Below are positions 1 through 64,000 of a stretch of 64,000 bases of DNA, one piece after another. The position numbers and the translations under genes were made by a program. Location: NCBI RefSeq assembly GCF_024464595.1, contig NZ_JANHAW010000002.1, positions 744,001 through 808,000 on the forward strand, written 5' to 3'. The stretch's first letter is position 1, and every line of letters starts with the position of its first letter. Source of the stretch: Halobellus litoreus (GTDB lineage Archaea; Halobacteriota; Halobacteria; Halobacteriales; Haloferacaceae). The notes under the pieces were generated by a model. It saw nothing but the letters and a program-made list of their open reading frames with translations, was not told the origin of the DNA and did not search any database.

Positions 1-43
1 GCAGCGTCGTCCGTTTCTCCTCGTCGATGTCGCGATCCGCCAT
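1..43 (-). CDS. N-terminal fragment of an unidentified protein, cut by the window edge
   Basis: An ATG on the minus strand at 41-43 opens a frame that runs off the left edge. Only 14 codons are visible (M-A-D-R-D-I-D-E-E-K-R-T-T-L). The acidic, hydrophilic start is usual for haloarchaeal proteins, but too little is present to assign a family. It points away from the SPFH gene's 3' end, so the roughly 120 bases between them hold this gene's promoter and the end of the SPFH transcript. Confidence 0.45.
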   Translation of the reverse strand, partial: MADRDIDEEKRTTL

Positions 44-163
44 TCGGTTCACCCGTAGTACGGTGCGACGCGGTCAAAAGCGCTTCGCTCGGGTCAATCG
101 ATCGAATAGAACGACCGAACCGCTCGAAAACCGTCGGGGCGGGTGTTGTAAGACGATCTACAC

Positions 164-1423
164 TTACTCTCGTTCGGTCTCGACCGCAGGGTCGGCTTCG
201 TCGGTCGTCTCGTCGTCACCGGCGTCCGAGTCGGGTTCGCTACCGGCGTCCGGGTCGGGTTCGCCACCGGCCGCCGCCTCCGTCTCCGCGTCGCCGACGA
301 CCTCGTCCGGTTCCGTGAACGAGGCCCCGTCGGCCTCGCTGATGACTTCGTCGGGGCTCTTGATGTCCGTGCCGCCGCCCTGCTTGATCGCTTCGGCCTC
401 CTGTTCGAGTTCCTCGACGTCCATCTCGGTCGCCTGATCGATCTGTCCGAGGATCTCCTCGATGTCGTCGAGGCCGAGCAGCTCTCGGGTCTCCGAATCG
501 AAGTCGAGGCTGTCGAGCCCCGCCTGCTCCTGCACGTCCGAATCGGTCAGCTGGCGGCCGTAGCGGCCGAGGAGACTCGTGAGTTCCTGCGGGAGCACGA
601 ACGTCGTCGACTCGCCCTGGCCGATGGTCTCTAAGCTCTCCATCCCCTTCTCGATGATCGCGCGTTCGCCCATCGACTCGGCGGACTTCGCGCGGAGGAC
701 CGTCGAGATGGCGTCACCCTGCGCTTCGAGGATCTGGCTCTGCTTTTCGCCCTGCGCGCGGATGATGTTCGACTGCTTCTCACCCTCGGCCTGCTCGACC
801 GCGGAACGCCGTTCACCCTGCGCTTCGAGGATCATCGCGCGGCGGCGACGCTCGGCGGACGTCTGCTGCTCCATCGCCTGCTGGACGTCCTGGGAGGGGT
901 TGACCTCACGGACTTCGACGCTCTCGACGCGGACGCCCCACTCGTCGGTGGGTTCGTCGAGTTCGCGGCGGATCCGACCGTTGATCTCCTGACGCTTGTT
1001 GAGCGTGTCGTCGAGTTCCATGTCGCCGATGACCGCCCGCAGCGTCGTCTGCGCGAGGTTCGAGACGGCGCGCTTGTAGTCGTCGACCTCCAGGAACGCC
1101 TTCTTCGCGTCCATCACCTTGATGTAGACCACGGCGTCGGCAGTGACCGGCGAGTTGTCGCGGGTGATCGCCTCCTGTCGGGGCACGTCGAGCGTCTGCG
1201 TCCGCATATCGAACGGGTACGTCCGCGAGACGAACGGCGGAATGAAGTTGATACCCGGCTCCAGGAGTTTCCGGTACTCGCCGAAGACCGTCAGCGCCTT
1301 CTTCTCGTAGGCGTCGACGATCTCGACCATCTGATAGACGGTGACGATCGCGAGGAGGAGCACGAGTATCCCGACGGTCGGGATACCGATGCCTGTCTGC
1401 AGCGAAACGGGACCAAGTACCAT
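164..1423 (-). CDS. SPFH/band 7 (stomatin/prohibitin-like) membrane protein
   Basis: 419 residues from the ATG at 1423. The N-terminus holds one hydrophobic anchor (about residues 8-28, GIPTVGILVLLLAIVTVY), followed by the SPFH fold (about 30-210) including the segment RQEAITRDNSPVTADAVVY typical of stomatins. Residues about 210-290 form a charged coiled coil with repeated AQGE-K/R-QS units, as in stomatin oligomerisation helices. The C-terminal 120 residues are acidic and low in complexity. Stomatins form large membrane rings and commonly pair with NfeD proteins; an NfeD gene lies two genes upstream on the same strand. The longer in-frame opening upstream overlaps the beta-propeller gene and lacks family similarity, so I chose the start just before the membrane segment. 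Confidence 0.93.
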   Translation of the reverse strand: MVLGPVSLQTGIGIPTVGILVLLLAIVTVYQMVEIVDAYEKKALTVFGEYRKLLEPGINFIPPFVSRTYPFDMRTQTLDVPRQEAITRDNSPVTADAVVYIKVMDAKKAFLEVDDYKRAVSNLAQTTLRAVIGDMELDDTLNKRQEINGRIRRELDEPTDEWGVRVESVEVREVNPSQDVQQAMEQQTSAERRRRAMILEAQGERRSAVEQAEGEKQSNIIRAQGEKQSQILEAQGDAISTVLRAKSAESMGERAIIEKGMESLETIGQGESTTFVLPQELTSLLGRYGRQLTDSDVQEQAGLDSLDFDSETRELLGLDDIEEILGQIDQATEMDVEELEQEAEAIKQGGGTDIKSPDEVISEADGASFTEPDEVVGDAETEAAAGGEPDPDAGSEPDSDAGDDETTDEADPAVETERE

Positions 1424-1494
1424 ACTCGGGACTTGGTGTGTCGCTCTCATAAGCGTTGGCCCGAGGACCCAACGCCGCGGCGACGAGGCGACAG

Positions 1495-2667
1495 CTACGG
1501 GACGTCGTACGCGATCAGCGGTTCGAGCCCGACCAGGAGAGTCCGATCGATACTCGCGAGCGGTGCGAGCGGTAACCCCTCCGGCGGAAGCGTGGCTTCG
1601 TCGACCCGGTCGCCGGAGTCGAAGTCGAACATCCGCAGCTGGTGGTATTTGTCGAGGGCGAAGACGTAGTTGTCGACGACCGCGGGTCGGTCGGTGTAGG
1701 CGTCCATCTCGCCCCACCACCGCTGTTCGCCGTCGTACCCGACGTTGAAGATGCCCGCTTCGCCGTTGGCGAGAATCCCATCGGACGTGAAGCGCAGATC
1801 GCTGACCGACCCGCGGAGCGTGGTCCCCCAGATCAGTTCGTGTTCCGAACCGGTGAGTCGGTATCGGTAGACGTTGCTGGAGGTGGCGACGAAGAGGTCG
1901 CCGTCGCGAACGTAACCCGTCCCGTACAGGTGTTTGTCGTACGACGCGACTTCCGATCGCGAATCGAGCGCGTAGAGGTCGAGGAAGTTGAACGTCCCGA
2001 CGTAGAAGTTACTCCCGACTCGTCCGATCGATTCGATGGGGGATCTGAGTCCCGTGTACTCGATGGTGTCGACCACCTCGCCGGACCCGCGGTCGAGGAT
2101 ATACACGACGTACTCGTCGTCGGTCTCGGGCGTATCACCCCGATTGGCGCAGATGACGTACTGGTCCGTGACGAGCGGCTTCGTAGTCCAAGAATCGTAC
2201 CGTCCGCCGGTGAAGTTCCACAGCGGCGTCCCGCTCGACCGCTCGACCGCGGTGAGTTGGCCGCCGTATCCGCGTGCGAAAATCGTCGACTCGGTCACCG
2301 ACAGCGAGTCGCGCTTGAACTTCCCGAGTTGGTCGGTCTCCCACTCGATCGTTCCGTCAGGTTTCACGGCGAGGAGCTGTTTCGAGACCCACGTCGAGAG
2401 GTAGAACGTCCCGTCGTACGTCACGATGTCGCTGCCGGATTTGTCCAGCGTCCAGCTCTCGCGAGCGCTGAACGACGACGCGGACGGCGTCTCGCTCTGC
2501 GCGGCCGTCCCCGCGTCGGGAGCGGTCCCGGTGCCGGGGTCGTCCGTCGATCGGGGTGTCGGAGTATCAGCCGTGGACTCAGTCAGCCGTAAACAGCCAC
2601 TGACGCCGCCGATGGCGCCCAGCGAGGCACCCTGGAGGAATCTTCGGCGGCTGACGTGTTCGGGCAT
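1495..2667 (-). CDS. Tat-exported PQQ-like beta-propeller lipoprotein
   Basis: 390 residues. The N-terminus has a twin-arginine signal (SRRRFLQGASLGAIGG) followed by a lipobox-like GVSGC, so the protein is probably exported folded and lipid-anchored outside the membrane. A low-complexity T/P/D linker follows to about residue 70. The rest is built from repeated blade-like segments (for example GTIEWETDQL, GTPLWNFTGG, GEQRWWGEMD) typical of PQQ-binding-like outer-surface propellers. No catalytic residues are recognisable; such proteins usually act as scaffolds or binding proteins. It sits between an SPFH and an NfeD gene on the same strand, 71 bases before the SPFH start, so the three may be co-transcribed. 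An upstream in-frame ATG would add eight residues and weaken the signal peptide. Confidence 0.85.
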   Translation of the reverse strand: MPEHVSRRRFLQGASLGAIGGVSGCLRLTESTADTPTPRSTDDPGTGTAPDAGTAAQSETPSASSFSARESWTLDKSGSDIVTYDGTFYLSTWVSKQLLAVKPDGTIEWETDQLGKFKRDSLSVTESTIFARGYGGQLTAVERSSGTPLWNFTGGRYDSWTTKPLVTDQYVICANRGDTPETDDEYVVYILDRGSGEVVDTIEYTGLRSPIESIGRVGSNFYVGTFNFLDLYALDSRSEVASYDKHLYGTGYVRDGDLFVATSSNVYRYRLTGSEHELIWGTTLRGSVSDLRFTSDGILANGEAGIFNVGYDGEQRWWGEMDAYTDRPAVVDNYVFALDKYHQLRMFDFDSGDRVDEATLPPEGLPLAPLASIDRTLLVGLEPLIAYDVP

Positions 2668-2742
2668 ATGCGCAGAAGCCGATGGCGGCATAATAGATGT
2701 TGTGCAAGAAGGGTCGCGTTCGACGCCGGCGTCCGGCGGTTT

Positions 2743-3399
2743 TCAGGCGCGCTCCGTTTCGGATTCGGCGTCTCGCTCTCCGTCTCCGGTTCCGTCCTCG
2801 CGGTCGCCGGTCTCCTCCTCGCGAGCCTCGGTCTCACGGTCGTCCGCTCTTTCGGTCTCCTCGTCCCGCCCGCGTGCGAGCTCCCGGTCGATCTCGTCGT
2901 AGTTCGTCGATAGCGACTCCACGGTCACGACGTTGCCGCCGCCGGGGTCGATCACGACAACCTCTGTTCCCTCCGCGAGCTCGCCGTCGACCGAGCGGGC
3001 GGAGTAGAAGGGGTTGAACCCGCCGTCGTCGAGTTTGACCTCGCCCTCGGTCGGCGTGACGCGCTCCGTTACGCGGCCGGTCCGCCCGCGGAGGCTCGTC
3101 GAGTCGCTCGTCTGCCCGGTGCCCTTTCCACCGTAGATGTCGAGTTCGCGATAGCCGTAGAGCGACAGCGCACCGAAGACCAGCACGAGGACGCCGAGGA
3201 CGATCGGGGACGCCAGCGGGCCGAGGATCAGGCCGACGAGCCCCGCGGCCAGTAGCGCCACGCCGAGCACGACGAAGTGCGCGCCCGGCGCGAACGCTTC
3301 GAGGACGCTGAGTCCGATCCCGGCGACGACGAGCAGGAGGGGCAGCGTCTCGGGGGGGATCGAGAGCTGCAGGGCGATCGAGAGCGCACCTTCGAGCAT
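2743..3399 (-). CDS. NfeD-family membrane protein
   Basis: 218 residues. About residues 15-90 form three or four hydrophobic segments rich in G, L and V, followed by a soluble OB-fold-like domain (about 105-165, including GRTGRVTERVTPTEGEV and GTEVVVIDPGGGNVVTVESL), the arrangement of short NfeD proteins. The last 45 residues are a charged E/R/D tail. NfeD partners SPFH proteins and is thought to help assemble or regulate stomatin complexes. A TATA-like CTTAATCG lies about 27 bases before the ATG on the minus strand, so transcription probably begins at the start codon and runs on into the propeller and SPFH genes. Confidence 0.88.
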   Translation of the reverse strand: MLEGALSIALQLSIPPETLPLLLVVAGIGLSVLEAFAPGAHFVVLGVALLAAGLVGLILGPLASPIVLGVLVLVFGALSLYGYRELDIYGGKGTGQTSDSTSLRGRTGRVTERVTPTEGEVKLDDGGFNPFYSARSVDGELAEGTEVVVIDPGGGNVVTVESLSTNYDEIDRELARGRDEETERADDRETEAREEETGDREDGTGDGERDAESETERA

Positions 3400-3433
3400 A
3401 CCGTCCGTAGGTCTGGCGAACGATTAAGGGTTG

Positions 3434-5167
3434 TCACGCGTCGGGACGCTCTTGCCCCTCCGAGGCGGCCGCTTCGTCCGGGGTCGGCAGTTCGAGAGTT
3501 ACGCTCGTCCCGCGCTCCGAGACCGCGAAATCGACGGTACCAGCGAGGGAGTCGACCCCCCACGTGACGATCCACAGCCCCAGTCCGCTCCCGTGTTCGA
3601 GGGCCGTCTCCCCGGTCTCGTCGAGGACGGCGAGTTCGTGCTCGGGGATTCCCGACCCCTCGTCCGCGACTTCAATCGCGAGAAACCCCTCGTCGGCGTC
3701 GCCCTCGGCCGGTCGGACGGTTGCGCTCGAACTGTCCGAGGGGTCGTGTACGAGGGCGTTCTCCAGCAGGTTCTCGAAGACGATTTCCAGCAGCGCTGGA
3801 GTCGCCCGGACCGTCGCGTCTCCGGGGACGTCGACGCGGATCTCACCGTTCGATCCCGGTTCGACGAGGTCGTCGGCGATCCCTTCGAGAAGCGGTCGAA
3901 GGGCGACAGCGGTGGGCTCCTCGCCGTCCGCGTCCAGCGCCCGCTCGACGTGCCGGGCCTTCTCGCCCAGTTCGACGACGCCGGCGGTGTTCTCCGCCGC
4001 GGTCCCGAGCATCCGCCGGACCTCCTCGTCTTCGACGCGCTCTCGGGCCATCTCCAGATACCCGGTGACGACGTTCAGGTCGTTCCGGAGGTTGTGCCGC
4101 AGGACCCTGTTGAGGACCGCGAGGCGCTGCTCTCGACGCCGCTGCTCGGTGATGTCTTGAAAGACGATCGTGTCGCCGACTGCCGTTCCCGAGGCGTCCG
4201 TGAGCGGCGAGGTCGTGACCGCGTACGTCCGCTTCCGGCCGTCTCTCCGCCGGGTGATAGGGGCGTTGTCGCCGCCGGGATCGACGTCGTCGAGGTGCGT
4301 TTCGAGACGGCTGCCGAGCGCCTCGTCCCGCGGTGCGTCGAGCAGCAGTGCCGCCTCCTCGTTGCATTCGATGATCCGCCGGCCGCTGTCGACGATGACG
4401 ACCGCCGATCCCAGGTTGTCGATGGCGGCGCGGTCGGCGATCCGGCGGGCCGCGGGGACCATCTCGAACATATCCCTGGAGAAGAACGCGTACATATCGA
4501 AGGCCAGGTGGATCGGGAACAGCAGCGGCGTGAGGTTCAGCGGCGGCGTCGCGCCGACCTCCGCCAGCCAGAGGAGGAACGGAAGCCCGGGAAAGATCGG
4601 CGAGACGGCGATGGCCGCCGCCTGGGTCCGGTACAGGGGGCCGTAGCTGAACACCGTGTCCGCGAGGAGAAACGAGGCGACGGCGATCATCAGGATGAAT
4701 CCGGCCGCGTTGACGAACAGCCACGGTTGGTGAGCGTAGACGACGGTCGCCAGACCGTAGGTCGGTTCGATGCGGTACCCGCTCCAGGCGATCTGGTGGA
4801 GCGGATTGGTGACGACGACGAGGGTGTGCAGTACCTGCAGGGAGACGACCCCGCCCATCACCTTCGAGCGGAGGACGTTCCCCCGTCCCGTGTACTCCAG
4901 CGCGAAGGCGAGGAAGAACACGCCGATGAAGTTGATCCCGATCCAGATCGGAATCTCGAACGCTTCCCGCAACGCCGGGTCGAACACGAACAGCGCGAGG
5001 CCGTACGACAGCGACCAGAGGGCTTCACACCCGATCGTGGCGACGAAGAACCGGCCGCCGAGCCGACCCCGATACGACCAGAGATACCGCATAAACCCCA
5101 GCGAGATGATCCCCGAAGCCAGCGACGCCACCGCCAGCCACGGGACCGAAGAGACCACGGGTATCAC
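3434..5167 (-). CDS. Membrane sensor histidine kinase (7TM N-terminus, PAS, HisKA, HATPase)
   Basis: 577 residues with a GTG start. About 1-225 hold seven hydrophobic helices (first: VPWLAVASLASGIISLGFM) resembling the 7TM module found at the N-terminus of many archaeal histidine kinases. A PAS domain follows (about 235-340, with IIECNEEAALLLDAP). The H-box is VLRHNLRNDLNVVTG (phosphoacceptor His). The ATPase domain shows an N-box near LLENALVHDP, a G1 box DEGSGIPEHE and a G2 box GSGLGLWIV, so it should be active. No response regulator is adjacent. A T-rich box lies about 27 bases before the GTG. The signal it senses is unknown. Confidence 0.92.
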   Translation of the reverse strand: MIPVVSSVPWLAVASLASGIISLGFMRYLWSYRGRLGGRFFVATIGCEALWSLSYGLALFVFDPALREAFEIPIWIGINFIGVFFLAFALEYTGRGNVLRSKVMGGVVSLQVLHTLVVVTNPLHQIAWSGYRIEPTYGLATVVYAHQPWLFVNAAGFILMIAVASFLLADTVFSYGPLYRTQAAAIAVSPIFPGLPFLLWLAEVGATPPLNLTPLLFPIHLAFDMYAFFSRDMFEMVPAARRIADRAAIDNLGSAVVIVDSGRRIIECNEEAALLLDAPRDEALGSRLETHLDDVDPGGDNAPITRRRDGRKRTYAVTTSPLTDASGTAVGDTIVFQDITEQRRREQRLAVLNRVLRHNLRNDLNVVTGYLEMARERVEDEEVRRMLGTAAENTAGVVELGEKARHVERALDADGEEPTAVALRPLLEGIADDLVEPGSNGEIRVDVPGDATVRATPALLEIVFENLLENALVHDPSDSSSATVRPAEGDADEGFLAIEVADEGSGIPEHELAVLDETGETALEHGSGLGLWIVTWGVDSLAGTVDFAVSERGTSVTLELPTPDEAAASEGQERPDA

Positions 5168-5312
5168 TCCCGAAGGCCGTCGCTCGTAAAAAAGTGCCCA
5201 CGTGACGGCCGCGGGAGCGACTCGGAGCGGCGCCGCTTGCCACCCGGGCGAATCGGAGCGACGCCACCGGCCGCGGCTCGGGGCAGCGGACGAACAGGGG
5301 ACGAACGAGAGA

Positions 5313-6485
5313 TCACCCGCCCGCGGACGCGACGGTCGCCTCCGGGGTCAGCGTGGGGTCGTGAACGAAGCGCACGCCCGTCTGACCGTCCGCCAGCAGG
5401 GTCGCGCTCGTCCCGTCACTGGGGATGGCGAACACCGTCCAGACCTCCCGGCTCTCCCCCGGCTCGTACAGTCCAGCCGACGGGAACCCGGTCACGCCGT
5501 CGAGCGGCTGGTGGCCGTATCGGTCGCCAGCGACGTCGACCACGAGCGCCGACTGACCGAACTGCGTCGGTTCGGCGTCCCTGTTGGTGACGTTCATCCG
5601 CACGAGGAGGAACGTCTGATTCGCCGGCGCGTCGTAGGTGGTACCGTTGACCGTCAGCGACTCGGTCGTCTTCGCGTTCCACCGGACGTCGACTGACGCG
5701 TTCGCGCCGGCCGTCGACACCGCGGACACGTCCGTTCCGCCGTCGCCGCCCGACGCCAAGAGCCCTCCGAGGCCGACCGCCGGTCCCACCGTCGCGCCGA
5801 GGACGAACGCGACGACGAGGACGAGCGGCAGGACGACGGCTGGGACCGAGCGGGCCGAGAGCCCGCCGAGATGGGACGACAGCGCGCCGAGGCGACCCGC
5901 GTCGGCCGCTCCGGTTCCGTCGCCGGACGAGTCGTTCGAACCGCCGCCACCGGCGTCAGCCGTTCCGTCGTCTCCCTGCCCGCCTCCGAACCGGCCCCGA
6001 ACCGAGTCAGCGACGGCTCCGACGCCCGCGAGGCGTTCCACGAGCGCGTCGGGCACGGGGACGCCGAGGGCTTCGAGCCTCTCGACGGCGGCCTCGAGGC
6101 CGCTGGTCTCGGTGTACGCCCCCAACACGTCCTCGAAGCCGCCCTCCTCGACCGTGTTCGCGAGCGCAGACCGGTCGAGCAGGTGGACGCTTCGCTGGCC
6201 GGCGATCCGCCGGGCGCCTTCCGCGAACGCGCCCTGCGTCGCGACGACGGCGACGTCGATCCCGCGTTTCCGGCAGAAACCGACGAACTGTTTCAAGTGC
6301 CGCTCGGTCACCGTCGCAGTGGTCGTCGGGAAGACGTAGATGACCCCGCGCTTGCCGTCGCCGCGCTTGCCGATCACGAAGTGCGTCTCGTCGGCGCGCT
6401 CGCGCACTGACGTCTCCCACCCGCGAGCGTCCCAGAGATCCGAGAGGAACGAGACGAACTCGTCGGGTTCCAGTTCCGGGATCAC
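5313..6485 (-). CDS. Membrane protein: degenerate Mrr-like N-terminus, one TM helix, DUF4352-like exterior
   Basis: 390 residues, GTG start. Residues about 1-125 resemble the Mrr-type restriction-endonuclease fold (WDARGWETSVRE; RHLKQFVGFCRKRGIDVAVVAT), but where active Mrr enzymes carry E/Q-x-K the sequence reads IYVFP, so nuclease activity is doubtful. A G/D/A-rich linker leads to one hydrophobic helix (about 225-250, VPAVVLPLVLVVAFVLGA). The C-terminal 130 residues look extracellular and resemble DUF4352-type beta-sandwiches (TFLLVRMNVTNRDAEPTQFG). The start overlaps a candidate 74-codon upstream frame by GTGA. Function unknown; a membrane-tethered sensor with a dead nuclease fold is one reading. 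Confidence 0.8.
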   Translation of the reverse strand: MIPELEPDEFVSFLSDLWDARGWETSVRERADETHFVIGKRGDGKRGVIYVFPTTTATVTERHLKQFVGFCRKRGIDVAVVATQGAFAEGARRIAGQRSVHLLDRSALANTVEEGGFEDVLGAYTETSGLEAAVERLEALGVPVPDALVERLAGVGAVADSVRGRFGGGQGDDGTADAGGGGSNDSSGDGTGAADAGRLGALSSHLGGLSARSVPAVVLPLVLVVAFVLGATVGPAVGLGGLLASGGDGGTDVSAVSTAGANASVDVRWNAKTTESLTVNGTTYDAPANQTFLLVRMNVTNRDAEPTQFGQSALVVDVAGDRYGHQPLDGVTGFPSAGLYEPGESREVWTVFAIPSDGTSATLLADGQTGVRFVHDPTLTPEATVASAGG

Positions 6486-6706
6486 GGTCTCGCCTCCCGC
6501 CGTCCGATGAGCGCCGCGGCCCCACGCGCGCCGACGGACCGGGGCGTCGCCGCTGGTCGCTCGCCCTCACCGAGCGCCACACAGGATCCGGAGGGTGACG
6601 TTACACTCCCGAGTCGGAGGGGGAAGGCTGCTGCGAGAGTGACGGCGGTGGAGGCGTGGGACATCGGCGAGACGGTCGTCGTCCTCGGATTTCCGCCGAC
6701 CGACAT
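6482..6706 (-). CDS. Doubtful small ORF upstream of the Mrr-like gene
   Basis: A 74-codon frame whose TGA overlaps the GTG of the Mrr-like gene (GTGA at 6482-6485), which is how coupled genes are often spaced. An internal ATG gives a 60-residue version beginning MSHASTAVTLAAAFPL, mildly hydrophobic. The remainder is rich in S, G, R and A and looks like no family I know; the arginine-rich tail is unlike the acidic proteins around it. A TTTATG box coincides with the first ATG. It may be only a 5' leader of the downstream gene. Confidence 0.2.
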   Translation of the reverse strand: MSVGGNPRTTTVSPMSHASTAVTLAAAFPLRLGSVTSPSGSCVALGEGERPAATPRSVGARGAAALIGRREARP

Positions 6707-6794
6707 AAAGCACTGCGGTCAAACCATCAAAACTGATAACCGAACGGTCACCGGAGAGGCTCTGGTATCCCGCGAACGCGGGCGCGGGCCGGGA
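6486..6794. other. 309-base intergenic region between the Mrr-like gene and a small anchored protein gene
   Basis: It contains the doubtful small frame at 6482-6706, an AT-richer patch near 6715-6745 (promoter-like for the leftward gene), and a short GC hairpin at 6769-6782 just after the stop of the 6795-7103 gene, a possible terminator. No tRNA or structured RNA motif is recognisable. Confidence 0.5.
6769..6782 (-). terminator. GC hairpin downstream of the 6795-7103 gene
   Basis: CCCGCG-AA-CGCGGG is a perfect six-base inverted repeat just past the stop codon on the minus strand. No T-run follows, so it could equally protect the RNA end or be incidental in GC-rich DNA. Confidence 0.3.
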
Positions 6795-7103
6795 TCAGAG
6801 CACGCCGGGAACGGCGCTCGCCAGCAGCCCGACAGTCCCGACCACGCCGAGAAACACGAACAGCGCGTTCTCCGCCGACGGGGCCTCGGGTTCGATCGGT
6901 TCGCGGACCAGCGGATTCAGCTCCTCGACCGGCGACGCGGCGTCGGCGTCCTCCGTGGGAGTCGCGTCCGTAGCGGCGTCGGGACCCACAGCGTCGGGCT
7001 CGACACCGTCGCCAGGGGGGCGATCGGTGTCACCGTCGGCTCCGACGGTGCCGACGTCTCCCTCCGACGTCACGCCGACGCGGCTCTCGTCCGAATCACT
7101 CAT
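6795..7103 (-). CDS. Small acidic tail-anchored membrane protein (DUF7312-like)
   Basis: 102 residues. The first 75 are an acidic, low-complexity chain rich in D, G, A, T and P. The last 22 form a single hydrophobic helix (ALFVFLGVVGTVGLLASAVP), so the protein is probably tail-anchored with its acidic part in the cytoplasm. It matches the layout of a small haloarchaea-specific family I recall as DUF7312. No catalytic features. It follows pyk on the same strand after a 50-base gap and could be co-transcribed with it. Confidence 0.75.
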   Translation of the reverse strand: MSDSDESRVGVTSEGDVGTVGADGDTDRPPGDGVEPDAVGPDAATDATPTEDADAASPVEELNPLVREPIEPEAPSAENALFVFLGVVGTVGLLASAVPGVL

Positions 7104-7153
7104 TGGTCACGATACGTCTCGCGGAGAAAAAGGCCTGCCGCCTCGAACCGGCG

Positions 7154-8920
7154 CTACTGGTTCGCGCCGAGTCGGTCGCCGTGTCTGATGAGGTCGCCCT
7201 CGAAGACGACGCCCCGCTCGGCGTGCAGCGTCAGGGTCGTCCCGTCGGAGAGCGACCGCGGGAGGGGCGCACCGGAGATCATCGGGATCCCGAGTTCGCG
7301 CGCCACGAGCGCCGGGTAGCCGGTCATTCCCGGGCGGGCGTCGACGATGCCGGCGATCTTCGAGGTATCGCCCCGGAACTCGCCCTCGAAGCGCGCCGGC
7401 AGGGCGAGGATCGCCCCCTCCGGAACCGCCGAGAGGTCTCCGTCGTCGACGACGGCCAGCGGGCCGGCGACGCGCCCGCCGACGACCTTCCGTCCGTTGG
7501 CGACGGTCTCGGCGGCGACGTGGAGTTTGAGCATATTCGTCGTGTTCGTGCCCTCCAGTTCGGTCATCATCCCCGAGAGGACGACGACCGTGTCGCCGGA
7601 GCTTGCGACCTCCGCGTCGAGCGCGGCGTCGACGGCGTCCTCCATCATCTCGTCGATGCCGTCGCGGTACGACGAGTACTTCGGCACGACGCCCCACGAG
7701 AGCGCGAGCTGTCTGCGGACGCGGTCGTTCGGGGTCGTCGCGACGACCGGAACGCCGGGGCGGAACTTCGCGGTCTTCCGCGCGGTGTAGCCGGACTCGG
7801 AGGCGGCGACGATGGCGCTCGCGCCGACGTCGCGTGCGAGGTACCGCGCCGAGCGCGCGAGCGCCTCCGTTCGGGAGTCGCCGTCGGCCGTCGGAATGCG
7901 CTGTTCGCGCCCCTCGGCGTACTCATCGCTCGATTCGACCTGCCGGACGATGCGGGCCATCGTGTCGACGACGCGGACCGGATCGTCGCCGATCGCGGTC
8001 TCCCCCGAGAGCATCACCGCGTCGGTCCCGTCTAAGACCGCGTTGGCGACGTCGGAGGCTTCCGCGCGGGTCGGCCGCCGCGCGTGGATCATCGAATCGA
8101 GCATCTCCGTCGCGGTTATGACCGGCGTGCCCGTGGCGTGGCACTTGCGGATGATCCGCTTCTGAATGATCGGCACGTCTTCTAACGGCATCTCCACGCC
8201 CAGGTCGCCGCGGGCGACCATCACGCCGTAGGCGGCGTCGATGATCTCGTCGAGGTTCTCCACCGCGCCCGCGCGCTCGATCTTCGCGACGACCGGAATG
8301 TCGACACCGAGTTCGTCGAGGGCGTCGCTGATGGTGTAGACGTCCTCGGCGTCGCGGACGAAGGAGGCGGCGACGAAGTCGGCCTCGGTCTCGGCGGCGA
8401 CGTCCAGTTCCTTCCGGTCGCTTTCGGTGATGAGATCGATGTCGAGGTCGACGCCCGGGAGGTTGACCCCCTTTCGCCCGCCGAGTTTCCCGCCGGAGTC
8501 GATCCGGGCGACGACCGCTTCGTCGTCGATCCGGAGCACCGTGGCTTCGATCCGCCCGTCGTCGAGGAGGACGGTGTCGTCGGCCTCGGCGGCGGTGATC
8601 GAGTGCGAGAGCCCGATCCGCTCGGGGGTCGCCTCGCTGCCCTCGACGAATCGGACCTCGCTGCCGGTCTCCAAGCGGATCGGCTCCTCCAGCGGCGCGG
8701 TCCTGACTTCCGGTCCCTGGAGGTCGACCATCGCGGCCAGCGGTTCCTCGGTCACCTCGTCGACCGCGCGGATGCGATCGATCACCTCCCGGCGGTGGTC
8801 CGGCGTCCCGTGGCTCGCGTTGAGTCGGGCGACGCTCATCCCGGCGTCGACGAGGGCCCGAATCGTAGACTCGTCGTCGGACGCCGGGCCGAGCGTACAG
8901 ACGATCTTCGCTCTTCTCAT
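7154..8920 (-). CDS. pyk: Pyruvate kinase with C-terminal phosphohistidine-like domain
   Basis: 588 residues. Catalyses PEP + ADP to pyruvate + ATP, the last glycolytic step. Diagnostic segments: MRRAKIVCTLGPASDDE at the start, LNASHGTPDHRREVID, VVAKIERAGAVENLDEII (catalytic Lys-Glu), MVARGDLGVEMPLEDVP and ATEMLDSMIHARRPTRAE. At 588 residues it is longer than the usual 470-480: the last 100 residues (around GMTGYPALVARELGIPMISG) resemble the mobile phosphohistidine domain of PEP-using enzymes, with Tyr where the His would be, as in some bacterial pyruvate kinases with an extra C-terminal domain. A TATA-like box and a TrmB-type motif precede the ATG closely, suggesting repression when sugar is absent. 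It shares the region with ppsA, which runs the opposite reaction. Confidence 0.97.
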   Translation of the reverse strand: MRRAKIVCTLGPASDDESTIRALVDAGMSVARLNASHGTPDHRREVIDRIRAVDEVTEEPLAAMVDLQGPEVRTAPLEEPIRLETGSEVRFVEGSEATPERIGLSHSITAAEADDTVLLDDGRIEATVLRIDDEAVVARIDSGGKLGGRKGVNLPGVDLDIDLITESDRKELDVAAETEADFVAASFVRDAEDVYTISDALDELGVDIPVVAKIERAGAVENLDEIIDAAYGVMVARGDLGVEMPLEDVPIIQKRIIRKCHATGTPVITATEMLDSMIHARRPTRAEASDVANAVLDGTDAVMLSGETAIGDDPVRVVDTMARIVRQVESSDEYAEGREQRIPTADGDSRTEALARSARYLARDVGASAIVAASESGYTARKTAKFRPGVPVVATTPNDRVRRQLALSWGVVPKYSSYRDGIDEMMEDAVDAALDAEVASSGDTVVVLSGMMTELEGTNTTNMLKLHVAAETVANGRKVVGGRVAGPLAVVDDGDLSAVPEGAILALPARFEGEFRGDTSKIAGIVDARPGMTGYPALVARELGIPMISGAPLPRSLSDGTTLTLHAERGVVFEGDLIRHGDRLGANQ

Positions 8921-8929
8921 AGCAAGGCC

Positions 8930-8945
8930 TACTCGGGACCGAGTT
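8930..8945 (-). promoter_or_regulatory. TrmB-type operator (TACT-N7-GAGTT) at the pyk promoter
   Basis: Reads TACT-CGGGACC-GAGTT, one base off the published Halobacterium TrmB consensus TACT-N7/8-GAGTA. It lies between the pyk TATA box and its start codon, over the expected transcription start, a position expected for repression. Confidence 0.6.
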
Positions 8946-8950
8946 AAAAA
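8944..8950 (-). promoter_or_regulatory. TATA-like box A of pyk
   Basis: TTTTTAA on the minus strand, centred 27 bases upstream of the pyk ATG, the spacing expected for a leaderless haloarchaeal transcript. It touches the TrmB-type motif. Confidence 0.55.
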
Positions 8951-9031
8951 GACCGACGATGGGTGCGGCGCGGGAGCGACGCGCGGCGCTCCGGGTCGGC
9001 AGCGGAGAGGCTCAGAGACGGGCCCCGCGAG

Positions 9032-11116
9032 CTACCGGATCTTCGTGCCCGGTTCGGCGTCGCCGTGCGTCGTGAGCAGGTCGGCCTGCTCGCCCGCCGC
9101 GAGCAGCATTCCGTTCGATTCGACGCCGAACAGTTCCGCCTTCTCCAGGTTGGCGACGACGACGATCTTCTCCCCCACGAGGGCGTCGAGGTCGTGAAGC
9201 TGTTTGATGCCGGCGACGATCTGTCGCTCCTCGACGCCGATGTCGACCGTGAGCCTGGCCAGTTTGTCCGCGCCCTCGACGCCCTCGGCGGCCAGGATCT
9301 CGCCCACCCGGATGTCGAGTGCCTGGAAGTCCTCGAAGCCGATGCGCTCGTCGGCGATCGGTTCGAGGTCGGCGGCCGGTTCCTCGCCCGCCTCGTCGGC
9401 GTCGCCGCCGTCGGCTTCGTCGTCCGCGTCGCTCTCCTGGCTCTCGCTCGCGGCCGCGACCCGCGATTCGAGCTTCTCGTTCAGCTCCTCGACGCGCTCT
9501 TCGGGGATCTTCTCGAACAGTTCGGTCGGCTCTCCGAACTCCCCAGCGGGGGCGTCGAGCGCGGCGTCGACGCCCACGGTGTGGACGTCGCCCGCCTCGC
9601 CGAGGTCGTCCCAGAGGTTCTCGGCGGCCTCGGGCGTGACCGGCTCGAAGAGGACGGCGACGGCCTTCGCGATCTGGACGCAGTCGCGGATGACCTGCGC
9701 CTTCTCGGGGTCGTCGTCGTCGAGCTTCCAGGGCTCGTTGCGCTGGATGTACTCGTTGCCGAACTGCGCGAGGCGGACCGCGCTCTCGCCGACCTCGCGG
9801 ACGGAGTAGTCGTTGACGCCGGCCTCGAACTCCTCGATCGCCGTCTCGATCCGTTCGCGGACGTCGTCGGAGAGGTCGACGTCGGGCGACCCCCCGAACT
9901 CGCGGGCGGCGAAGAGCAGCGAGCGGTAGACGAAGTTGCCGACGGTCCCGACGAGCTCGTTGTTCACGCGCTCGCGGAAGCGTCCCCAAGAGAAGTCGAC
10001 GTCCTGCTGGAAGCCGCCGTTGGTCGCGAGGTAGTAGCGGAGCAGGTCCGGACGGAAGCCCTCTTCCAAGTACTCGTCGGCCCAGACGGCCCGGTCTCGG
10101 GACGTCGAGAAGCCCTTGCCTTCGAGCGTGATGAATCCCGAGGCCATCACCGCGCGGGGTTCGACGTAGCCCGCGCCGCGGAGCATCGCCGGCCAGAAGA
10201 CGGTGTGGTGCTGGATGATGTCGCGGCCGATGATGTGGACGATCTCGCCGTCGTCACGCCACGCTTCCTCCCAGTCGAAGACGTCGGGACCGACGCGGTC
10301 GGTGTACTGCTTCGTCGATGAGATGTACTCGATCGGCGCGTCCACCCAGACGTAGAGGACGAGGTCCTCCTCGCCCGGGTAGTCGACGCCCCAGTCCATA
10401 TCGCGGGTGATACACCAGTCCTGGAGTTCGCCCTCGATCCACTCGCGGGGCTGGTTCCGCGCGTTCGCGGTGCCTTCGAGGCGGTCGATGAACTCGCCGA
10501 GGTACTCCTGGAGGTCGGAGACGGCGAAGAACTTGTGCTCTCGGTTCCGATACTCGGCGGGGTTGCCCGTGATCGCCGAGACGGGCTCTTCGATCTCGCC
10601 CGGTTCCAGGTGGCGGCCGCAGCCCTCGTCGCACTCGTCGCCGCGGGCGTGCTCGCCGCAGTAGGGGCAGGTCCCCTCGACGAACCGGTCGGGGAGCCAC
10701 TGGTCGGCGTCGGGGTCGTAGGCGACGGGGATCTCCTTCTCGTAGACGTACCCCTCCTCCTCCAGCGTGCGGACGATCTCCTGCGTCGTCTCGACGTTGG
10801 TCTCGTCGTGCGTCTGCCCGTAGTTGTCGAACTCGACGTCGAACTTCGGGAACGTCGCCTCGTACTGCTCGTGGTGACGGAGCGCGAACTCCTCGGGGGT
10901 GACGCCCTCCTCGGCCGCGTTGACCGCGACCGGCGTCCCGTGCATGTCCGACCCGGAGACGAACGCGGTCTGCTGGCCGAGTCGCTTCAGCGCGCGACTG
11001 TAGATGTCGCCGCCGACGTACGTCCGGAGGTGGCCGATGTGCAGGTCGCCGTTGGCGTACGGCAGCCCGCAGGTCACCACCGCCGGGTTCTCGGTGGGGA
11101 AGTCCTCGTGGCTCAT
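9032..11116 (-). CDS. metG: Methionyl-tRNA synthetase with C-terminal tRNA-binding domain
   Basis: 694 residues from MSHEDFPTENPAVVTC. Charges tRNA-Met for initiation and elongation. The HIGH signature is in GLPYANGDLHIGHLRTY; the second signature (KMSKS type) reads KGFSTSRDRAVW. A zinc knuckle CPYCGEHARGDECDEGC lies near residues 140-160. After the anticodon domain there is an acidic linker (about 560-595) and then an EMAP/Trbp111-like OB-fold (FEDFQALDIRVGEILAAEGV to the end), fused here as in many archaea. Nine in-frame residues upstream of the chosen ATG are not family-like, and a T-rich box lies about 27 bases before the chosen start. Confidence 0.97.
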   Translation of the reverse strand: MSHEDFPTENPAVVTCGLPYANGDLHIGHLRTYVGGDIYSRALKRLGQQTAFVSGSDMHGTPVAVNAAEEGVTPEEFALRHHEQYEATFPKFDVEFDNYGQTHDETNVETTQEIVRTLEEEGYVYEKEIPVAYDPDADQWLPDRFVEGTCPYCGEHARGDECDEGCGRHLEPGEIEEPVSAITGNPAEYRNREHKFFAVSDLQEYLGEFIDRLEGTANARNQPREWIEGELQDWCITRDMDWGVDYPGEEDLVLYVWVDAPIEYISSTKQYTDRVGPDVFDWEEAWRDDGEIVHIIGRDIIQHHTVFWPAMLRGAGYVEPRAVMASGFITLEGKGFSTSRDRAVWADEYLEEGFRPDLLRYYLATNGGFQQDVDFSWGRFRERVNNELVGTVGNFVYRSLLFAAREFGGSPDVDLSDDVRERIETAIEEFEAGVNDYSVREVGESAVRLAQFGNEYIQRNEPWKLDDDDPEKAQVIRDCVQIAKAVAVLFEPVTPEAAENLWDDLGEAGDVHTVGVDAALDAPAGEFGEPTELFEKIPEERVEELNEKLESRVAAASESQESDADDEADGGDADEAGEEPAADLEPIADERIGFEDFQALDIRVGEILAAEGVEGADKLARLTVDIGVEERQIVAGIKQLHDLDALVGEKIVVVANLEKAELFGVESNGMLLAAGEQADLLTTHGDAEPGTKIR

Positions 11117-11236
11117 AGGGGCCACTTTCTGCGTCGACACCAAAACCCCGCTGGTTCGGAGCGACCGTCCCGACGGGGGGGTCGGCAGCCGAGTCCGGTT
11201 CCGACCCCGGTTCCGATTCCGACGCGCGGAAAGCCG

Positions 11237-12340
11237 CTATCTGATCTCGTCGAGAGCGGCCAGGAACCGCCGGAGCATCCCGCGGGTCACGTGCGGCATC
11301 ACGACCACGCGAACGAGGCCGGAGCCGGTGCGTGAGAGTCGCCAGTTCCGGTCGCGCAGCGCGTCGAACGTCGGGGATTCCAGATCGACCACGACGATCG
11401 GGAGTTCGACGTCTGCGACGTCGTAGCCGCGTTTCCGGAGTTCGTCGGCGAACCAGCCCGCGAGGTCGTCGGCGCGTTCGTACTCGCGGCGGTAGCCGTC
11501 GGGCCAGAGCGCGTCCATCGCGGCCGCCGCGCCGGCGACGCCAGCGCCGCTTCGAGTCCCCGTCAGCGACGCCTGGGACGTGGATTCGAGATACGGCGTG
11601 TCGACCGCCAGCGCGTCCATCCCGGCCCGCTCGCGGAACAGCAGGCCGCCGGCGGGGATGACCGCCCGCCCGCACTTGTGGGGGTCGATCGTCATCGAGT
11701 CGATCGGCGCGTGTCCGAAGTGCCACTCGTGGTCGGTGAACGGAAGTAAAAAGCCGCCCCACGCGGCGTCGACGTGGCAGTACGCGCCGGCGTCGTGGGC
11801 GAGGTCGGCGAGTTCGGGGATCGGGTCCACACGGCCGTACTCCGTGCTGCCGGCGACGCCGACGACCAGGACGGTCTCCGAATCTATCGCGGCCCCGACG
11901 GCGTCGACGTCCGCGCGGTGGTCGTCGTCGGTCGGGATCGTCCGCAACTCGACGCCGAGGACCTCGGCGGCCTTCGTGAACGAGAAGTGGACGCTCTCGG
12001 GGGCGACGACGTTCGGGTCGTCGGCGTCGGCGCGGTTCCGCGCCGAGCGCACCGCCTGGATGTTCGCCTCGGTTCCGCCGCTCGTGACGTAGCCGTACGG
12101 CGGCGCGTCGCGGGCGGCGACGGATGTCTCAGTCTCATTCGGAGGCGCCGATCCGAGGCCGGCCAGTTCCCCCAGCGTCGCCACCGCTCGCGTTTCGAGA
12201 TCGCCGATCTCGGCGTACGTCGCGGGGTCGCCCGGATTCGTCGCCAGAAACCGCTCTGCGGCCTCGCGCGCCGCGGGATGCGGCTCCGTGCACATCGAGG
12301 AGAGAACCCGGTCGAACGTCTGCGGGGCCGCCCGCTGCAT
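11237..12340 (-). CDS. mfnA: MfnA-type PLP-dependent amino-acid decarboxylase
   Basis: 367 residues from [14 protein letters not shown] group II pyridoxal-phosphate decarboxylase: [18 protein letters not shown] binds the cofactor phosphate, [13 protein letters not shown] carries the PLP-contacting Asp, and [15 protein letters not shown] holds the Schiff-base lysine. In methanogens MfnA makes tyramine from tyrosine; haloarchaeal and other archaeal orthologues are usually assigned aspartate 1-decarboxylase activity, making beta-alanine for coenzyme A. The sequence alone does not decide the substrate. An upstream in-frame ATG would add 11 residues; I prefer the start that matches family length. 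Confidence 0.9.
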
Positions 12341-12466
12341 AGCGTTCGGTACTTCCCGGTCGCGTTTAGGCATTCTGTTCTGTCGGTGTCGGTACGCGGC
12401 CGGTGAGGCCGGCGGAATCGACGGTCCGGCCGTGGCTGGAGCGGGCGGACCGTCGGACGCTCTCGA

Positions 12467-14758
12467 TCAGCGCACCGAATCGAGGATGAGCCGCTGTTCG
12501 ATCCGCTTGGCCTCGTGCTGAACGTCGCGGACGGCGTCGATGTTCGCCGAGACCGACGAGATGCCCTTCTCGACGAGGAACTGGACCATCCGCGGCTTCG
12601 AGGCCGCCTGGCCGCAGATGCTCGTCTTGACGCCCAGTTCGCGGCACGTCTCGATGGTGTCGCCCATCAGTTTCAGCACCGACGGATGGAGTTCGTCGAA
12701 GCGGTCGGCGACGCGCTCGTTGTTCCGGTCCACCGCGAGGGTGTACTGCGTGAGGTCGTTCGTCCCGAAGGAGACGAAGTCGATACCGGCCTCGGCCATC
12801 GACTCGACGCCGAGCGCGGCCGCCGGCGTCTCGACCATCACGCCCCACTCGCGCTTCTCGGGGTCGACGCCGGCCCGCTCCATCAGTTCGCGGGCGCGGA
12901 AGACGTCCTCGGCGTCGTTGACGAGCGGGAACATTATCTCGACGTTGTCGTAGCCCATCTCGAAGATGCGCCGGAACGCCTCGAGTTCGTGCTCGAACAG
13001 GCCCGGGTTGTCCAGCGACCGGCGGATCCCGCGGTAGCCCAGCATCGGGTTGTGTTCGCGGGGTTCGTCGCCGCCGCCCTCCAGCTGCCGGAACTCGTCG
13101 GTCGGGGCGTCGAGCGTCCGGACGCGGACCGGTCGGGGGTAGAACTCCTCGGCGGCCGTGCGGATCCCGTCGACGAGTTCGTCGACGTACGCGCGCTCGC
13201 CGTTGTCCGCGATGTACTTCGTGGGCGTCTTCCCGAGCGAGAGGACCATGTGCTCGGTCCGGAGGAGGCCGACGCCGTCCGCGCCGGTCGCCGCCGCCCG
13301 CTCTGCGGCTTCGGGGATCGAGACGTTGACCTTGACCTCCGTCGCCGTCATCGGCTTGACGGGCGTCTTCGGACGGGCCTCCTCGATCGGTTCGTGCTGC
13401 TCCTCCTTCTCTTTGGCACCCGCGCGGACGGTGCCCTTGTCGCCGTCGATGGTGATCGGCTGGCCGTCTTCGAGCTGGCGCGTCGCCGACCCCGTGCCGA
13501 CGACCGCCGGGACGCCGAGTTCGCGGGAGACGATCGCGGCGTGGGAGGTCATTCCGCCCTCGTCGGTGACGATTCCCGAGGCGCGCTTCATCGCCGGGAC
13601 CATATCGGGCATCGTCATCTCGGTCACGATGATGTCGCCGTCGCCGACCTGATCGAGGTGGTCGAGTTTCGTGACGATCCGGGCCTCCCCGGAGGCGATC
13701 CCGGGGCTGGATCCGAGGCCGCGGAAGAGGATGTCGTCGTCGCCCTCGCTCCCGTTCGAGTCGCCGTTCGCGCCGCCGTTCCCGGCGACGGACGCCTCGG
13801 CCGCGCTCTCCTCGTCGTCGATAGTCGTGATCGGCCGCGACTGGAGCATGTACACCTCGCCGCCGTGGATCGCCCACTCGACGTCCTGCGGGGTGCCGTA
13901 GTGATCCTCGACGCGCTCGCCGAGTTCGACCAGTTCCGCGATCTCACCGTCGGAGAGCACCCGCTTGCTCCGCTTCTCGTCCGGTACCTCCCGCTCGACG
14001 GTCTCGCCGGTCTCCTCGTCTTTGACCATCATCATCTTCTTGTCGGCGACGGTGACCGTCTCCACGTCTGCCGTCTCCCGATCGATGACGTAGTTGTCGG
14101 GAGAGACCGACCCGGAGACGACCGCCTCGCCCAGTCCCCAGGCGGCCTCGATGATGATCTGCGGTTCGCCCGTCGAGGGGTGAGAGGTGAACAGCACGCC
14201 CGACTTCTCGGCGTCGACCATCTCCTGGACGACGACCGCGATGTCGACCTCGCGGTGGGGGAACCCCTGGCGGTTCCGGTAGTAGATCGCGCGCTGGGAG
14301 AACAGCGACGCCCAGCACTCCTTGACCCGTTCGACCAGGTCCGCCTCCTGGACGTTCAGGAACGTCTCCTGTTGACCGGCGAAGGAGGCGTCCGGCAGGT
14401 CCTCCGCGGTCGCCGAGGAGCGGACGGCGACGAAGCGCTCGCCGTCGCCGAGGTCCCGATACGCCGAGACGATCCCGTCTCTGACGTCGTCGGGGACCGG
14501 CGTCTCCATAATGAGCTCGTGGGCGCGCTCGTGAGCCTCGCGGAGCGCCTCGGTGTCCTCGTGGTCGACGTCGACGGCCGCGAACAGTTCCTCGTCGATA
14601 CCCGCGTCCTCGATGAACTCGCGGTACGTCGCGGCGGTCACGACGAATCCCGACGGCACCGGCAGCCCTGCCGCGGTGAGTTCGCCCAGCGAAGCCGCCT
14701 TCCCGCCGACGTGATCGACGTCGGCGGACCGCACGTCGTCCAGCCAAGCTACAGCCAT
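12467..14758 (-). CDS. ppsA: Phosphoenolpyruvate synthase (pyruvate, water dikinase)
   Basis: 763 residues from MAVAWLDDVRSADVDHVGGK. Converts pyruvate + ATP + water to PEP + AMP + phosphate, the entry to gluconeogenesis. The N-terminal ATP-grasp domain covers about 1-340 (KAASLGELTAAGLPVPSGFV, SSATAEDLPDASFAGQQETF). A G/N/S/D-rich linker near 350-370 leads to the mobile domain with the phosphorylated histidine in GGMTSHAAIVSRELGVPAVV. The C-terminal PEP-binding barrel (about 470-763) includes LLRTEHM, VSFGTNDLTQYTL and TSICGQAASKPRMV. A TATA-like box lies about 29 bases before the ATG, with a perfect TrmB-type motif about 45 bases further upstream, the position expected for activation during gluconeogenic growth. 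Confidence 0.97.
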   Translation of the reverse strand: MAVAWLDDVRSADVDHVGGKAASLGELTAAGLPVPSGFVVTAATYREFIEDAGIDEELFAAVDVDHEDTEALREAHERAHELIMETPVPDDVRDGIVSAYRDLGDGERFVAVRSSATAEDLPDASFAGQQETFLNVQEADLVERVKECWASLFSQRAIYYRNRQGFPHREVDIAVVVQEMVDAEKSGVLFTSHPSTGEPQIIIEAAWGLGEAVVSGSVSPDNYVIDRETADVETVTVADKKMMMVKDEETGETVEREVPDEKRSKRVLSDGEIAELVELGERVEDHYGTPQDVEWAIHGGEVYMLQSRPITTIDDEESAAEASVAGNGGANGDSNGSEGDDDILFRGLGSSPGIASGEARIVTKLDHLDQVGDGDIIVTEMTMPDMVPAMKRASGIVTDEGGMTSHAAIVSRELGVPAVVGTGSATRQLEDGQPITIDGDKGTVRAGAKEKEEQHEPIEEARPKTPVKPMTATEVKVNVSIPEAAERAAATGADGVGLLRTEHMVLSLGKTPTKYIADNGERAYVDELVDGIRTAAEEFYPRPVRVRTLDAPTDEFRQLEGGGDEPREHNPMLGYRGIRRSLDNPGLFEHELEAFRRIFEMGYDNVEIMFPLVNDAEDVFRARELMERAGVDPEKREWGVMVETPAAALGVESMAEAGIDFVSFGTNDLTQYTLAVDRNNERVADRFDELHPSVLKLMGDTIETCRELGVKTSICGQAASKPRMVQFLVEKGISSVSANIDAVRDVQHEAKRIEQRLILDSVR

Positions 14759-14782
14759 TAGCGTGTGCAATTCCACAGATAT

Positions 14783-14790
14783 CCCTAAAG
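14783..14790 (-). promoter_or_regulatory. TATA-like box A of ppsA
   Basis: CTTTAGGG on the minus strand, about 29 bases before the ppsA ATG, consistent with a nearly leaderless transcript. Confidence 0.45.
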
Positions 14791-14823
14791 TACTTTCCGA
14801 AGGGTGCAACGGTGAATGAAACG

Positions 14824-14839
14824 TACTCGAAACCGAGTA
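14824..14839. promoter_or_regulatory. TrmB-type operator (TACT-N7-GAGTA) between ppsA and a divergent gene
   Basis: TACT-CGAAACC-GAGTA matches the published TrmB consensus exactly and is also a six-base inverted repeat (TACTCG/CGAGTA). It lies upstream of the ppsA TATA box, where activators bind, and about 30 bases upstream of the TATA-like box of the divergent J-domain gene, so it could serve both. Confidence 0.65.
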
Positions 14840-14867
14840 TACAATCGAGATCGGACGCGGCGAGAAG

Positions 14868-14878
14868 TTCTTTAGTCC
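14868..14878 (+). promoter_or_regulatory. TATA-like box A of the J-domain gene
   Basis: TTCTTTAGTCC, centred about 26 bases before the GTG at 14898. This spacing supports the GTG as a leaderless start. Confidence 0.45.
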
Positions 14879-14897
14879 CGATGCCCTTTCGTCGACT

Positions 14898-15503
14898 GTG
14901 CTTCCGGAGTTGGTCTCGTCGCTGCCGCCGTGGCTGGTCTTCGGCCTTCTCGGCGGTGGCCTCGCCTCCGTCGTCGTCGCCGGGGTGTTCCTCGTCGGGG
15001 GGCGGCTGTTCCCCGACGAGCCGTCGCCGACGGGCCACCGCGTCGACGGGTCGGCGCGCCGCCGAATGGAGATCAGATCGTATCTCCGGGCCATCTCTGA
15101 GCCCTTCACCGAGGATCACACGATCCACGGGGAGACTATCGAGTTCTATCTCCCAGAGCGCGAGGTCGCGCTCACGTTCGACGCGCAGGCGTATTTCCGG
15201 CTCGAACGCGCCGGGACGTACACCGTCCTCTGCGAGCACGAGATGCCGGTGCACGCGCTCGGACGGCGGCTTCCCTTCGACGTTCCGAAGTTCGACTTCG
15301 GGTCGCGGCGAACCCCGAGTGACGATCCCGTCGGCGAGGCGTTCGACCACCTCGGTCTCGCCCGGACCGCGAGTCAGGAGGACGTCAGAGACGCCTACCG
15401 CGACCGCGTGAAGTCGGTCCACCCCGACCACGGCGGCTCGCAGGCGGAGTTCAAACGCCTCCAGGAGGCGTACGCGACCGCCCGAGAGCACGCCGCGGAG
15501 TGA
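14898..15503 (+). CDS. Membrane-anchored J-domain protein
   Basis: 201 residues, GTG start. One N-terminal hydrophobic helix (about 10-33, PPWLVFGLLGGGLASVVVAG), a central soluble part of unknown fold (about 45-140, IHGETIEFYLPEREVALTFD), and a C-terminal J-domain (about 148-201) with the HPD signature in VKSVHPDHGGSQAEF. J-domains stimulate the ATPase of Hsp70 (DnaK). This architecture, with a J-domain at the C-terminus of a membrane protein and no G/F or zinc region, is found in haloarchaea and would recruit DnaK to the membrane. It is divergent from ppsA and shares its upstream region, including the TrmB-type site; whether that is functional is unknown. Confidence 0.85.
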   Translation: MLPELVSSLPPWLVFGLLGGGLASVVVAGVFLVGGRLFPDEPSPTGHRVDGSARRRMEIRSYLRAISEPFTEDHTIHGETIEFYLPEREVALTFDAQAYFRLERAGTYTVLCEHEMPVHALGRRLPFDVPKFDFGSRRTPSDDPVGEAFDHLGLARTASQEDVRDAYRDRVKSVHPDHGGSQAEFKRLQEAYATAREHAAE

Positions 15504-15820
15504 ACCGGACCGGCCGGCGGAGCGAGTCTCGCGTCGCCGCGGACCGCGCCGCGGTACCGTCGCTCGGTCCACAGAGTCCCCGACGTTCGCGTCGACGCCA
15601 CCTCGCGAGCCTTTTTATCCGATTCCGGCACCAGACCGGCCGTGATCTGAATCGCGTCACGGCGCGTCTCGCGGCTGTGTGGCACACCGCGCCGTGACTC
15701 CGCGGGCTCGGCCGCCCGCGCACCCGTGTCACCTGTCCGCCAATTCGAGGTCTGGCGAGCCCCGATGTCGCCATCGCCGGCCGCCGTCACCCATTTGGGC
15801 TCGCCGACCCAACTCCGGGC
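15504..15820. other. 317-base intergenic region with paired hairpins
   Basis: It holds a TATA-like CTTTTTATCC at 15611-15620 not positioned for either flanking gene, then two perfect hairpins (see the ncRNA entry). Nothing tRNA-like is present. The last 30 bases contain a weak box (CATTTGGG) correctly spaced for the GTG at 15821. Confidence 0.5.
15637..15720 (+). ncRNA. Candidate small structured RNA
   Basis: About 26 bases after the TATA-like CTTTTTATCC (15611-15620) begins a stretch with two perfect stem-loops: GTCACGGCGCG (15656-15666) pairs with CGCGCCGTGAC (15688-15698) over a 21-base loop, and CGCGGGC (15701-15707) pairs with GCCCGCG (15714-15720) over a 6-base loop. No open frame starts at the predicted transcription start (GTG-ATC-TGA). 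The hairpins could instead be the terminator region of the J-domain gene. The strand is inferred only from the box. Confidence 0.3.
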
Positions 15821-16516
15821 GTGGACGCCGTCGACTACCTCCCGCGGGCGGCCTCCCTCTCGGCAGCGGACGCGCTCGTCGTCGCGGACCTCCACGTGGG
15901 GCGAAGCGAGGCGTCGGAGGTCGAGTTTCCGCTCGGCGAGCGACGCGACCTCCTCGAACGACTTCGGGCACTCCTCGCCGCTGCTGACCCCGAAACGGTC
16001 GTCTTCGCCGGCGACGTCCTCCACCGGTTCGGGACGGTCTCAGAGCGCAGTCGCGAGACGGTCGAGCAACTCGCCGAAGCCTGCCGCGACGCCGGGTGCC
16101 GCCCGGTCTTCGTCCGCGGGAATCACGACACCGCACTGGACGCCGTCCGAGGCGACGTCCGAGACGCCTACGTCGCCGGCGAGGATCCCCGGATCGTCGT
16201 CTGTCACGGCCACGAGGAGCCGTCCGTCGACGCCGACGCATACGTGATCGGCCACGACCACCCCGCGATCGAGATTGAAGGACAGCGACGCCCCTGCTTC
16301 CTCCACGTACCCGCTGCGTACCGTGACGCGGACGTCCTGATGGTTCCGGCGTTCTCGCGGCTCGCGGCCGGCGTGGCGATCAACGATGCGCGGGCGGGCG
16401 ACCTCCTGTCACCGCTTCTCGACGACCTCGACGACGTCCGGCCGGTCGTCTACGACGAGGAGCGCGAGGAAGCGCTCACGTTCCCGCCCCTCGGGTCGTT
16501 TCGCCGGCTGCTCTGA
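15821..16516 (+). CDS. Calcineurin-like metallophosphoesterase
   Basis: 231 residues, GTG start. All metal-binding motifs of the family are present in order: ADLHVG (D-x-H), FAGDVLHRF (GD), RGNHDTA (GNHD), CHGHEE and IGHDHPA (GH-x-H type). It resembles the archaeal MJ0037-like group of predicted phosphoesterases; in other haloarchaea such genes often lie near large helicase genes, but none is here. The substrate is unknown. The in-frame GTG gives a start directly before the conserved first strand; no ATG is available upstream. Confidence 0.87.
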   Translation: MDAVDYLPRAASLSAADALVVADLHVGRSEASEVEFPLGERRDLLERLRALLAAADPETVVFAGDVLHRFGTVSERSRETVEQLAEACRDAGCRPVFVRGNHDTALDAVRGDVRDAYVAGEDPRIVVCHGHEEPSVDADAYVIGHDHPAIEIEGQRRPCFLHVPAAYRDADVLMVPAFSRLAAGVAINDARAGDLLSPLLDDLDDVRPVVYDEEREEALTFPPLGSFRRLL

Positions 16517-16535
16517 GCGGGCACGCAGCCCGCGT

Positions 16536-17813
16536 TCAGCGGTCGCGTTCGACCGCGCGAGCAGCCTCGCGGCCGCTCCGCATCGCTCCCTGGATCGAGG
16601 ACCACGCGGTGTAGTCGCCGGCGAGGTAGGTCCGCCCGCCCGGCGCGCGGGCGTCCGGCAGCGACTCGTGGATCCCCGGCGGCTGATCGAACTGCGCGAA
16701 CTCGATCCGGTGCGTTCGGATCGGTTCGAGCGCCGCGAAGTCGCGTTCGGGATACCACGACTCCAGCGTCAGCCGCGTCTCGTCGGCGAGCGCCGACGCG
16801 TCGCGGTCGAGCGCAGCGTCGCCCAGGAACGTCGCGTTGAACAGCGCCGCCCCGTCGGGCGCGTATTCGGGCGCGACTTCCGACATCGGGACGACCGTGT
16901 TCGGCGACGGGTCGGCGGCGTTGAGCAGGATCTTCCGCCCCGTCCGGGGGGCCGATCCCGCCGGCAAACGGTAGTACTGCGTCACGCAGCCGCGGGCGTC
17001 TCGCGGGATCGATTCGACCTCCGTGAGCCGATGCGCCTCCTTCGGGTCGGTGGCGACGACGACGGCGTCGGCGTCCATCGCCTCCGCGTCCGTTTCGACG
17101 GTGACGGTGCCGCCGCCGGCGTCTTCGATCGAGCGGACTCGTTCGGAGCGGCTGATCTGTGCGCCAGCGGTCCGTGCGCGTTCGGCGAGTTGCTCGGGGA
17201 TCGAAGCCATTCCCGCCGCAGGGACCGCGATCGAGCCCGCCGAGAGCGCCTTGAACGTGTACTCGAAGACGCGTTTGGAGGTCGAGAGCGATCGATCGAG
17301 CGTGATGCCTCCGTAAAAGGGCGCGACGAAGTGATCGACGTAGTCTTCGGAAAAGCCCCACTCGCGGAGGGACGAGCGGATCGACCGATCCGTCGAGCGG
17401 AAGATCTCCGACTCCGTCCGCGTGCCGACGTGTTGGCGGAGCAGCAGCGTCCGGAGTTTGTCGCTCAGCGTCACCTCTGGGTTGCGGATCGACGCCGACG
17501 CCGCGCGGATGTCCCGAAGCGGGTCCGAGAGCACCGACCGCGACCCGGGGCGGGCGATGACCGCGCCGGGGCGGAAGTGCCGGAGATCCAGCGCCTCCAG
17601 ATCCAGTTCCCGACCGACGGCCGGATACGCGGTGAAGAGCACCTGAAAACCGCGGTCGAGGGTGAACCCGTCTCGCGTCTCGGTTCGCACCCGTCCGCCC
17701 ACGGTCGAACGTCGCTCTACGACGGTCACGTCCGCGCCCGACGCGGCGAGTCGTCGGGCGGCGACGAGTCCGGCCAGCCCGGCTCCGACGACTACCACGG
17801 AGTCTCCGTCCAT
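16536..17813 (-). CDS. FAD-dependent amine oxidase/phytoene desaturase-like oxidoreductase
   Basis: 425 residues from MDGDSVVVVGAGLAGLVAA. The N-terminal Rossmann motif GAGLAGLVAARRLAASGADV ends with an acidic residue for the FAD ribose, followed by the second FAD-contact motif VGGRVRTETRDGFTLDRGFQ. The C-terminal FAD signature is GRTYLAGDYTAWSSIQGAMR. The overall layout matches the protoporphyrinogen oxidase/carotenoid desaturase superfamily. The substrate cannot be told; no carotenoid genes are adjacent. It converges with the phosphoesterase gene (19-base gap) and is divergent from the threonine synthase-like gene. Confidence 0.88.
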   Translation of the reverse strand: MDGDSVVVVGAGLAGLVAARRLAASGADVTVVERRSTVGGRVRTETRDGFTLDRGFQVLFTAYPAVGRELDLEALDLRHFRPGAVIARPGSRSVLSDPLRDIRAASASIRNPEVTLSDKLRTLLLRQHVGTRTESEIFRSTDRSIRSSLREWGFSEDYVDHFVAPFYGGITLDRSLSTSKRVFEYTFKALSAGSIAVPAAGMASIPEQLAERARTAGAQISRSERVRSIEDAGGGTVTVETDAEAMDADAVVVATDPKEAHRLTEVESIPRDARGCVTQYYRLPAGSAPRTGRKILLNAADPSPNTVVPMSEVAPEYAPDGAALFNATFLGDAALDRDASALADETRLTLESWYPERDFAALEPIRTHRIEFAQFDQPPGIHESLPDARAPGGRTYLAGDYTAWSSIQGAMRSGREAARAVERDR

Positions 17814-17921
17814 AGTCGACGTTCGCCCGGCGGGCACAAAGGGACTGCGAGTGGCGACGCGATCGGCCGACGAGCCGGACCGAGTGGATAGGGATTTGGT
17901 CGTCGGAACGAAACTCCGGGT

Positions 17922-19094
17922 ATGCAAACGACCGAGGCGTTCCGCGGACTCGTCTGCACCGAGACCGGCGAGCGCTACGACGCGACGGCGACGGGTCGAA
18001 GCGACGCCGACGCGCGGCTCGAAGCGACGTACGACTACGACGCCGTCGACTGGACGGCTGAAGCGATCACCGACAGACCGGCGTCGATGTGGCGCTACCG
18101 CGATCTGCTTCCGTTCGAGGACCCGATCACGGCCGAGGAAGGGGGAACGCCGCTCGTGTCCGCTCCGTCGCTCGCCGAGGAGGCGGGACTCCGAGCGCTC
18201 TCGATCAAAGACGAGAGCAGAAACCCCACGGGAACGATTCTGGACCGGGGACTCGCGGCAGCGGTGACTGCCGCCGGCGAGGCCGGTGCAGAACTCGTCG
18301 CGCTCGCGACACCCGGCAACGCCGGGCAGTCCGCGGCCTCCTACGCGGGGATGGCCGACCTCCGCTCGTACGCGTTCGTCCCCTCACGGTCCCCGTTCTC
18401 GAACAAGGCGATGATCAACGTTCACGGGGGCGAGATGCGCGTCGTCGGCGGACGCTATCCGGACGCCGAGGCGGCTCTCCACGAGCAGTTACAGTCGGCG
18501 TGGTACACCCTGCAGGAGTTCGACAACCCCTACCGTCACGACGGGATCAAGACGGTCGCGTTCGAGATCGCCGAGTCGCTGGAGTGGGCTCGGCCGGACG
18601 CCGTGATCGTCCCGGCGGGCACCGGCGAGGTCGTCGCCGGGGTCGCGAAGGGGTTCCGCGAACTCCGGGAGACCGGTGCCATCGAGTCGGTCCCGGCGAT
18701 CTACGCCGCACAGCCGTCGGGGTGTGCGCCGCTCGTCGCCGCCCACGAACGAGGAGACGGGTCGGTCGAACCCTGGGAGTCGCCGGACACCATCGTCGGC
18801 GAGTTGGAGATCACCGAGCCGAAGGGCGGGGCCGCCGCGCTCGAAGCGATCGAGGAGACGGACGGCGGCACCGTCGCCGTCGACGACGAGGAGAGTTTAG
18901 AGAGCGCCGTGCTGGCCGCACAGCAGGTCGGGGTCGAGGTTGGTACGGCCGGCGGTGTCGCGCTGGCGGCCGTCGACCAGCTCGCAGACGACGGTCGCCT
19001 CGGCTCCGACGACCACGTCGCCGTCGTCAACACGGAATCGGGGACGAAGACGGCCGACGTGCTCCGAAGCCATCTGATGGGGAAGGGAGTATAG
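17922..19094 (+). CDS. Threonine synthase-like protein lacking the PLP lysine
   Basis: 390 residues, family length for archaeal threonine synthase (fold type II PLP enzyme). The N-terminal zinc-ribbon-like region is reduced (FRGLVCTETGERYD, one cysteine). The cofactor segment that normally reads NPTGSFKDRG reads RNPTGTILDRG here, with Leu107 in place of the Schiff-base lysine. The phosphate-binding loop is partly kept (ATPGNAGQSAASYAG) and a glycine-rich segment PAGTGEVVAGVAKGFREL is present. Without the lysine, ordinary threonine synthesis is unlikely, so I give no gene symbol. The reading frame is intact and composition is normal, so it is not a decaying gene. It may be a regulatory or ligand-binding paralogue. 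Confidence 0.82.
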   Translation: MQTTEAFRGLVCTETGERYDATATGRSDADARLEATYDYDAVDWTAEAITDRPASMWRYRDLLPFEDPITAEEGGTPLVSAPSLAEEAGLRALSIKDESRNPTGTILDRGLAAAVTAAGEAGAELVALATPGNAGQSAASYAGMADLRSYAFVPSRSPFSNKAMINVHGGEMRVVGGRYPDAEAALHEQLQSAWYTLQEFDNPYRHDGIKTVAFEIAESLEWARPDAVIVPAGTGEVVAGVAKGFRELRETGAIESVPAIYAAQPSGCAPLVAAHERGDGSVEPWESPDTIVGELEITEPKGGAAALEAIEETDGGTVAVDDEESLESAVLAAQQVGVEVGTAGGVALAAVDQLADDGRLGSDDHVAVVNTESGTKTADVLRSHLMGKGV

Positions 19095-19176
19095 TTCGGC
19101 GAGCGACGAAGAGTCCTGCACGGCGTGCAGAGTTCGAATAGGGCCGAATCCGTATTTACACCGCCAGATTATTGTT

Positions 19177-19191
19177 TTTGACTCGTCTAAA
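19177..19191 (+). promoter_or_regulatory. Possible DtxR/MntR operator
   Basis: Imperfect inverted repeat TTTGAC-TC-GTCTAAA between a TATTG/T-rich box (about 19168-19179) and the ATG of the regulator. The position suits autorepression by the metal-dependent regulator it precedes. Weak: arms differ by one inserted base. Confidence 0.28.
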
Positions 19192-19198
19192 CCGTCGT

Positions 19199-19903
19199 AT
19201 GTTGAGCGACGTGATGGAGGACTATCTGAAGGTGATCTACGAGATCCAGGCCCGATCGGGGCCGCCGGTCTCCACCTCCGCGGTCGCCGAGGCGCTCGAC
19301 AAGACGCCGGCGACGGTGACGAGTATGCTCGGGACCCTCGAAGAGCGCGGACTCGTGACGCGAGAGAAGTACAAGGGGGCCGAACTCACCCAGGAGGGGG
19401 AGACCGTCGCGCTCGAAGTGCTCCGTCATCACCGGCTGCTCGAGGCGTACCTCGCCGAGCAACTCGATTACGCCTGGAGCGAGGTACACGACGAGGCCGA
19501 CGCGCTCGAACACCACATCAGCGAGGAGTTTGAGCGCCGCGTCGCGGCCACACTCGACGATCCCGCGGTCGACCCGCACGGCGATCCGATCCCCTCCGCG
19601 GATCTCACGCCGTTGGAAGAGGACGAAACCACGCCGCTCTCGACGCACGACGTCGGGGACCGCGTCGTCGTCTCCCGAGTCAGTGACCGGGACCGCGAGG
19701 AACTCGAATACCTGGCCGCGGCGGGCATCACGCCGGAGACGACGCTCGAAGTCGTCGACGTCGCTCCCTTCGGAATGGTCACCGTCCGAACCGACGACGG
19801 CGCCGAGCAGAGCCTCCCCGATTCGGTCGCCGACGCGATACGCGTCCGGCCGGCGACCCAGGCGGCCGACTCCGAGGATCGGACCGAGGTGACGGACGCG
19901 TGA
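19199..19903 (+). CDS. DtxR/MntR-family metal-dependent transcriptional regulator
   Basis: 234 residues from MLSDVMEDYLKVIYEI. Winged helix-turn-helix (about 18-65, VAEALDKTPATVTSMLGTLEERG), metal-binding and dimerisation helices (about 70-125) with the characteristic LRHHRLLEAYLAEQL and VHDEADALEHHIS supplying His/Glu ligands, then a C-terminal FeoA/SH3-like domain (about 150-225, VGDRVVVSRVSDRDREEL). Such proteins sense Mn2+ or Fe2+ and repress uptake or induce efflux genes. It overlaps the downstream GDT1-family transporter by GTGA, strongly suggesting one transcript and a metal-homeostasis role for both. The predicted start follows a TATA-like box by about 27 bases. Confidence 0.92.
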   Translation: MLSDVMEDYLKVIYEIQARSGPPVSTSAVAEALDKTPATVTSMLGTLEERGLVTREKYKGAELTQEGETVALEVLRHHRLLEAYLAEQLDYAWSEVHDEADALEHHISEEFERRVAATLDDPAVDPHGDPIPSADLTPLEEDETTPLSTHDVGDRVVVSRVSDRDREELEYLAAAGITPETTLEVVDVAPFGMVTVRTDDGAEQSLPDSVADAIRVRPATQAADSEDRTEVTDA

Positions 19904-20610
19904 GTTCCTACCTCGAGATCCTCGTCGTCGCGTTCGTCGCACAGTTGGCCGTCCTCCCCGGCGAGAAGGTGCAGTTCATCATCGCCGGCCTCTCGACGCG
20001 CTACGACCCGAAGGTCGTCGTCGCCGCCGCGGGCTCGGCGTTCGCCGGGTGGACCGCGGTCGAGATCCTCTTCGGACGGGCGCTGCAGGCGGCGCTGCCG
20101 CCGGTCGTGCTCGACGCGGTGACGGCGGCGCTCTTCCTCGCCTTCGCCGTGCTGCTGTACCGGTCGGCACCGTCGTCGGAGTCGGCGACAGCGGTGTCCG
20201 CCGCGACCGAGACCGATGGGGGCTTCGCGGATGGGACGGCGCCGGCCCTCCCGGGCCCGCTGGAGCGGTACTCGGGCTCTTTCGGCGGCTTCCTCCCCAT
20301 CTTCGTGATGATGGTCACCGGCGAGTTCGGCGACAAGACGCAACTGGTCACGATCGGACTGGCCGTCCAGTACGGCGCGACCTCGGCGATCTGGGTCGGC
20401 GAGATGCTCGCGATCATCCCGATCAGCCTCGCGAACGCGTACTTCTTCCACACGTTCGCCCACCGGGTAAATATGCGGAAGGCCCACCTCGCGGCGGCGG
20501 CCCTCTTCGCGTTCTTCGGAGCGGACACGGTCCTCTCGATCCTGACCGGGTTCTCGGTGTGGGAGACGTTCATCGGCGCGGTCAGCGCCGCCGCGGCCGG
20601 ACTCCTCTGA
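19900..20610 (+). CDS. TMEM165/GDT1 (UPF0016) family cation transporter
   Basis: 236 residues, GTG start overlapping the regulator's stop. Two homologous halves of about three helices are separated by a soluble, variable loop (about 88-125). The second half carries the family signature E-x-G-D-K-T intact (TGEFGDKTQLVTIGLAV). In the first half the equivalent segment reads AVLPGEKVQFIIAGL: the leading Glu is lost and Asp has become Glu. The family exchanges Mn2+ or Ca2+ for protons; bacterial and cyanobacterial members export Mn2+. Coupling to a DtxR/MntR regulator supports manganese efflux. The half-degenerate signature may change ion choice or stoichiometry. Confidence 0.88.
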   Translation: MSSYLEILVVAFVAQLAVLPGEKVQFIIAGLSTRYDPKVVVAAAGSAFAGWTAVEILFGRALQAALPPVVLDAVTAALFLAFAVLLYRSAPSSESATAVSAATETDGGFADGTAPALPGPLERYSGSFGGFLPIFVMMVTGEFGDKTQLVTIGLAVQYGATSAIWVGEMLAIIPISLANAYFFHTFAHRVNMRKAHLAAAALFAFFGADTVLSILTGFSVWETFIGAVSAAAAGLL

Positions 20611-20634
20611 AGCGGGTCGCCGCGGTTTCGGACC

Positions 20635-20640
20635 TTTTTT
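20635..20640 (+). terminator. T-run after the GDT1-family gene
   Basis: Six Ts about 25 bases after the stop codon, following GC-rich sequence. It also lies about 27-32 bases before the LysE ATG, so it may double as that gene's box A. Confidence 0.35.
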
Positions 20641-20666
20641 CTCGATTCTCGCCCTTCGTTCGTCCG

Positions 20667-21362
20667 ATGACGAGTCTCGTCGCGACGCTGGCCGCCGGCG
20701 TCGTCTTCGGCGTCGCGCTCGCGGCACCGCCCGGTCCGATGAACGCGATCATCGCCGAGGAGAGCGTTCTCAGAGGGTGGCTCGCGGGGTTCAAGGCCGG
20801 CCTCGGCGCGATGACGGCCGACGGAATCTTCCTCGTGCTCGCGCTGCTCGGCGTCGTCGCATTCGTCGAGCGATTCCCGCTCGTTCGCGGGGTGATGATC
20901 GGCATCGGCGGCGTGTTGATGCTGTACTTCGCCTACGGGGCGGCGACCGACGTTCGGTCGTCGTTCCGCGCGGGTGAGGGGGCCACGGACGCCGCGGATC
21001 CGCGCGTCGGGACCGGGTTCAGAAAGGCGTTCGTGCTGGCGCTCACGAACCCCTATCAGATCCTCTTTTGGCTCACGATCGGGGTCGGACTGCTCCAGCC
21101 CGGGACGCTCGACGTCCTGGCGCAGACCCCGTACGTCGGCGAGTCGCTGGCGGGGATCGTGGTCGTCGACACCGGGTCACCCGCGCTCATCGGGGGCTTT
21201 TTCGGCGGGATCGTCCTCTGGATCACCGGCTTCCCCGCCGCGCTCGTCGGCGCCGAGCGGCGCGTCGACGCCTTCGCCCCGGTCGTCGCCGGCGTCAGCG
21301 CCGTCGTTCTCGCCGGGTTCGGCGTGCTCTTCGTGACGCAGAGCATCGCCGCTCTGTCGTAA
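20667..21362 (+). CDS. LysE-family amino-acid/metabolite exporter
   Basis: 231 residues from MTSLVATLAAGVVFGVALAAPPGPMNAIIAEESV. The PPGPMN segment in the first helix is the LysE/RhtB hallmark, followed by a re-entrant G-rich stretch (GWLAGFKAGLGAMTADG) and a second characteristic segment ALTNPYQILFWLTIG. Six hydrophobic segments can be drawn. The family exports basic or other amino acids, and some members move metal ions or other small solutes; the substrate is not readable. The frame stays open far upstream, but that part antisenses or overlaps the GDT1 gene in another frame and is not protein-like. Confidence 0.88.
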   Translation: MTSLVATLAAGVVFGVALAAPPGPMNAIIAEESVLRGWLAGFKAGLGAMTADGIFLVLALLGVVAFVERFPLVRGVMIGIGGVLMLYFAYGAATDVRSSFRAGEGATDAADPRVGTGFRKAFVLALTNPYQILFWLTIGVGLLQPGTLDVLAQTPYVGESLAGIVVVDTGSPALIGGFFGGIVLWITGFPAALVGAERRVDAFAPVVAGVSAVVLAGFGVLFVTQSIAALS

Positions 21363-21492
21363 CCGTGGCGTGAGCAGGAGTCCAGTTTGCAGCATTCAAC
21401 GCGCCCTCGCTCAGGGCACGCGGACCTGCCGGCCAGCCGTCGATCCGTCCGGATCGGCCGTAAAGTATGTAAGCTCAGAAACAAATGTATCT

Positions 21493-21717
21493 ATGATGTC
21501 AGACTCACAGCCGCCAGACGATCGTATCGACGAGACGACGACGTGGCCCGAACTCGCGATCGGCCTCTACGATCGCCTGACCGGACGGGGCGCCGAGATC
21601 ACATACGAGTTCGATGAGATGTCCGTCGAGGTGCCGAGCGGAACGGGACCGGACGCAGAGCACGCCACGTGGCACGTCGACGGCACCGTCCGAATCACGA
21701 CCAGAGAGCGTGAGTGA
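21493..21717 (+). CDS. Small conserved haloarchaeal protein of unknown function
   Basis: 74 residues from tandem ATGs. Sequence is acidic with a clear hydrophobic pattern (TTTWPELAIGLYDRLTGRGA, then ITYEFDEMSVEVPSGTGPDA, then TWHVDGTVRITTR), consistent with a short helix followed by a small beta-sheet. I do not recognise a named family. It overlaps the next gene by eight bases (GTGAGTGA), so both are probably translated together. A TATA-like TAAAGTATG lies about 27 bases upstream. Confidence 0.65.
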   Translation: MMSDSQPPDDRIDETTTWPELAIGLYDRLTGRGAEITYEFDEMSVEVPSGTGPDAEHATWHVDGTVRITTRERE

Positions 21718-22087
21718 CCCTCGCGAGGACGAGCGGTTCGCGCCGATTTCGGTGGACGCGGATCTGACCGTCGAGGTCGCCGGGACGCAGGCCGACGTGC
21801 GGTCGATCGGCGAACGGGTGTTCGTGATGTTCCCCTCACTACTCGGCGCCGTTCGGGCGTTCCGGGCACTGCCCGACGGGTCCGAGAGACGTCTCGACGA
21901 CCTGCTGTCCCGGACCGATCTCACCGTCGAGTTCCGCGTTCGCGACCGGACCGTCGCAGTCGCCGGCGTCGGAGCGCGGCCCGGGATACTCTCCGACCGT
22001 CTCGGCGTCGAAACGGTCGAAGTCCGAGTCGGTGGCGTCATCGGAGCCGCCAGACGCGGCGCCGCGGCCGTGATCCGAGCGATCTGA
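21710..22087 (+). CDS. Unrecognised small protein, coupled to the preceding gene
   Basis: 125 residues from a GTG inside the preceding gene's end. The sequence alternates charged and hydrophobic residues (ISVDADLTVEVAGTQADVRS, DLTVEFRVRDRTVAVAGVGA) and looks like a compact alpha/beta protein, ending in a G/A/R-rich amphipathic helix that could touch the membrane. No known motif. The overlap with the 74-residue gene suggests a functional pair. Confidence 0.6.
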   Translation: MSDPREDERFAPISVDADLTVEVAGTQADVRSIGERVFVMFPSLLGAVRAFRALPDGSERRLDDLLSRTDLTVEFRVRDRTVAVAGVGARPGILSDRLGVETVEVRVGGVIGAARRGAAAVIRAI

Positions 22088-22110
22088 CGGCCCCCCGCTC
22101 TCCGAACCAG

Positions 22111-22120
22111 TATATTCTAA
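22111..22120 (+). promoter_or_regulatory. TATA-like box A of egsA
   Basis: TATATTCTAA, about 23-27 bases before the egsA ATG, so the transcript is probably leaderless. Confidence 0.5.
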
Positions 22121-22137
22121 CGGCCCCGTCGGGTACG

Positions 22138-23190
22138 ATGCGTATGTTCGAGAAGACGACGTGGATCAAGCTCCCGCGGAACGTCCTCGTCGGCCACGGC
22201 GTTCTCGACGACCTGTCCGCGGCGGTCGAGGACCTCTATCTCTCCGGCCGCCCGCTCGTGGTGACGAGCCCGACGCCGGACGGCCTCGTAGGCGACCGAG
22301 TGCGGGCCCAGTTCGACGTGGCCGGAACGACCGCGATCGAGACGGCGAGCTTCGACGCCGTCGAACGCGTCGTCGACGACGCCGAAGCGGCTGACGCGGG
22401 CTACCTGATCGGGCTCGGGGGCGGCAAGCCGATCGACACCGCGAAGATGGCCTCGGACCGACTGGGCTGTGGCTTCGTCTCCGTGCCGACCGCCGCGAGT
22501 CACGACGGCATCGTCTCGGGGCGCTCGTCGATCCCCGAGGGCGACACCAGACACTCGGTCGCCGCGGACCCGCCGCTGGCGGTCGTCGCCGACACGGAGA
22601 TCCTGGCGGAGGCGCCCTGGGAACTCACGACCGCCGGCTGTGCGGACATCATCTCGAACTACACCGCCGTCAAGGACTGGCAGCTCGCCCACCGGCTGAA
22701 GAACGTCGAGTACAGCGAGTACGCTGGCGCGCTCTCGCAGATGACCGCGGAGATGCTCGTCGAGTCATCCGAGGCGATCAAGCCCGGCTTCGAGGAGTCG
22801 GCGTGGCTGGTCGCGAAGGCGCTCGTCTCCTCCGGCGTCGCGATGTCGATCGCCGGGTCGTCGCGGCCGGCCTCGGGCGCGGAGCACCTCATCTCACACC
22901 AGCTCGATCGCCTGGTCCCCGGGGCCGCGCTCCACGGCCACCAGGTCGGCGTCGCGGCCATCGTCACGGAGTACCTCCACTCAGGCGAGCGCGGCGAGTG
23001 GGCCGACATCCGCGACGCCCTGGAGGAGATGGGCGCGCCGACGACCGCCGCCGAACTCGGCATCGACGACGACACGTTCCTGGAGGCGCTGACGACAGCG
23101 CACTCGATCCGCGACCGGTACACGATCCTCGGCGACGGCGTGAGCGAGGCCGCGGCGCTCGAAGCGGCGACGTTCACGGGCGTGATCTAA
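22138..23190 (+). CDS. egsA: Glycerol-1-phosphate dehydrogenase [NAD(P)+]
   Basis: 350 residues. Reduces dihydroxyacetone phosphate to sn-glycerol-1-phosphate, the backbone of archaeal ether lipids. Family features: WIKLPRNVLVGHGVLDDL at the start, the nucleotide loop YLIGLGGGKPIDTAKMAS, VPTAASHDGIVSGRSSI, and zinc-binding residues in SGAEHLISHQLDRL and ALHGHQVGVAAI. Length is normal. Two in-frame ATGs (22138 and 22144) are possible and differ by two residues. Flanked by unrelated genes, so probably a single transcription unit. Confidence 0.97.
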   Translation: MRMFEKTTWIKLPRNVLVGHGVLDDLSAAVEDLYLSGRPLVVTSPTPDGLVGDRVRAQFDVAGTTAIETASFDAVERVVDDAEAADAGYLIGLGGGKPIDTAKMASDRLGCGFVSVPTAASHDGIVSGRSSIPEGDTRHSVAADPPLAVVADTEILAEAPWELTTAGCADIISNYTAVKDWQLAHRLKNVEYSEYAGALSQMTAEMLVESSEAIKPGFEESAWLVAKALVSSGVAMSIAGSSRPASGAEHLISHQLDRLVPGAALHGHQVGVAAIVTEYLHSGERGEWADIRDALEEMGAPTTAAELGIDDDTFLEALTTAHSIRDRYTILGDGVSEAAALEAATFTGVI

Positions 23191-23293
23191 GCGGGCGAGC
23201 GGGCGTCGCGGCGGAACCGATCGCCGGCCGATCCGGGTGACGAGGACGAAACGGGATCCGAAGACGGATTAGGACCGATTGCTAACGCTCGGT

Positions 23294-23914
23294 ATGGCAA
23301 CTTCGAGCACCGACAACGCGGTCAAACGCCACCCGCTGGCGATCACCGCCCTGCTCTCGGTCGTCGGGTACGCCGCCGTCGTCGGGACGTTCCTCGGCGT
23401 GGTTCCGAGAAGCGTGTTCCCGGATCTGTCGCTGTGGGCCGTGAACCGCCTCGCCGACGCCATCGCCGTCGTCAACGCCGTCAACGTCCTCGTGATCGCC
23501 GCCGGCTGGCGGTGGATCCGCCGCGACGAGGTCGAGAAGCACGCGGCTGCGATGGTGACCTCCTTTCTCCTCATCCTCGTGTTTCTGGTCCTCTATCTCA
23601 CGAAGATCGGCGGCGGCGGCACGAAGGAGTTCGTCGGCCCGGCGCTGGTGTACTACCCCTATCTGGCGATGCTCGCGGTCCACATCGTCCTCTCTATCGT
23701 GTCGGTGCCGGTGGTGCTGTACGCGCTCGTGCTCGGGGTCACCCACTCGCCGGCGGAGTTGCGGACCGAGACGCCGCACCGTCGCGTCGGCCGGATCGCC
23801 GCCTCGGCGTGGCTGCTGTCGCTCGCGCTCGGCGTCGTCACGTACCTCCTCCTGAACCACGCGTTCAGCTGGGAGTACGTCGAATCCGCCACCGCGGCGT
23901 TGGTTCTGCTCTGA
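23294..23914 (+). CDS. DUF420 (CtaM/YozB-like) membrane protein
   Basis: 206 residues from MATSSTDNAVKRHPLAITAL. Five hydrophobic helices; conserved polar residues lie in WAVNRLADAIAVVNAVNVLV, GGGGTKEFVGPALVYYPYLA and ALVLGVTHSPAELRTETPHR. In Firmicutes, CtaM-type DUF420 proteins are needed to mature haem-copper oxidases; whether this copy does so is inference. In haloarchaea such genes commonly lie near respiratory-oxidase genes, but none is next to it here. The first in-frame ATG (23279) adds five residues and is less well spaced. Confidence 0.82.
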   Translation: MATSSTDNAVKRHPLAITALLSVVGYAAVVGTFLGVVPRSVFPDLSLWAVNRLADAIAVVNAVNVLVIAAGWRWIRRDEVEKHAAAMVTSFLLILVFLVLYLTKIGGGGTKEFVGPALVYYPYLAMLAVHIVLSIVSVPVVLYALVLGVTHSPAELRTETPHRRVGRIAASAWLLSLALGVVTYLLLNHAFSWEYVESATAALVLL

Positions 23915-23980
23915 CCGCGACTCCCCCGGACCGAACGCGGAATGTCGAGGATTTTTACCGCCGCGACGAAATCCACGGGT

Positions 23981-25039
23981 ATGCGCGTCGCGTTCGTCTC
24001 GCTGTACCCCGATCAGCTCCGTTCGGACGGTGCCACGAGGCGAACCCGACGGGTCGCCGAGCGTCTCGCCGCGCGCGGTCACGAGGTCGTCTTCTGCTGT
24101 GCGCAGTGGTGGGGCGGACCGCTCGACGAGTTCGAGCACAACGGCGTCGAGTACGTCGCCGTCGTGGAGGAACCGTCGGTCCGATCCTTCGCCTCGAAGC
24201 TCCCCTTCGCGCTCCGGCGCGCGTCGCCCGACGTGATCCACGTCGCGAACAGTCCGCCCGCGCAGGTCGTCGCCGCGAAGACCGCCGCGCGCGTGCTTCG
24301 GACGCCGGTCGTCGTCGATTGGTGGACCCGACGGGACGACGACTCCGAGCGGATGCTGCGCCGCGCCGCGAAATCGGCGGACCGCGTCCTGGCCCCCTCG
24401 CGGCTGGTGAAGACGGACGTCCGCGAGTACGGCGCGGCCGCCGCCGACGTCACGCTCGTCCCCGAATCGATCGACTTCGACCTCGTGCGCGAGGCCGACG
24501 TCGACAACCGAGCGGACCTGGTGTACGCGCGGGAGTTAGACGAGCACGCAAACGTTGAGTCGTTCCTGCTCGCGCTCGCGGAGCTCCGGGGTCGGGACTG
24601 GCGGGCGGCGGTGATCGGTGACGGCCCCGAGCGCGACGCCGCCGAAGAGACCGCCGCCGAACTCCGAATCGACGACCGCGTCGAGTTCCTCGGCGACCTC
24701 GACCCCGAGGCGTTCGTCCCGATCCTGAAGGGCGCGCACGTGTTCGCCCAGACCGCGACCGTCGAACCGTTCGCCCGCGGGCTGCTCTGGGGGCTCGCGT
24801 GCGGCTGCATCGGTATCGTCGAGTACCAGGCGCGGTCGAGCGCCCACGAACTCGTCGAGAACCTCGACCGCGGCGCGCGCGTCACGAGTCCGCAGGAACT
24901 GGCCGACGAGGTCGTCGCCGCCGCCGGCCACGACCCCGCGACGACCAACGAGGCGTTCGTCGGGTACGATCACGACTCGGTTCTCACCACCTACGAAAAC
25001 GTCTACGAGGCCGAACGCGACGCGTACGGCTTCTTCTGA
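23981..25039 (+). CDS. GT4-type glycosyltransferase
   Basis: 352 residues from MRVAFVSLYPDQLRSDGATR. Two Rossmann-like halves: the N-terminal acceptor half begins with ATRRTRRVAERLAARGHEVV, and the C-terminal donor half includes AAVIGDGPERDAAEETAAEL, RVEFLGDLDPEAFVPILKGA and a region VEPFARGLLWGLACGCIGI where the typical GT-B E-x7-E motif sits (E of TVEPF; the second Glu is not kept exactly). No membrane helix. Acceptor and donor unknown; the gene is not in a polysaccharide cluster. A TATA-like ATTTTTACC lies about 27 bases before the ATG. Confidence 0.87.
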   Translation: MRVAFVSLYPDQLRSDGATRRTRRVAERLAARGHEVVFCCAQWWGGPLDEFEHNGVEYVAVVEEPSVRSFASKLPFALRRASPDVIHVANSPPAQVVAAKTAARVLRTPVVVDWWTRRDDDSERMLRRAAKSADRVLAPSRLVKTDVREYGAAAADVTLVPESIDFDLVREADVDNRADLVYARELDEHANVESFLLALAELRGRDWRAAVIGDGPERDAAEETAAELRIDDRVEFLGDLDPEAFVPILKGAHVFAQTATVEPFARGLLWGLACGCIGIVEYQARSSAHELVENLDRGARVTSPQELADEVVAAAGHDPATTNEAFVGYDHDSVLTTYENVYEAERDAYGFF

Positions 25040-25086
25040 CCGCCGTTACGAAAAGCGATCGTCGCGACGTCGGGTCGACCGGGTGA

Positions 25087-25638
25087 CTACTCCTCGTCTT
25101 CGAGTTCGTAGTCGCCGCCGTACTTCAGGAAGAAGAAGGCGAGCCCGAGCGTGGCGACCATCGCGAACGTCGTCGCGACGCCCAGCGTCTTCGCGGAGTC
25201 GGGGACGGACGGGACGTTGGAGGGCTCCGGCGTCTCGATCTCCTCGACGACCTCGATCGTGGCCTCCATCCCGGCCGTGAGGTGGGGTTCGCAGTAGTAC
25301 TCGTAGGTGCCGAGCGTCTCGAAGGTGTGGGAGTAGGTGAACCCCGTGTTCTCGATCGGCTCGTGACCGCCCCAGTCCGCGCCCTCGGGCTGGCTATCGA
25401 CGACGATGTTGTGGTTGTCCGAGTCCCAGACGAACTCGACCGTCGTTCCCGGCGTTACCTGTAGCGGTTCGCTCGTCCCGGGTTCGAAGACCAGGTCGCC
25501 TCCCGGCCCGACCGTGACCGTCGCCGTTCCACCGCTCTCCTGTCCCGCAGCGGTCCCGGCGGCCCCGGCGACCGCGGCGGTCCCGGCGGCCGTCGTGAGG
25601 AAGGCGCGACGGGACATCTCCGCGTTGCCGTCAGTCAT
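25087..25638 (-). CDS. Halocyanin-like blue copper protein, membrane anchored
   Basis: 183 residues from MTDGNAEMSRRAFLTTAAG. A twin-arginine signal is followed by the copper domain (about 38-130). Type 1 copper ligands: His in DSDNHNIVV, then Cys, His and Met in YYCEPHLTAGME. A C-terminal hydrophobic helix (about 150-172, GVATTFAMVATLGLAFFFLK) anchors it in the membrane, copper domain outside. It carries electrons between respiratory complexes. It is a close relative, about 85-90% identical in DNA over the core, of the halocyanin in the cytochrome b cluster (42530-43201), but lacks that copy's long Thr-Gly linker. Confidence 0.92.
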   Translation of the reverse strand: MTDGNAEMSRRAFLTTAAGTAAVAGAAGTAAGQESGGTATVTVGPGGDLVFEPGTSEPLQVTPGTTVEFVWDSDNHNIVVDSQPEGADWGGHEPIENTGFTYSHTFETLGTYEYYCEPHLTAGMEATIEVVEEIETPEPSNVPSVPDSAKTLGVATTFAMVATLGLAFFFLKYGGDYELEDEE

Positions 25639-25724
25639 ACTCGGGGGTTGGGAGTCGCCTGTAGTGAATACTTTGGTTTGTCTCGTCGATCGGCCCTGAT
25701 CGGAGCCGGTTCGTCGCGAGCGAG

Positions 25725-26195
25725 TCACTCCGCGGGATCCGAGTCGCTCGTCGGCGAGTGACGACCGTTCAGTTCGTCGATGGTCAGTTCGTACCACTCG
25801 GGGTTGAGTTCGTTCGACGGCCGGTCGAAGACGCTGAGGCCCGCGACCGACGCGTACTCGGCGAACACCTCCGAGGCGTCGAGCGCCGCCGGCGCGGTGT
25901 CTTCGATGGGGGCGAGCGTCCCAGTGATGACGACGCTTCGCCAATCGCCCGGACCGTTCCATTCGTAGCTGACGAGCGAGACGTACGGCGAGTCGTCGAG
26001 GCGCGCCTGTTTTTCGCTCCCCTCGTGGAACACCAACTGGAAGATGCACCGGTTCTCCAGGACGTCGTAACCGAACGAGACCGGCAGCCCGTACGGCACC
26101 TCGCCGCCGAACGAGAGGACGCCGTGCCCCTGCCGGGTGAGGAACTCGGCGACGTCCGCGTCACTCATTTCGATACCGTAGGTTCCACTCGCCAT
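25725..26195 (-). CDS. Pyridoxamine 5'-phosphate oxidase-like flavin-nucleotide-binding protein
   Basis: 156 residues from MASGTYGIEMSDADVAEFLT. Split-barrel FMN-binding fold: GHGVLSFGGEVPYGLPVSFG, then FQLVFHEGSEKQARLDDSPY with Lys/Arg positioned to contact the FMN phosphate, and WRSVVITGTLAPIEDTA. Related proteins are annotated as nitroimidazole-resistance-type or general flavin-nucleotide-binding proteins. Substrate unknown. It stands alone, divergent from the MTH865 gene. Confidence 0.85.
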   Translation of the reverse strand: MASGTYGIEMSDADVAEFLTRQGHGVLSFGGEVPYGLPVSFGYDVLENRCIFQLVFHEGSEKQARLDDSPYVSLVSYEWNGPGDWRSVVITGTLAPIEDTAPAALDASEVFAEYASVAGLSVFDRPSNELNPEWYELTIDELNGRHSPTSDSDPAE

Positions 26196-26314
26196 TATCC
26201 GAATTCTCCGGGCGACGGACAAGAATGTACGGTCTCGCCGCCGAGCGCGACAACTCCCAACCGATTTGTAGTGGTTCCGGAACGCTTTTGCGCGTCGTCT
26301 TTCACGTGACGGCT

Positions 26315-26572
26315 ATGGCAGACGTAGAGGCGGAACTCCGCCAGCAGTTCACAGACGCGTTCAGTGGTGCAGACTTCCCGATCGACAGCCAGATGGACCT
26401 GGTGCCGACGCTCCCGGACGGCCCGGGGACGAAGTTCGAGGCGGGCGACGTGACGCTCACCGCGATGGAGATGGCCGCGAAACTCGGGTCGCACCAGGAC
26501 TTCCCCTACGACGACGTCGAATCGCTCGTCGACGACGTCATCGAGGGGCTCAAAGCCGAAGGAATGATCTGA
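26315..26572 (+). CDS. MTH865-family small protein
   Basis: 85 residues from MADVEAELRQQFTDAFSGAD. Matches the archaeal MTH865-like family in length and pattern (FPIDSQMDLVPTLPDGPGTK, then EMAAKLGSHQDFPYDDVESL and VDDVIEGLKAEGMI), a small helical protein of unknown role with a known fold. A T-rich box upstream (GCTTTTGCG) is about 26 bases from the ATG. Confidence 0.85.
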   Translation: MADVEAELRQQFTDAFSGADFPIDSQMDLVPTLPDGPGTKFEAGDVTLTAMEMAAKLGSHQDFPYDDVESLVDDVIEGLKAEGMI

Positions 26573-26703
26573 GCGTCGCGTGTCGGCCCGCCACGATCGA
26601 TTTGGTCTTGCCCCCTGAGGATCAGTGTCGGGAGTCGTATCCACCGACGGACGGGTCGTAACTGTCCTCAACGATTATGTGGAATGCTGCCGAGTGTTCG
26701 GGT

Positions 26704-28545
26704 ATGGGATACGTCGTTCGGATGCCGAAACTCGGTCTGGAGATGGAGAGCGGGACGCTCCTCGAGTGGTTCGTCGAGGAAGGCGAGTCGGTCGAAGACG
26801 GCGCAGTGCTCGCAGAGATCGAATCCGAAAAGACGACCGCCGAGGTCGACGCCAGAGAGAGCGGCGTGCTCCGTCGCGTCCTCCTCGATGCGGGTGAGAC
26901 CGTGTCCCCTGGGACCCCGATCGGGATTCTCGCTGAGGACGAGGCGGATATCGCGGACCTGATCGCAGACGCCGAGGCGGATCTCGGGGACGCCGCAGAA
27001 TCGACAGCGGCGACCGCGCCGGACGAACCGGAGGCGACGGCGTCAGCGGAGACGGGGGGATCCCCCGACGCTACCGCGACGGAGCCCTCGGCGGCGTCCG
27101 GGGCCCCCGCGAAGGCCAGTCCGCGTGCGCGGAAGCGAGCCGACGAGTTGGGCGTCGACCTCGCCGAGGTCGACGGCACCGGTCCGCAAGGGGCAGTCAC
27201 CGAAGACGACGTGGAGGCGAGCGCGGGCGCGGCGAGCGGGGCCGACGCGGCCGGCGGCGAGGTACGGGCGTCGCCGCGCGCGACGAAGCGCGCCGAGGAC
27301 CTCGGCGTCGACCTCGCGGCCGTGACCGGGTCGGGGCCGCAGGGGGCGATCACCGAAGACGACGTGGAGGCGCACGCGGAATCCGCGGGCGAAGCGACGC
27401 AGGCCGAGCAGGGGCCGGGAGCGACGCGGACGGTCGTCGAGGAGCGCGCCTTCGACGGGATGCGCCGGACGATCGCAAAGCGCCTCAGCGAGAGTTACCG
27501 CGAGGCGGTCCACGTCACCGAGCACCGCGAAGTCGACGCCGGGGAACTGCTCGCCGCCGCCGACGCCGCCGAGGCGGCCCTCGACGCCGAGGTTTCGATG
27601 ACCGACGTGCTGTTTTTCGCGCTCTCGGACGCCCTCGACGAGCACCCCGCGTTCAACGCGACGTTCGAGGACGACACCCACCGACTCTACGCGGAGCACA
27701 ACGTCTGTCTGGCCGTCGACGTCGAACAGGGCCTCGTCACGCCGGTCATCCCCGACGTCGGCGGGAAGTCGCTGTCGGCGCTCGCCGCCGAGCGCCGCGA
27801 GGTCGTCGAGCGGACGCTGGACGGCGACTACACGATGGGCGACCTCCAGGGCGGGACGTTCACCGTCACCAACCTCGGCGTCCTCGGCGTGGAGTCGTTC
27901 GATCCGATCATCAACCCGCCGCAGATCGCTATTCTGGGCGTGAACACGCTGCTCGACCGCGTCGTGATGGGCGAGGACGGGACGCCGGAGACGCGCCGGG
28001 TGCTCCCGCTTGACCTCTCCTTCGACCACCGTGTCGTCGACGGCGCGGACGCCGCGCGCTTCCTGGGGACGCTCGCTGACAATATCGAGGACCCTTGGCC
28101 GCTCCTTCCCGAGGCGGTCGCGGCCGAGCGAGAGGCGGGCGCTGCCGGGACGGCGGGCGCGTCGGCCCCGCGTACTGCCACCGCCCACTCTGCGGCGGGG
28201 ATGTCCGGGAGCGTCCGGACCCGGGGCACCGAACAGCGCTACGGCGACGGCCCCGAACCCTCGCCCGTCGACCTCTTCCTCGGGTCGCTCGCGGCGTGTC
28301 TGTCGCTGTCGATCCGCTACCAGGTGGAGATGCGCGACGTCTCCGTCGGCGACATCGACGTCGAAACCGACGCGGATCCGGAATCGGGGTCGGTGGAGTC
28401 AGTCGACATCACGGTGCGACTGGACGCCCCCGAGGCCGACGACGAAACCCTCGACCGCGTCGTCGAGTACGGCGAGCGGAGCTGCCACGTCGCCGAACTC
28501 CTCCGCGAGGATCTCCCCGTCGAGTTGACGTGGGAGCGACGGTAG
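26704..28545 (+). CDS. 2-oxoacid dehydrogenase E2 with two subunit-binding domains and a fused OsmC domain
   Basis: 613 residues from MGYVVRMPKLGLEMESG. Order: lipoyl domain (1-77; lipoyl Lys43 in ESEKTTAEVD), A/T/E/P linker, two tandem peripheral subunit-binding domains (about 137-175 and 188-225, each with SPRA-x-KRA-x-x-LGVDLA and GPQGA-x-TEDDVEA), E2 acyltransferase core (about 242-470) with the catalytic DHRVVDG (His442, Asp446), and a C-terminal OsmC/Ohr-like domain (about 495-613) with both peroxidatic cysteines, Cys532 in GSLAACLSLS and Cys594 in GERSCHVAELL. The N-terminal strands of a full OsmC are missing. E2 normally passes acyl groups to CoA; OsmC/Ohr proteins reduce organic hydroperoxides using dihydrolipoyl groups, so the fusion is chemically sensible. 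It converges with the E1/AcoX operon. Usual E2 length is 430-550. Confidence 0.92.
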   Translation: MGYVVRMPKLGLEMESGTLLEWFVEEGESVEDGAVLAEIESEKTTAEVDARESGVLRRVLLDAGETVSPGTPIGILAEDEADIADLIADAEADLGDAAESTAATAPDEPEATASAETGGSPDATATEPSAASGAPAKASPRARKRADELGVDLAEVDGTGPQGAVTEDDVEASAGAASGADAAGGEVRASPRATKRAEDLGVDLAAVTGSGPQGAITEDDVEAHAESAGEATQAEQGPGATRTVVEERAFDGMRRTIAKRLSESYREAVHVTEHREVDAGELLAAADAAEAALDAEVSMTDVLFFALSDALDEHPAFNATFEDDTHRLYAEHNVCLAVDVEQGLVTPVIPDVGGKSLSALAAERREVVERTLDGDYTMGDLQGGTFTVTNLGVLGVESFDPIINPPQIAILGVNTLLDRVVMGEDGTPETRRVLPLDLSFDHRVVDGADAARFLGTLADNIEDPWPLLPEAVAAEREAGAAGTAGASAPRTATAHSAAGMSGSVRTRGTEQRYGDGPEPSPVDLFLGSLAACLSLSIRYQVEMRDVSVGDIDVETDADPESGSVESVDITVRLDAPEADDETLDRVVEYGERSCHVAELLREDLPVELTWERR

Positions 28546-28611
28546 GCCGAGGGCCATCTCCGATCGGGAACCGCCACCGAACGGGGGCCGCCGCCAACGG
28601 TCAGGGGCCGA

Positions 28612-29607
28612 CTACCGACGTTCGGCAGCGCGTGCGTCCGCCGCGAGCGGCGCGGCCTCGAAGACCGCCTCGAAGTCGACCAGGCGCGGTCCGTCGCGGA
28701 CGGGCCGGACGTCGATCGCCGCGTGCTGCACTTCGAGTTCGCGCTCGCCGTCGACGCTGACGACCGCCTCCTCGACCTCGAATCCGTGTTCTTCTCCGGG
28801 ATCGAGGTGTGACCACTCGCGGACGCCGACGCGTTCGACGACGCCGGGGACGGTGATCGCGGGAACGGATCGATCGGCGTCGGCGTCGAGTTCCAGCGCG
28901 ACGCCGCGACCGTCGGCCGGGTCGACGCGGGTGAGCGCGCCGGCGACGCCGGAGAGGCCGACCTCGCCGCGGCCGGCCCGGGAGACGCCGCCGCCGAGGA
29001 AGTCGTCGGGATCGAGCACCGCCCGCGTGCCCACGAACGACTGGTCGACGATGCCGACGGTCGCGAGCCCCCTGATCGAGCGCCCGTCGTCGACGCTGGC
29101 CTCGACCATCGTGTGGCGATACGTGACGGCCTCGGAATCGACGGCGTCGGTGGCGAGGAAGGCCGCCGCCGCGCCCGCGACGGTCCCGTCGACGGGGGTG
29201 GGAACGACGTTGTTCGTCCCGGTGGAGACCGCGAGCACGGGCACGTCGCCGATTTCGACCGCCAGGTCGCGGGTCGTGCCGTCGCCGCCGAAGACGACGA
29301 CCGCGTCGACGACCTCCCGGAATCTCTCGGCCGCGCGCCGCGTGTCCGCACTCGTGCCCCCGACGGGCATTTCGAGGAGCCTGACGTTCGCTCCGTCGGC
29401 CTCCTCGACGGTCCGTTGGCCGATCTCGCCGCCGTCGGGAGCGACGACGATGTCGACGGGATCGTCGGCGAGGTCGACGCCTGCGAGGACGCATTCGGCG
29501 GCCCGACGCTTGCCGTAGGTGTCGCTGACGGTCGCGCCGCCCGTCAGGCGGCGGACGTCCCGCCCGGCCGCGGGATTGACGAGGAGCCCGATTGTCGGTG
29601 CGGCCAC
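28612..29607 (-). CDS. AcoX-like ATP-NAD kinase family protein
   Basis: 331 residues from MAAPTIGLLVNPAAGRDVRR. The nucleotide motif VVFGGDGTTRDLAVEIGD and the segment VLAVSTGTNNVVPTPVDGT place it with AcoX, a member of the NAD kinase superfamily found in acetoin-catabolism operons of bacteria. Its biochemical role is uncertain even there. It lies four bases after the E1-beta stop, so it is the third gene of the E1-alpha/E1-beta operon. Its presence hints at acetoin or a related substrate, but does not prove it. Confidence 0.88.
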   Translation of the reverse strand: MAAPTIGLLVNPAAGRDVRRLTGGATVSDTYGKRRAAECVLAGVDLADDPVDIVVAPDGGEIGQRTVEEADGANVRLLEMPVGGTSADTRRAAERFREVVDAVVVFGGDGTTRDLAVEIGDVPVLAVSTGTNNVVPTPVDGTVAGAAAAFLATDAVDSEAVTYRHTMVEASVDDGRSIRGLATVGIVDQSFVGTRAVLDPDDFLGGGVSRAGRGEVGLSGVAGALTRVDPADGRGVALELDADADRSVPAITVPGVVERVGVREWSHLDPGEEHGFEVEEAVVSVDGERELEVQHAAIDVRPVRDGPRLVDFEAVFEAAPLAADARAAERR

Positions 29608-29610
29608 TCC

Positions 29611-30624
29611 TCAGGCCACCTGACTGATCGCCTCGCGGACGTCGTCGCCGTCCGGGACTACCTCGTCTTCCAGCGGCGTGCTGAACGGGATGTGTGTGTC
29701 CGGCACGCCGACGCGCTGCAGCGGCGCGTCGAGGCTGAAGAACTCGTGTTCGACCATCCGGGTGATGACCTCCGCGTGGACGCCGTAGGAGAGCGGGCTC
29801 TCGTCGGCGACGACCATCCGGCCGGTCTTCCGGACGCTCTCGGCGAGCGTGTCGGTGTCGAGCGGGTAGAGCGAGCGGAGGTCGATGACCTCGACGCTCG
29901 TCTCGCCCGCGAGGTCGTCGGCGACGTCGAGCGACTCGCCGACGAGCCGCTGGGTCGCGACGACGGTGACGTCTTCACCTTCCCGCTCGACGCTCGCCTC
30001 GCCGATCGGGAGCGTGTAGCCGGGATCCGTCGGGACCTCCCCGGACTGCTCGTACATCATCTTGTTCTCGAAGAAGAACACCGGGTCGTTCGAGCGGATC
30101 GCGGACTTGAGCAGCCCCTTCGCGGCCGCCGGCGTCCCCGGAGTCACGGCCTTCAGCCCGGGGAAGTGCGCGAACCAGGTGTGCGGCGTGCCGGAGTGCT
30201 GGCTCGCCGCGCCCATCCCGCCGCCCTCCGTCGTCCGGACGGTGACAGGCATCTCGATCTTGCCGCCGAACATGTAGCGCATCTTCGCCATCTGATTCAT
30301 AATCTGTTCGCCGGAGACGCCGAGGAAGTCGGAGAACATCACCTCGACGACGGGGCGTGAGCCGGTGGCGGCCGCGCCGACGCCCGCGCCGACGAACCCG
30401 GCCTCGCTGATGGGCGTGTCGCGGACGCGATCGCCGCCGAACTGCTCGATGAGACCGTCAGTCACGTCGAGGACGCCGCCGAACGTTCCGACGTCCTCGC
30501 CCATCACGAAGACGTCCTCGTCCTGTTCCATCTCCTCGCGGAGCGCCGCGCGGATCGCCTCGCGGACGGTCAGCGTCTCGGTTCGATCGGTGGATGCGGT
30601 TTCGGGTTTGGTGCTCATCGTCAT
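29611..30624 (-). CDS. 2-oxoacid/acetoin dehydrogenase E1 component, beta subunit
   Basis: 337 residues. Transketolase-like pyrimidine and C-terminal domains: LTVREAIRAALREEMEQDED, VFVMGEDVGTFGGVLDVTDG (the Glu that activates thiamine diphosphate), DTPISEAGFVGAGVGAAATG, and VIDLRSLYPLDTDTLAESVR. It forms an alpha2beta2 tetramer with the product of the overlapping upstream gene (ATGA overlap at 30621-30624). Substrate specificity (acetoin, pyruvate or branched-chain 2-oxoacids) cannot be read from sequence by eye. The initiation ATG that forms the overlap is chosen over an internal ATG two codons on. Confidence 0.95.
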   Translation of the reverse strand: MTMSTKPETASTDRTETLTVREAIRAALREEMEQDEDVFVMGEDVGTFGGVLDVTDGLIEQFGGDRVRDTPISEAGFVGAGVGAAATGSRPVVEVMFSDFLGVSGEQIMNQMAKMRYMFGGKIEMPVTVRTTEGGGMGAASQHSGTPHTWFAHFPGLKAVTPGTPAAAKGLLKSAIRSNDPVFFFENKMMYEQSGEVPTDPGYTLPIGEASVEREGEDVTVVATQRLVGESLDVADDLAGETSVEVIDLRSLYPLDTDTLAESVRKTGRMVVADESPLSYGVHAEVITRMVEHEFFSLDAPLQRVGVPDTHIPFSTPLEDEVVPDGDDVREAISQVA

Positions 30625-31655
30625 TCACCTCCTGCTCCGTCGGCCCGGAGCCGGCTCGCGAACTGTTCGATCTCGGGTACCGGTTCACCGAACATATCCT
30701 CGTACGCCTCCGACGGATCGGGCAGGTCTGCGTCGCGGGCGTACTCGACGGCGGCCTCGATTTCGGCCTGCACCTCCGAGCGCATCTCCGCCAGTTCCTC
30801 GTCGGTCAGGTCGCCGCGGTCGATGAGGCGCTCGGCGAACGTGTCGATCGGGTCGCGCTCGCGCCACTGCTCGACGTCGTCCTCGTCGCGGTAGGGTTCG
30901 GGGTCGCCCTCGAAGTGGCCGCGGTAGCGATAGGTGTCGGCCTCGATGAGTGTCGGTCCGTCGCCGTTCCGTGCGCGCTCGCGGGCCTCCGCGACCGCTT
31001 CGTTGACGGCCGTGACGTCCATCCCGTCGACAGTGAAGCCCGGGATGTTGTACGACTCGGCGGTCTCGCTCAGGTTCTCGATGTTGTGCTGTTCGTCGGC
31101 GGGCGTCCCCTCGCCGAAGTGGTTGTTCTCGACGAGGAAGACGGCCGGGAGGTCCCAGGTCGCCGCGAGGTTGATCGCCTCGTGAACCTGTCCCTGCGCG
31201 ACGGCACCGTCCCCAAGGAACGCGAGCGCAACCCGGTCTTCGCCTTTGAACTGACTTGTCAGCGCGGCCCCGGTCGCGAGCGGCGGGCCGGCCCCGACGA
31301 TGCCGTTCGCGCCGAGCATATTCGCCTCGACGTCGGCGATGTGCATCGAGCCGCCCTTGCCGTTGCAGTAGCCGTCGCGCCGGCCGAACAACTCGGCCAT
31401 CATCCGGTTCGGATCGAGGCCCTTCGCGATGCAGTGGCCGTGGCCGCGGTGGGTGCTCGTGATGTAATCCTCCTCCTCCAGCGCGGCGCAGGCGCCGACC
31501 GCGACCGCCTCCTCGCCGATGTAGAGGTGGACGAACCCTGGGATCTCTCCGTCGGCGAAGAGGTCGCCGGCCGTGCTGTCGAACTCCCGAATCGTCAACA
31601 TCCGACGGAGGATCTCTCTCCTCCCGTCAGTGTCTTCAATGGAAATTGATGACAT
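30621..31655 (-). CDS. 2-oxoacid/acetoin dehydrogenase E1 component, alpha subunit
   Basis: 344 residues from MSSISIEDTDGRREILRRML. The thiamine-diphosphate motif is intact: GDGAVAQGQVHEAINLAATW through VENN. Other family features are ADGEIPGFVHLYIGEEAVAV, STHRGHGHCIAKGLDPNRMM and TYRYRGHFEGDPEPYRD. It decarboxylates the 2-oxo substrate and transfers the acyl group to the E2 lipoyl arm. First gene of a tight three-gene operon (E1-alpha, E1-beta, AcoX-like). No dihydrolipoamide dehydrogenase (E3) gene occurs in the window. The frame is open far upstream, but that stretch is antisense to the S9 peptidase. Confidence 0.95.
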   Translation of the reverse strand: MSSISIEDTDGRREILRRMLTIREFDSTAGDLFADGEIPGFVHLYIGEEAVAVGACAALEEEDYITSTHRGHGHCIAKGLDPNRMMAELFGRRDGYCNGKGGSMHIADVEANMLGANGIVGAGPPLATGAALTSQFKGEDRVALAFLGDGAVAQGQVHEAINLAATWDLPAVFLVENNHFGEGTPADEQHNIENLSETAESYNIPGFTVDGMDVTAVNEAVAEARERARNGDGPTLIEADTYRYRGHFEGDPEPYRDEDDVEQWRERDPIDTFAERLIDRGDLTDEELAEMRSEVQAEIEAAVEYARDADLPDPSEAYEDMFGEPVPEIEQFASRLRADGAGGE

Positions 31656-31781
31656 ACAGTGGGCTAGTCGACGGCTCGGGCAATGAAATTTTCTGTCGGT
31701 CGCAGAACGGTACGACTGAGTGGCATCGGTCCGAGGCGATGCACCCGAACGCTTTCGTCCGCATCCGGCGAAGGGAACGGT

Positions 31782-33596
31782 ATGGTCCACGACATCGAGC
31801 GGTATCTCAACATTCGGAGCGCCTACGGTGCCTCGCTCTCTCCCGACGACGACCGCCTCGCGTTTCTGATGGACACCACGGGCGTCCCGCAGGTCTGGAC
31901 GGTCGCCGAGCCGGGCGGCTGGCCCGAGCAACGCACGTTCTTCGACGAGCGCGTGACGTTCGCGTCGTGGTCGCCCGAGCGCGAGGAGTTCGCCTTCGGG
32001 ATGGACGAGGGCGGCAACGAGCGCCAGCAGCTGTTCCGGTACGACCTGCCCACCGGCGAGATCACGAATCTCACCGCGTCGATCGACGCGAAGCACCGCT
32101 GGGGCGGGTGGAGTCACGACGGCGAGCGTGTCGCGTTCGCCGCCAACCGCCGCGACGAGTCGGTCTTCGACGTCTACGTGCAGGCCCGCGACGCGACCGG
32201 CGACGACGCCGAACTCGTCGCCGAGGGCGACGGTTGGCTGACGCTCGGCGGGTGGTCGCCCGACGACACCCGATTGCTCGTGACGGAGGCGTACTCGAAC
32301 TTCGACCAGGACGTCGCCGTTCTCGACGTCGAAACCGGCGAGATGAGCGAACTGACGCCCCACGAGGGCACCGTCCGCTTCCAGAGCGCCGAGTGGGGAC
32401 CGGACGGCGATCACGTCTACCTCGTCTCCGACCGCGAGAGCGACACGCTCGATCTGTGGTGCGTCGACGTCGAGACCGGCGATTTCTCGCTCGTCGCCGA
32501 AGATTCCGACTGGGAGATCGACGGCGTCGCGGTCGACGACGAGACCGGCCGGATCGTCTACTCGACGAACGTCGACGGCTACACCGAACTGACCGTCGGC
32601 GACCTCGTCGCCGCCGGCGAGATCGACGCGCGGCCGACGCCGGACCTCCCCGACGGCGTCGCGGGCGGCGTCGCCTTCGACACCGCCGGCGAGCGGTTCG
32701 CCGTCACGGTGACGCGGCGGGGCGATCCGGCGAACGTCTACGTCGGTGAGTCCGAGACCGGCGCGGCCGAGCGATGGACGCGGGCGGCGACCGCCGGGAT
32801 TCCCCGAGACTCCTTCGTCGAACCCGAACTCGTCCACTATCCGACGTTCGACGGCCGCGAGATCCCGGCGTTCTTCTCGCTGCCGGAGACCGACACTGGC
32901 CACGGCGAGACGCCGGTGATCGTGGACATCCACGGCGGTCCCGAGTCCCAGCGCCGCCCCTCGTTCAGCGCGGTCACGCAGTACTTCCTCGCGAACGGCT
33001 ACGCCGTCTTCGAGCCGAACGTCCGCGGGTCGGCGGGCTACGGCAAGGCCTACGGGCACCTCGACGACGTCGAAAACCGGATGGACTCAGTCGCGGACGT
33101 CCAGGCCGCCGTCGAGTGGCTCCACGATCACCCAGCAGTCGATCCGGACGGCATCGTCGCGATGGGCGGTTCCTACGGCGGATTTATGGTACTCGCCGCG
33201 ATGACCGAGTACCCGGAGCTGTGGGCCGCCGGCATCGACATCGTCGGCATCGCGAACTTCGTGACGTTTCTGGAGAACACCGGCGAGTGGCGGCGGGAAC
33301 TCCGGGAGGCGGAGTACGGATCCCTGGCGGAGGACCGGGAGTTCCTGGAGTCGATCTCGCCGCTCAACACCATCGAGGAGATCCGCGCGCCGCTGTTCGT
33401 CCTGCACGGCGAGAACGACCCCCGCGTTCCCGTCTCGGAGGCCCACCAACTCGTCGAGGCGGCGAGCGACCACGTCCCGGTCCGCGAACTCGTCTTCGAG
33501 GACGAGGGACACGGACTCACGAAACTGGAGAACCGGATCACCGCCTACGAGGCGATCGTCGAGTTCCTCGCCGAGCACGTCGACGGCGATAACTGA
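31782..33596 (+). CDS. S9-family prolyl oligopeptidase-type serine peptidase
   Basis: 604 residues from MVHDIERYLNIRSAYGASLS. N-terminal beta-propeller (about 1-340) with blade repeats such as HRWGGWSHDGERVAFAANRR and LTLGGWSPDDTRLLVTEAYS; C-terminal alpha/beta hydrolase (about 350-604) with oxyanion segment VIVDIHGGPESQRRPSF, nucleophile GGSYGGFMVLAA, Asp in HGENDPRVPVSEAH and His in EDEGHGLTKLENR. It is most like acylaminoacyl-/dipeptidyl-peptidase members and cleaves short peptides in the cytoplasm; no signal peptide. The in-frame extension upstream (33 residues) is not family-like. Confidence 0.93.
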   Translation: MVHDIERYLNIRSAYGASLSPDDDRLAFLMDTTGVPQVWTVAEPGGWPEQRTFFDERVTFASWSPEREEFAFGMDEGGNERQQLFRYDLPTGEITNLTASIDAKHRWGGWSHDGERVAFAANRRDESVFDVYVQARDATGDDAELVAEGDGWLTLGGWSPDDTRLLVTEAYSNFDQDVAVLDVETGEMSELTPHEGTVRFQSAEWGPDGDHVYLVSDRESDTLDLWCVDVETGDFSLVAEDSDWEIDGVAVDDETGRIVYSTNVDGYTELTVGDLVAAGEIDARPTPDLPDGVAGGVAFDTAGERFAVTVTRRGDPANVYVGESETGAAERWTRAATAGIPRDSFVEPELVHYPTFDGREIPAFFSLPETDTGHGETPVIVDIHGGPESQRRPSFSAVTQYFLANGYAVFEPNVRGSAGYGKAYGHLDDVENRMDSVADVQAAVEWLHDHPAVDPDGIVAMGGSYGGFMVLAAMTEYPELWAAGIDIVGIANFVTFLENTGEWRRELREAEYGSLAEDREFLESISPLNTIEEIRAPLFVLHGENDPRVPVSEAHQLVEAASDHVPVRELVFEDEGHGLTKLENRITAYEAIVEFLAEHVDGDN

Positions 33597-33753
33597 CACA
33601 TAATATATAATTAGGGTGGTGATACCGGATCTGATAGGGCCCATCGACACGTGGCAAGTCGAGTACGACAGAGTACCACTGCCGTGAGACGTGCTTTCAC
33701 GGGAGGGTCACGCAGTATCCGTAATCAGGTTGGAGAAATACTCAGGGGACCAA
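33597..33753. other. AT-rich intergenic stretch with small repeats
   Basis: Just after the peptidase stop is an unusually AT-rich patch (33599-33617, TAATATATAATTA core), then two copies of GAGTAC (33661-33666 and 33671-33676) and an inverted repeat CCGTGA/TCACGG (33682-33687 and 33697-33702). No gene. It probably ends the peptidase transcript and may hold regulator sites for the sensor gene downstream. Confidence 0.4.
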
Positions 33754-33763
33754 ACGTATTAAT
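33754..33763 (+). promoter_or_regulatory. TATA-like box A of the GAF/PAS sensor gene
   Basis: ACGTATTAAT, centred about 25 bases before the first ATG at 33783, giving a leaderless transcript. Confidence 0.5.
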
Positions 33764-33782
33764 GGCCTGACGTTCGAGATGT

Positions 33783-35315
33783 ATGCGTATGACGAGAGAG
33801 CCTGCTGGGGGACGAGTGCTGGTCGTCGTGCCGACGACTGTCGACGGTCCCGAGACAGCAGGCTCTCGTGGCGGAGCAGACATCGCGGACGATGCGGGCG
33901 CGCGGGAGTTCCCGGACGGCGATGACGGCACTGACGGCGACGCGGTTGATCGCGACGAGCCGTTTCTTCGCGGTGGCAGTTCGAGTTCCAGGACCGAGGA
34001 GGTGACCGAGGATGACGGCGGCGGGACAGCGGCGAACCCCGAGGCCGAACACGGTGACGAGGCCGACCCGACGGGGGCGGATTCCGCGTCCCGAAGCGAC
34101 GAGGCCGATCCGGCGGAACCAGATCCGTCGATCGACACAGATCCGACCGCGGCGGACGTCGACCCGGCGGGTCGAGACTGCGACCCTGAGACGGTCCTGG
34201 CTTTGCTGGACGAGGAACTCGACGCCGAGGTGGTGGTCCGCTGTGGCGAGACGGCGACCGAGTACGTCTCGGAACTCGGGCCGACTCTCGATTGCGTCGT
34301 CGTCCTCGGCGACAACAGGCCCCTGATTCACGACCTCATCGAAGACGGGGCGGTTCCCACCATCGTCTGCGAACCGCCGGTAATCGGACGCATCGACAAG
34401 GCCGTCGCCGGGGAGAACTCCATCGAGGAGCTGGTCGAACGCATCCGAGTCGAACTGGAACACGATCACACGCGGAACGACCTCCGCGAATCGAACGCCC
34501 GGTTGACCGCGTTAAGTCACTACGCCGAGGACATCACCGCCTGCGAGACGGTCGACGCCGTCGCCGAACGAACCGTCGAGGCGATGACTGACGCCCTGGC
34601 GTACCATTACTGCGTCGTCCGCCTCGTCGAGGGAGAACTGCTCGTTCCGCGTGCGTCGACGCTTCCGAAACCGAAAGCGCGCGTTTTCAATCGCACCGAC
34701 GGGGTCGCAGGCCGAACGCTCCGCAGGAGTGAGTCGGAAATCGTCGCGGACATCCAGGCGGACCCCGACGCGATTCCCGAACACGAGGACCTCCGCGCGG
34801 GCCTGAGCGTGCCGATCGGCGACCGCGGCGTGATCCAGGTCGCCTCGACCGACCGCGACGCGTTCGACGAGCAGGACAGGGAGTTCGTCGAGATCCTCGC
34901 CGGCTACACGCGGGAGGCGCTCGAACGGATCGAGCGCGAGGTGACGCTCCGCAAGGAGCGCGACCGTTTGCACGCGTTCTTCGGAGAGCTGCCCGTCCCA
35001 GCGGTCCACATCGAGCGACTGGACGGCGTCGCGAGCGTCAAAGAGACCAACCGCGCCTACGCCGACCAGTTCGGCGAGGTCGAACCGGGAGATCACCTCT
35101 CTGAGATCGTTTCGACCGACGTGGAGCGCGAACAGTTCGAGGCGGCGCTCGAAACGGGACGCGTTTCGGCCGACATCGTCGAGCGACCGAGCGACGACGG
35201 CGAGGTCCGGGAGTTCGCTCTCAGCGTCGTTCCGGTACCGACGCCGGGGATCGAATCGTGCGCGTACGGGATCTACGTCGACCGGGCGACGGAACTCCTC
35301 GGCGCTCTGGAGTAG
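33783..35315 (+). CDS. Cytoplasmic sensor: acidic N-terminus, receiver-like, GAF and PAS domains, no kinase
   Basis: 510 residues. About 1-135 is an acidic low-complexity chain. About 135-215 resembles half of a receiver domain (VLALLDEELDAEVVVRCGET, LDCVVVLGDNRPLIHDLIED) but the phosphoacceptor Asp is not evident. A GAF domain follows (about 240-385; EDITACETVDAVAERTVEAM, RAGLSVPIGDRGVIQVAST), then a PAS domain (about 395-505). No histidine kinase, HTH or HalOD1 output is visible, so it must act through a partner. This composition is common among haloarchaeal light/redox regulators, but the missing output domain is unusual. No transmembrane segment. Confidence 0.75.
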   Translation: MRMTREPAGGRVLVVVPTTVDGPETAGSRGGADIADDAGAREFPDGDDGTDGDAVDRDEPFLRGGSSSSRTEEVTEDDGGGTAANPEAEHGDEADPTGADSASRSDEADPAEPDPSIDTDPTAADVDPAGRDCDPETVLALLDEELDAEVVVRCGETATEYVSELGPTLDCVVVLGDNRPLIHDLIEDGAVPTIVCEPPVIGRIDKAVAGENSIEELVERIRVELEHDHTRNDLRESNARLTALSHYAEDITACETVDAVAERTVEAMTDALAYHYCVVRLVEGELLVPRASTLPKPKARVFNRTDGVAGRTLRRSESEIVADIQADPDAIPEHEDLRAGLSVPIGDRGVIQVASTDRDAFDEQDREFVEILAGYTREALERIEREVTLRKERDRLHAFFGELPVPAVHIERLDGVASVKETNRAYADQFGEVEPGDHLSEIVSTDVEREQFEAALETGRVSADIVERPSDDGEVREFALSVVPVPTPGIESCAYGIYVDRATELLGALE

Positions 35316-35488
35316 TCTCCGCTTGTCGACGTCCTGGTGCTGTCGGCTCGTCGCTGTTCTGGAGTCGTCGCCGCTTGTCGCCACTCTGGTGGAACCGCCG
35401 GCCGGCGACGCGGAACCTTCGGCGACCGGATCGGCTCTGATCGATCGCCGGCGGTAGAACCAAACGGTCGGCCGTCCAAGAGCCGGGT

Positions 35489-35920
35489 ATGAGTGCCGAC
35501 GCCGAGGAGGGACACAGACAGCGACCGATTCGGTGTCTCATCGCGAAGGTGGGACTCGACGGCCACGACCGGGGGGCCCACGTCATCGCCCGCGCCTTCC
35601 GTGACGCCGGCTTCGAGGTGGTCTACTCCGGGCTCCACCGTGCACCCGGGGAAGTCGTACAGGCGGCCGTCCAGGAGGACGTCGACGTGCTCGGCCTGTC
35701 GATCCTGTCGGGCGCACACAACACGCTCGTCCCGAAAGTCGTCGAGGGGCTGAAAGAGTACGGTGCCTTCGAGGACACGCTGTTGATCGTCGGCGGGATC
35801 GTCCCCGAGGAGGACCGCGAAGAGCTCTACTCGATGGGTGTCGCGGCCGTCTTCGGGCCCGGCACCCCGATGGCGGAGACGATCGAGTTCGTCCGGGAAA
35901 ACGCCCCGCGACGAGGCTGA
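35489..35920 (+). CDS. Methylmalonyl-CoA mutase, cobalamin-binding (small) subunit
   Basis: 143 residues. The B12-binding signature D-x-H-x-x-G is in KVGLDGHDRGAHVIARAF, followed by GLHRAPGEVVQAAVQEDVDV, LGLSILSGAHNTLVPKVV and LIVGGIVPEEDREELYSMGV. It covers only the cobalamin domain, as in archaea where the mutase is split; the catalytic large subunit is not in the window. It overlaps the MeaB GTPase gene by one base (TGATG), so the pair is co-expressed for propionate or 3-hydroxypropionate-type carbon flow. Confidence 0.95.
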   Translation: MSADAEEGHRQRPIRCLIAKVGLDGHDRGAHVIARAFRDAGFEVVYSGLHRAPGEVVQAAVQEDVDVLGLSILSGAHNTLVPKVVEGLKEYGAFEDTLLIVGGIVPEEDREELYSMGVAAVFGPGTPMAETIEFVRENAPRRG

Positions 35921-37275
35921 TGGACGGAGACGACGCCGCCGGCACGAAGACTTCCCTAAACCCCGAAACGGCCGCCCGCAACGAGGAACTCGTCGGGTCG
36001 CTCTTGGCCGGCGAACACCGCGCGCTCGCCAGAGTCATCACGCGGATCGAGAACCGCGAGCCGGGACACCGCGACCTCGTCTCTCGGCTCTACGGGCACA
36101 CCGGGTCGGCGACCGTGATCGGCGTCACGGGCAGCCCCGGCGCGGGGAAGTCGACGCTCGTGGACAAACTGGCGAACGCGTACCGCGAGCGCGGCGACAC
36201 CGTCGGGATCGTCGCCGTCGACCCCTCCTCGCCGTACTCGGGCGGCTCCGTCCTCGGCGACCGGATCCGGATGGGCTCGACGGGCGGCGATATGGACGTG
36301 TTCGTCCGTTCGATGAGCACGCGAGGGCGGCTCGGCGGCCTGTCGACCGCGACGACGGACGCGATCACGGCGCTCGACGCGTTCGGGAAGGACGTGATCG
36401 TCGTCGAGACCGTCGGTACCGGCCAGAGCGAAGTCGACGTCGTCCGCGCCGCCGACACGGTCGCGGTGCTCGTCCAGCCGGGCAGCGGCGACGACGTCCA
36501 GATGCTGAAGGCCGGAATCCTCGAGATCGGCGACGTCTTCGTCGTCAACAAGGCCGATATGGACGGCGTCGAACGGACGGTCGCCGAACTGGAGGAGATG
36601 ATTCACCGTCGGGACGCGGGTCGAAACGCCTCGGGGGGCCGACCGAATGCAGGTTCGGTCCTCGGCCACCACGGTGGCGAGGGCTACTCGGGCGACGCAC
36701 CAGAAGCCCAGACGCCATCCGGGTCCCGTGCGGCCGCCGATGGGTCGGCGGACGCGGCGGCCGACGTGGCGCCCCGCGAGTCCTGGCAACCGCCGGTCGT
36801 CGAGACCGTCGCGACCTCCGGGTCGGGCGTCGACGACCTCGTCGAGGCGCTGGACGCCCACGCCGCGTACCTTCGGGAGTCCGGGGACGGCGAACGGCGG
36901 GCGCTCGACCGGCTCGGCGAGGAGATCAGGCGACTGGTTCGGAGCGACGGGAACGAACTGCTGGCTGACGAGATTCGTCGGGAGGGCGGGATAGAGACGC
37001 TGGCGCAGCGGGTTCTCGACGGTGAGACCGATCCGTACACGATATCCGAGTCGATCGTCGGGCCGCTTCGGACGTGCGTCGAGGCGAACGCTGACCGCGA
37101 GGCGGACGGCGGTAGCGAGACCGACGACGCCGCCGACGGGACCGACGGCAGTAGCGAGACCGACACCGACGCTGACGGGACCGCCGATACCGACGACGCG
37201 GACGCAGTCGGGTCCGACCGCACGACCGTCGATGACGCCGACCGCACGACCGCCAGCGACGCCGACCGCGAGTGA
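35920..37275 (+). CDS. meaB: MeaB/ArgK-family GTPase, methylmalonyl-CoA mutase chaperone
   Basis: 451 residues, about 100 more than bacterial MeaB. G1 motif GVTGSPGAGKSTLVDKLANA, G3-type region VVETVGTGQSEVDVVRAADT, G4 VVNKADMDG. MeaB loads and protects the cobalamin of methylmalonyl-CoA mutase. Between the G domain and the C-terminal dimerisation helices is a low-complexity insert (about 232-290, rich in G, A, S and D), and the last 60 residues are an acidic tail of D/T/G/A repeats. Both are probably disordered salt-adapted additions. Directly coupled to the mutase small subunit. Confidence 0.94.
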   Translation: MDGDDAAGTKTSLNPETAARNEELVGSLLAGEHRALARVITRIENREPGHRDLVSRLYGHTGSATVIGVTGSPGAGKSTLVDKLANAYRERGDTVGIVAVDPSSPYSGGSVLGDRIRMGSTGGDMDVFVRSMSTRGRLGGLSTATTDAITALDAFGKDVIVVETVGTGQSEVDVVRAADTVAVLVQPGSGDDVQMLKAGILEIGDVFVVNKADMDGVERTVAELEEMIHRRDAGRNASGGRPNAGSVLGHHGGEGYSGDAPEAQTPSGSRAAADGSADAAADVAPRESWQPPVVETVATSGSGVDDLVEALDAHAAYLRESGDGERRALDRLGEEIRRLVRSDGNELLADEIRREGGIETLAQRVLDGETDPYTISESIVGPLRTCVEANADREADGGSETDDAADGTDGSSETDTDADGTADTDDADAVGSDRTTVDDADRTTASDADRE

Positions 37276-37322
37276 CCCACCGATGCCAGCAGGCTGAAGC
37301 GCCCCCCGTTCTTACCTCGGGT

Positions 37323-38246
37323 ATGCGCCGCCGCGCTCTCGCCGCCGGACTCGCGATCGGAACCGGTGCCGTCGCCCTCGCGAACGCCGCGCTCAGACGA
37401 GGAACGCCCGAGTTGGAACCGCCGCTTTCGGGAGCCCACCGGACGTTCGAGTGGAACGGAATCGACGTTCGATACACCGAGTCCGGCGACCCCGACGACC
37501 CGGACCTCGTGCTCCTGCACGGGATCAACGCCGCCGGCTCCAGCGGCGAGTTCCGCGCGATCTTCGACGACCTCGCCGAGGAGTACCACGTGATCGCCCC
37601 CGACCTCCCGGGGTTCGGGACCTCCGACCGGCCGCCGCTTCGGTACTCGGCGACGCTGTACGAGGAGTTCGTCCGCGACTTCGTCGCCGCGTTCGATCGG
37701 CCGGCCGTCGTCGCCTCCTCGCTGACCGGTGCGTACCTCACGGCCGTCGCGGACGATGTGGCTCTCTCGGCGGTGGTCCTCATCTGTCCGACCGAACGCG
37801 GCGGCCCCGACCGCAACCTCGTCGCTCGCGAGTTGCTCCGATCGCCGCTCGTCGGCGAGGCGCTGTTCAACCTGCTCGCGTCGAAACCGTCGATCCGCTA
37901 CTTCAACGCCGACCACGGCTACTACGATATGGATCGCGTGAGCGAGTCGTGGATGGCGTACGAGTGGCGGACGGCCCACCAGCCGAACGCCCGCTACGCG
38001 CCCGCATCGTTCGTCAGCGGCTTCCTCAACGCGGACTTCGATCTCGAAGCGACCCTCGCCGACGTCGACGCGCCGGTGACGCTGCTGTGGGGTCGAGAGG
38101 CCGACATCACGCCGCTGAAACGCGGGCGCGAACTGGCCGAGGCGGCCGACTGCCGACTCGTCGTGATCGACGACGCGAAGCTCCTGCCGCACGTGGAGTT
38201 CCCCGAACGAGCCCTCGAAGTCGTCCGCGACGCCATCGGGCGTTGA
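37323..38246 (+). CDS. Alpha/beta hydrolase, possibly membrane associated
   Basis: 307 residues from MRRRALAAGLAIGTGAVALA, whose N-terminus is a short hydrophobic helix after arginines and may anchor or export the protein. Hydrolase fold features: oxyanion LVLLHGINAAGSSGEFRAI, DLPGFGTSDRP, nucleophile Ser in VVASSLTGAYLTAV (S-x-S-x-x-G rather than G-x-S-x-G), Asp near LLWGREADITPL and His in LLPHVEFPERAL. Substrate unknown. It follows meaB by about 50 bases and may be co-transcribed. Confidence 0.85.
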   Translation: MRRRALAAGLAIGTGAVALANAALRRGTPELEPPLSGAHRTFEWNGIDVRYTESGDPDDPDLVLLHGINAAGSSGEFRAIFDDLAEEYHVIAPDLPGFGTSDRPPLRYSATLYEEFVRDFVAAFDRPAVVASSLTGAYLTAVADDVALSAVVLICPTERGGPDRNLVARELLRSPLVGEALFNLLASKPSIRYFNADHGYYDMDRVSESWMAYEWRTAHQPNARYAPASFVSGFLNADFDLEATLADVDAPVTLLWGREADITPLKRGRELAEAADCRLVVIDDAKLLPHVEFPERALEVVRDAIGR

Positions 38247-38331
38247 ATCGGTCGCCCGGATGCCACCGACCGTCGAACGGAACTGTCGGTAACGCGCGCC
38301 CCGTCGTCCCGGTCGTGCGACGAACCGCTGG

Positions 38332-38339
38332 GTCTTTTT
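38332..38339 (+). promoter_or_regulatory. TATA-like box upstream of the leader ORF
   Basis: GTCTTTTT, about 26 bases before the ATG at 38363. It places the predicted transcription start at the leader ORF rather than at the NAD-kinase-like gene. Confidence 0.4.
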
Positions 38340-38362
38340 CCCTCTCCGATGTACTGACCGCT

Positions 38363-38419
38363 ATGCTCGAAGTCGAGCCGAATCGGCGGAGAAGGGGTCA
38401 GACGGTGGGGCGCCCGTGA
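38363..38419 (+). CDS. Candidate 18-residue leader peptide
   Basis: ATG to TGA encoding M-L-E-V-E-P-N-R-R-R-R-G-Q-T-V-G-R-P. Its TGA overlaps the GTG of the NAD-kinase-like gene (GTGA), and its ATG falls exactly where a leaderless transcript from the GTCTTTTT box should begin. The downstream GTG would then depend on translation of this leader. The run of four arginines is notable for an attenuation-type peptide, but this is inference. Confidence 0.35.
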   Translation: MLEVEPNRRRRGQTVGRP

Positions 38420-39162
38420 GCGGGCGTTCCGTCGTCGTTCGCGGCCGTGGATCGACGAGCGACGCCGTCGTCGACGCGCTGGCCGACCGAGACGACGTCT
38501 CGGTCACCCGAGTCGACGCGGGCGAAAGCGGCCGCGGTGCCGACGTCGGTGACGCCGATCTCGTCTTCGCCGCGGGTGAGGCCGCGCTCCTTGGGTTGGC
38601 GTCGTCTCCGACTGACCGGCCGGTCGTCCCCGTCGAGACCGGTGCGGGGCGGTACGACCTCTCGGCCGCCGACGTGACGGCGGTCGTCGACGCGGTCGAA
38701 GCCGGTGCGTTCGAGACAGTCAGGCACCCGATCCTCGGCGTGTCGGTCGCCGGCGAGCGGGCCGGCACCGCCGTCACCGACGTGACGCTTATGACGTCGG
38801 CGCCGGCGCGCATCTCGGAGTACGGAATCGAATCGCCCGACGGGTGGGCCGAACGCGTTCGGTCCGACGGCGTCGTCGTCGCGTCGCCGCTGGGGAGTGC
38901 GGGCTACGCTCGCGCCGTGGGAGGGCCGCTGCTCGCACCCGGGACGGGCCTCGTGACGGCCCCGGTGTCGCCATACGCGATGCACGCCGACACGTGGGTC
39001 GTGCGCCCACCGGTCACGCTCGCCGTCGAGCGCGACGAAGCGGAAGTGACGCTGCGACTGGACGACGCTGTTGTCGAGTCAGTACCGTCGAACGCGCCGG
39101 TGGAAGTGAGAATCGCTCGCGACCTTTCGCTCGTCCGTCCGCAGACGGTCGGTGACCGGTGA
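38416..39162 (+). CDS. NAD kinase-like protein lacking the GGDG motif
   Basis: 248 residues, GTG start. The C-terminal half resembles NAD kinase (SEYGIESPDGWAERVRSDGV, VVASPLGSAGYARAVGGPLL, LVTAPVSPYAMHADTWVV, matching the family's T-P-T-GS-AY and P-I-P-H segments). In the N-terminal half the nucleotide motif GGDGTLL is replaced by FAAGEAALLGLASS, so catalytic phosphate transfer is doubtful. It may be a regulatory paralogue or bind NAD without phosphorylating it. A second member of the superfamily (AcoX-like, 28612-29607), with GGDGT intact, is elsewhere in the window. Confidence 0.8.
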   Translation: MSGRSVVVRGRGSTSDAVVDALADRDDVSVTRVDAGESGRGADVGDADLVFAAGEAALLGLASSPTDRPVVPVETGAGRYDLSAADVTAVVDAVEAGAFETVRHPILGVSVAGERAGTAVTDVTLMTSAPARISEYGIESPDGWAERVRSDGVVVASPLGSAGYARAVGGPLLAPGTGLVTAPVSPYAMHADTWVVRPPVTLAVERDEAEVTLRLDDAVVESVPSNAPVEVRIARDLSLVRPQTVGDR

Positions 39163-39217
39163 CGGCGGGACGGGCACGTTTCGAGTCGCCGAGGAGTCCG
39201 TCGAATCTCCGCTGGGA

Positions 39218-39664
39218 TCAGATGATCGAGTTCCAGAGCGGCTCGATGAGGTAGAAGAAGCCCTGGTAGCCGGCGTACAGGAGCGCGAACACGGAGGCGC
39301 CGATGGCCGCGGTCGGCCGTTCGAGGCTCTTGCTCTTCGAGCGCGCCTCGACCCGGCGGGACTCGAACTCGAAGAAGTCCGAGACGAACACCGAGAGCGC
39401 GAGCACCGACATCACCATTCCGCCGTGTGGCTCGACGATCATGAAGAGGAACGACGCGAACACCATCCCGAGCGTCGTCAGCGTGTGCGGCAGCCACCGC
39501 TGGACCGCTCCGTCGTCGTCTTCGTCGGCCTGTGCGGCGTGTTTACGGTGCTGCAACAGCCGCGTCAGAATGTTGAGGACCACGAGGCCGAAGACGACGA
39601 GGGGAAGCACGGGTGCGAGCGCCTCCACCGCGTCGAGCGGGACGAGGAACTGTAGCGGTTGCAT
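39218..39664 (-). CDS. Membrane protein of the cytochrome b cluster (DUF7313-like)
   Basis: 148 residues, four hydrophobic helices (for example LVPLDAVEALAPVLPLVVFG, HTLTTLGMVFASFLFMIVEP, AAIGASVFALLYAGYQGFFY). No cofactor ligands are obvious apart from a His in the first loop. Last gene of the leftward cytochrome b cluster. It has its own TATA-like box (about 39685-39695), so it may be expressed separately. Matches a haloarchaea-only family I recall as DUF7313. Confidence 0.75.
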   Translation of the reverse strand: MQPLQFLVPLDAVEALAPVLPLVVFGLVVLNILTRLLQHRKHAAQADEDDDGAVQRWLPHTLTTLGMVFASFLFMIVEPHGGMVMSVLALSVFVSDFFEFESRRVEARSKSKSLERPTAAIGASVFALLYAGYQGFFYLIEPLWNSII

Positions 39665-39788
39665 ACACGACGATGGGGAGAGGACTCATTAGAGTTTTTC
39701 CAATCCGCCGCGGTGCCGGGAGCGTCGTGTGCCGAACCGCGAACTGCTCGACCGACGCGTCGCGACCGGCGGACTCGGGGAAAAAGCG

Positions 39789-40064
39789 TTACTGCGCGCG
39801 TTCTTCGAGCGCCTCGCGGGCCTGCCGGATGACGGGGATCCCGACCCAGAACGTCAGCGCGCCGATGATCGTGAACCAGAAGAACACGTCCATCAGCAGG
39901 ACGCCGAGGGTGTCGAACATCGTCGCGGAGTCGCCCAGCGACACCGGGGAGACGAGTTGTTGCTCGCTCTCGAAGCTCGGCGTTCGGTACCACCCTGCGA
40001 GGACCATCCACGCCAGGCCCGAACCCGTGAAGATGCCCAGTCCTTTAACGAACTCGTCAGCCAT
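39789..40064 (-). CDS. Two-helix membrane protein of the cytochrome b cluster (DUF7314-like)
   Basis: 91 residues: an N-terminal helix (about 8-28, LGIFTGSGLAWMVLAGWYRT), a polar loop, and a second helix (about 52-76, LGVLLMDVFFWFTIIGALTF). It overlaps the upstream gene by eight bases. No motif indicating a cofactor; a small accessory subunit of the bc-type complex is the simplest reading. Confidence 0.75.
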   Translation of the reverse strand: MADEFVKGLGIFTGSGLAWMVLAGWYRTPSFESEQQLVSPVSLGDSATMFDTLGVLLMDVFFWFTIIGALTFWVGIPVIRQAREALEERAQ

Positions 40065-40422
40065 CGTTACTTGGATCTTCTCCGGAATCCTCTTGAGACT
40101 TTCCCATTCCGCGGGCGCGAAAGCGCGTCCCGATCACGTACACGCCGGCGCCGAAGGCGATGATCGAGAGTCCCACCGCGGCGAAGATGGTGCTCAGGAC
40201 GCCGTCGGCGACGCCGAACCCGACGGCGGCGAACGCGCCGCGGACGATGTTCCCGAGAAAACTCACGTTCAGCGTCGCGGCGTCGAGGAGCATAAACCCG
40301 AAGACGACGCTGACCACGGCGATGAGCGTCGAGAACACCGTCACAGTCTTGTAGAGCCGCATCGGCACGACGACGTCGCGGCCGCGTCGCCCGGGTCGGT
40401 CGCCGCCCTCACTATCAGTCAT
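40057..40422 (-). CDS. Two-helix membrane protein of the cytochrome b cluster (DUF7315-like)
   Basis: 121 residues from MTDSEGGDRPGRRGRDVVVP. Two hydrophobic regions (about 28-50 TVTVFSTLIAVVSVVFGFML and 78-100 LSTIFAAVGLSIIAFGAGVY). Translationally coupled to the next gene by an eight-base overlap. Likely a small subunit or assembly factor of the cytochrome b complex. Confidence 0.75.
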   Translation of the reverse strand: MTDSEGGDRPGRRGRDVVVPMRLYKTVTVFSTLIAVVSVVFGFMLLDAATLNVSFLGNIVRGAFAAVGFGVADGVLSTIFAAVGLSIIAFGAGVYVIGTRFRARGMGKSQEDSGEDPSNDG

Positions 40423-40562
40423 TGCCCGTCGTAGGGACCGACACAACATGGACCTTTCCGTGTGGCGGCGGTACGTCACCGGCTCGGACGTGCGTCGTCA
40501 CTGCTCGAAACTCGTTGCGGAAGAACGATCGCGAAAACGGAACGCCGGAACCGAGAAGCCGA

Positions 40563-41327
40563 CTATTTCGGCGGGCGCAACCGGTAGTATCTGCGGTTGA
40601 GGTCGTACATATACCCCTCCCGCATCGTCTTCAGCACCGCCCAAGTGACGAACCCGGCCACGATCGGCAGCAGGAACGTCAGGTCGAACGCGAGGTGGAC
40701 GTTCATCGGCAGGAGGTTCTTCGCAGAGTAGATGCTGATGGTGAACGCGAAGATGACGCCGCCGACGCCGACGGCCGCCCAGAAGGGCTGTTCGACCGGC
40801 CGGCGGGCGCTCCCCTTGTTGAGGAACGGCACGATTGCCACGAATCCGACGACGACGAGGTTCGCGAGCACGCCGTAGGTCCGGTCGGCCATCAGCTTCT
40901 GTCCGCCCAGGATCGACAGCTCGGGGTTGAGGGGACCGAGCTTGAGCAGGCCGAACGACCAGTAGAGATACCAGTCCGGCAGGATGATCGCGGGCGTGCT
41001 GGAAGGGTTCGCCGGGTCGCCGATGTGCGGCGGGAGCGTCGCCGAGAGGAACAGCAGCATCCCCACGAAGAAGCTCGCGATGGCGAGGTTACGGATGATC
41101 TCGTGGGGCCAGGTCGGGAACGCGAGCACGTCGCGCTCGACGTAGTCCGATTCCTGTCTGAGATCCTGATCTTCGCGACGGGCGCGCTCGAAGTACTCGT
41201 ACGTGAGCTGTGAGAGCCCCTGCGTACGCTCTTTGCGCTCGCGCCACGTCGGCGTTTCGTCGTCCGGCGCGACGATGCCGCTGCCGTCGGCGCGGACGTC
41301 GTCGGTGGTAGTGTCTTCGTCGGTCAT
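40563..41327 (-). CDS. petD: Cytochrome b, C-terminal (subunit IV/PetD-like) subunit
   Basis: 254 residues. A charged N-terminal region of about 75 residues precedes three or four hydrophobic helices. The quinol-oxidation-site PEWY motif is present as PDWY in AIILPDWYLYWSFGLLKLGP, as in many b6f-type subunits. Split from the N-terminal half as in b6/IV complexes. It lies four bases after the cytochrome b gene. Gene symbol by analogy. Confidence 0.9.
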   Translation of the reverse strand: MTDEDTTTDDVRADGSGIVAPDDETPTWRERKERTQGLSQLTYEYFERARREDQDLRQESDYVERDVLAFPTWPHEIIRNLAIASFFVGMLLFLSATLPPHIGDPANPSSTPAIILPDWYLYWSFGLLKLGPLNPELSILGGQKLMADRTYGVLANLVVVGFVAIVPFLNKGSARRPVEQPFWAAVGVGGVIFAFTISIYSAKNLLPMNVHLAFDLTFLLPIVAGFVTWAVLKTMREGYMYDLNRRYYRLRPPK

Positions 41328-41331
41328 TGGT

Positions 41332-42138
41332 TTAGTGGGGTTCCGCGATGCCCTGCACCCAGACGATGCCGATGTGGATGGCGATCAGCGCCGTCACTAC
41401 GAACGGGAGCAGGAACACGTGGAGGATGTACATCCGTTGCAGCGTCGCCTGACTCAGCGAGAAGCCGCCGAACAGGAGCTGGGCGATCCACTCGCCGATG
41501 AGCGGGATCGACAGCGACATCTCGACGCCGATCTGCCCCGCCCAGAAGGCGAGCTGATCCCACGGCAGCAGGTAGCCGGTGTATCCGAACACCATCGTCA
41601 GGCTGATCAGCACGATGCCGATGAGCCAGTTCAACTCGCGGGGCTCCTTGTACGCGCCGGTGAAGTACACACGGAGCATGTGGAGGAACACCGCCGCGAC
41701 CATCACCTGCGCCGCCCAGCGGTGGATCGATCGGAGCATGAATCCGAACTGGAGGTCGCGCATGATGAACGCGATGCTCTCGTAGGCGACGGTTCCCGCC
41801 GCTTCCGTGCCCGCGGCCGCCGAGGGGCTGTAATAAAAGCCCAACAACGCCCCGCTTATCGCGGCGACGACATATGCTAACGTGGAGAACAGCCCTAAGG
41901 TGTACAGGGGGTACCAGTACCAGAACTTGTTGTCGAGGTTGTACTGTTCGGTGTGACTCTTCGGCATCTGGAGGTTGACCCGGTAGTAGAGGGTCTCCAT
42001 CAGCTCCAGGTAGTCGACGATGCGGAGTCGCTTGTCGAGCCAGATGAGGGTCGTGAGGAAGGCCGACTCTACGGCGGTCAGGTCCTTCTCTTTCATCCAG
42101 CCCTTGTGGTCGTAGTCGTCTTTCTTTTCGAGACTCAT
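41332..42138 (-). CDS. petB: Cytochrome b, N-terminal (b6-like) subunit
   Basis: 268 residues from MSLEKKDDYDHKGWMKEKDL. Four-helix cytochrome b core with the two haem-ligand His pairs: SIHRWAAQVMVAAVFLHMLR in helix B and RMYILHVFLLPFVVTALIAIH in helix D. The segment VFGYTGYLLPWDQLAFWA is the conserved helix-C region. Passes electrons between quinone sites in a bc-type complex. An extended 60-residue N-terminal region is a haloarchaeal addition. The chosen ATG is three bases past the upstream stop. Confidence 0.95.
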   Translation of the reverse strand: MSLEKKDDYDHKGWMKEKDLTAVESAFLTTLIWLDKRLRIVDYLELMETLYYRVNLQMPKSHTEQYNLDNKFWYWYPLYTLGLFSTLAYVVAAISGALLGFYYSPSAAAGTEAAGTVAYESIAFIMRDLQFGFMLRSIHRWAAQVMVAAVFLHMLRVYFTGAYKEPRELNWLIGIVLISLTMVFGYTGYLLPWDQLAFWAGQIGVEMSLSIPLIGEWIAQLLFGGFSLSQATLQRMYILHVFLLPFVVTALIAIHIGIVWVQGIAEPH

Positions 42139-42140
42139 TG

Positions 42141-42527
42141 TTATCGCTTGTAGTACGGGTAGATCGCGCGCTTGACGTGGTCCCACGCGCCGTCAGCGAA
42201 CGGCGTGCCGTCGACCTCTTCCTCGCGGATGTAGAGGTCCTCCCACTTGCGACGCCGTTTCTTGACGATCACGACGTCCGGCAGGAACTCCTTGCGGTAC
42301 AGCGCGAGGATGAACGCCAGGTCGATGAAGATCACGGCCAGCACGGCGCCGAGATACATATTACCCGTGTCGCTCAGCCCCCACCCGGAGATGAGGCCGT
42401 ACGTGAACAGGAACACGAAGACGACCTCGATGATCGTGAGCAGGACGATCGCGATCGCCGCGGCGGTGCTCTCGCGGGCCGGTTCGTAGCGGTGGATGTC
42501 GCCGTAAGTGCTACCACTGGATGACAT
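42141..42527 (-). CDS. Two-helix membrane protein of the cytochrome b cluster (DUF7318-like)
   Basis: 128 residues. Two helices (about 22-45 AAIAIVLLTIIEVVFVFLFT and 56-78 GNMYLGAVLAVIFIDLAFIL) followed by a basic and aromatic cytoplasmic tail (VIVKKRRRKWEDLYIREEEV). Sits between halocyanin and cytochrome b with gaps of two bases each, so it is an integral part of the operon. A family I recall as DUF7318. Confidence 0.78.
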   Translation of the reverse strand: MSSSGSTYGDIHRYEPARESTAAAIAIVLLTIIEVVFVFLFTYGLISGWGLSDTGNMYLGAVLAVIFIDLAFILALYRKEFLPDVVIVKKRRRKWEDLYIREEEVDGTPFADGAWDHVKRAIYPYYKR

Positions 42528-42529
42528 TG

Positions 42530-43201
42530 TCAGTTCCTCCCGGTGCCGGTGTGCGGTGATTCACCGTATTTCAGGACGTAGAACGTGAAGATGACCGTCA
42601 CGAGGATCCCGAGGATCGTCGCCGCGCCGACCCAGTGCGCGTGGATCGGCACGCCGAGGTCGTGCAGTTCCTTCTCGCCGCCCCCGCCGCCGCCGGCGGG
42701 TTCCGGGTTCTCGACGACCTCGATCGTCGCCTCCATCCCGGCGCTCCGGTGGGGGTCGCAGTAGTACTCGTAGGTTCCCAGCGTCTGGAACGTGTGAGAG
42801 TAGGTGAACCCCGTGTTCTCGATCGGCTCGTGACCGCCCCAGTTCGCGCCTTCGGGCTGGCTCTCGACGACGATGTTGTGGTTGTCCGAGTCCCAGACGA
42901 ATTCGACGGTCGTCCCCGGAGCGATCTGTAGCGGTTCCTCAGTCCCCGGTTCGTACACGAGCGAGCCGCCCGGTCCGACGGTCACCGTGACGGTCTCGCC
43001 GCTCCCGCCGCCCGAGTCGGCCGCCGTCCCGGTTCCGGTACCGGTTCCAGTCCCAGTTCCAGTTCCAGTTCCGGTTGCCGTGCCGGTGGCTGTCCCGCCA
43101 GACGTCTCCGTCTCTTGGGCGGCGCCGAGTCCGGCGGTGGCAGAGGCCGTCGTGGCAGCAGCAGGGACGCTTGCTGCTCGCAGAAAGTCCCGCCTCTTCA
43201 T
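42530..43201 (-). CDS. Halocyanin-like blue copper protein of the cytochrome b cluster
   Basis: 223 residues from MKRRDFLRAASVPAAATTAS (twin-arginine signal). About residues 38-62 are an uninterrupted Thr-Gly repeat linker. The copper domain (about 70-165) has ligands His in DSDNHNIVV and Cys/His/Met in YYCDPHRSAGME. One C-terminal helix (about 188-212, WVGAATILGILVTVIFTFYV) anchors it. Its place directly upstream of cytochrome b, where many organisms encode the Rieske protein, suggests it is the electron acceptor or a subunit of the complex. Very close to the halocyanin at 25087-25638. Confidence 0.92.
   Translation of the reverse strand: MKRRDFLRAASVPAAATTASATAGLGAAQETETSGGTATGTATGTGTGTGTGTGTGTGTAADSGGGSGETVTVTVGPGGSLVYEPGTEEPLQIAPGTTVEFVWDSDNHNIVVESQPEGANWGGHEPIENTGFTYSHTFQTLGTYEYYCDPHRSAGMEATIEVVENPEPAGGGGGGEKELHDLGVPIHAHWVGAATILGILVTVIFTFYVLKYGESPHTGTGRN
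43026..43098. repeat. Six-base tandem repeat encoding Thr-Gly
   Basis: About a dozen imperfect copies of a six-base unit (GGTTCC/AGTTCC variants on the plus strand) that encode the (TG)n linker of the halocyanin. Repeats of this kind expand and contract by slippage, so linker length may vary between strains. Confidence 0.75.
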
Positions 43202-43260
43202 ACACGCTGGTGTCAGGATGGAACGCGCTTAAACCCACCGACTCCCCCCTGCAGCGGACG

Positions 43261-44331
43261 CTACGTGTCGGTCTCCTCGCTCGCGTGATCGCTCGCGACG
43301 ACCCGGCGGTCGCCGTCGTTAGGCGCGGGGGGCACGTCGTCGCCGTTCGCCGTCGAAGCGCCGCCGTCGTCCCCCTCGCCGACACCGACCGCGGGCGATT
43401 CGCGGTCCGGGAGTCCGTCCGGGCGGGGCGCGTCGACCGCGTCGAGTGCCCGGAGCCGGTTGCGGAACTCCTCGGTCCGAAACCGATCGGAGAGCCGGGC
43501 GTTCGCCACGACCAGAAAGAGGAAGAAGCCGATGACGAGAAAGCCGATCGCGGCGATCGGAGCGACGACCGTCGAGAGCGACGGGAGCGCGATCCAGGCG
43601 ACGAGCAGGCCGAGGCCGACCACGATCTGCGCCGCCGCGACGACCTGCAACATCAGGTTCCCGAACTCGCCGCTGCCCTCGACGACGTCGTCGGGTTCCG
43701 GCAGCGACACGTCCTCGGGGGCGTCCATCAGGTCGTAGCTCTCCATCGAACAGAGCGCGACGGTCGGTTTGACGTCGCGGAGGACGGTCCCCTCGCCCTC
43801 GACGCTGCCGTCCGCGTACACGACCGCGTACCCCTCGTCGGAGTAGGCGACGACGCAGTCCTCGTCGTCCCGCACGCGCTCTACCACGGCGAAGATCTCG
43901 CGGATCGCGACGCGTGCGTTGAGTTCGTGTTCGACCCGATCGAGCAGTTCCTCGCCGACGATCCACGTCTCGGGATCGAAGGCCGCCTCCCACTCTTCGA
44001 GGCTCATCTCGGCCATATCCTCGGGGCCGAAGTCGTCGAAGTCGTAGGTCTCCTCGACCTCCGCCCGGAGCGCCTCCAGGTCGTCCGACCCGGCCCCCGA
44101 CGCCTCCCCCGAGGGCGTCGGCTCCGCGGGGTCGGCAGCGCCCGCCGCGTCGCCAGACTCGTCGGGATCGGCCGCGTCTTCGGCGTCGTCAGGATCGGCC
44201 GCGTCGGCCCCGCGAGACGCGTCGGCCGTCTCTCCCACGTCGGAGGCGTCGGCCGTGTCAGCCCCGTCGTCGGCGACGGCCGAGTCCGCGCGGCGATCCG
44301 CCGCGTCCGGCTCCTCGGAGGACTCTGTCAT
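43261..44331 (-). CDS. Acidic two-helix membrane protein of the cytochrome b cluster (DUF7319-like)
   Basis: 356 residues from MTESSEEPDAADRRADSAVA. The first 110 residues are strongly acidic low-complexity sequence. A conserved soluble region follows (about 115-215; DFGPEDMAEMSLEEWEAAFD, DCVVAYSDEGYAVVYADGSV), then two hydrophobic helices (about 232-285, VAAAQIVVGLGLLVAWIALP and VVAPIAAIGFLVIGFFLFLV), then a variable tail. No Rieske C-x-H motifs. First gene of the leftward cluster, 59 bases before halocyanin. Role unknown. Confidence 0.75.
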   Translation of the reverse strand: MTESSEEPDAADRRADSAVADDGADTADASDVGETADASRGADAADPDDAEDAADPDESGDAAGAADPAEPTPSGEASGAGSDDLEALRAEVEETYDFDDFGPEDMAEMSLEEWEAAFDPETWIVGEELLDRVEHELNARVAIREIFAVVERVRDDEDCVVAYSDEGYAVVYADGSVEGEGTVLRDVKPTVALCSMESYDLMDAPEDVSLPEPDDVVEGSGEFGNLMLQVVAAAQIVVGLGLLVAWIALPSLSTVVAPIAAIGFLVIGFFLFLVVANARLSDRFRTEEFRNRLRALDAVDAPRPDGLPDRESPAVGVGEGDDGGASTANGDDVPPAPNDGDRRVVASDHASEETDT

Positions 44332-44454
44332 ACCCCGATCCTTGGAGTGGCACACTCCTTAGGGTAACGGTTTTCGCGACGCCGCCGGCGGGTTCGAGCG
44401 TCGTCACCGCGGAAAGTCGGGCCCTTTACCCGCCGGGAGTCCGAACCTCGGCCG

Positions 44455-44937
44455 ATGGTATCCGACACGACCATCGCGACGGGTGCCGCGCTGATGGTCA
44501 CGGCGAGTCTGCCGTTCTACCTCTACGGCGCGTGGATTATGATCGACGCCGAGACCGTCAGTTGGGACGTCCTCGTGCACCATCTCAAATTCATCGTCCC
44601 CGGTCTCGTGCTCAACACGATCCCGGTCGTCGCGTGGATGGTCCCGCGACTGCTCGATCAACTCGGCGGGGTGACCGTCCTCCACGCGATCCTGGGGTTG
44701 CAGGCGTACGCACTCTTGATACTCGCGCTGACCGGTATCGTCCGGATCCTACAGGTGAAGCGCGACGCCGACCTCTACGCGGATCCGACCCAGGACGTCG
44801 ACCTCGACGAACTTCATCCGGATATGAGCGCCTGGCGGGGGCGACTCCGCGTCGGCGTCTTCGGATACGTGATCTTCTGGTTCCTCGCGTGGCTCCTCGG
44901 CCTCTATCAGTACCTCGGTCGATACGTGCTCGGGTAG
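44455..44937 (+). CDS. Four-helix membrane protein divergent from the cytochrome b cluster (DUF7321-like)
   Basis: 160 residues from MVSDTTIATGAALMVTASLP. Four hydrophobic helices with histidines near their ends (VLVHHLKFIVPGLVLNTIPV; TVLHAILGLQAYALLILAL), the sort of placement used for haem b, and a fourth helix VFGYVIFWFLAWLLGLYQYL. It resembles small cytochrome-like or DUF420-type membrane proteins. Divergent from the cluster, so probably a related respiratory accessory protein. Family from memory: DUF7321. Confidence 0.72.
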   Translation: MVSDTTIATGAALMVTASLPFYLYGAWIMIDAETVSWDVLVHHLKFIVPGLVLNTIPVVAWMVPRLLDQLGGVTVLHAILGLQAYALLILALTGIVRILQVKRDADLYADPTQDVDLDELHPDMSAWRGRLRVGVFGYVIFWFLAWLLGLYQYLGRYVLG

Positions 44938-45045
44938 GCGAGGGGCGGAGGGCGCGTTCAAAGAGCAACACCCCAGGGGAGGGGATCGTGGAAATGTTGG
45001 CCCCTGCGTTGAATAGGTGTCGTTGGTATCACCTGACCATCTCGT

Positions 45046-46623
45046 ATGTCAGAGAATGTCAATATCAAAATCTCGGACGAGGACCGTCGCCAGGTCGACG
45101 GTCGCCAGTTGACCGGGTCGATCGGCATCGACTCGGGAGAGATAAACTGGCGGAAGGACTTCACGCAGTTCGACGAAGCCGACAGAGAGCGGCTCGACGC
45201 GATGTCCGGAACGTTCGACAGGATCGCCGAGGGGCTCGTCGACGAGTTCTACGACCACCTCCAGTCGTACTCGACGACCGTCGGCATCCTCAACTCCTCG
45301 ACGAAGCCCGTCGCTGCGCTCAGAAAGAGCCAGACGGAATACCTCAAAGACCTCGGGAGCGGCACGTACGGGACGGACTACTTCGACCGACGGGCACGCA
45401 TCGGGAAGATTCACGATATGCTCGATCTGGGACCGAAGATCTATCTCGGCGCGTACTCGGTCTACTACCGGGGCATTCTGGACGCGATCGCAGACGACGT
45501 GAAAGACGAACTCATCTCCGAAGGGGAGGGTGCGTCCCGCCCCGAAAGTGGCGGCAGTCGACCGGCCGCCGAAGCGGACGGGGCCGCGTCCACCGCGAAA
45601 GGGGAGACGGTCGACGTGGCGACGGCGAACGAGGCCGTCGACGCGGTGGTCGAACGGTCGCTCTCGGTGCTCAAGCTCTTGCTCCTCGATCAGCAGGTCG
45701 CGATGGACACCTACATTCACTCCTACAGCCAACAGATCGAAGCCGAGCTGGACCGTCGCGAGGAAGTCGCCCGCGAGGTGGAGGCGGCGACTGTCGAACT
45801 GCGAGAGACGTCGGAGGACGTCGCCCGAAGCTCCCAGCAGATCAGCGACATCGCCGAGGAGCAGACGGACAGTATGCAGGAGGTGGCCGGCGAAGTGTCC
45901 AGTCTGAGCGCGACGGTCGAGGAGATCGCGTCGACCACCGACCAGGTGCGGTCGACGAGCCGGACGGCCAGGGACTTGGCCGAAAACGGCCAGGAGTCGG
46001 CGACCGAGGCGATCGACGCGATGGAGACGGTCGAGACAGCGGCCGAGGACGTGACCGGCGACGTCGGGCAGCTACAGGATCGGGTCGAGGAGATCGACGA
46101 CGTCGTCGACGTCATCAACAACATCGCGAAGGAGACGAACCTCCTGGCGCTCAACGCGTCGATCGAGGCCGCACGGGCGGGCGAGGCCGGCGACGGCTTC
46201 GGCGTCGTCGCCGACGAGATCAAGGGGCTCGCCCAGGAGTCCCAGCAGCAGGCCGACCGGATCGAAGCGATGATCGAGCGGATCCAGACGGACACCGAAG
46301 AGACCGTCGCCAATCTCCAACAGACGAACGCGGCGATCGACGAAGGGATCGAGCGCGTCGAAGGGGCGATGGAGAACCTCACCGAGATCGTCGAGGCGGT
46401 GACGGCCGCCGCGGAGGGAATCGAGGAGGTGGCCGAAGCGACCGACGACCAGGCCGCGAGCACCGAGGAGGTGGCGAGTATGACGGATCAGGCGGCCGAG
46501 AAAGCACAACGAGTCCGCGACGAGGTCGAAGAGATCGCCGCCGCGAACGAGGAACAGACGGCGAAGGTCAACGAGATCAGCCAGTCCGTACAGCAACTCA
46601 CGGACGCGGTCGAAACGGAGTAG
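45046..46623 (+). CDS. hemAT: HemAT globin-coupled aerotaxis transducer
   Basis: 525 residues, soluble. N-terminal globin sensor (about 20-185) with the proximal haem ligand His123 in RARIGKIHDMLDLGPK, the same number as in the Halobacterium protein. A variable linker (about 160-185, rich in S, A and G) leads to the methyl-accepting signalling domain (about 250-525), with the conserved hairpin tip VINNIAKETNLLALNASIEA and Glu/Gln-rich methylation helices. No HAMP or transmembrane helix. It binds oxygen and signals to CheA to control swimming. Followed on the same strand by a PAS kinase and HalOD1 protein. Confidence 0.95.
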   Translation: MSENVNIKISDEDRRQVDGRQLTGSIGIDSGEINWRKDFTQFDEADRERLDAMSGTFDRIAEGLVDEFYDHLQSYSTTVGILNSSTKPVAALRKSQTEYLKDLGSGTYGTDYFDRRARIGKIHDMLDLGPKIYLGAYSVYYRGILDAIADDVKDELISEGEGASRPESGGSRPAAEADGAASTAKGETVDVATANEAVDAVVERSLSVLKLLLLDQQVAMDTYIHSYSQQIEAELDRREEVAREVEAATVELRETSEDVARSSQQISDIAEEQTDSMQEVAGEVSSLSATVEEIASTTDQVRSTSRTARDLAENGQESATEAIDAMETVETAAEDVTGDVGQLQDRVEEIDDVVDVINNIAKETNLLALNASIEAARAGEAGDGFGVVADEIKGLAQESQQQADRIEAMIERIQTDTEETVANLQQTNAAIDEGIERVEGAMENLTEIVEAVTAAAEGIEEVAEATDDQAASTEEVASMTDQAAEKAQRVRDEVEEIAAANEEQTAKVNEISQSVQQLTDAVETE

Positions 46624-46637
46624 AGCAGGCATATGAG

Positions 46638-46649
46638 TCGCGTACGCGA
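46638..46649. repeat. 12-base perfect palindrome
   Basis: TCGCGTACGCGA, in the 154-base gap between hemAT and the PAS kinase. Possible regulator site; in GC-rich DNA it may also be chance. Confidence 0.3.
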
Positions 46650-46777
46650 GACCGTTACTTCGGCGACGGGACAGCACTCCAGCGCACGTGAGAGACCAAG
46701 AGAGGTTTTCGGATCGGCGATGCCGACGAAACGCAGCTCGGAGCCGTCACCGCTCGGCCCGCGTTGGAGAGGGACGG

Positions 46778-49015
46778 ATGTCTGAAACGGGCGACGGGGG
46801 TTGTGAGCGGCGGCGGGAAACCCGTGCACCCGGTGACCGCCCGATTTCAGTGCTCTTCGTGAACCACCGAGCGTCCGGAAGCGACCCCGTCGCGCCGGGG
46901 CTCGAAGCGGTGTCCGGAATCCGTATTCGCACCGCGTCGTCGGTGTCATCGGCCGTTTCGCGGCTGGACCGAGACGGAGATTCGGTCGACTGCGTCGTCG
47001 TCGCGGGGACGGAGAGCGGGGCGGTCGAACTCGAAGCGATACGGGAGGGTCGGCTCAGGAGAGCCGGCGTTCCGGTCGTCGTCTACGCCGCCCCGGGTTG
47101 CGGCGCGGACCTCTGTGCGGAGTACATTCAGGCGGGCGCCGACGATGTCGTGACGCGAGCCCCGGGGACGGACCGAACCCCGCTTCTGGCACACCGGATC
47201 GAAACGTGCGTTACCCGAGAGCGAGCGCGGACGGCTTCAGCCGGTCCGGAAGCGGACATCGACGGGGCGAGGGCGGGGGGCGGCGTCATGATCGTCGACG
47301 CCGACGGTCGGATCGAGTGCGCCGACCGGAGCTTCGAGTCGCTCGCGTTCCGCGAGGGGTCCGGCGAAGCGTCTCCCGAGTTGCGAGCGGTCGTTCGCGA
47401 CGACTCCGTCTATCGGGACCTCTGGCAGACCGTTACAGCCGGCGACACCTGGACTGGGGAACTGCCAGTCGACGGCGGCGACGCGGGGGCGGACTCGATC
47501 GGAGTAAGGGCCGCGCCGCTACGGGACGAGCGTGGCGAGATTCGACGCGTCGTCGTCGCCCGCGCGAAGGCATCGGACCGCGACCGCTACCAGCGACGCC
47601 TCGAAACCGCCCAGCGGAAATACGAGGCGTTGATCGACGCCGCGCCGGACGCGATTTTCGTCGCCGACGCCGACTCCCGCGAGATAATCGAGGCGAACGA
47701 GGCCGCGGCGGACCTGCTGGATCGACCGCGCCAGGAGATCATCGGAATCTCACAGACGGAGCTTCATCCGACGGACCACCGCGGGCGCTACCGCGGGCTC
47801 TTCGAGCACCACTCCGAGACCGGCGAGGGGACGTTCGACCGGTTCGAGAGCGGCGAGCCGATTCAGATCGTGACGGGCGAAGGCGAGCGGACGCCGGTCG
47901 AGATAAGCGCCACGGTGGTCGAACTCGACGGGCGGAAACTGGTCCAGGGTCACTTTCGGGACGTAACGGAGCGAAAACGCCGGGAACGCGACCTCCGGAG
48001 TTACCGCGAGGCCGTCGAGCAGGCCGGTCACGCGATTATGATCACGGACGTCGACGGGCGGATCGAATACGTCAATCCGACGTTCGAGGACGTGACCGGC
48101 TACTCGAAGACGGAAGCCCTCGGTGAGCGGCCCAGTCTGCTCAAATCGGGCGAACACGACGAGGAGTTCTACCGGAACCTCTGGGAGACGATCGACTCCG
48201 GTTCGGTCTGGGAGGGCGAAATCGTCAACGAGCGGAAAGACGGAACGCGCTATTACATCGACCAGACCATCGCCCCGATAACGGACGACGAGGGGACGAT
48301 AGAGCGGTTCGTCGCCGTCAACACCGACATCACGGATCGGAAACGCTACGAAGCCCAACTCGAACGAGAGCGCGATCGGCTCGGGGAGTTCGCCGGAACG
48401 GTCGCACACGACCTCAGAAATCCGCTGATGATCGCGCACGGGAACGTCGAACTCGCGCGGGACCGGTATCCGAAGGAGGAGCTAGCAGAGAGTCTCGAAA
48501 CGGCGATAGCGGCGTTAGAACGAATGGAAAGCGTGATCGACGAAGTGCTGACGCTCTCGGAACGGGGCGCGACGATACGGGAACCGGAGCCCGTCGAACT
48601 CTCCCAGGTCGTCGAGAAAGCCTGGGACCTCACCGAGAGCCCCGCTGCGACGCTCTCGATGGACGAGGGGTTCTCCGAGGAGTTCGTCCCCGCGGACGAA
48701 TCGCGGCTGTGTCAGCTCTTCGAGAACCTCTTCCAGAACGCGGTCGAGTACGCCGGACCGGCGGTCACGGTGACAGTCGGCTCGCTCGCGGAGCGAGACG
48801 GGTTCTTCGTCGAAGACGACGGACCCGGACTGCCCCCGAAAAACAACGACCGCGTGTTCGAGAGCGGGTTCACCACGAGCGACGACGGGACCGGATTCGG
48901 CCTGGCGATCGCCAGGCAGATCGTCGAAGCACACGGCTGGGAGATTTTGGCGACCGACGGGGCGACCGACGGCAGCGGTGCCAGATTCGAGATCCGAGGG
49001 ATCAAAAACGGATGA
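46778..49015 (+). CDS. Soluble multi-PAS histidine kinase with degenerate receiver-like N-terminus
   Basis: 745 residues from MSETGDGGCERRRETRAPGD. About 20-150 is a receiver-like domain (ISVLFVNHRASGSDPVAPGL; YIQAGADDVVTRAPG), but the phosphorylation Asp is not evident (VDCVVVAGTESGAVE). Three PAS domains follow (about 160-275, 285-405, 410-530; the third has TDVDGRIEYVNPTFEDVTGY). HisKA carries the phosphoacceptor in VAHDLRNPLMIAHGN; the ATPase domain has NLFQNAVEYAG, EDDGPGLPP and GTGFGLAIARQIVE. No membrane helix. It overlaps the HalOD1 gene by ATGA, pointing to a joint pathway. Confidence 0.92.
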   Translation: MSETGDGGCERRRETRAPGDRPISVLFVNHRASGSDPVAPGLEAVSGIRIRTASSVSSAVSRLDRDGDSVDCVVVAGTESGAVELEAIREGRLRRAGVPVVVYAAPGCGADLCAEYIQAGADDVVTRAPGTDRTPLLAHRIETCVTRERARTASAGPEADIDGARAGGGVMIVDADGRIECADRSFESLAFREGSGEASPELRAVVRDDSVYRDLWQTVTAGDTWTGELPVDGGDAGADSIGVRAAPLRDERGEIRRVVVARAKASDRDRYQRRLETAQRKYEALIDAAPDAIFVADADSREIIEANEAAADLLDRPRQEIIGISQTELHPTDHRGRYRGLFEHHSETGEGTFDRFESGEPIQIVTGEGERTPVEISATVVELDGRKLVQGHFRDVTERKRRERDLRSYREAVEQAGHAIMITDVDGRIEYVNPTFEDVTGYSKTEALGERPSLLKSGEHDEEFYRNLWETIDSGSVWEGEIVNERKDGTRYYIDQTIAPITDDEGTIERFVAVNTDITDRKRYEAQLERERDRLGEFAGTVAHDLRNPLMIAHGNVELARDRYPKEELAESLETAIAALERMESVIDEVLTLSERGATIREPEPVELSQVVEKAWDLTESPAATLSMDEGFSEEFVPADESRLCQLFENLFQNAVEYAGPAVTVTVGSLAERDGFFVEDDGPGLPPKNNDRVFESGFTTSDDGTGFGLAIARQIVEAHGWEILATDGATDGSGARFEIRGIKNG

Positions 49016-49341
49016 AACGAGACCGATCGACGCACGACGGTGGAGGCAGAGACGGTGAACACCACGACGAGTACAGGATCCGCCCGTCCGAATCCCCGAG
49101 TCTTCGGACCGTGTTTTCCGTCGTCGACGCGACGGGGCGCGATCAGGACGAGTTGCGCCCGCTGTACGAGGTGATAGATCCGGACGCGTTGGATACACTC
49201 GTGCGTGATTCCGCCGCCGACGTCCGTTTGACGTTCCGGTACGAGGGATGCGAAGTCCGCATCGACGACGAGCGCGTTCGGGTGCAAGTCGCGGCCGCCG
49301 AAACCATCGACAGCGACCCCGACCCGCCAGAACCCGAGTGA
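49012..49341 (+). CDS. HalOD1-domain protein
   Basis: 109 residues, ATG overlapping the kinase stop (ATGA). After a 25-residue charged start the sequence matches the haloarchaeal output domain 1: SPSLRTVFSVVDATGRDQDE, LRPLYEVIDPDALDTLVRD and VRLTFRYEGCEVRIDDERVR. The domain occurs at the end of many haloarchaeal signalling proteins; its biochemical role is not known. Coupling suggests it is the output partner of the upstream kinase. Confidence 0.88.
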   Translation: MKRDRSTHDGGGRDGEHHDEYRIRPSESPSLRTVFSVVDATGRDQDELRPLYEVIDPDALDTLVRDSAADVRLTFRYEGCEVRIDDERVRVQVAAAETIDSDPDPPEPE

Positions 49342-49397
49342 GGGAGCCGGCGCTGCGGCACGACCGTTCCGAAGCCCGAGACCTTCGAGACGGGGCC

Positions 49398-50084
49398 TCA
49401 GGTCCAGGCCTCACCCGACGCGAGGTCGACGTCGCCGTCGAGTTTCGACGACGGACAGAGGTCTTCGAGCACGCAGGACTCGCAGTCGGGGTTGCGCGCG
49501 GTGCACACCGCTCGGCCGTGACTGATGAACAGGTGCGTGCACTGCTGCCAGTCCGGTTCGGGGACGAGGTCCATCAGTTCGCGTTCGATCTTCGGCGGCG
49601 ACTCCGCCTCGGCGATACCCAGCCGTCGCGAGATCCGCTGGACGTGGGTGTCGACGACGATTCCCTCGACGACGTCGTGGCCGTGCTGGAGGACGACGTT
49701 CGCGGTCTTCCGCCCGACGCCCGAGAGGGCCGTGAGTTCGGCCATCGTGTCCGGCACCTCGCCGTCGTGTTCGTCGCGGAGCGTCTCCCCGATCGACTTC
49801 AGGTAGCCGGCCTTGTTGTTGTGGAACGTGATCCCGTAGATGTCCTCGGCGAGTTGCTCCTCGTCGGCCTCGGCGTAGTCCTCGGCGCTGCGGTACTTCG
49901 CGAACAGGTCCTCGGTCACCTCGTTGACCCGCTCGTCGGTGCACTGCGCGGAGAGGACGACCGCGACGAGCAGTTCCAGCCGGTTCGAGAAGTTCAGCGA
50001 GATGGTCGAGTCGGGATACTCCTCGTAGAGGCGATCGAGAACCTCCGCAACCTGTGCTTCGCGGTCGGAACGCGGCGTGCCCAT
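49398..50084 (-). CDS. nth: Endonuclease III (DNA glycosylase/AP lyase)
   Basis: 228 residues from MGTPRSDREAQVAEVLDRLY. The helix-hairpin-helix LTALSGVGRKTANVVLQHGH contains the catalytic lysine; the catalytic Asp is in IVVDTHVQRISRRLG. The C-terminal [4Fe-4S] loop C-x6-C-x2-C-x5-C is complete (CTARNPDCESCVLEDLC). Removes oxidised pyrimidines and cuts at abasic sites. It follows rad50 on the same strand after about 100 bases, in a DNA-repair neighbourhood. Confidence 0.96.
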   Translation of the reverse strand: MGTPRSDREAQVAEVLDRLYEEYPDSTISLNFSNRLELLVAVVLSAQCTDERVNEVTEDLFAKYRSAEDYAEADEEQLAEDIYGITFHNNKAGYLKSIGETLRDEHDGEVPDTMAELTALSGVGRKTANVVLQHGHDVVEGIVVDTHVQRISRRLGIAEAESPPKIERELMDLVPEPDWQQCTHLFISHGRAVCTARNPDCESCVLEDLCPSSKLDGDVDLASGEAWT

Positions 50085-50186
50085 ACGCGGAGGTCGGCGG
50101 CGTCGGTGTTGATACTGTCGACCGCGGCGACGGTGTCGAACTGCCGACTCCGAGCACACGCGGCGGCGGACTCGGATCCGGCGATG

Positions 50187-52919
50187 TCAGTCGTCGGCGC
50201 TCGACTCGATAGCCGAGAGCGACGCGTCGGCGACGCGGTCGACCGACGAGCGGTTGCTCGTCGGGTCCTTCTCGACGGTCACGAGGTCGTCCGCGGCGGC
50301 GACGAGGTCGTCGTCGTGGCTCACGGTGAGGATCTGCGCGACGCCGAGGCGGCGCATCTCCTCGACGAGGTCGACCAGCCGGGAGACGTGCCCCGAGTCG
50401 AGGAACACCGTCGGCTCGTCGAGGATGAGCGGCGGCATCGGCGCGGCCCCCTCGATGCCCTCCGCGAGCAGGCGGTAGATCGCACACCGCAGCGAGAGGT
50501 TGAACAGCGCGCGCTCGCCGCCGGAGAGCTGTTCGGGGTCGAGCGCGGTACCGTCCTTCTGGAAGACCGTCAATTCGTACTCGTCGTCGAGACGGATGCG
50601 CGAGTAGGCGTCGTTGCCGTAGACGAGGTCGAACGTCTCGTTGAGCATCCGTTCGAGCGTCTCGACGTTCCGGCGGCGGAGATCAGCGCGCAGGGAACCG
50701 TACGTCGATTCGAGGGTCGAAATCTCCTCGTGCAGCGAGTCGAGGGCGTCGACCCGCTCGGCGAGACGCGCCCTGTCGTCTCGAAGCGATTCGAGTTCGG
50801 CGAGTTCGCCCTTGACGCCGCCGATGTCGTTCTGGAGCGCGTCGCGTTTCTCGCGGAGTTCTGCGAGCTTCTCCGCGACCTTCTCCAGGTACTCCTCGGC
50901 TTCGGCGCTGTTCGCCTTCGCCGTCTCGATCCGCTCCTCGTCGACCGCGTCGGCGAGCTCTTCGCGGCGCTCGCGCTTCTCCTGGAGGAACTCCCGTCGC
51001 TCGTCGTTTCGCTCCTCGATCGACCGTCTGCGCTCTCGGAGCCGGTCGATCTCCGCCTCGGCCTCGTCGATCTGCGTCCTGAGCGTCTCGACCCGACCGA
51101 GGCGCTCGCGCGCCGATTCGAGGGCGCCGAGGTCGTCTTCGAGCGAGTCGACCCGCGTCGCGGCCTCGGCGGCCGCCTCCGACTGCGACTCCGCGGCCTC
51201 GCGCTTCGCTTCGGCCTGTTCGTCGAAGTCGGCGGCGTCTTCCCGGAGCGATTCGGCCTCCGCGCGGCGTTCGCTGGCGGTCTCGCGTGCGTCCTCGATA
51301 CTGCTCTCGATCAGCGAGCGCTTCTCCCGGAGGTTCCCCAGGCGCGTCTCCGCCTCGACCAGCGACTCGGCCGTTTCGAGATCCGCTTCGAGGTCGCGCT
51401 CACGCTCCCGCAACTCTTCGAGGTCGGCTTCGAGCGTCTCGATCTCCGCCTCGTACTCGCCGATAGCGTCGACGTGCGGCGACTCTTCGACGGGCTGGCC
51501 GCACTCCGGACACTTGCCCGCCTCGCGGAGTTCCCGCGCCTCCTCGAGTCGGTCGCGAACCGACGCCAACTCCGCCTGCGCGGTCGCGATCCGCTCGCGA
51601 GTCTCCCGCAGCGACTCCTGCACCGAATCGCGGTGCCCGGTCGCCTCCCCGGCCGCGACGGGCGCGTCGTCGAACCGCTCGCCGATCGATCCGATCTCGT
51701 CTTCGACGGCGTCTAACTCCTCGCTTCGCTCCTCGACTCGGGCCTCAGCGTCCGCGGCGGTCGACTCGGCCTCCTCGGCTCGCTCCCGCGCCTCCGACGC
51801 GCGCGACTCGAACTCCTCGGCCCGCTCCGCCAACTTCTCGGCCTGGTTCGACAGCATCGTCTCGCGCTGACGGGCCTCCTGCAACTGCTCGCGGATCGCC
51901 TCCTCCTCCTCGTCGAGCGCCTCGCGACGGCTCTCGATGACCTCTGCATCGATTACGCCGGCGTCGATCGTCGCGCCAGACTCGGGGGCGTCGCCCGCGA
52001 CCTCGCCGAGGTCGGTCTCCGCGACCGCCGCGTCGAGGTCGGCTTCGAGCCCGTCGATCCGGTCGCGTGTCTCGACGACTTCGTCCCGGATGTCCTCCCG
52101 CTTCGACTCGTCCGCCCGGATCGTCTCGCGCAGGTCGGCGATGTCGTCCTCGAGGTCGTCGAGTTTCTCCCGCGTCTCCTCGTACGCCGAGATCACCTCC
52201 TCGGCGTCGGCGAGCGTCTCCTCGGCGTTCGCCTCGTTCTCCTCGAAACGCTCGATCTCGGCGTCGACGTCGGCGAGTTCCGTCTCCAGGTCGTTCAGCC
52301 GCGCGTGGAGGTTCGCGTCCTCCTTGGCTTCGATCTGCGACTCCAGTTTCGAGAGCGCGCCCCGCTTCTCCGAGCGGACGTCCTCGACGCCGAGGCGGGC
52401 CTCACTGGCCCGCTCGCGGTACTCTTCGAGCTTCCCCAACTGGAGGAGGTCGTCGATGGTGTCCTGCCGCTGGGCCGGCGTCGCGTTGATGAGTTTGTTC
52501 ACCTCGCCCTGGCGGACGTACGCGCAGTTGACGAACGCCTCCGCGTCCATTCGGAGGAGATCGGTGACGAACGAGCGGACGTCCGTCGCGCCGTCGACCG
52601 CCACGTCGGGACCTTCGAGCGTGCAGGTCGTCGTGCTCATCCGCTCTCCCGAGCGCCGCAGTTCTCGCTGGATGCGGTACGTCTCGCCCGCGTGGGCGAA
52701 CTGCAGCGACACCTCGGCCTCGTCCTCGCCGGTCGTCACGACGTCGTCGAGCGTCTCGTCGAGCGCGCGAGCGCCGTACAGCGCGAAGAAACAGGCTTCG
52801 AGCAGTGAGGACTTGCCGCTGCCGTTCAGCCCGTGGATGACGGTGACGCCGTCGCGGAGGTCGAGTTCCGCGTCCGCGTACGGCTTGAAGTTCCGCAGCC
52901 GGATTCGCTCGAAGCGCAT
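50187..52919 (-). CDS. rad50: Rad50 double-strand-break repair ATPase
   Basis: 910 residues. Walker A in [20 protein letters not shown]; long coiled coils (about 150-750) interrupted by the zinc hook C-x-x-C in [16 protein letters not shown] (about residue 460-480); ABC signature [20 protein letters not shown]; Walker [21 protein letters not shown]. With Mre11 it tethers and processes DNA ends. The ATG directly follows the mre11 stop with no gap, so the two are translationally coupled in the conserved archaeal order mre11-rad50. Confidence 0.98.
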
Positions 52920-54329
52920 CTAGAAGTCCCCCATCGTGACTTGCCCGTCAGTAGTCCCTGGGTCTCCCGTTGAATCGTCGTCGGGATCAGCGCTCTCTGT
53001 CTCGGTGTCGTCGGCGGCGCTTTCGGTGTCGTCGACGTTTTTCGCGTCATCGCTGTCCTCGTCGTCTGCGCTTTCGGTGTCGTCGTCGTTCTCGCCATCA
53101 GTATCATCGCCATCACCGCCGCCGGCTAGGTCGCTGGTTTCGTCCTCGGCGTCGCCGACGTCCGAAGCGTCGGGTGCCGGTGAGAACGCGTCGCGATCGG
53201 CTTCCAGGAGGTCAGACACCCGCTCTTCGACGACGTCGCGGACGTTCGAGTCGGCGGTCTTGCTCGCACGGATCGTCTCGTCGACGTCCAGCGCGGCCGA
53301 CGAGAGGCCCAGTTCGCGGACGCGCTCCTCGACGGCGTCGTCGGGGTCGGCGAAGGAGACCTCGAACGACGCGTCCGCCTCCTGCTCGCGACGGTCGGTG
53401 ACGCGGGCGACGAGCGCGCCGCGCTCGGTGAGCGACTCCTCGATCGACGCCGGGGTCACGGGATCGCCCTCGCCGGTGACTTCGACGACGACGACCGCGT
53501 CCTGGACCTCGTGCTGGCGGAGTTGCTCGTGGACCCGTTCCGCGCCCTCGCCCTCGGCTAACTCCACCGAGACGAAGACGAACGGGCGCGTGTCGAGCGT
53601 CCGCCGTCGGATGTCGACGGCGGCGGCGTCGCCGTCGGGTCGCTCCGCGTCGCCGTCCTCGTCGTCGTCGCCGAACGTCACGAGGTTGTACCCGCGCGCC
53701 TCCTCCTCGGCGGCGCTGGCGCGCTCGGTCGACCCGCAGTAGGTCACCCACGCCCCGTCGACGGTCTCGACGCCCGGGGCGTGGTTGTCGCCGAGGAGCA
53801 TCGCGTCGAAGTCGACGTTCGCGCGCTCCAAGACGGTCTCGGTCTCCCAGTCGGCGTGGGCGAACGGGGTGAAGAGCCCGTGGCTCACGAGCGCGGCGCG
53901 ATCGACGTCGTGCGGTTCGAAGTCGTAGTCGAGGTCGTCCCGGCGCGACTTTGGGACGTGGTCCAGGCCGTAGAACGCCGTGTCGCCGACGATTCGGGGT
54001 TCCGCGCCGAGTCGCTCGCCCAGCCCCAGGTCCTCGAAGAGGTCGAGCCACTGGCCGCCGCGCGTCGACTCGTGGTTGCCGACGACCGCCAGAAACGGGA
54101 TGTCGGCCTCGCTGAGTCGGCGGAGCACGCGGATCGTCCCGAGGAGGTCCCGGAGTTCCGGCCGCCGGTCGTGGAACAGATCGCCCGCGTGAACGACGGC
54201 GTCGACGTCGGCGTCGACCGCGTCGTCGATCACCTGCGCGAAGGCGTCGAGGAAGTCCTCGCGGCGCGCCGGCGAGTGATACTGCTGGTACCCGAGGTGG
54301 GTGTCGCCGGTGTGGATCACCCGTGTCAT
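52920..54329 (-). CDS. mre11: Mre11 nuclease
   Basis: 469 residues. All phosphodiesterase motifs are present: HTGDTHLGYQQYH, VVHAGDLFHDRRPE, FLAVVGNHESTRGG, LVSHGLFTPFAHADWE and LLGDNHAPGVET. The capping domain extends to about residue 380. The last 85 residues are an acidic tail of D, E, T, S and G with no fold, longer than usual, before a short end (GQVTMGDF). It acts as a 3'-5' exonuclease and endonuclease with Rad50. First gene of the mre11-rad50 pair. Confidence 0.97.
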   Translation of the reverse strand: MTRVIHTGDTHLGYQQYHSPARREDFLDAFAQVIDDAVDADVDAVVHAGDLFHDRRPELRDLLGTIRVLRRLSEADIPFLAVVGNHESTRGGQWLDLFEDLGLGERLGAEPRIVGDTAFYGLDHVPKSRRDDLDYDFEPHDVDRAALVSHGLFTPFAHADWETETVLERANVDFDAMLLGDNHAPGVETVDGAWVTYCGSTERASAAEEEARGYNLVTFGDDDEDGDAERPDGDAAAVDIRRRTLDTRPFVFVSVELAEGEGAERVHEQLRQHEVQDAVVVVEVTGEGDPVTPASIEESLTERGALVARVTDRREQEADASFEVSFADPDDAVEERVRELGLSSAALDVDETIRASKTADSNVRDVVEERVSDLLEADRDAFSPAPDASDVGDAEDETSDLAGGGDGDDTDGENDDDTESADDEDSDDAKNVDDTESAADDTETESADPDDDSTGDPGTTDGQVTMGDF

Positions 54330-54354
54330 CTGCCAGGACCTTGAGCGCAGCGTC

Positions 54355-54891
54355 CTAAAACCGTTCCGCGAGCGGGGCGGAAGTGGTCGCGTCGCCGGTG
54401 GGAGACGGCGTCGAGTCGTCGCCGCGGGGCTCTCGAAGGTCGTTCGCCCCGGTCAAGGCGGCATCGAGGTCGCGGAGGACCGCCCGCGCTCGACGCCCCC
54501 GCTGCGCGAGTCGCGGGGAGCCGCGGCGCGCGGCCGTTGCGACCGCGTCGTCGAGCGCGGCGCGTCCACCGCCGAGCAGAAAATCTCCGGCGGTCCGTGC
54601 ACAGGAGACGGCGCGTTCGGCGTCGTCGACGGTTCGCTCGGCGTCCGCGACGAGGCCCTCGCCGTCTCCGAGGTCCGATTCCAGGCGGTCGGCGTCGCGG
54701 CCGGCGTTCCCGGTGCCGCTGGAAGTGTGAGGCGACGCAGCTCCGTCCGCCGATGTAGACTCGTCTGCGGGTGGAGATCCGTCTGCGGGCGTGGTCTCCG
54801 CTGCGGACGTCGACCCGTTCGCGAGCGCACGGAGCGACCGGCGGACTGACTCCGGGGACGGTTCGGGGGCGGCGGGCTGAGACTCGGTCAC
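54355..54891 (-). CDS. Haloarchaeal protein of unknown function
   Basis: 178 residues, GTG start. The first 65 are low complexity (S, A, T, P, D, G). About 65-150 form a helical segment of alternating acidic and arginine-rich parts (RDADRLESDLGDGEGLVADA, GRAALDDAVATAARRGSPRL) with one Cys (AVSCARTAGDFLLGGG). The end is again low complexity. I do not recognise a family. It lies 26 bases upstream of mre11 on the same strand and may be co-transcribed with it. A TATA-like TCAAGTACG is about 27 bases before the start. Confidence 0.6.
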   Translation of the reverse strand: MTESQPAAPEPSPESVRRSLRALANGSTSAAETTPADGSPPADESTSADGAASPHTSSGTGNAGRDADRLESDLGDGEGLVADAERTVDDAERAVSCARTAGDFLLGGGRAALDDAVATAARRGSPRLAQRGRRARAVLRDLDAALTGANDLREPRGDDSTPSPTGDATTSAPLAERF

Positions 54892-54955
54892 GGCGGGAGT
54901 GGCGTCGCCTCCGTACTTGAACCTCAGGCCGCCGAACGCGACCCGGGTGAGTCGC

Positions 54956-55219
54956 TCACAGATCGAGCGTGTACAGCCGCTTTCGGGCGTCGGTGAACGA
55001 GAATCGGGAGTCGACGACGCCGGCGTCTTCGAGCCGGGAGAGCGCGTACCGGACGGTTCGCGGCGGCAGGAGCGTCTCCTCGGCGAGTTGCGTCTGCGTC
55101 AGCGTCTGGTTGTAATCGAGTACCTTCGCGACGAGTTTCGCACTCGGCGGCATCTCGCGGACCGGGTCCCAGCGGTCGGTCGACTCCTCTTCGGGCGCGA
55201 GTGCCTCGGTAGTGCTCAT
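54956..55219 (-). CDS. Small winged-helix (MarR-like) DNA-binding protein
   Basis: 87 residues. After a 25-residue acidic start, MPPSAKLVAKVLDYNQTLTQ and LAEETLLPPRTVRYALSRLE form a helix-turn-helix and DAGVVDSRFSFTDARKRLYTL the wing. It is essentially a lone DNA-binding domain. An inverted repeat over its own TATA box (55246-55267) suggests autoregulation. It is divergent from the PAN gene, which it might also control. Confidence 0.85.
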   Translation of the reverse strand: MSTTEALAPEEESTDRWDPVREMPPSAKLVAKVLDYNQTLTQTQLAEETLLPPRTVRYALSRLEDAGVVDSRFSFTDARKRLYTLDL

Positions 55220-55245
55220 TTGTGATTCTCACTCTGGGATGTAGC

Positions 55246-55267
55246 TTGATAATATTTTCTGTATCAA
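55246..55267. promoter_or_regulatory. Inverted-repeat operator over the winged-helix gene promoter
   Basis: TTGATA-N10-TATCAA, perfect six-base arms in an AT-rich spacer that supplies the TATA box (AATATTATC on the minus strand) of the gene at 54956-55219, starting 27 bases upstream of its ATG. A binding dimer would block TBP. Confidence 0.5.
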
Positions 55268-55367
55268 TTTATTACTTTTGGGCATCAAAATCGCATCAGC
55301 CGTCCGGTGTCGAGCGCCTCGAACCGGGCCGCGAGCTCGGTCACCGCTAGCGTTTCTCCCACCCGAA

Positions 55368-55378
55368 GTCTCTTATGA
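55368..55378 (+). promoter_or_regulatory. TATA-like box A of PAN
   Basis: CTCTTATGAAG, about 26-30 bases before the PAN start codons. A GGAGG at 55392-55396 is almost on the start, too close for normal ribosome binding if GTG at 55397 were used but usable for the ATG at 55400. Confidence 0.45.
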
Positions 55379-55399
55379 AGCCGTGACCTACGGAGGGTG

Positions 55400-56617
55400 A
55401 TGACTGACACTGTGGACGACGTCGAGCTCCCCTACGACGAGGAGGCGGCGTCGCAGCAGGAGAAGATCCAGGCACTCAGAGAGCGTCTGGATATTCTCGA
55501 GTCCCAAAACGAGGAGATGCGGGACAAACTTCTGGACGCGAACGCCGAGAACAACAAGTACCAGCAGAAGCTGGAACGGCTGACCCACGAGAACAAGAAG
55601 CTCAAGCAGTCCCCGCTGTTCGTCGCGACCGTACAGGAACTCACCGACGACGGCGTCGTGATCAAACAGCACGGGAACAACCAGGAGGCGCTCACCGAAG
55701 TGACAGACGAGATGCGCGAGGACCTCGAGCCCGACGCGCGCGTCGCCGTCAACAACTCGCTGTCGGTGGTCAAACGCCTCGACAACGAGACCGACGTCCG
55801 CGCCCGGGTGATGCAGGTCGACCACAGCCCCGACGTCACCTACGGGGACATCGGCGGTCTCGAAGAGCAGATGCAGGAAGTGCGCGAGACCGTCGAGATG
55901 CCGCTCGAATCTCCCGAGATGTTCGAGAAAGTCGGCATTCAGCCCCCGTCGGGCGTGCTGCTCTACGGGCCGCCGGGGACGGGCAAGACGATGCTCGCGA
56001 AGGCCGTCGCCAACGAGACCGACGCCACCTTCATCAAGATGGCCGGCTCCGAACTGGTTCACAAGTTCATCGGCGAGGGCGCGAAACTCGTTCGCGACCT
56101 CTTCGAGGTGGCCCGCGAGAACGAGCCCGCGGTCCTGTTCATCGACGAGATCGACGCCATCGCCTCCAAGCGGACGGACTCGAAGACCTCCGGGGACGCC
56201 GAGGTCCAGCGGACGATGATGCAACTCCTCTCGGAGATGGACGGCTTCGACGAGCGAGGTGACGTCCGCATCATCGCCGCGACGAACCGCTTCGACATGC
56301 TCGACGAGGCGATCCTCCGCCCCGGCCGCTTCGACCGCCTCATCGAGGTTCCCAAGCCCGGCCACGAGGGTCGCGCGATCATCTTCCGGATCCACACCCG
56401 CGATATGAACGTCGCCGACGACGTCGACTTCGAACGGCTGGCGGAACTGACCGACGACGCCTCGGGCGCCGACATCAAGGCGATCTGCACCGAGGCGGGG
56501 ATGTTCGCCATCCGCGACGACCGCACCGAGATTTCGATGGCCGACTTCGTCGAGGCCTGGGAGAAGATCCAAGCCGAAGCCGTCGACGAGGGAACCGCGA
56601 GCCGCGCGTTCGCCTGA
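55400..56617 (+). CDS. pan: Proteasome-activating nucleotidase (PAN, AAA+ ATPase)
   Basis: 405 residues from the ATG (an in-frame GTG lies one codon before). N-terminal coiled coil (about 18-75, EKIQALRERLDILESQNEEM), OB-ring domain (about 80-140), AAA+ module with Walker A GPPGTGKTMLAKAVANE, Walker B AVLFIDEIDAIASKR, pore-loop-type KFIGEGAKL and Arg fingers near ILRPGRFDRL. PAN unfolds proteins and feeds them to the 20S proteasome. The C-terminus ends A-F-A; the HbYX gate-opening motif of PAN normally has Tyr at the penultimate position. Expressed alone; a T-rich terminator follows. Confidence 0.97.
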   Translation: MTDTVDDVELPYDEEAASQQEKIQALRERLDILESQNEEMRDKLLDANAENNKYQQKLERLTHENKKLKQSPLFVATVQELTDDGVVIKQHGNNQEALTEVTDEMREDLEPDARVAVNNSLSVVKRLDNETDVRARVMQVDHSPDVTYGDIGGLEEQMQEVRETVEMPLESPEMFEKVGIQPPSGVLLYGPPGTGKTMLAKAVANETDATFIKMAGSELVHKFIGEGAKLVRDLFEVARENEPAVLFIDEIDAIASKRTDSKTSGDAEVQRTMMQLLSEMDGFDERGDVRIIAATNRFDMLDEAILRPGRFDRLIEVPKPGHEGRAIIFRIHTRDMNVADDVDFERLAELTDDASGADIKAICTEAGMFAIRDDRTEISMADFVEAWEKIQAEAVDEGTASRAFA

Positions 56618-56649
56618 TCGGTTCGCTGCCGCTTCCGCTGCCTCTCCGA

Positions 56650-56661
56650 TTTTTTCCTTTT
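56650..56661 (+). terminator. T-rich terminator between PAN and a convergent gene
   Basis: T6-CC-T4 starting 33 bases after the PAN stop. Archaeal RNA polymerase stops at such runs. It ends three bases before the stop of the convergent gene. Confidence 0.6.
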
Positions 56662-56663
56662 CG

Positions 56664-57107
56664 CTACGCGGACTCGCTTTCGTCGCCGACGCGCAGCGCC
56701 GCGACCGCGCGCTCGGTCACTGGCGTCGCGTCGTACCCGCGCTCGCCGTGAACGGTCGCCTCGTCGATCAGCCCGGCCGCGCGGAACTCCGCGAGGAGGC
56801 CGTGTAAGTCCGATTCACAGAGGTCGTAGGCGTCGAGTAGTTCCACGACCGAGAGCGGCCCCCGGTCCGCGAGCTCGACGAGCAGCCCCAGCGAGCGGTC
56901 GTCGTGCGCCGCGGAGACGACCCGACGGACCGGCCCGGGAATGCCGGCGGCCGCAGTCGAGAGCGGCGGTTCCGCCGCCTCGAACCGCAACTCCTCGTTC
57001 GGGCGGTACCCCTCCGCACCGGTCTCGGGGTCGCGAACGAGGCTGGAGTCCGTCGAGCGCTTCACGAGGAGGAATCTGTCGCCGTCGGCGTCGCGGACGG
57101 TCTGCAT
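56664..57107 (-). CDS. Predicted winged-helix protein of unknown function (DUF7346-like)
   Basis: 147 residues from MQTVRDADGDRFLLVKRSTD. The N-terminal part (about 1-50) has a conserved pattern (SLVRDPETGAEGYRPNEELR) and the C-terminal part looks like a winged helix (DRSLGLLVELADRGPLSVVE, LLDAYDLCESDLHGLLAEFR, AAGLIDEATVHGERGYDATP). Likely a DNA-binding regulator. Haloarchaeal families with this layout lie next to PAN in other genomes as I recall. Target unknown. Confidence 0.68.
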   Translation of the reverse strand: MQTVRDADGDRFLLVKRSTDSSLVRDPETGAEGYRPNEELRFEAAEPPLSTAAAGIPGPVRRVVSAAHDDRSLGLLVELADRGPLSVVELLDAYDLCESDLHGLLAEFRAAGLIDEATVHGERGYDATPVTERAVAALRVGDESESA

Positions 57108-57196
57108 AGCCGGGAGGTGGACTGACGAGCGTTTAGGCGTTGCGCTGATCCGCGTTCACGTCGACGGGGCAGGCGAACCGCGATTCAACCGGGGGT

Positions 57197-57574
57197 CTAC
57201 GACTCCCCATCGGGAGCGTCCTCGCCCGCGTCGGCGAACTCCGTCTGGTACGTCCGATAGAGGTCGTACGTCCGGTACAAGGCGAACAGACCCACGCCGA
57301 CCGCGCCGCCGCCCCACCCCCACTGCCCCCGGAACGCCACGAGAAGGAGTCCGATACTGATCCCGGCGAGCGCGACGTTCGCATAGACGACGGTGACCCA
57401 GAACAACTTCGCGAGGTCGCCGTCGATTTCGAGGCCTGCGCCCTCCTCGTCGGCGTCTTCGCCGGGAATGTCGACGGCGGGCACCGAGACGAGGTCCTCC
57501 TCGGGCGCGCCCCAGCGCGCCTCGGGGTCCGGTTCGTCGGGTTCGTCGGGCCACTCGTCGAAGTCGCTCGGCAC
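57197..57574 (-). CDS. Small two-helix membrane protein (DUF7322-like)
   Basis: 125 residues from a GTG (MPSDFDEWPDEPDEPDPEAR). Acidic, proline-rich N-terminus, then two hydrophobic helices (about 72-95 LFWVTVVYANVALAGISIGL and 98-116 WGWGGGAVGVGLFALYRTYD). The GTG lies about 27 bases after a TATA-like CGTTTTTGC on the minus strand, which favours it over a TTG nine codons upstream. Unknown function. Confidence 0.7.
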   Translation of the reverse strand: MPSDFDEWPDEPDEPDPEARWGAPEEDLVSVPAVDIPGEDADEEGAGLEIDGDLAKLFWVTVVYANVALAGISIGLLLVAFRGQWGWGGGAVGVGLFALYRTYDLYRTYQTEFADAGEDAPDGES

Positions 57575-57709
57575 GCTCGGAGGGAGGAGAGGAGACCGCA
57601 AAAACGGTTCGTTCCGCCCGGCGCGGGTGCTGTCCGTCTGCGAACGTCGAAAACACGACCGCGGCCCGTCGAACCTCCGTCCGACGGTAGTAGCTGTGCG
57701 CCGCGAGTA

Positions 57710-57898
57710 TCAGCAGTGCTCCGTGAGGGTCACCGTCCGCGCGGCTTCGACCCACGCGAGCGGGTTCTCCGGGTCGTAGAACACGACCCCGCCGTCGACG
57801 TCGTAAGACTCGACCTCGGCGAGTCCGCTCGCTTCGCCCATCCGCGCCGGTGCGGGTGGCGACCGATCCGTCCGCTCGGAGTCTGCAGGGTCGACCAT
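57710..57898 (-). CDS. Very small protein (DUF7331-like)
   Basis: 62 residues. The second half, VESYDVDGGVVFYDPENPLA and WVEAARTVTLTEHC, is a compact conserved pattern seen in many short haloarchaeal proteins; the first half is variable. A TATA-like CTATACTATG lies 22-30 bases before the ATG. Function unknown. Confidence 0.7.
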   Translation of the reverse strand: MVDPADSERTDRSPPAPARMGEASGLAEVESYDVDGGVVFYDPENPLAWVEAARTVTLTEHC

Positions 57899-58014
57899 CG
57901 TGAATCGTGGTAGGAAGTACCATAGTATAGGTCTTGTGCTCGGGTCAATACGCCCCGAACGCCGGTCACCCCCGGGCAGGTATGCCGAACGGAGCGGTCG
58001 GGTGCAATGCCGAA

Positions 58015-58024
58015 CCTTTTACTC
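58015..58024 (+). promoter_or_regulatory. TATA-like box A of polB
   Basis: CCTTTTACTC, centred 27 bases before the ATG at 58046. It supports that ATG over one 13 codons upstream, which lies before the box. Confidence 0.5.
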
Positions 58025-58045
58025 GGCTATGCCGAAAGCGACGCT

Positions 58046-61000
58046 ATGAAACAGGCAGGGCTCACGGACAACTGGAGCGGCGGCGGGGACGACGCCGCCG
58101 AGGGTTCCCGGCCCGACGAGGAGGCAGTCGCCGTCGCCGGCAACGGCAGCCAGCACGTCTCCGAGGTCGTCGACGCCGAGGACATCCGCTTTCCCGACGC
58201 CGACGGCACGGTCGAACTGATGGTGACGCAGGTGAACTACTCCATCGAAGGGAGCGGCAACAGCGAGTACCCCGTGCTCCACGTCTTCGGCCGGACCCGC
58301 GACAACGAGGTCGAACACGTCCGTGTACTCGGGTTCGAGCCCTACTTTTACGCGCCGACGGAGGCGCTCGACGACGACAAACTCGACAAAGACGTCATCA
58401 CGCGCACCGAGGACGGGTTCGAGAGCATCCGCGGCGACGACCTCACGAAGATCTGCACCCGGACGCCGCGGGACGTCGGGCAGATCCGCGACGAGTTCGA
58501 GCACTACGAGGCGGACATCCTCTTTCCGAACCGGCTGCTGATCGACAAGGACATCAAGAGCGGGATCCGCGTCCCCGAGCGTCGGCTCGGAGGCGACGAC
58601 GAGAGCGGTAAAAAAAGCGAAAACGGAACGATCCAGATCCCCCACGACGAGATCGAACCCGTCGCAGTCGACGCCGACCTCCGCGTGAACACCTTCGACA
58701 TCGAGGTCGACGACCGCTCGGGCTTCCCGGAGGAGGGCGAGGAGCCGATCGTCTGTCTCACGAGTCACGACTCCTACCGCGACGAGTACGTGGCGTGGCT
58801 CTACGACGCCCCCGAAGCCGGCGAGGGCGTCGCTTCCCCGGAAAACCTCGCCGACTACGAGCCGCTCCGAGAGGACACCGAGATCGACGTCCGAACGTTC
58901 GAGCGCGAGGACGAGATGCTCGACGCGTTCGTCTCCTATATCGAGGACACAGATGCAGACGTGCTGACGGGGTGGAACTTCGAGGACTTCGATATGCCGT
59001 ACCTGCTGGACCGGATGGAGGTCATCGATCCGACCTCCGAGTACGACCTCAACCCCGACCGCTTCTCCCGGATCGACGAGGTCTGGCGCAGCGGGTGGGG
59101 CGGTCCGAACGTGAAGGGCCGCGTCGTCTTCGACCTGTTGTACGCATACAAGCGTACGCAGTTCTCCGAACTGGAGTCGTACCGCCTCGACGCCGTCGGC
59201 GAACTCGAACTCGACGTCGGCAAGGAGCGATACGCCGGCGACATCGGCGACCTCTGGGAGCAGGAGCCAGAGCGGCTGCTCGAGTACAACGTCCGCGACG
59301 TTGAACTCTGCGTCGAGATCGATCGCAAACAGGACGTGATCGCCTTCTGGGACGAGGTCCGCACGTTCGTCGGCTGCAAACTGGAGGACGCGACGACGCC
59401 CGGCGACACCGTCGACGTGTACATCCTCCACGAGGCGCACGGCCGCTTCGCCCTCCCGTCGAAGGGACAGGCCGACGCCGAGGACTACGAGGGCGGTGCC
59501 GTCTTCGATCCGATCACCGGGGTCAAAGAGAACGTGACGGTGCTCGACCTGAAGTGTTTCAGCGGCGATACCGACGTGCTAACCCCGGACGGTGCGAAAA
59601 ATATCAAGGAGCTGGCGATTGGCGATCCTGTCTATACGCTGAACCCAGAAACACACGAGTGCGAGGTGAAGCCTGTGGTCGAGACGCACGCCTACGAGAA
59701 CTCCTTCGGGGAACTGCATCATCTCTCGGGGAACACGCACGATCTCAAGGTTACGGAGAACCATCGGTTCCTGGCATCGAAGACGCGCGGTTGGGATGAC
59801 CTCGGGCCGGAGGATTTCGACTTTTCAGAGTATCGCGATCTCACGGATACCGAACGGTATGCGTTCCCCTCACACGAACCGATGGACGGGAGGACACCCG
59901 AAACCTTCGACCTCGCTGGAGCAGTCGACGACGGACACGTCGTCGTCTACTCGGACGACGACCTGCGCTCGTTCCGAGCCGCAATGCCCACAGCAGTACA
60001 GGAGAAATTGGATTTGGCACACGGGTCGTCCGGGGCGATGGGCGTCCAGAAGAAGATCGGAAAGTACCTCCTTCCGATCGAGTGCTACCGCGAACACAGG
60101 AATCTAATCGACGAACACGCCGATGACGTGTTTCTGAAATTCGACCGGGGTCACCGCGAGACGCCGGTCACCTTCGAGATGGCAGACTGGTTGGAATTCC
60201 TCGGCTGGTTCGTCACCGAGGGAAGTATCGACCGAAGTGCGGGTCGGGTTACCCTTCATCAGAGCGACAATGAGGGACGTGACGCGATTCGGTCGCTGCT
60301 GACGCGGATGGGAATCAATTACAACGCCGACGATCGGGGCTATAACGTCTCGAATCGGTTCCTCCTCGAATGGCTGAGCGAACACTGTGGGGAAGGATAC
60401 GCTACCAAGCAACTTCCCGAGTGGGTGTTCGAGTTGGACGGCGAACTCCTGCGTACACTCCTCGATACGCTCGTTGCGGGCGACGGAAGCGTCACCGAAT
60501 CCGGACTGCAACAGTTCTGGACGAAGAGTGAACGCCTCAGGGACGCGATCACCGATATTGCGGTACGTTGCGGGGAAAAGCCGACCGTGTCGAAGCAGTC
60601 GGACGGTACGTGGTACGTCTCGATCGGCAAGCGTGGATCCTTCCAAAAGTCGATGAACGGGTCCGTCGAACCCCACGACGGCGAGGTCTACTGCGTGACG
60701 GCCGAGGACAACCACGTCGTTCTAGCCGGGCGAAACGGACACTACCAGTGGGTCGGACAGTCTCTCTATCCGATGTGTATGGTGACGATCAACGCGTCGC
60801 CGGAGACGAAGGTCGATCCCGACGAGTACAACGGCGAAACCTTTCAGGCCCCGAACGGGACGCACTTCCGGCGCGAACCCGACGGCGTCATCCGCGAGAT
60901 GATCGACGACCTCCTCGCAGAGCGCGAGGAGAAGAAGTCGCTGCGGAACGAGAACGATCCCAACACAGCGACCTACGAGCAGTACGATCGACAGCAGGCA

Positions 61001-63235
61001 GCTGTCAAGGTCATAATGAACTGCTTCACGCCGGATACGGACGTACTCACGCCCGACGGCGTCCGCAACATCCGCGATCTCGACGTCGGCGACGAGGTCT
61101 ACTCGCTCGATCCGGAGACGATGCGGATGGAAGTGAAGCCGGTCGAGGAGACCCACGAGTATCCAGAGTACCGAGGAGAACTCGTCGACATCCAGACCAG
61201 TAAGACCGACTTCCGCGTGACACCGAACCACCGGATGCTGGTCAGAAAGAACTCGAAGAACGGCGCGACGTGGGACGATTTCCGATTCGTCGAGGCGGGC
61301 GACCTCGATTCGTCTTCGCACTACGAACTCCCGCACGAGTGGACAGTCGAACACGGGGACCGAATCGACGAGGTCGACCTCACCGAACTACTCGGCGAGG
61401 ACGAAGAGTACGAAGTGTGGGTCCGCCCGTCCGTCCACGGCCACACGTTCACCGCGGAGTTGGGATGGACACCTCGACGCGTTCCGAAGGCGGACGTCGG
61501 ACAGACCGGCTACGTGCTCACCGCCGAGGAGTTCGAGGAACACCGAGAGTACATCGAGTCCGTCTGCGAGAACAGTTTCATCCACCGTGAATCGGGAAGG
61601 AAGTGGATCCCGCGGACGTACGACGGCGACGACTTCCTCGAACTGCTGGCGTGGTACGTCACCGAGGGTAACGTGTACACGTCCGAGGAAAAGCAATTCG
61701 GCGAGAATCGCCGAGGGTCGTCGACGACCGTCAAGATCGCACAGAACGCAGTTGCGGACGGCGGAGAGACGGCGCGAGACGATCACGCGCGGATCGGTGA
61801 ACTGCTCGACCGGATGGGCTTCGACTGCTACGTCGACGACCGAGCGTATCAGTTCACCTCGAAGCTTCTCGGGGATCTGTTCGAACGTCTCTGCGGTGCG
61901 GACAGTTTCGAGAAACGGATTCCCGATCTCGTCTTCGACACCGCCGAGGAGCAGAAGCGCCGCTTCCTCGACACGCTCGTCGCGGGCGACGGCGACCGGC
62001 AGGTGAGCTCGTGGCGATACACGACGTCGAGCGAACGACTCCGCGACGACGTGCTCCGACTCTGCGCCCACCTCGGGGAGACGGCGAGTTACAACCGCGA
62101 CAGCGGGTCGTGGCGGATCTACTGCACCGAGGACGCGAAGAACTCGTTCCGGATGCACCGCAGCGGCGGACGAAGCACTGCGGACGACGGCGTCTACTGC
62201 GTGACAGTAGCGGACAACCACACGCTGCTGGCGGGACGAAGTGGGAAGTTCCAATTTGTCGGCCAGTCGTTATATGGCGTTCTTGGGTGGGATCGATTCC
62301 GGCTGTACGACAAGGAGATGGGTGCTGCCGTCACTGCAACGGGTCGTGACGTGATCGAGCACACCGCCGAGTCCGCGGGCGAACTTGGCAAGGAAGTGAT
62401 ATACGGGGACACTGACAGCGTTATGTTGGAACTCGGCGGCGACGTCTCCAAGGAGGAGGCCATCGAGCAGTCCTTCGAGTTGGAGGAGCACATCAACGAC
62501 TCCTACGACGAATTCGCCCTTCGGGAGCTCGACGCCGCCCACCACCGCTTCCAGATCGAGTTCGAGAAGCTCTATCGCAGGTTCTTCCAAGCGGGCAAGA
62601 AGAAGCGCTACGCCGGTCACATCGTCTGGAAAGAGGGGAAAGACGTCGACGACATCGACATCACGGGCTTCGAGTACAAGCGCTCGGACATCGCGCCGAT
62701 CACGAAGGAAGTGCAGAAGCGCGTCATCGAGATGATCGTCTACGGGGAGGACAACGACACCATCGCCGACTATCTGAACGGGATCATCGAGGACTTCGAG
62801 ACCGGCGAGGTCCCCGTCGAAGACATCGGCATCCCGGGCGGGATCGGCAAGCGACTGGACGCCTACGACACCGCGACGGCGCAGGTCCGCGGCGCGAAGT
62901 ACGCCAACGAGTTCCTGGGAACGAACTTCGGCCGCGGGTCGAAGCCGAAACGGCTCTACCTCCGGAAGGTCCACCCTTCGTGGTTCCGGAAGATGGAGGA
63001 CGAGAAGGGCTTCGACCCGCAGCGAGACGCCCTGTACGGCGAGTTCAAGCGCGATCCCGACGTCATCTGCATCGAGTACGACGATCAGCTCCCCGAGGAG
63101 TTCGAGGTCGACTGGGACAAGATGCTGGAAAAGACGCTCAAGGGACCGATCGCACGCATTATCGAGGCGCTCGGAATGTCGTGGGACGAAGTGAAATCGG
63201 GGCAGGAACAGACCGGACTCGGCAGTTTCGTGTAA
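58046..63235 (+). CDS. polB: Family-B DNA polymerase (PolB) precursor with two inteins
   Basis: 1729 residues as translated; 912 after removal of two inteins of 402 and 415 residues, normal for haloarchaeal PolB. Replicative polymerase with 3'-5' proofreading. Exonuclease motifs: NTFDIEVDD (Exo I), GWNFEDFDMPYL (Exo II), YNVRDVELC (Exo III). Polymerase motifs: VLDLK|SLYPM (motif A, split by intein 1), KVIMN|SLYGVLG (motif B, split by intein 2) and IYGDTDSVM (motif C, uninterrupted). KKKRYAGHIVWK and a PIP-like C-terminus (QEQTGLGSFV, resembling the PCNA-binding QxxLxxFF) are present. The chosen ATG is leaderless after CCTTTTACTC. The exteins read through without gaps once the inteins are removed. 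Confidence 0.98.
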   Translation: MKQAGLTDNWSGGGDDAAEGSRPDEEAVAVAGNGSQHVSEVVDAEDIRFPDADGTVELMVTQVNYSIEGSGNSEYPVLHVFGRTRDNEVEHVRVLGFEPYFYAPTEALDDDKLDKDVITRTEDGFESIRGDDLTKICTRTPRDVGQIRDEFEHYEADILFPNRLLIDKDIKSGIRVPERRLGGDDESGKKSENGTIQIPHDEIEPVAVDADLRVNTFDIEVDDRSGFPEEGEEPIVCLTSHDSYRDEYVAWLYDAPEAGEGVASPENLADYEPLREDTEIDVRTFEREDEMLDAFVSYIEDTDADVLTGWNFEDFDMPYLLDRMEVIDPTSEYDLNPDRFSRIDEVWRSGWGGPNVKGRVVFDLLYAYKRTQFSELESYRLDAVGELELDVGKERYAGDIGDLWEQEPERLLEYNVRDVELCVEIDRKQDVIAFWDEVRTFVGCKLEDATTPGDTVDVYILHEAHGRFALPSKGQADAEDYEGGAVFDPITGVKENVTVLDLKCFSGDTDVLTPDGAKNIKELAIGDPVYTLNPETHECEVKPVVETHAYENSFGELHHLSGNTHDLKVTENHRFLASKTRGWDDLGPEDFDFSEYRDLTDTERYAFPSHEPMDGRTPETFDLAGAVDDGHVVVYSDDDLRSFRAAMPTAVQEKLDLAHGSSGAMGVQKKIGKYLLPIECYREHRNLIDEHADDVFLKFDRGHRETPVTFEMADWLEFLGWFVTEGSIDRSAGRVTLHQSDNEGRDAIRSLLTRMGINYNADDRGYNVSNRFLLEWLSEHCGEGYATKQLPEWVFELDGELLRTLLDTLVAGDGSVTESGLQQFWTKSERLRDAITDIAVRCGEKPTVSKQSDGTWYVSIGKRGSFQKSMNGSVEPHDGEVYCVTAEDNHVVLAGRNGHYQWVGQSLYPMCMVTINASPETKVDPDEYNGETFQAPNGTHFRREPDGVIREMIDDLLAEREEKKSLRNENDPNTATYEQYDRQQAAVKVIMNCFTPDTDVLTPDGVRNIRDLDVGDEVYSLDPETMRMEVKPVEETHEYPEYRGELVDIQTSKTDFRVTPNHRMLVRKNSKNGATWDDFRFVEAGDLDSSSHYELPHEWTVEHGDRIDEVDLTELLGEDEEYEVWVRPSVHGHTFTAELGWTPRRVPKADVGQTGYVLTAEEFEEHREYIESVCENSFIHRESGRKWIPRTYDGDDFLELLAWYVTEGNVYTSEEKQFGENRRGSSTTVKIAQNAVADGGETARDDHARIGELLDRMGFDCYVDDRAYQFTSKLLGDLFERLCGADSFEKRIPDLVFDTAEEQKRRFLDTLVAGDGDRQVSSWRYTTSSERLRDDVLRLCAHLGETASYNRDSGSWRIYCTEDAKNSFRMHRSGGRSTADDGVYCVTVADNHTLLAGRSGKFQFVGQSLYGVLGWDRFRLYDKEMGAAVTATGRDVIEHTAESAGELGKEVIYGDTDSVMLELGGDVSKEEAIEQSFELEEHINDSYDEFALRELDAAHHRFQIEFEKLYRRFFQAGKKKRYAGHIVWKEGKDVDDIDITGFEYKRSDIAPITKEVQKRVIEMIVYGEDNDTIADYLNGIIEDFETGEVPVEDIGIPGGIGKRLDAYDTATAQVRGAKYANEFLGTNFGRGSKPKRLYLRKVHPSWFRKMEDEKGFDPQRDALYGEFKRDPDVICIEYDDQLPEEFEVDWDKMLEKTLKGPIARIIEALGMSWDEVKSGQEQTGLGSFV
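59555..60760 (+). mobile_element. Intein 1 in PolB motif A, with LAGLIDADG homing endonuclease
   Basis: 402 residues (504-905 of the precursor). Begins with Cys (CFSGDTDVLTPDGAKNIKEL) after VLDLK and ends ...QWVGQ before SLYPM. Block B-like NTHDLKVTENHRFLA; endonuclease motifs FLGWFVTEGSI and LLDTLVAGDGSV; block F VYCVTAEDNHVVLAG. It ends Gly-Gln instead of His-Asn. Two hand-counted 60-base lines (59581, 60301) are 53% G+C against 68% in an extein line (58681), so it looks more recently acquired than its host. Confidence 0.93.
61022..62266 (+). mobile_element. Intein 2 in PolB motif B, with LAGLIDADG homing endonuclease
   Basis: 415 residues (993-1407 of the precursor). Begins with Cys (CFTPDTDVLTPDGVRNIRDL) after KVIMN and ends ...QFVGQ before SLYGVLG. 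Block B-like KTDFRVTPNHRMLV; endonuclease motifs LLAWYVTEGNV and FLDTLVAGDGD; block F VYCVTVADNHTLLAG. Also ends Gly-Gln. Its ends resemble intein 1 closely, so the splicing domains are related, but the middles differ. One hand-counted line (61801) is 60% G+C, between intein 1 and the exteins. Confidence 0.93.
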
Positions 63236-63363
63236 CCCCCCAGAGTCCCACCGTCCGCCGATCGAGCGACGTAGCCGAAACTGGTTTCGTGAAACGCAAA
63301 TAATTTTTGTCGACAGTAAAGCGACGAGTGGGGAATGCGTAACCATTATGGGCGCAAGAGCCC

Positions 63364-63372
63364 ACTTTAGCG
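63364..63372 (+). promoter_or_regulatory. TATA-like box A of sufC
   Basis: ACTTTAGCG, centred about 26 bases before the sufC ATG. A second AT-rich element (AAATAATTTTTG, 63297-63308) further upstream may be the polB terminator or another promoter element. Confidence 0.45.
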
Positions 63373-63393
63373 ATACGAGGCAACGAAACAACG

Positions 63394-64000
63394 ATGGCTA
63401 CACTGGAAATCAAGAACCTCCACGCGAGCGTGGCGGAGGAAGACGGCGAACAGATTCTTCGTGGTGTCGACCTGGAGGTCAACTCCGGGGAGATCCACGC
63501 CCTGATGGGACCGAACGGATCCGGGAAGTCGACGACGGCGAAGATCATCGCCGGTCACCCCGCCTACGAGGTAACCGACGGGGAAGTACTTCTCCACCTC
63601 GAAGACGACGAGTTCGGTGACGTCGATATCCCCGCGGACAAACGCACATGGAACCTTCTGGAACTGGAGCCGAACGAGCGCGCGGCGCTCGGCATCTTCC
63701 TCGGCTTTCAGTATCCCGCGGAGATCGAAGGCGTCACGATGACCAACTTCCTGCGAACGGCGCTCAACGCCAAACTCGAAGAGCGCGAAGAACTCTTCGA
63801 GGACGAAGACGAGGAGGAAGCCGAGGCCGACGAGGACGAAGAGGGCTATGAGACCTCGCCGATGGAGGGCCCCGCCGACGAGGGCGAGATCGGCGTCGCC
63901 GAGTTCCAAAAGCTCCTCAAGGAGAAGATGGAGCTCCTGGATATGGACGAGAAGTTTATGCAGCGCTACCTCAACGCCGGGTTCTCCGGCGGCGAGAAGA
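63394..64000 (+). CDS. sufC: SufC, Fe-S cluster assembly ATPase (5' part, cut by window end)
   Basis: 202 codons are visible and the frame runs off the right edge. Walker A in HALMGPNGSGKSTTAKIIAG; Q-loop region LGIFLGFQYPAEIEGVTMTN; the ABC signature begins at the very end (NAGFSGGEKK). Between the Q-loop and signature is an acidic insert of about 45 residues (LFEDEDEEEAEADEDEEGYE...), typical of salt-adapted SufC. It is the ATPase of the SufBCD scaffold that builds Fe-S clusters; sufB and sufD should follow beyond the window. Start preceded by a TATA-like box at the leaderless distance. Confidence 0.95.
   Translation, partial: MATLEIKNLHASVAEEDGEQILRGVDLEVNSGEIHALMGPNGSGKSTTAKIIAGHPAYEVTDGEVLLHLEDDEFGDVDIPADKRTWNLLELEPNERAALGIFLGFQYPAEIEGVTMTNFLRTALNAKLEEREELFEDEDEEEAEADEDEEGYETSPMEGPADEGEIGVAEFQKLLKEKMELLDMDEKFMQRYLNAGFSGGEK

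Follow-up and report, generated by a model that had tools for sequence, protein, structure and literature searches.

A haloarchaeal 2-oxoacid dehydrogenase E2 joined to an OsmC-superfamily domain whose two cysteines persist where the lipoyl lysine is lost

The fusion gene and its neighbors

The analyzed window is a stretch of 64,000 nucleotides from Halobellus litoreus. An open-frame check of the window identified a single uninterrupted frame encoding a lipoyl domain, two E3-binding domains, an E2 acyltransferase core, and a C-terminal OsmC-superfamily domain (Table 1). All Pfam domains exceeded the curated cut-offs, and the Pfam match to OsmC spanned residues 514–608. K43, H442, D446, C532, and C594 were unchanged in an alignment of the five closest fusions. 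The positions that a sequence-only reading had given for the lipoyl lysine, the His/Asp pair of the E2 core, and the two cysteines were thus confirmed by frame, Pfam, and alignment. That reading had not included the second E3-binding domain or the first, the adjacent E1 and AcoX-like genes, or the lack of catalytic Arg and Glu residues described below. Two E3-binding domains were found in 50 of 60 full-fusion frames, a count that includes duplicate loci. The full-length AlphaFold model had a pTM of 0.40, so the placement of the domains is unreadable from that model.

Table 1. Features of the fusion gene and the adjoining dehydrogenase genes (window coordinates)
Feature	Position	Strand	Evidence or remark
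E2-OsmC fusion gene	26704..28545	+	613 aa; single open frame; four Pfam domains; start MGYVVRMPKLGLEM conserved
Lipoyl domain, residues 5-75	26716..26928	+	PF00364 (Biotin_lipoyl), E 6.7e-17
Lipoyl Lys43, motif ESEKTT	26830-26832	+	Lys kept in 55/55 full fusions
E3-binding (peripheral subunit) domain 1, residues 137-171	27112..27216	+	PF02817
E3-binding domain 2, ~residues 189-223	27268..27372	+	PF02817 counts two stretches; position via alignment and model
E2 acyltransferase core, residues 247-467	27442..28104	+	PF00198 (2-oxoacid_dh), E 9.3e-65
His442 (28027-28029) and Asp446 in DHRVVDG	within E2 core	+	invariant in near relatives
OsmC-superfamily domain, residues 491-612	28174..28539	+	PF02566, E 2.6e-17; model; PDB fold matches (OsmC/Ohr/YhfA)
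Cys532 (28297-28299), Cys594 (28483-28485)	within OsmC domain	+	
AcoX-like ATP-NAD-kinase-fold protein, convergent neighbor	28612..29607	-	PF01513, E 3.4e-9; cluster in 50 loci
2-oxoacid dehydrogenase E1 beta	29611..30624	-	PF02779 and PF02780; in 56 loci
2-oxoacid dehydrogenase E1 alpha	30621..31673	-	PF00676, E 1.3e-96; cluster in 57 loci

The protein has the features by which an E2 is recognized, namely an ESEK-type lipoyl lysine motif, a DHRxxDG core, and adjacent E1 genes, and genes for E3, LipA, and an LplA-type ligase are present in the genome. At full fusions, the usual layout is that the fusion gene converges on the AcoX-like gene, followed by E1beta and E1alpha. In a Natrialbaceae-like family, the fusion gene is flanked on its other side by KorAB, a 2-oxoacid:ferredoxin oxidoreductase pair named here from its translations. 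Two loci (L134 and L135) have another operon layout, in which E2-OsmC is followed by E1alpha, E1beta, and E3. In genus g76, OsmC is split off as its own gene and still adjoins the E1 and AcoX genes.

Two E2 genes that adjoin E1 and AcoX genes (L114, 8781-10274, minus strand; L032, 4845-6203, minus strand) retain the lipoyl lysine and E3-binding domains and have lost the catalytic His; DHRVVDG is replaced by YDARAIGG or YDPRVLDD, so that these proteins look like lipoyl carriers whose transferase is inactive. Near the dehydrogenase genes of the window, at 35489-37275 on the plus strand, two translations resemble a methylmalonyl-CoA mutase B12 subunit and a MeaB-type GTPase.

Distribution and descent of the fusion

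Homologs were sought with a profile of the OsmC half in 391 class genomes and in a set of named genomes. In this first survey, a lipoyl domain, an E2 core, and an OsmC domain were found within one frame in 55 distinct sequences, 50 of which came from 49 of the 391 class genomes. With eight sequences identified later, the total is 63 distinct intact fusions, nearly all of them haloarchaeal. Named holders include species of Halobellus, Halorubrum, Halogranum, Halegenticoccus, Halalkalirubrum, and Natronocalculus; the closest named relative for the window gene is Halobellus rarus, and the OsmC sequences of the two group in the tree. Among 393 genomes spread over the phylum, the OsmC clade was not found outside the order to which the window belongs. 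A search of plasmids returned only E2s lacking the OsmC half, the best places ending at query residue 468. The lipoyl lysine and both OsmC cysteines were kept in all 55 full fusions of the first survey, and the lysine, the E3-binding domains, and the two cysteines occur together in every intact full fusion.

An error of sequencing or assembly could in principle have fused adjacent genes, and OsmC is indeed a separate frame in four genomes of one genus. However, 63 independent intact frames were found, and the E2 that accompanies the separate OsmC frame in g76 is another one, without a working catalytic site. The probability of an assembly join or frameshift artifact is consequently negligible, and the suggestion that donor and acceptor domains share one chain survived this comparison. 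These results indicate that the fusion is real and old.

In a tree whose free OsmC proteins were haloarchaeal only, all linked OsmC halves formed one clade against the sampled free proteins (support 96/93). The E2 cores of the fusions were interleaved with unfused E2s in the E2 comparison, indicating either that some E2s have lost OsmC or that the two were joined repeatedly. A single fusion event without any loss of OsmC is therefore unsupported; one old fusion followed by losses, or a few fusions, may both account for the pattern. Since some orthologous E2s lack OsmC, the domain is not essential to the complex. In the same genome as the window, contig C2 (~447.9–454.2 kb) encodes two related proteins of 400–408 residues (L005, 799-2001, minus strand; L004, 1456-2682, minus strand), each with two OsmC-like domains, the first without the usual Cys positions and the second with Cys.

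Fold and active site of the OsmC half

The AlphaFold model of the OsmC domain, predicted as a monomer, had a pLDDT of 85.3 and a pTM of 0.82. The sequence-only reading, borne out as to the frame, the domains, the key residues, and a genuine fusion, had also held that the N-terminal strands of OsmC were missing. This part was ruled out by the alignment and the domain model: three N-terminal strands are present (residues 6–13, 17–22, and 25–27 of the modeled piece), and only the third is shortened, by a 6-residue gap in this genus relative to relatives with a full YDFDVTEEF. Comparison of the model with the PDB gave Ohr/OsmC-fold matches at a probability of 1.00. Among the matches listed, 1ml8 had the top TM-score by query (0.68, shared) and the best by target (0.67), at 16% identity to the OsmC half; we take 1ml8 to be E. 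coli YhfA. OhrB structures solved with dihydrolipoamide also appeared among the fold matches, and Ohr and OsmC proteins were listed in a sequence comparison against solved structures.

Seventy OsmC halves, fused or not and with identity to the window protein as low as 33%, were aligned, and only the two cysteines and one proline were identical in all 70. Neither cysteine was lost in any domain-complete homolog, so the sequence-only reading also survived the second of its own refuting conditions, loss of a cysteine in most homologs. The proposal that the OsmC half might be a dying remnant was dismissed, because no feature is better conserved than the Cys pair and because OsmC outlives E2 in the forms described below.

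The same alignment was examined at the columns of Arg19 and Glu51 (numbering of Xylella fastidiosa Ohr), residues tied to the reactivity of the peroxidatic Cys in Ohr (PMC5962072). The Arg19 column contained M in 38, L in 17, F in 5, and R in 3 of the 70 sequences, with other residues in the remainder, and the Glu51 column contained V in 65, I in 3, and P in 2. Thus, the domain has the two redox cysteines and, in the model, the fold with N-terminal strands of an Ohr/OsmC peroxidase but neither its catalytic Arg nor its catalytic Glu, and the earlier description of it as Ohr/OsmC-like holds for fold and cysteines and fails for the active site. YhfA proteins likewise keep the Cys pair, lack Arg and Glu, and have no known activity (PMC8945050), and the OsmC half conforms to this definition. 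Among the family models, TIGR03562 scored 21.5 bits in the window protein against a cut-off of 85.8 bits, TIGR03561 was not listed for the window protein and reached at most 26.4 bits against a cut-off of 88.85 bits in forms lacking the E2 core, and the best NCBIfam match was NF041052 (35.5 bits in the window protein; cut-off, 95). The absence of Arg and Glu, together with the Ohr/OsmC fold and the match to 1ml8, identifies the OsmC half, as judged from alignment and profiles, as a member of the OsmC superfamily whose active site is YhfA-like and which by test belongs to neither the Ohr nor the OsmC subfamily.

Forms without the E2 core, electron supply, and comparison with known systems

The first survey also identified nine sequences in which a lipoyl-like domain is still joined to OsmC without an E2 core; a tenth (L083) has a shorter remnant. 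The lipoyl lysine was lost in all ten, and both cysteines were kept in all ten. Seven E2-less forms occupy the same site beside KorAB, and E1alpha, E1beta, and AcoX are absent between KorAB and the downstream genes. Likewise, one E2-less form (L028) shares flanking genes with a full fusion of the same genus (L079), and its E1alpha, E1beta, and AcoX genes are gone. The strongest E1alpha type (310–324 bits) was present in the full-fusion genomes checked, whereas among genomes with an E2-less form it was found only in G330, beside that genome's own full fusion. The two forms of G330, full fusion and E2-less, lie at different loci (L084 and L098). According to the tree, a single origin of the E2-less forms is ruled out; six changes are forced by the starred branches, giving at least six independent origins, although six independent events are few for a statistical claim.

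The rule that intact fusions keep the lysine and E2-less forms lose it, with the cysteines kept in both, was set as a prediction and then tried on 11 new genomes; the search for these genomes preceded the reading of their sequences, and the rule was applied with knowledge of nothing but the frame lengths. Both the lysine and the cysteines were retained in eight intact fusions, one fusion (L165) is frameshifted as described below, and three E2-less forms had lost the lysine and kept the cysteines. In total, all 63 intact fusions had the lipoyl lysine and none of the 13 E2-less forms did, a contrast whose Fisher value is descriptive only because of shared descent, and both cysteines were present in 13 of 13 E2-less forms. 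In pairs of E2-less forms, pN/pS was 0.24–0.43 for the OsmC half and 0.37–0.70 for the lipoyl remnant, the OsmC value being lower in each pair. These results indicate that the lipoyl lysine follows the E2 core and not the OsmC half. They also indicate that selection acts on the two cysteines of the OsmC half even in proteins that have lost the lipoyl lysine along with the E2 core and the linked E1 genes, and hence point to a selected dithiol function that would need no lipoyl arm in cis.

Three further sequences depart from the usual forms. At L165 (4086-6068, minus strand), a frameshift in the linker, either a sequencing error or real, parts the lipoyl domain, with its lysine in the other frame, from E2-OsmC. 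L087 (6188-7618, minus strand) has an E2 core with DHRVVDG and an OsmC domain with both cysteines, has lost the lipoyl lysine and the E3-binding domains, and lacks a neighboring E1 gene; both the 63 and the 13 leave it out. The E2-less L170 (1040-2341, plus strand) carries a repetitive insert in the former lipoyl-lysine loop (GGATADAEDGGATADAGDGG).

The sequence-only reading had proposed a built-in lipoyl-dependent peroxidase, in which the protein's own swinging arm would feed the fused OsmC domain, so that acyl transfer and peroxide reduction share one arm. The literature shows that lipoylated proteins including E2 reduce bacterial Ohr and OsmC, the dihydrolipoamide-bound OhrB structures resemble the OsmC half in fold, and the constant company of lysine, E3-binding domains, and cysteines in intact fusions fits a built-in donor. 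However, the donor is evidently dispensable, as the 13 E2-less forms lack the lysine: at least six independent reductions occurred, none left a lipoyl-OsmC protein that could be lipoylated, and the cysteines were always kept. If the OsmC half needed supply in cis, at least one reduced lineage should retain a lipoylatable arm, and none does. E2-only and OsmC-only descendants exist, and the active-site Arg and Glu are absent. We therefore regard this reading as unlikely. In a related version, one arm of the intact fusion would serve E1/E2 acyl transfer and OsmC disulfide reduction by turns, making a single-chain lipoyl-dependent peroxidase or oxidized-thiol reductase, and the route in trans would operate only in the reduced lineages; this is likewise unlikely, but if true, such an arm would couple 2-oxoacid oxidation to oxidant defense.

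The OsmC domain could instead guard this complex only, by clearing acyl peroxides or H2O2 that arise when the E1 ThDP intermediate reacts with oxygen, or by repairing over-oxidized lipoyl groups. E1alpha, E1beta, and AcoX genes do adjoin the fusion in most loci, and the split-off OsmC gene of g76 is still beside E1 and AcoX, but OsmC with conserved cysteines persists after the loss of the linked E1/AcoX genes and of the E2 core, which makes a dedicated guard improbable. Alternatively, an OsmC dimer might cross-link E2 trimers, with the cysteines serving a structural role. The domain sits at the E2 C-terminus, and OsmC/Ohr enzymes are homodimers (PMC8945050). Since OsmC is kept without any E2 core in 13 sequences and the Cys pair is its most conserved feature, a structural module is very improbable.

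We favor, as fairly probable from the comparison of sequences, a thiol-redox domain that is tethered to E2 and does not depend on its own lipoyl arm, its donor acting in trans or being non-lipoyl. In this scheme, an ancestral haloarchaeal 2-oxoacid dehydrogenase E2 would have gained, at its C-terminus, a domain of the OsmC superfamily whose active site is of the YhfA kind. The E2 part would be an ordinary lipoyl-dependent acyltransferase whose partners are the neighboring E1alpha and E1beta, and the OsmC part a two-cysteine thiol-redox enzyme. Cys532 may be oxidized by an organic or acyl hydroperoxide or by another oxidized thiol, Cys594 would resolve it as a disulfide, and the disulfide would be reduced by dihydrolipoyl groups charged via E3 and NADH. 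Tethering would place the OsmC half amid many lipoyl arms without reliance on its own.

Because the redox half survives without the arm once the enzyme half has decayed, it probably does not depend on the arm, and because E2-less lineages keep OsmC without a lipoylatable lysine, a donor in trans or a non-lipoyl donor would be required. Where E2-less forms occur, the genome still encodes a high-scoring E2 (303–316 bits) and E3; an LplA-type ligase was found in all such genomes, and LipA was over the cut-off in all but one incomplete assembly, so that an electron supply in trans is available. Dihydrolipoyl groups are probably the reductant of the OsmC half, possibly in trans, and in intact fusions a protein's own arm may also supply electrons in cis. 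Several points weigh against the tethered thiol-redox domain: the Cys-activating Arg and Glu of Ohr are absent, the scores fall well short of the curated cut-offs for the Ohr and OsmC subfamilies, OsmC is missing from some orthologous E2s, and YhfA-type proteins have no known activity. In addition, FTN_1133, earlier called an organic-hydroperoxide resistance protein, proved to be no thiol peroxidase.

The E2 and OsmC halves both belong to known families, and their fusion is apparently undescribed: no earlier description of E2-OsmC was found in the open-access literature searched, where a survey of fusions in archaea from 2024 lists one with E3 and none with OsmC. Lipoylated E2 is a known electron donor of Ohr/OsmC enzymes, and the presence of donor and acceptor on one chain in many haloarchaea thus allows the link to be tested directly beyond the bacteria. 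Lineages in which the donor half has been lost, as happened repeatedly in nature, provide controls for whether the donor-acceptor link is physical, and the E2-less forms also bear on whether YhfA-type OsmC domains are redox enzymes at all.

Compared with the Ohr/OsmC lipoyl-dependent peroxidases, the fusion has the same fold and two redox cysteines but is without the catalytic Arg/Glu, lies far under the TIGR03561/TIGR03562 cut-offs, and is joined to a possible donor. It resembles the YhfA subfamily in having two Cys and neither Arg nor Glu near the peroxidatic Cys, and in its match to 1ml8, but differs in its low identity to that structure and in belonging to an E2. NF041052, the best NCBIfam match though below cut-off, describes an OsmC-related (seleno)protein, whereas the fusion has cysteine, not selenocysteine. 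As in acetoin dehydrogenase AcoABC with AcoX, E1alpha and E1beta adjoin an AcoX-like protein; unlike AcoC, the fusion falls short of the NF011457 model (79.4 of 307 bits). With 2-oxoacid dehydrogenase E2s, it shares the lipoyl lysine motif, the E3-binding domains, the DHRxxDG core, and the adjacent E1alpha/E1beta genes, but it adds the C-terminal OsmC-superfamily domain, mostly has two E3-binding domains, and lies in a cluster with an AcoX-like gene in place of E3.
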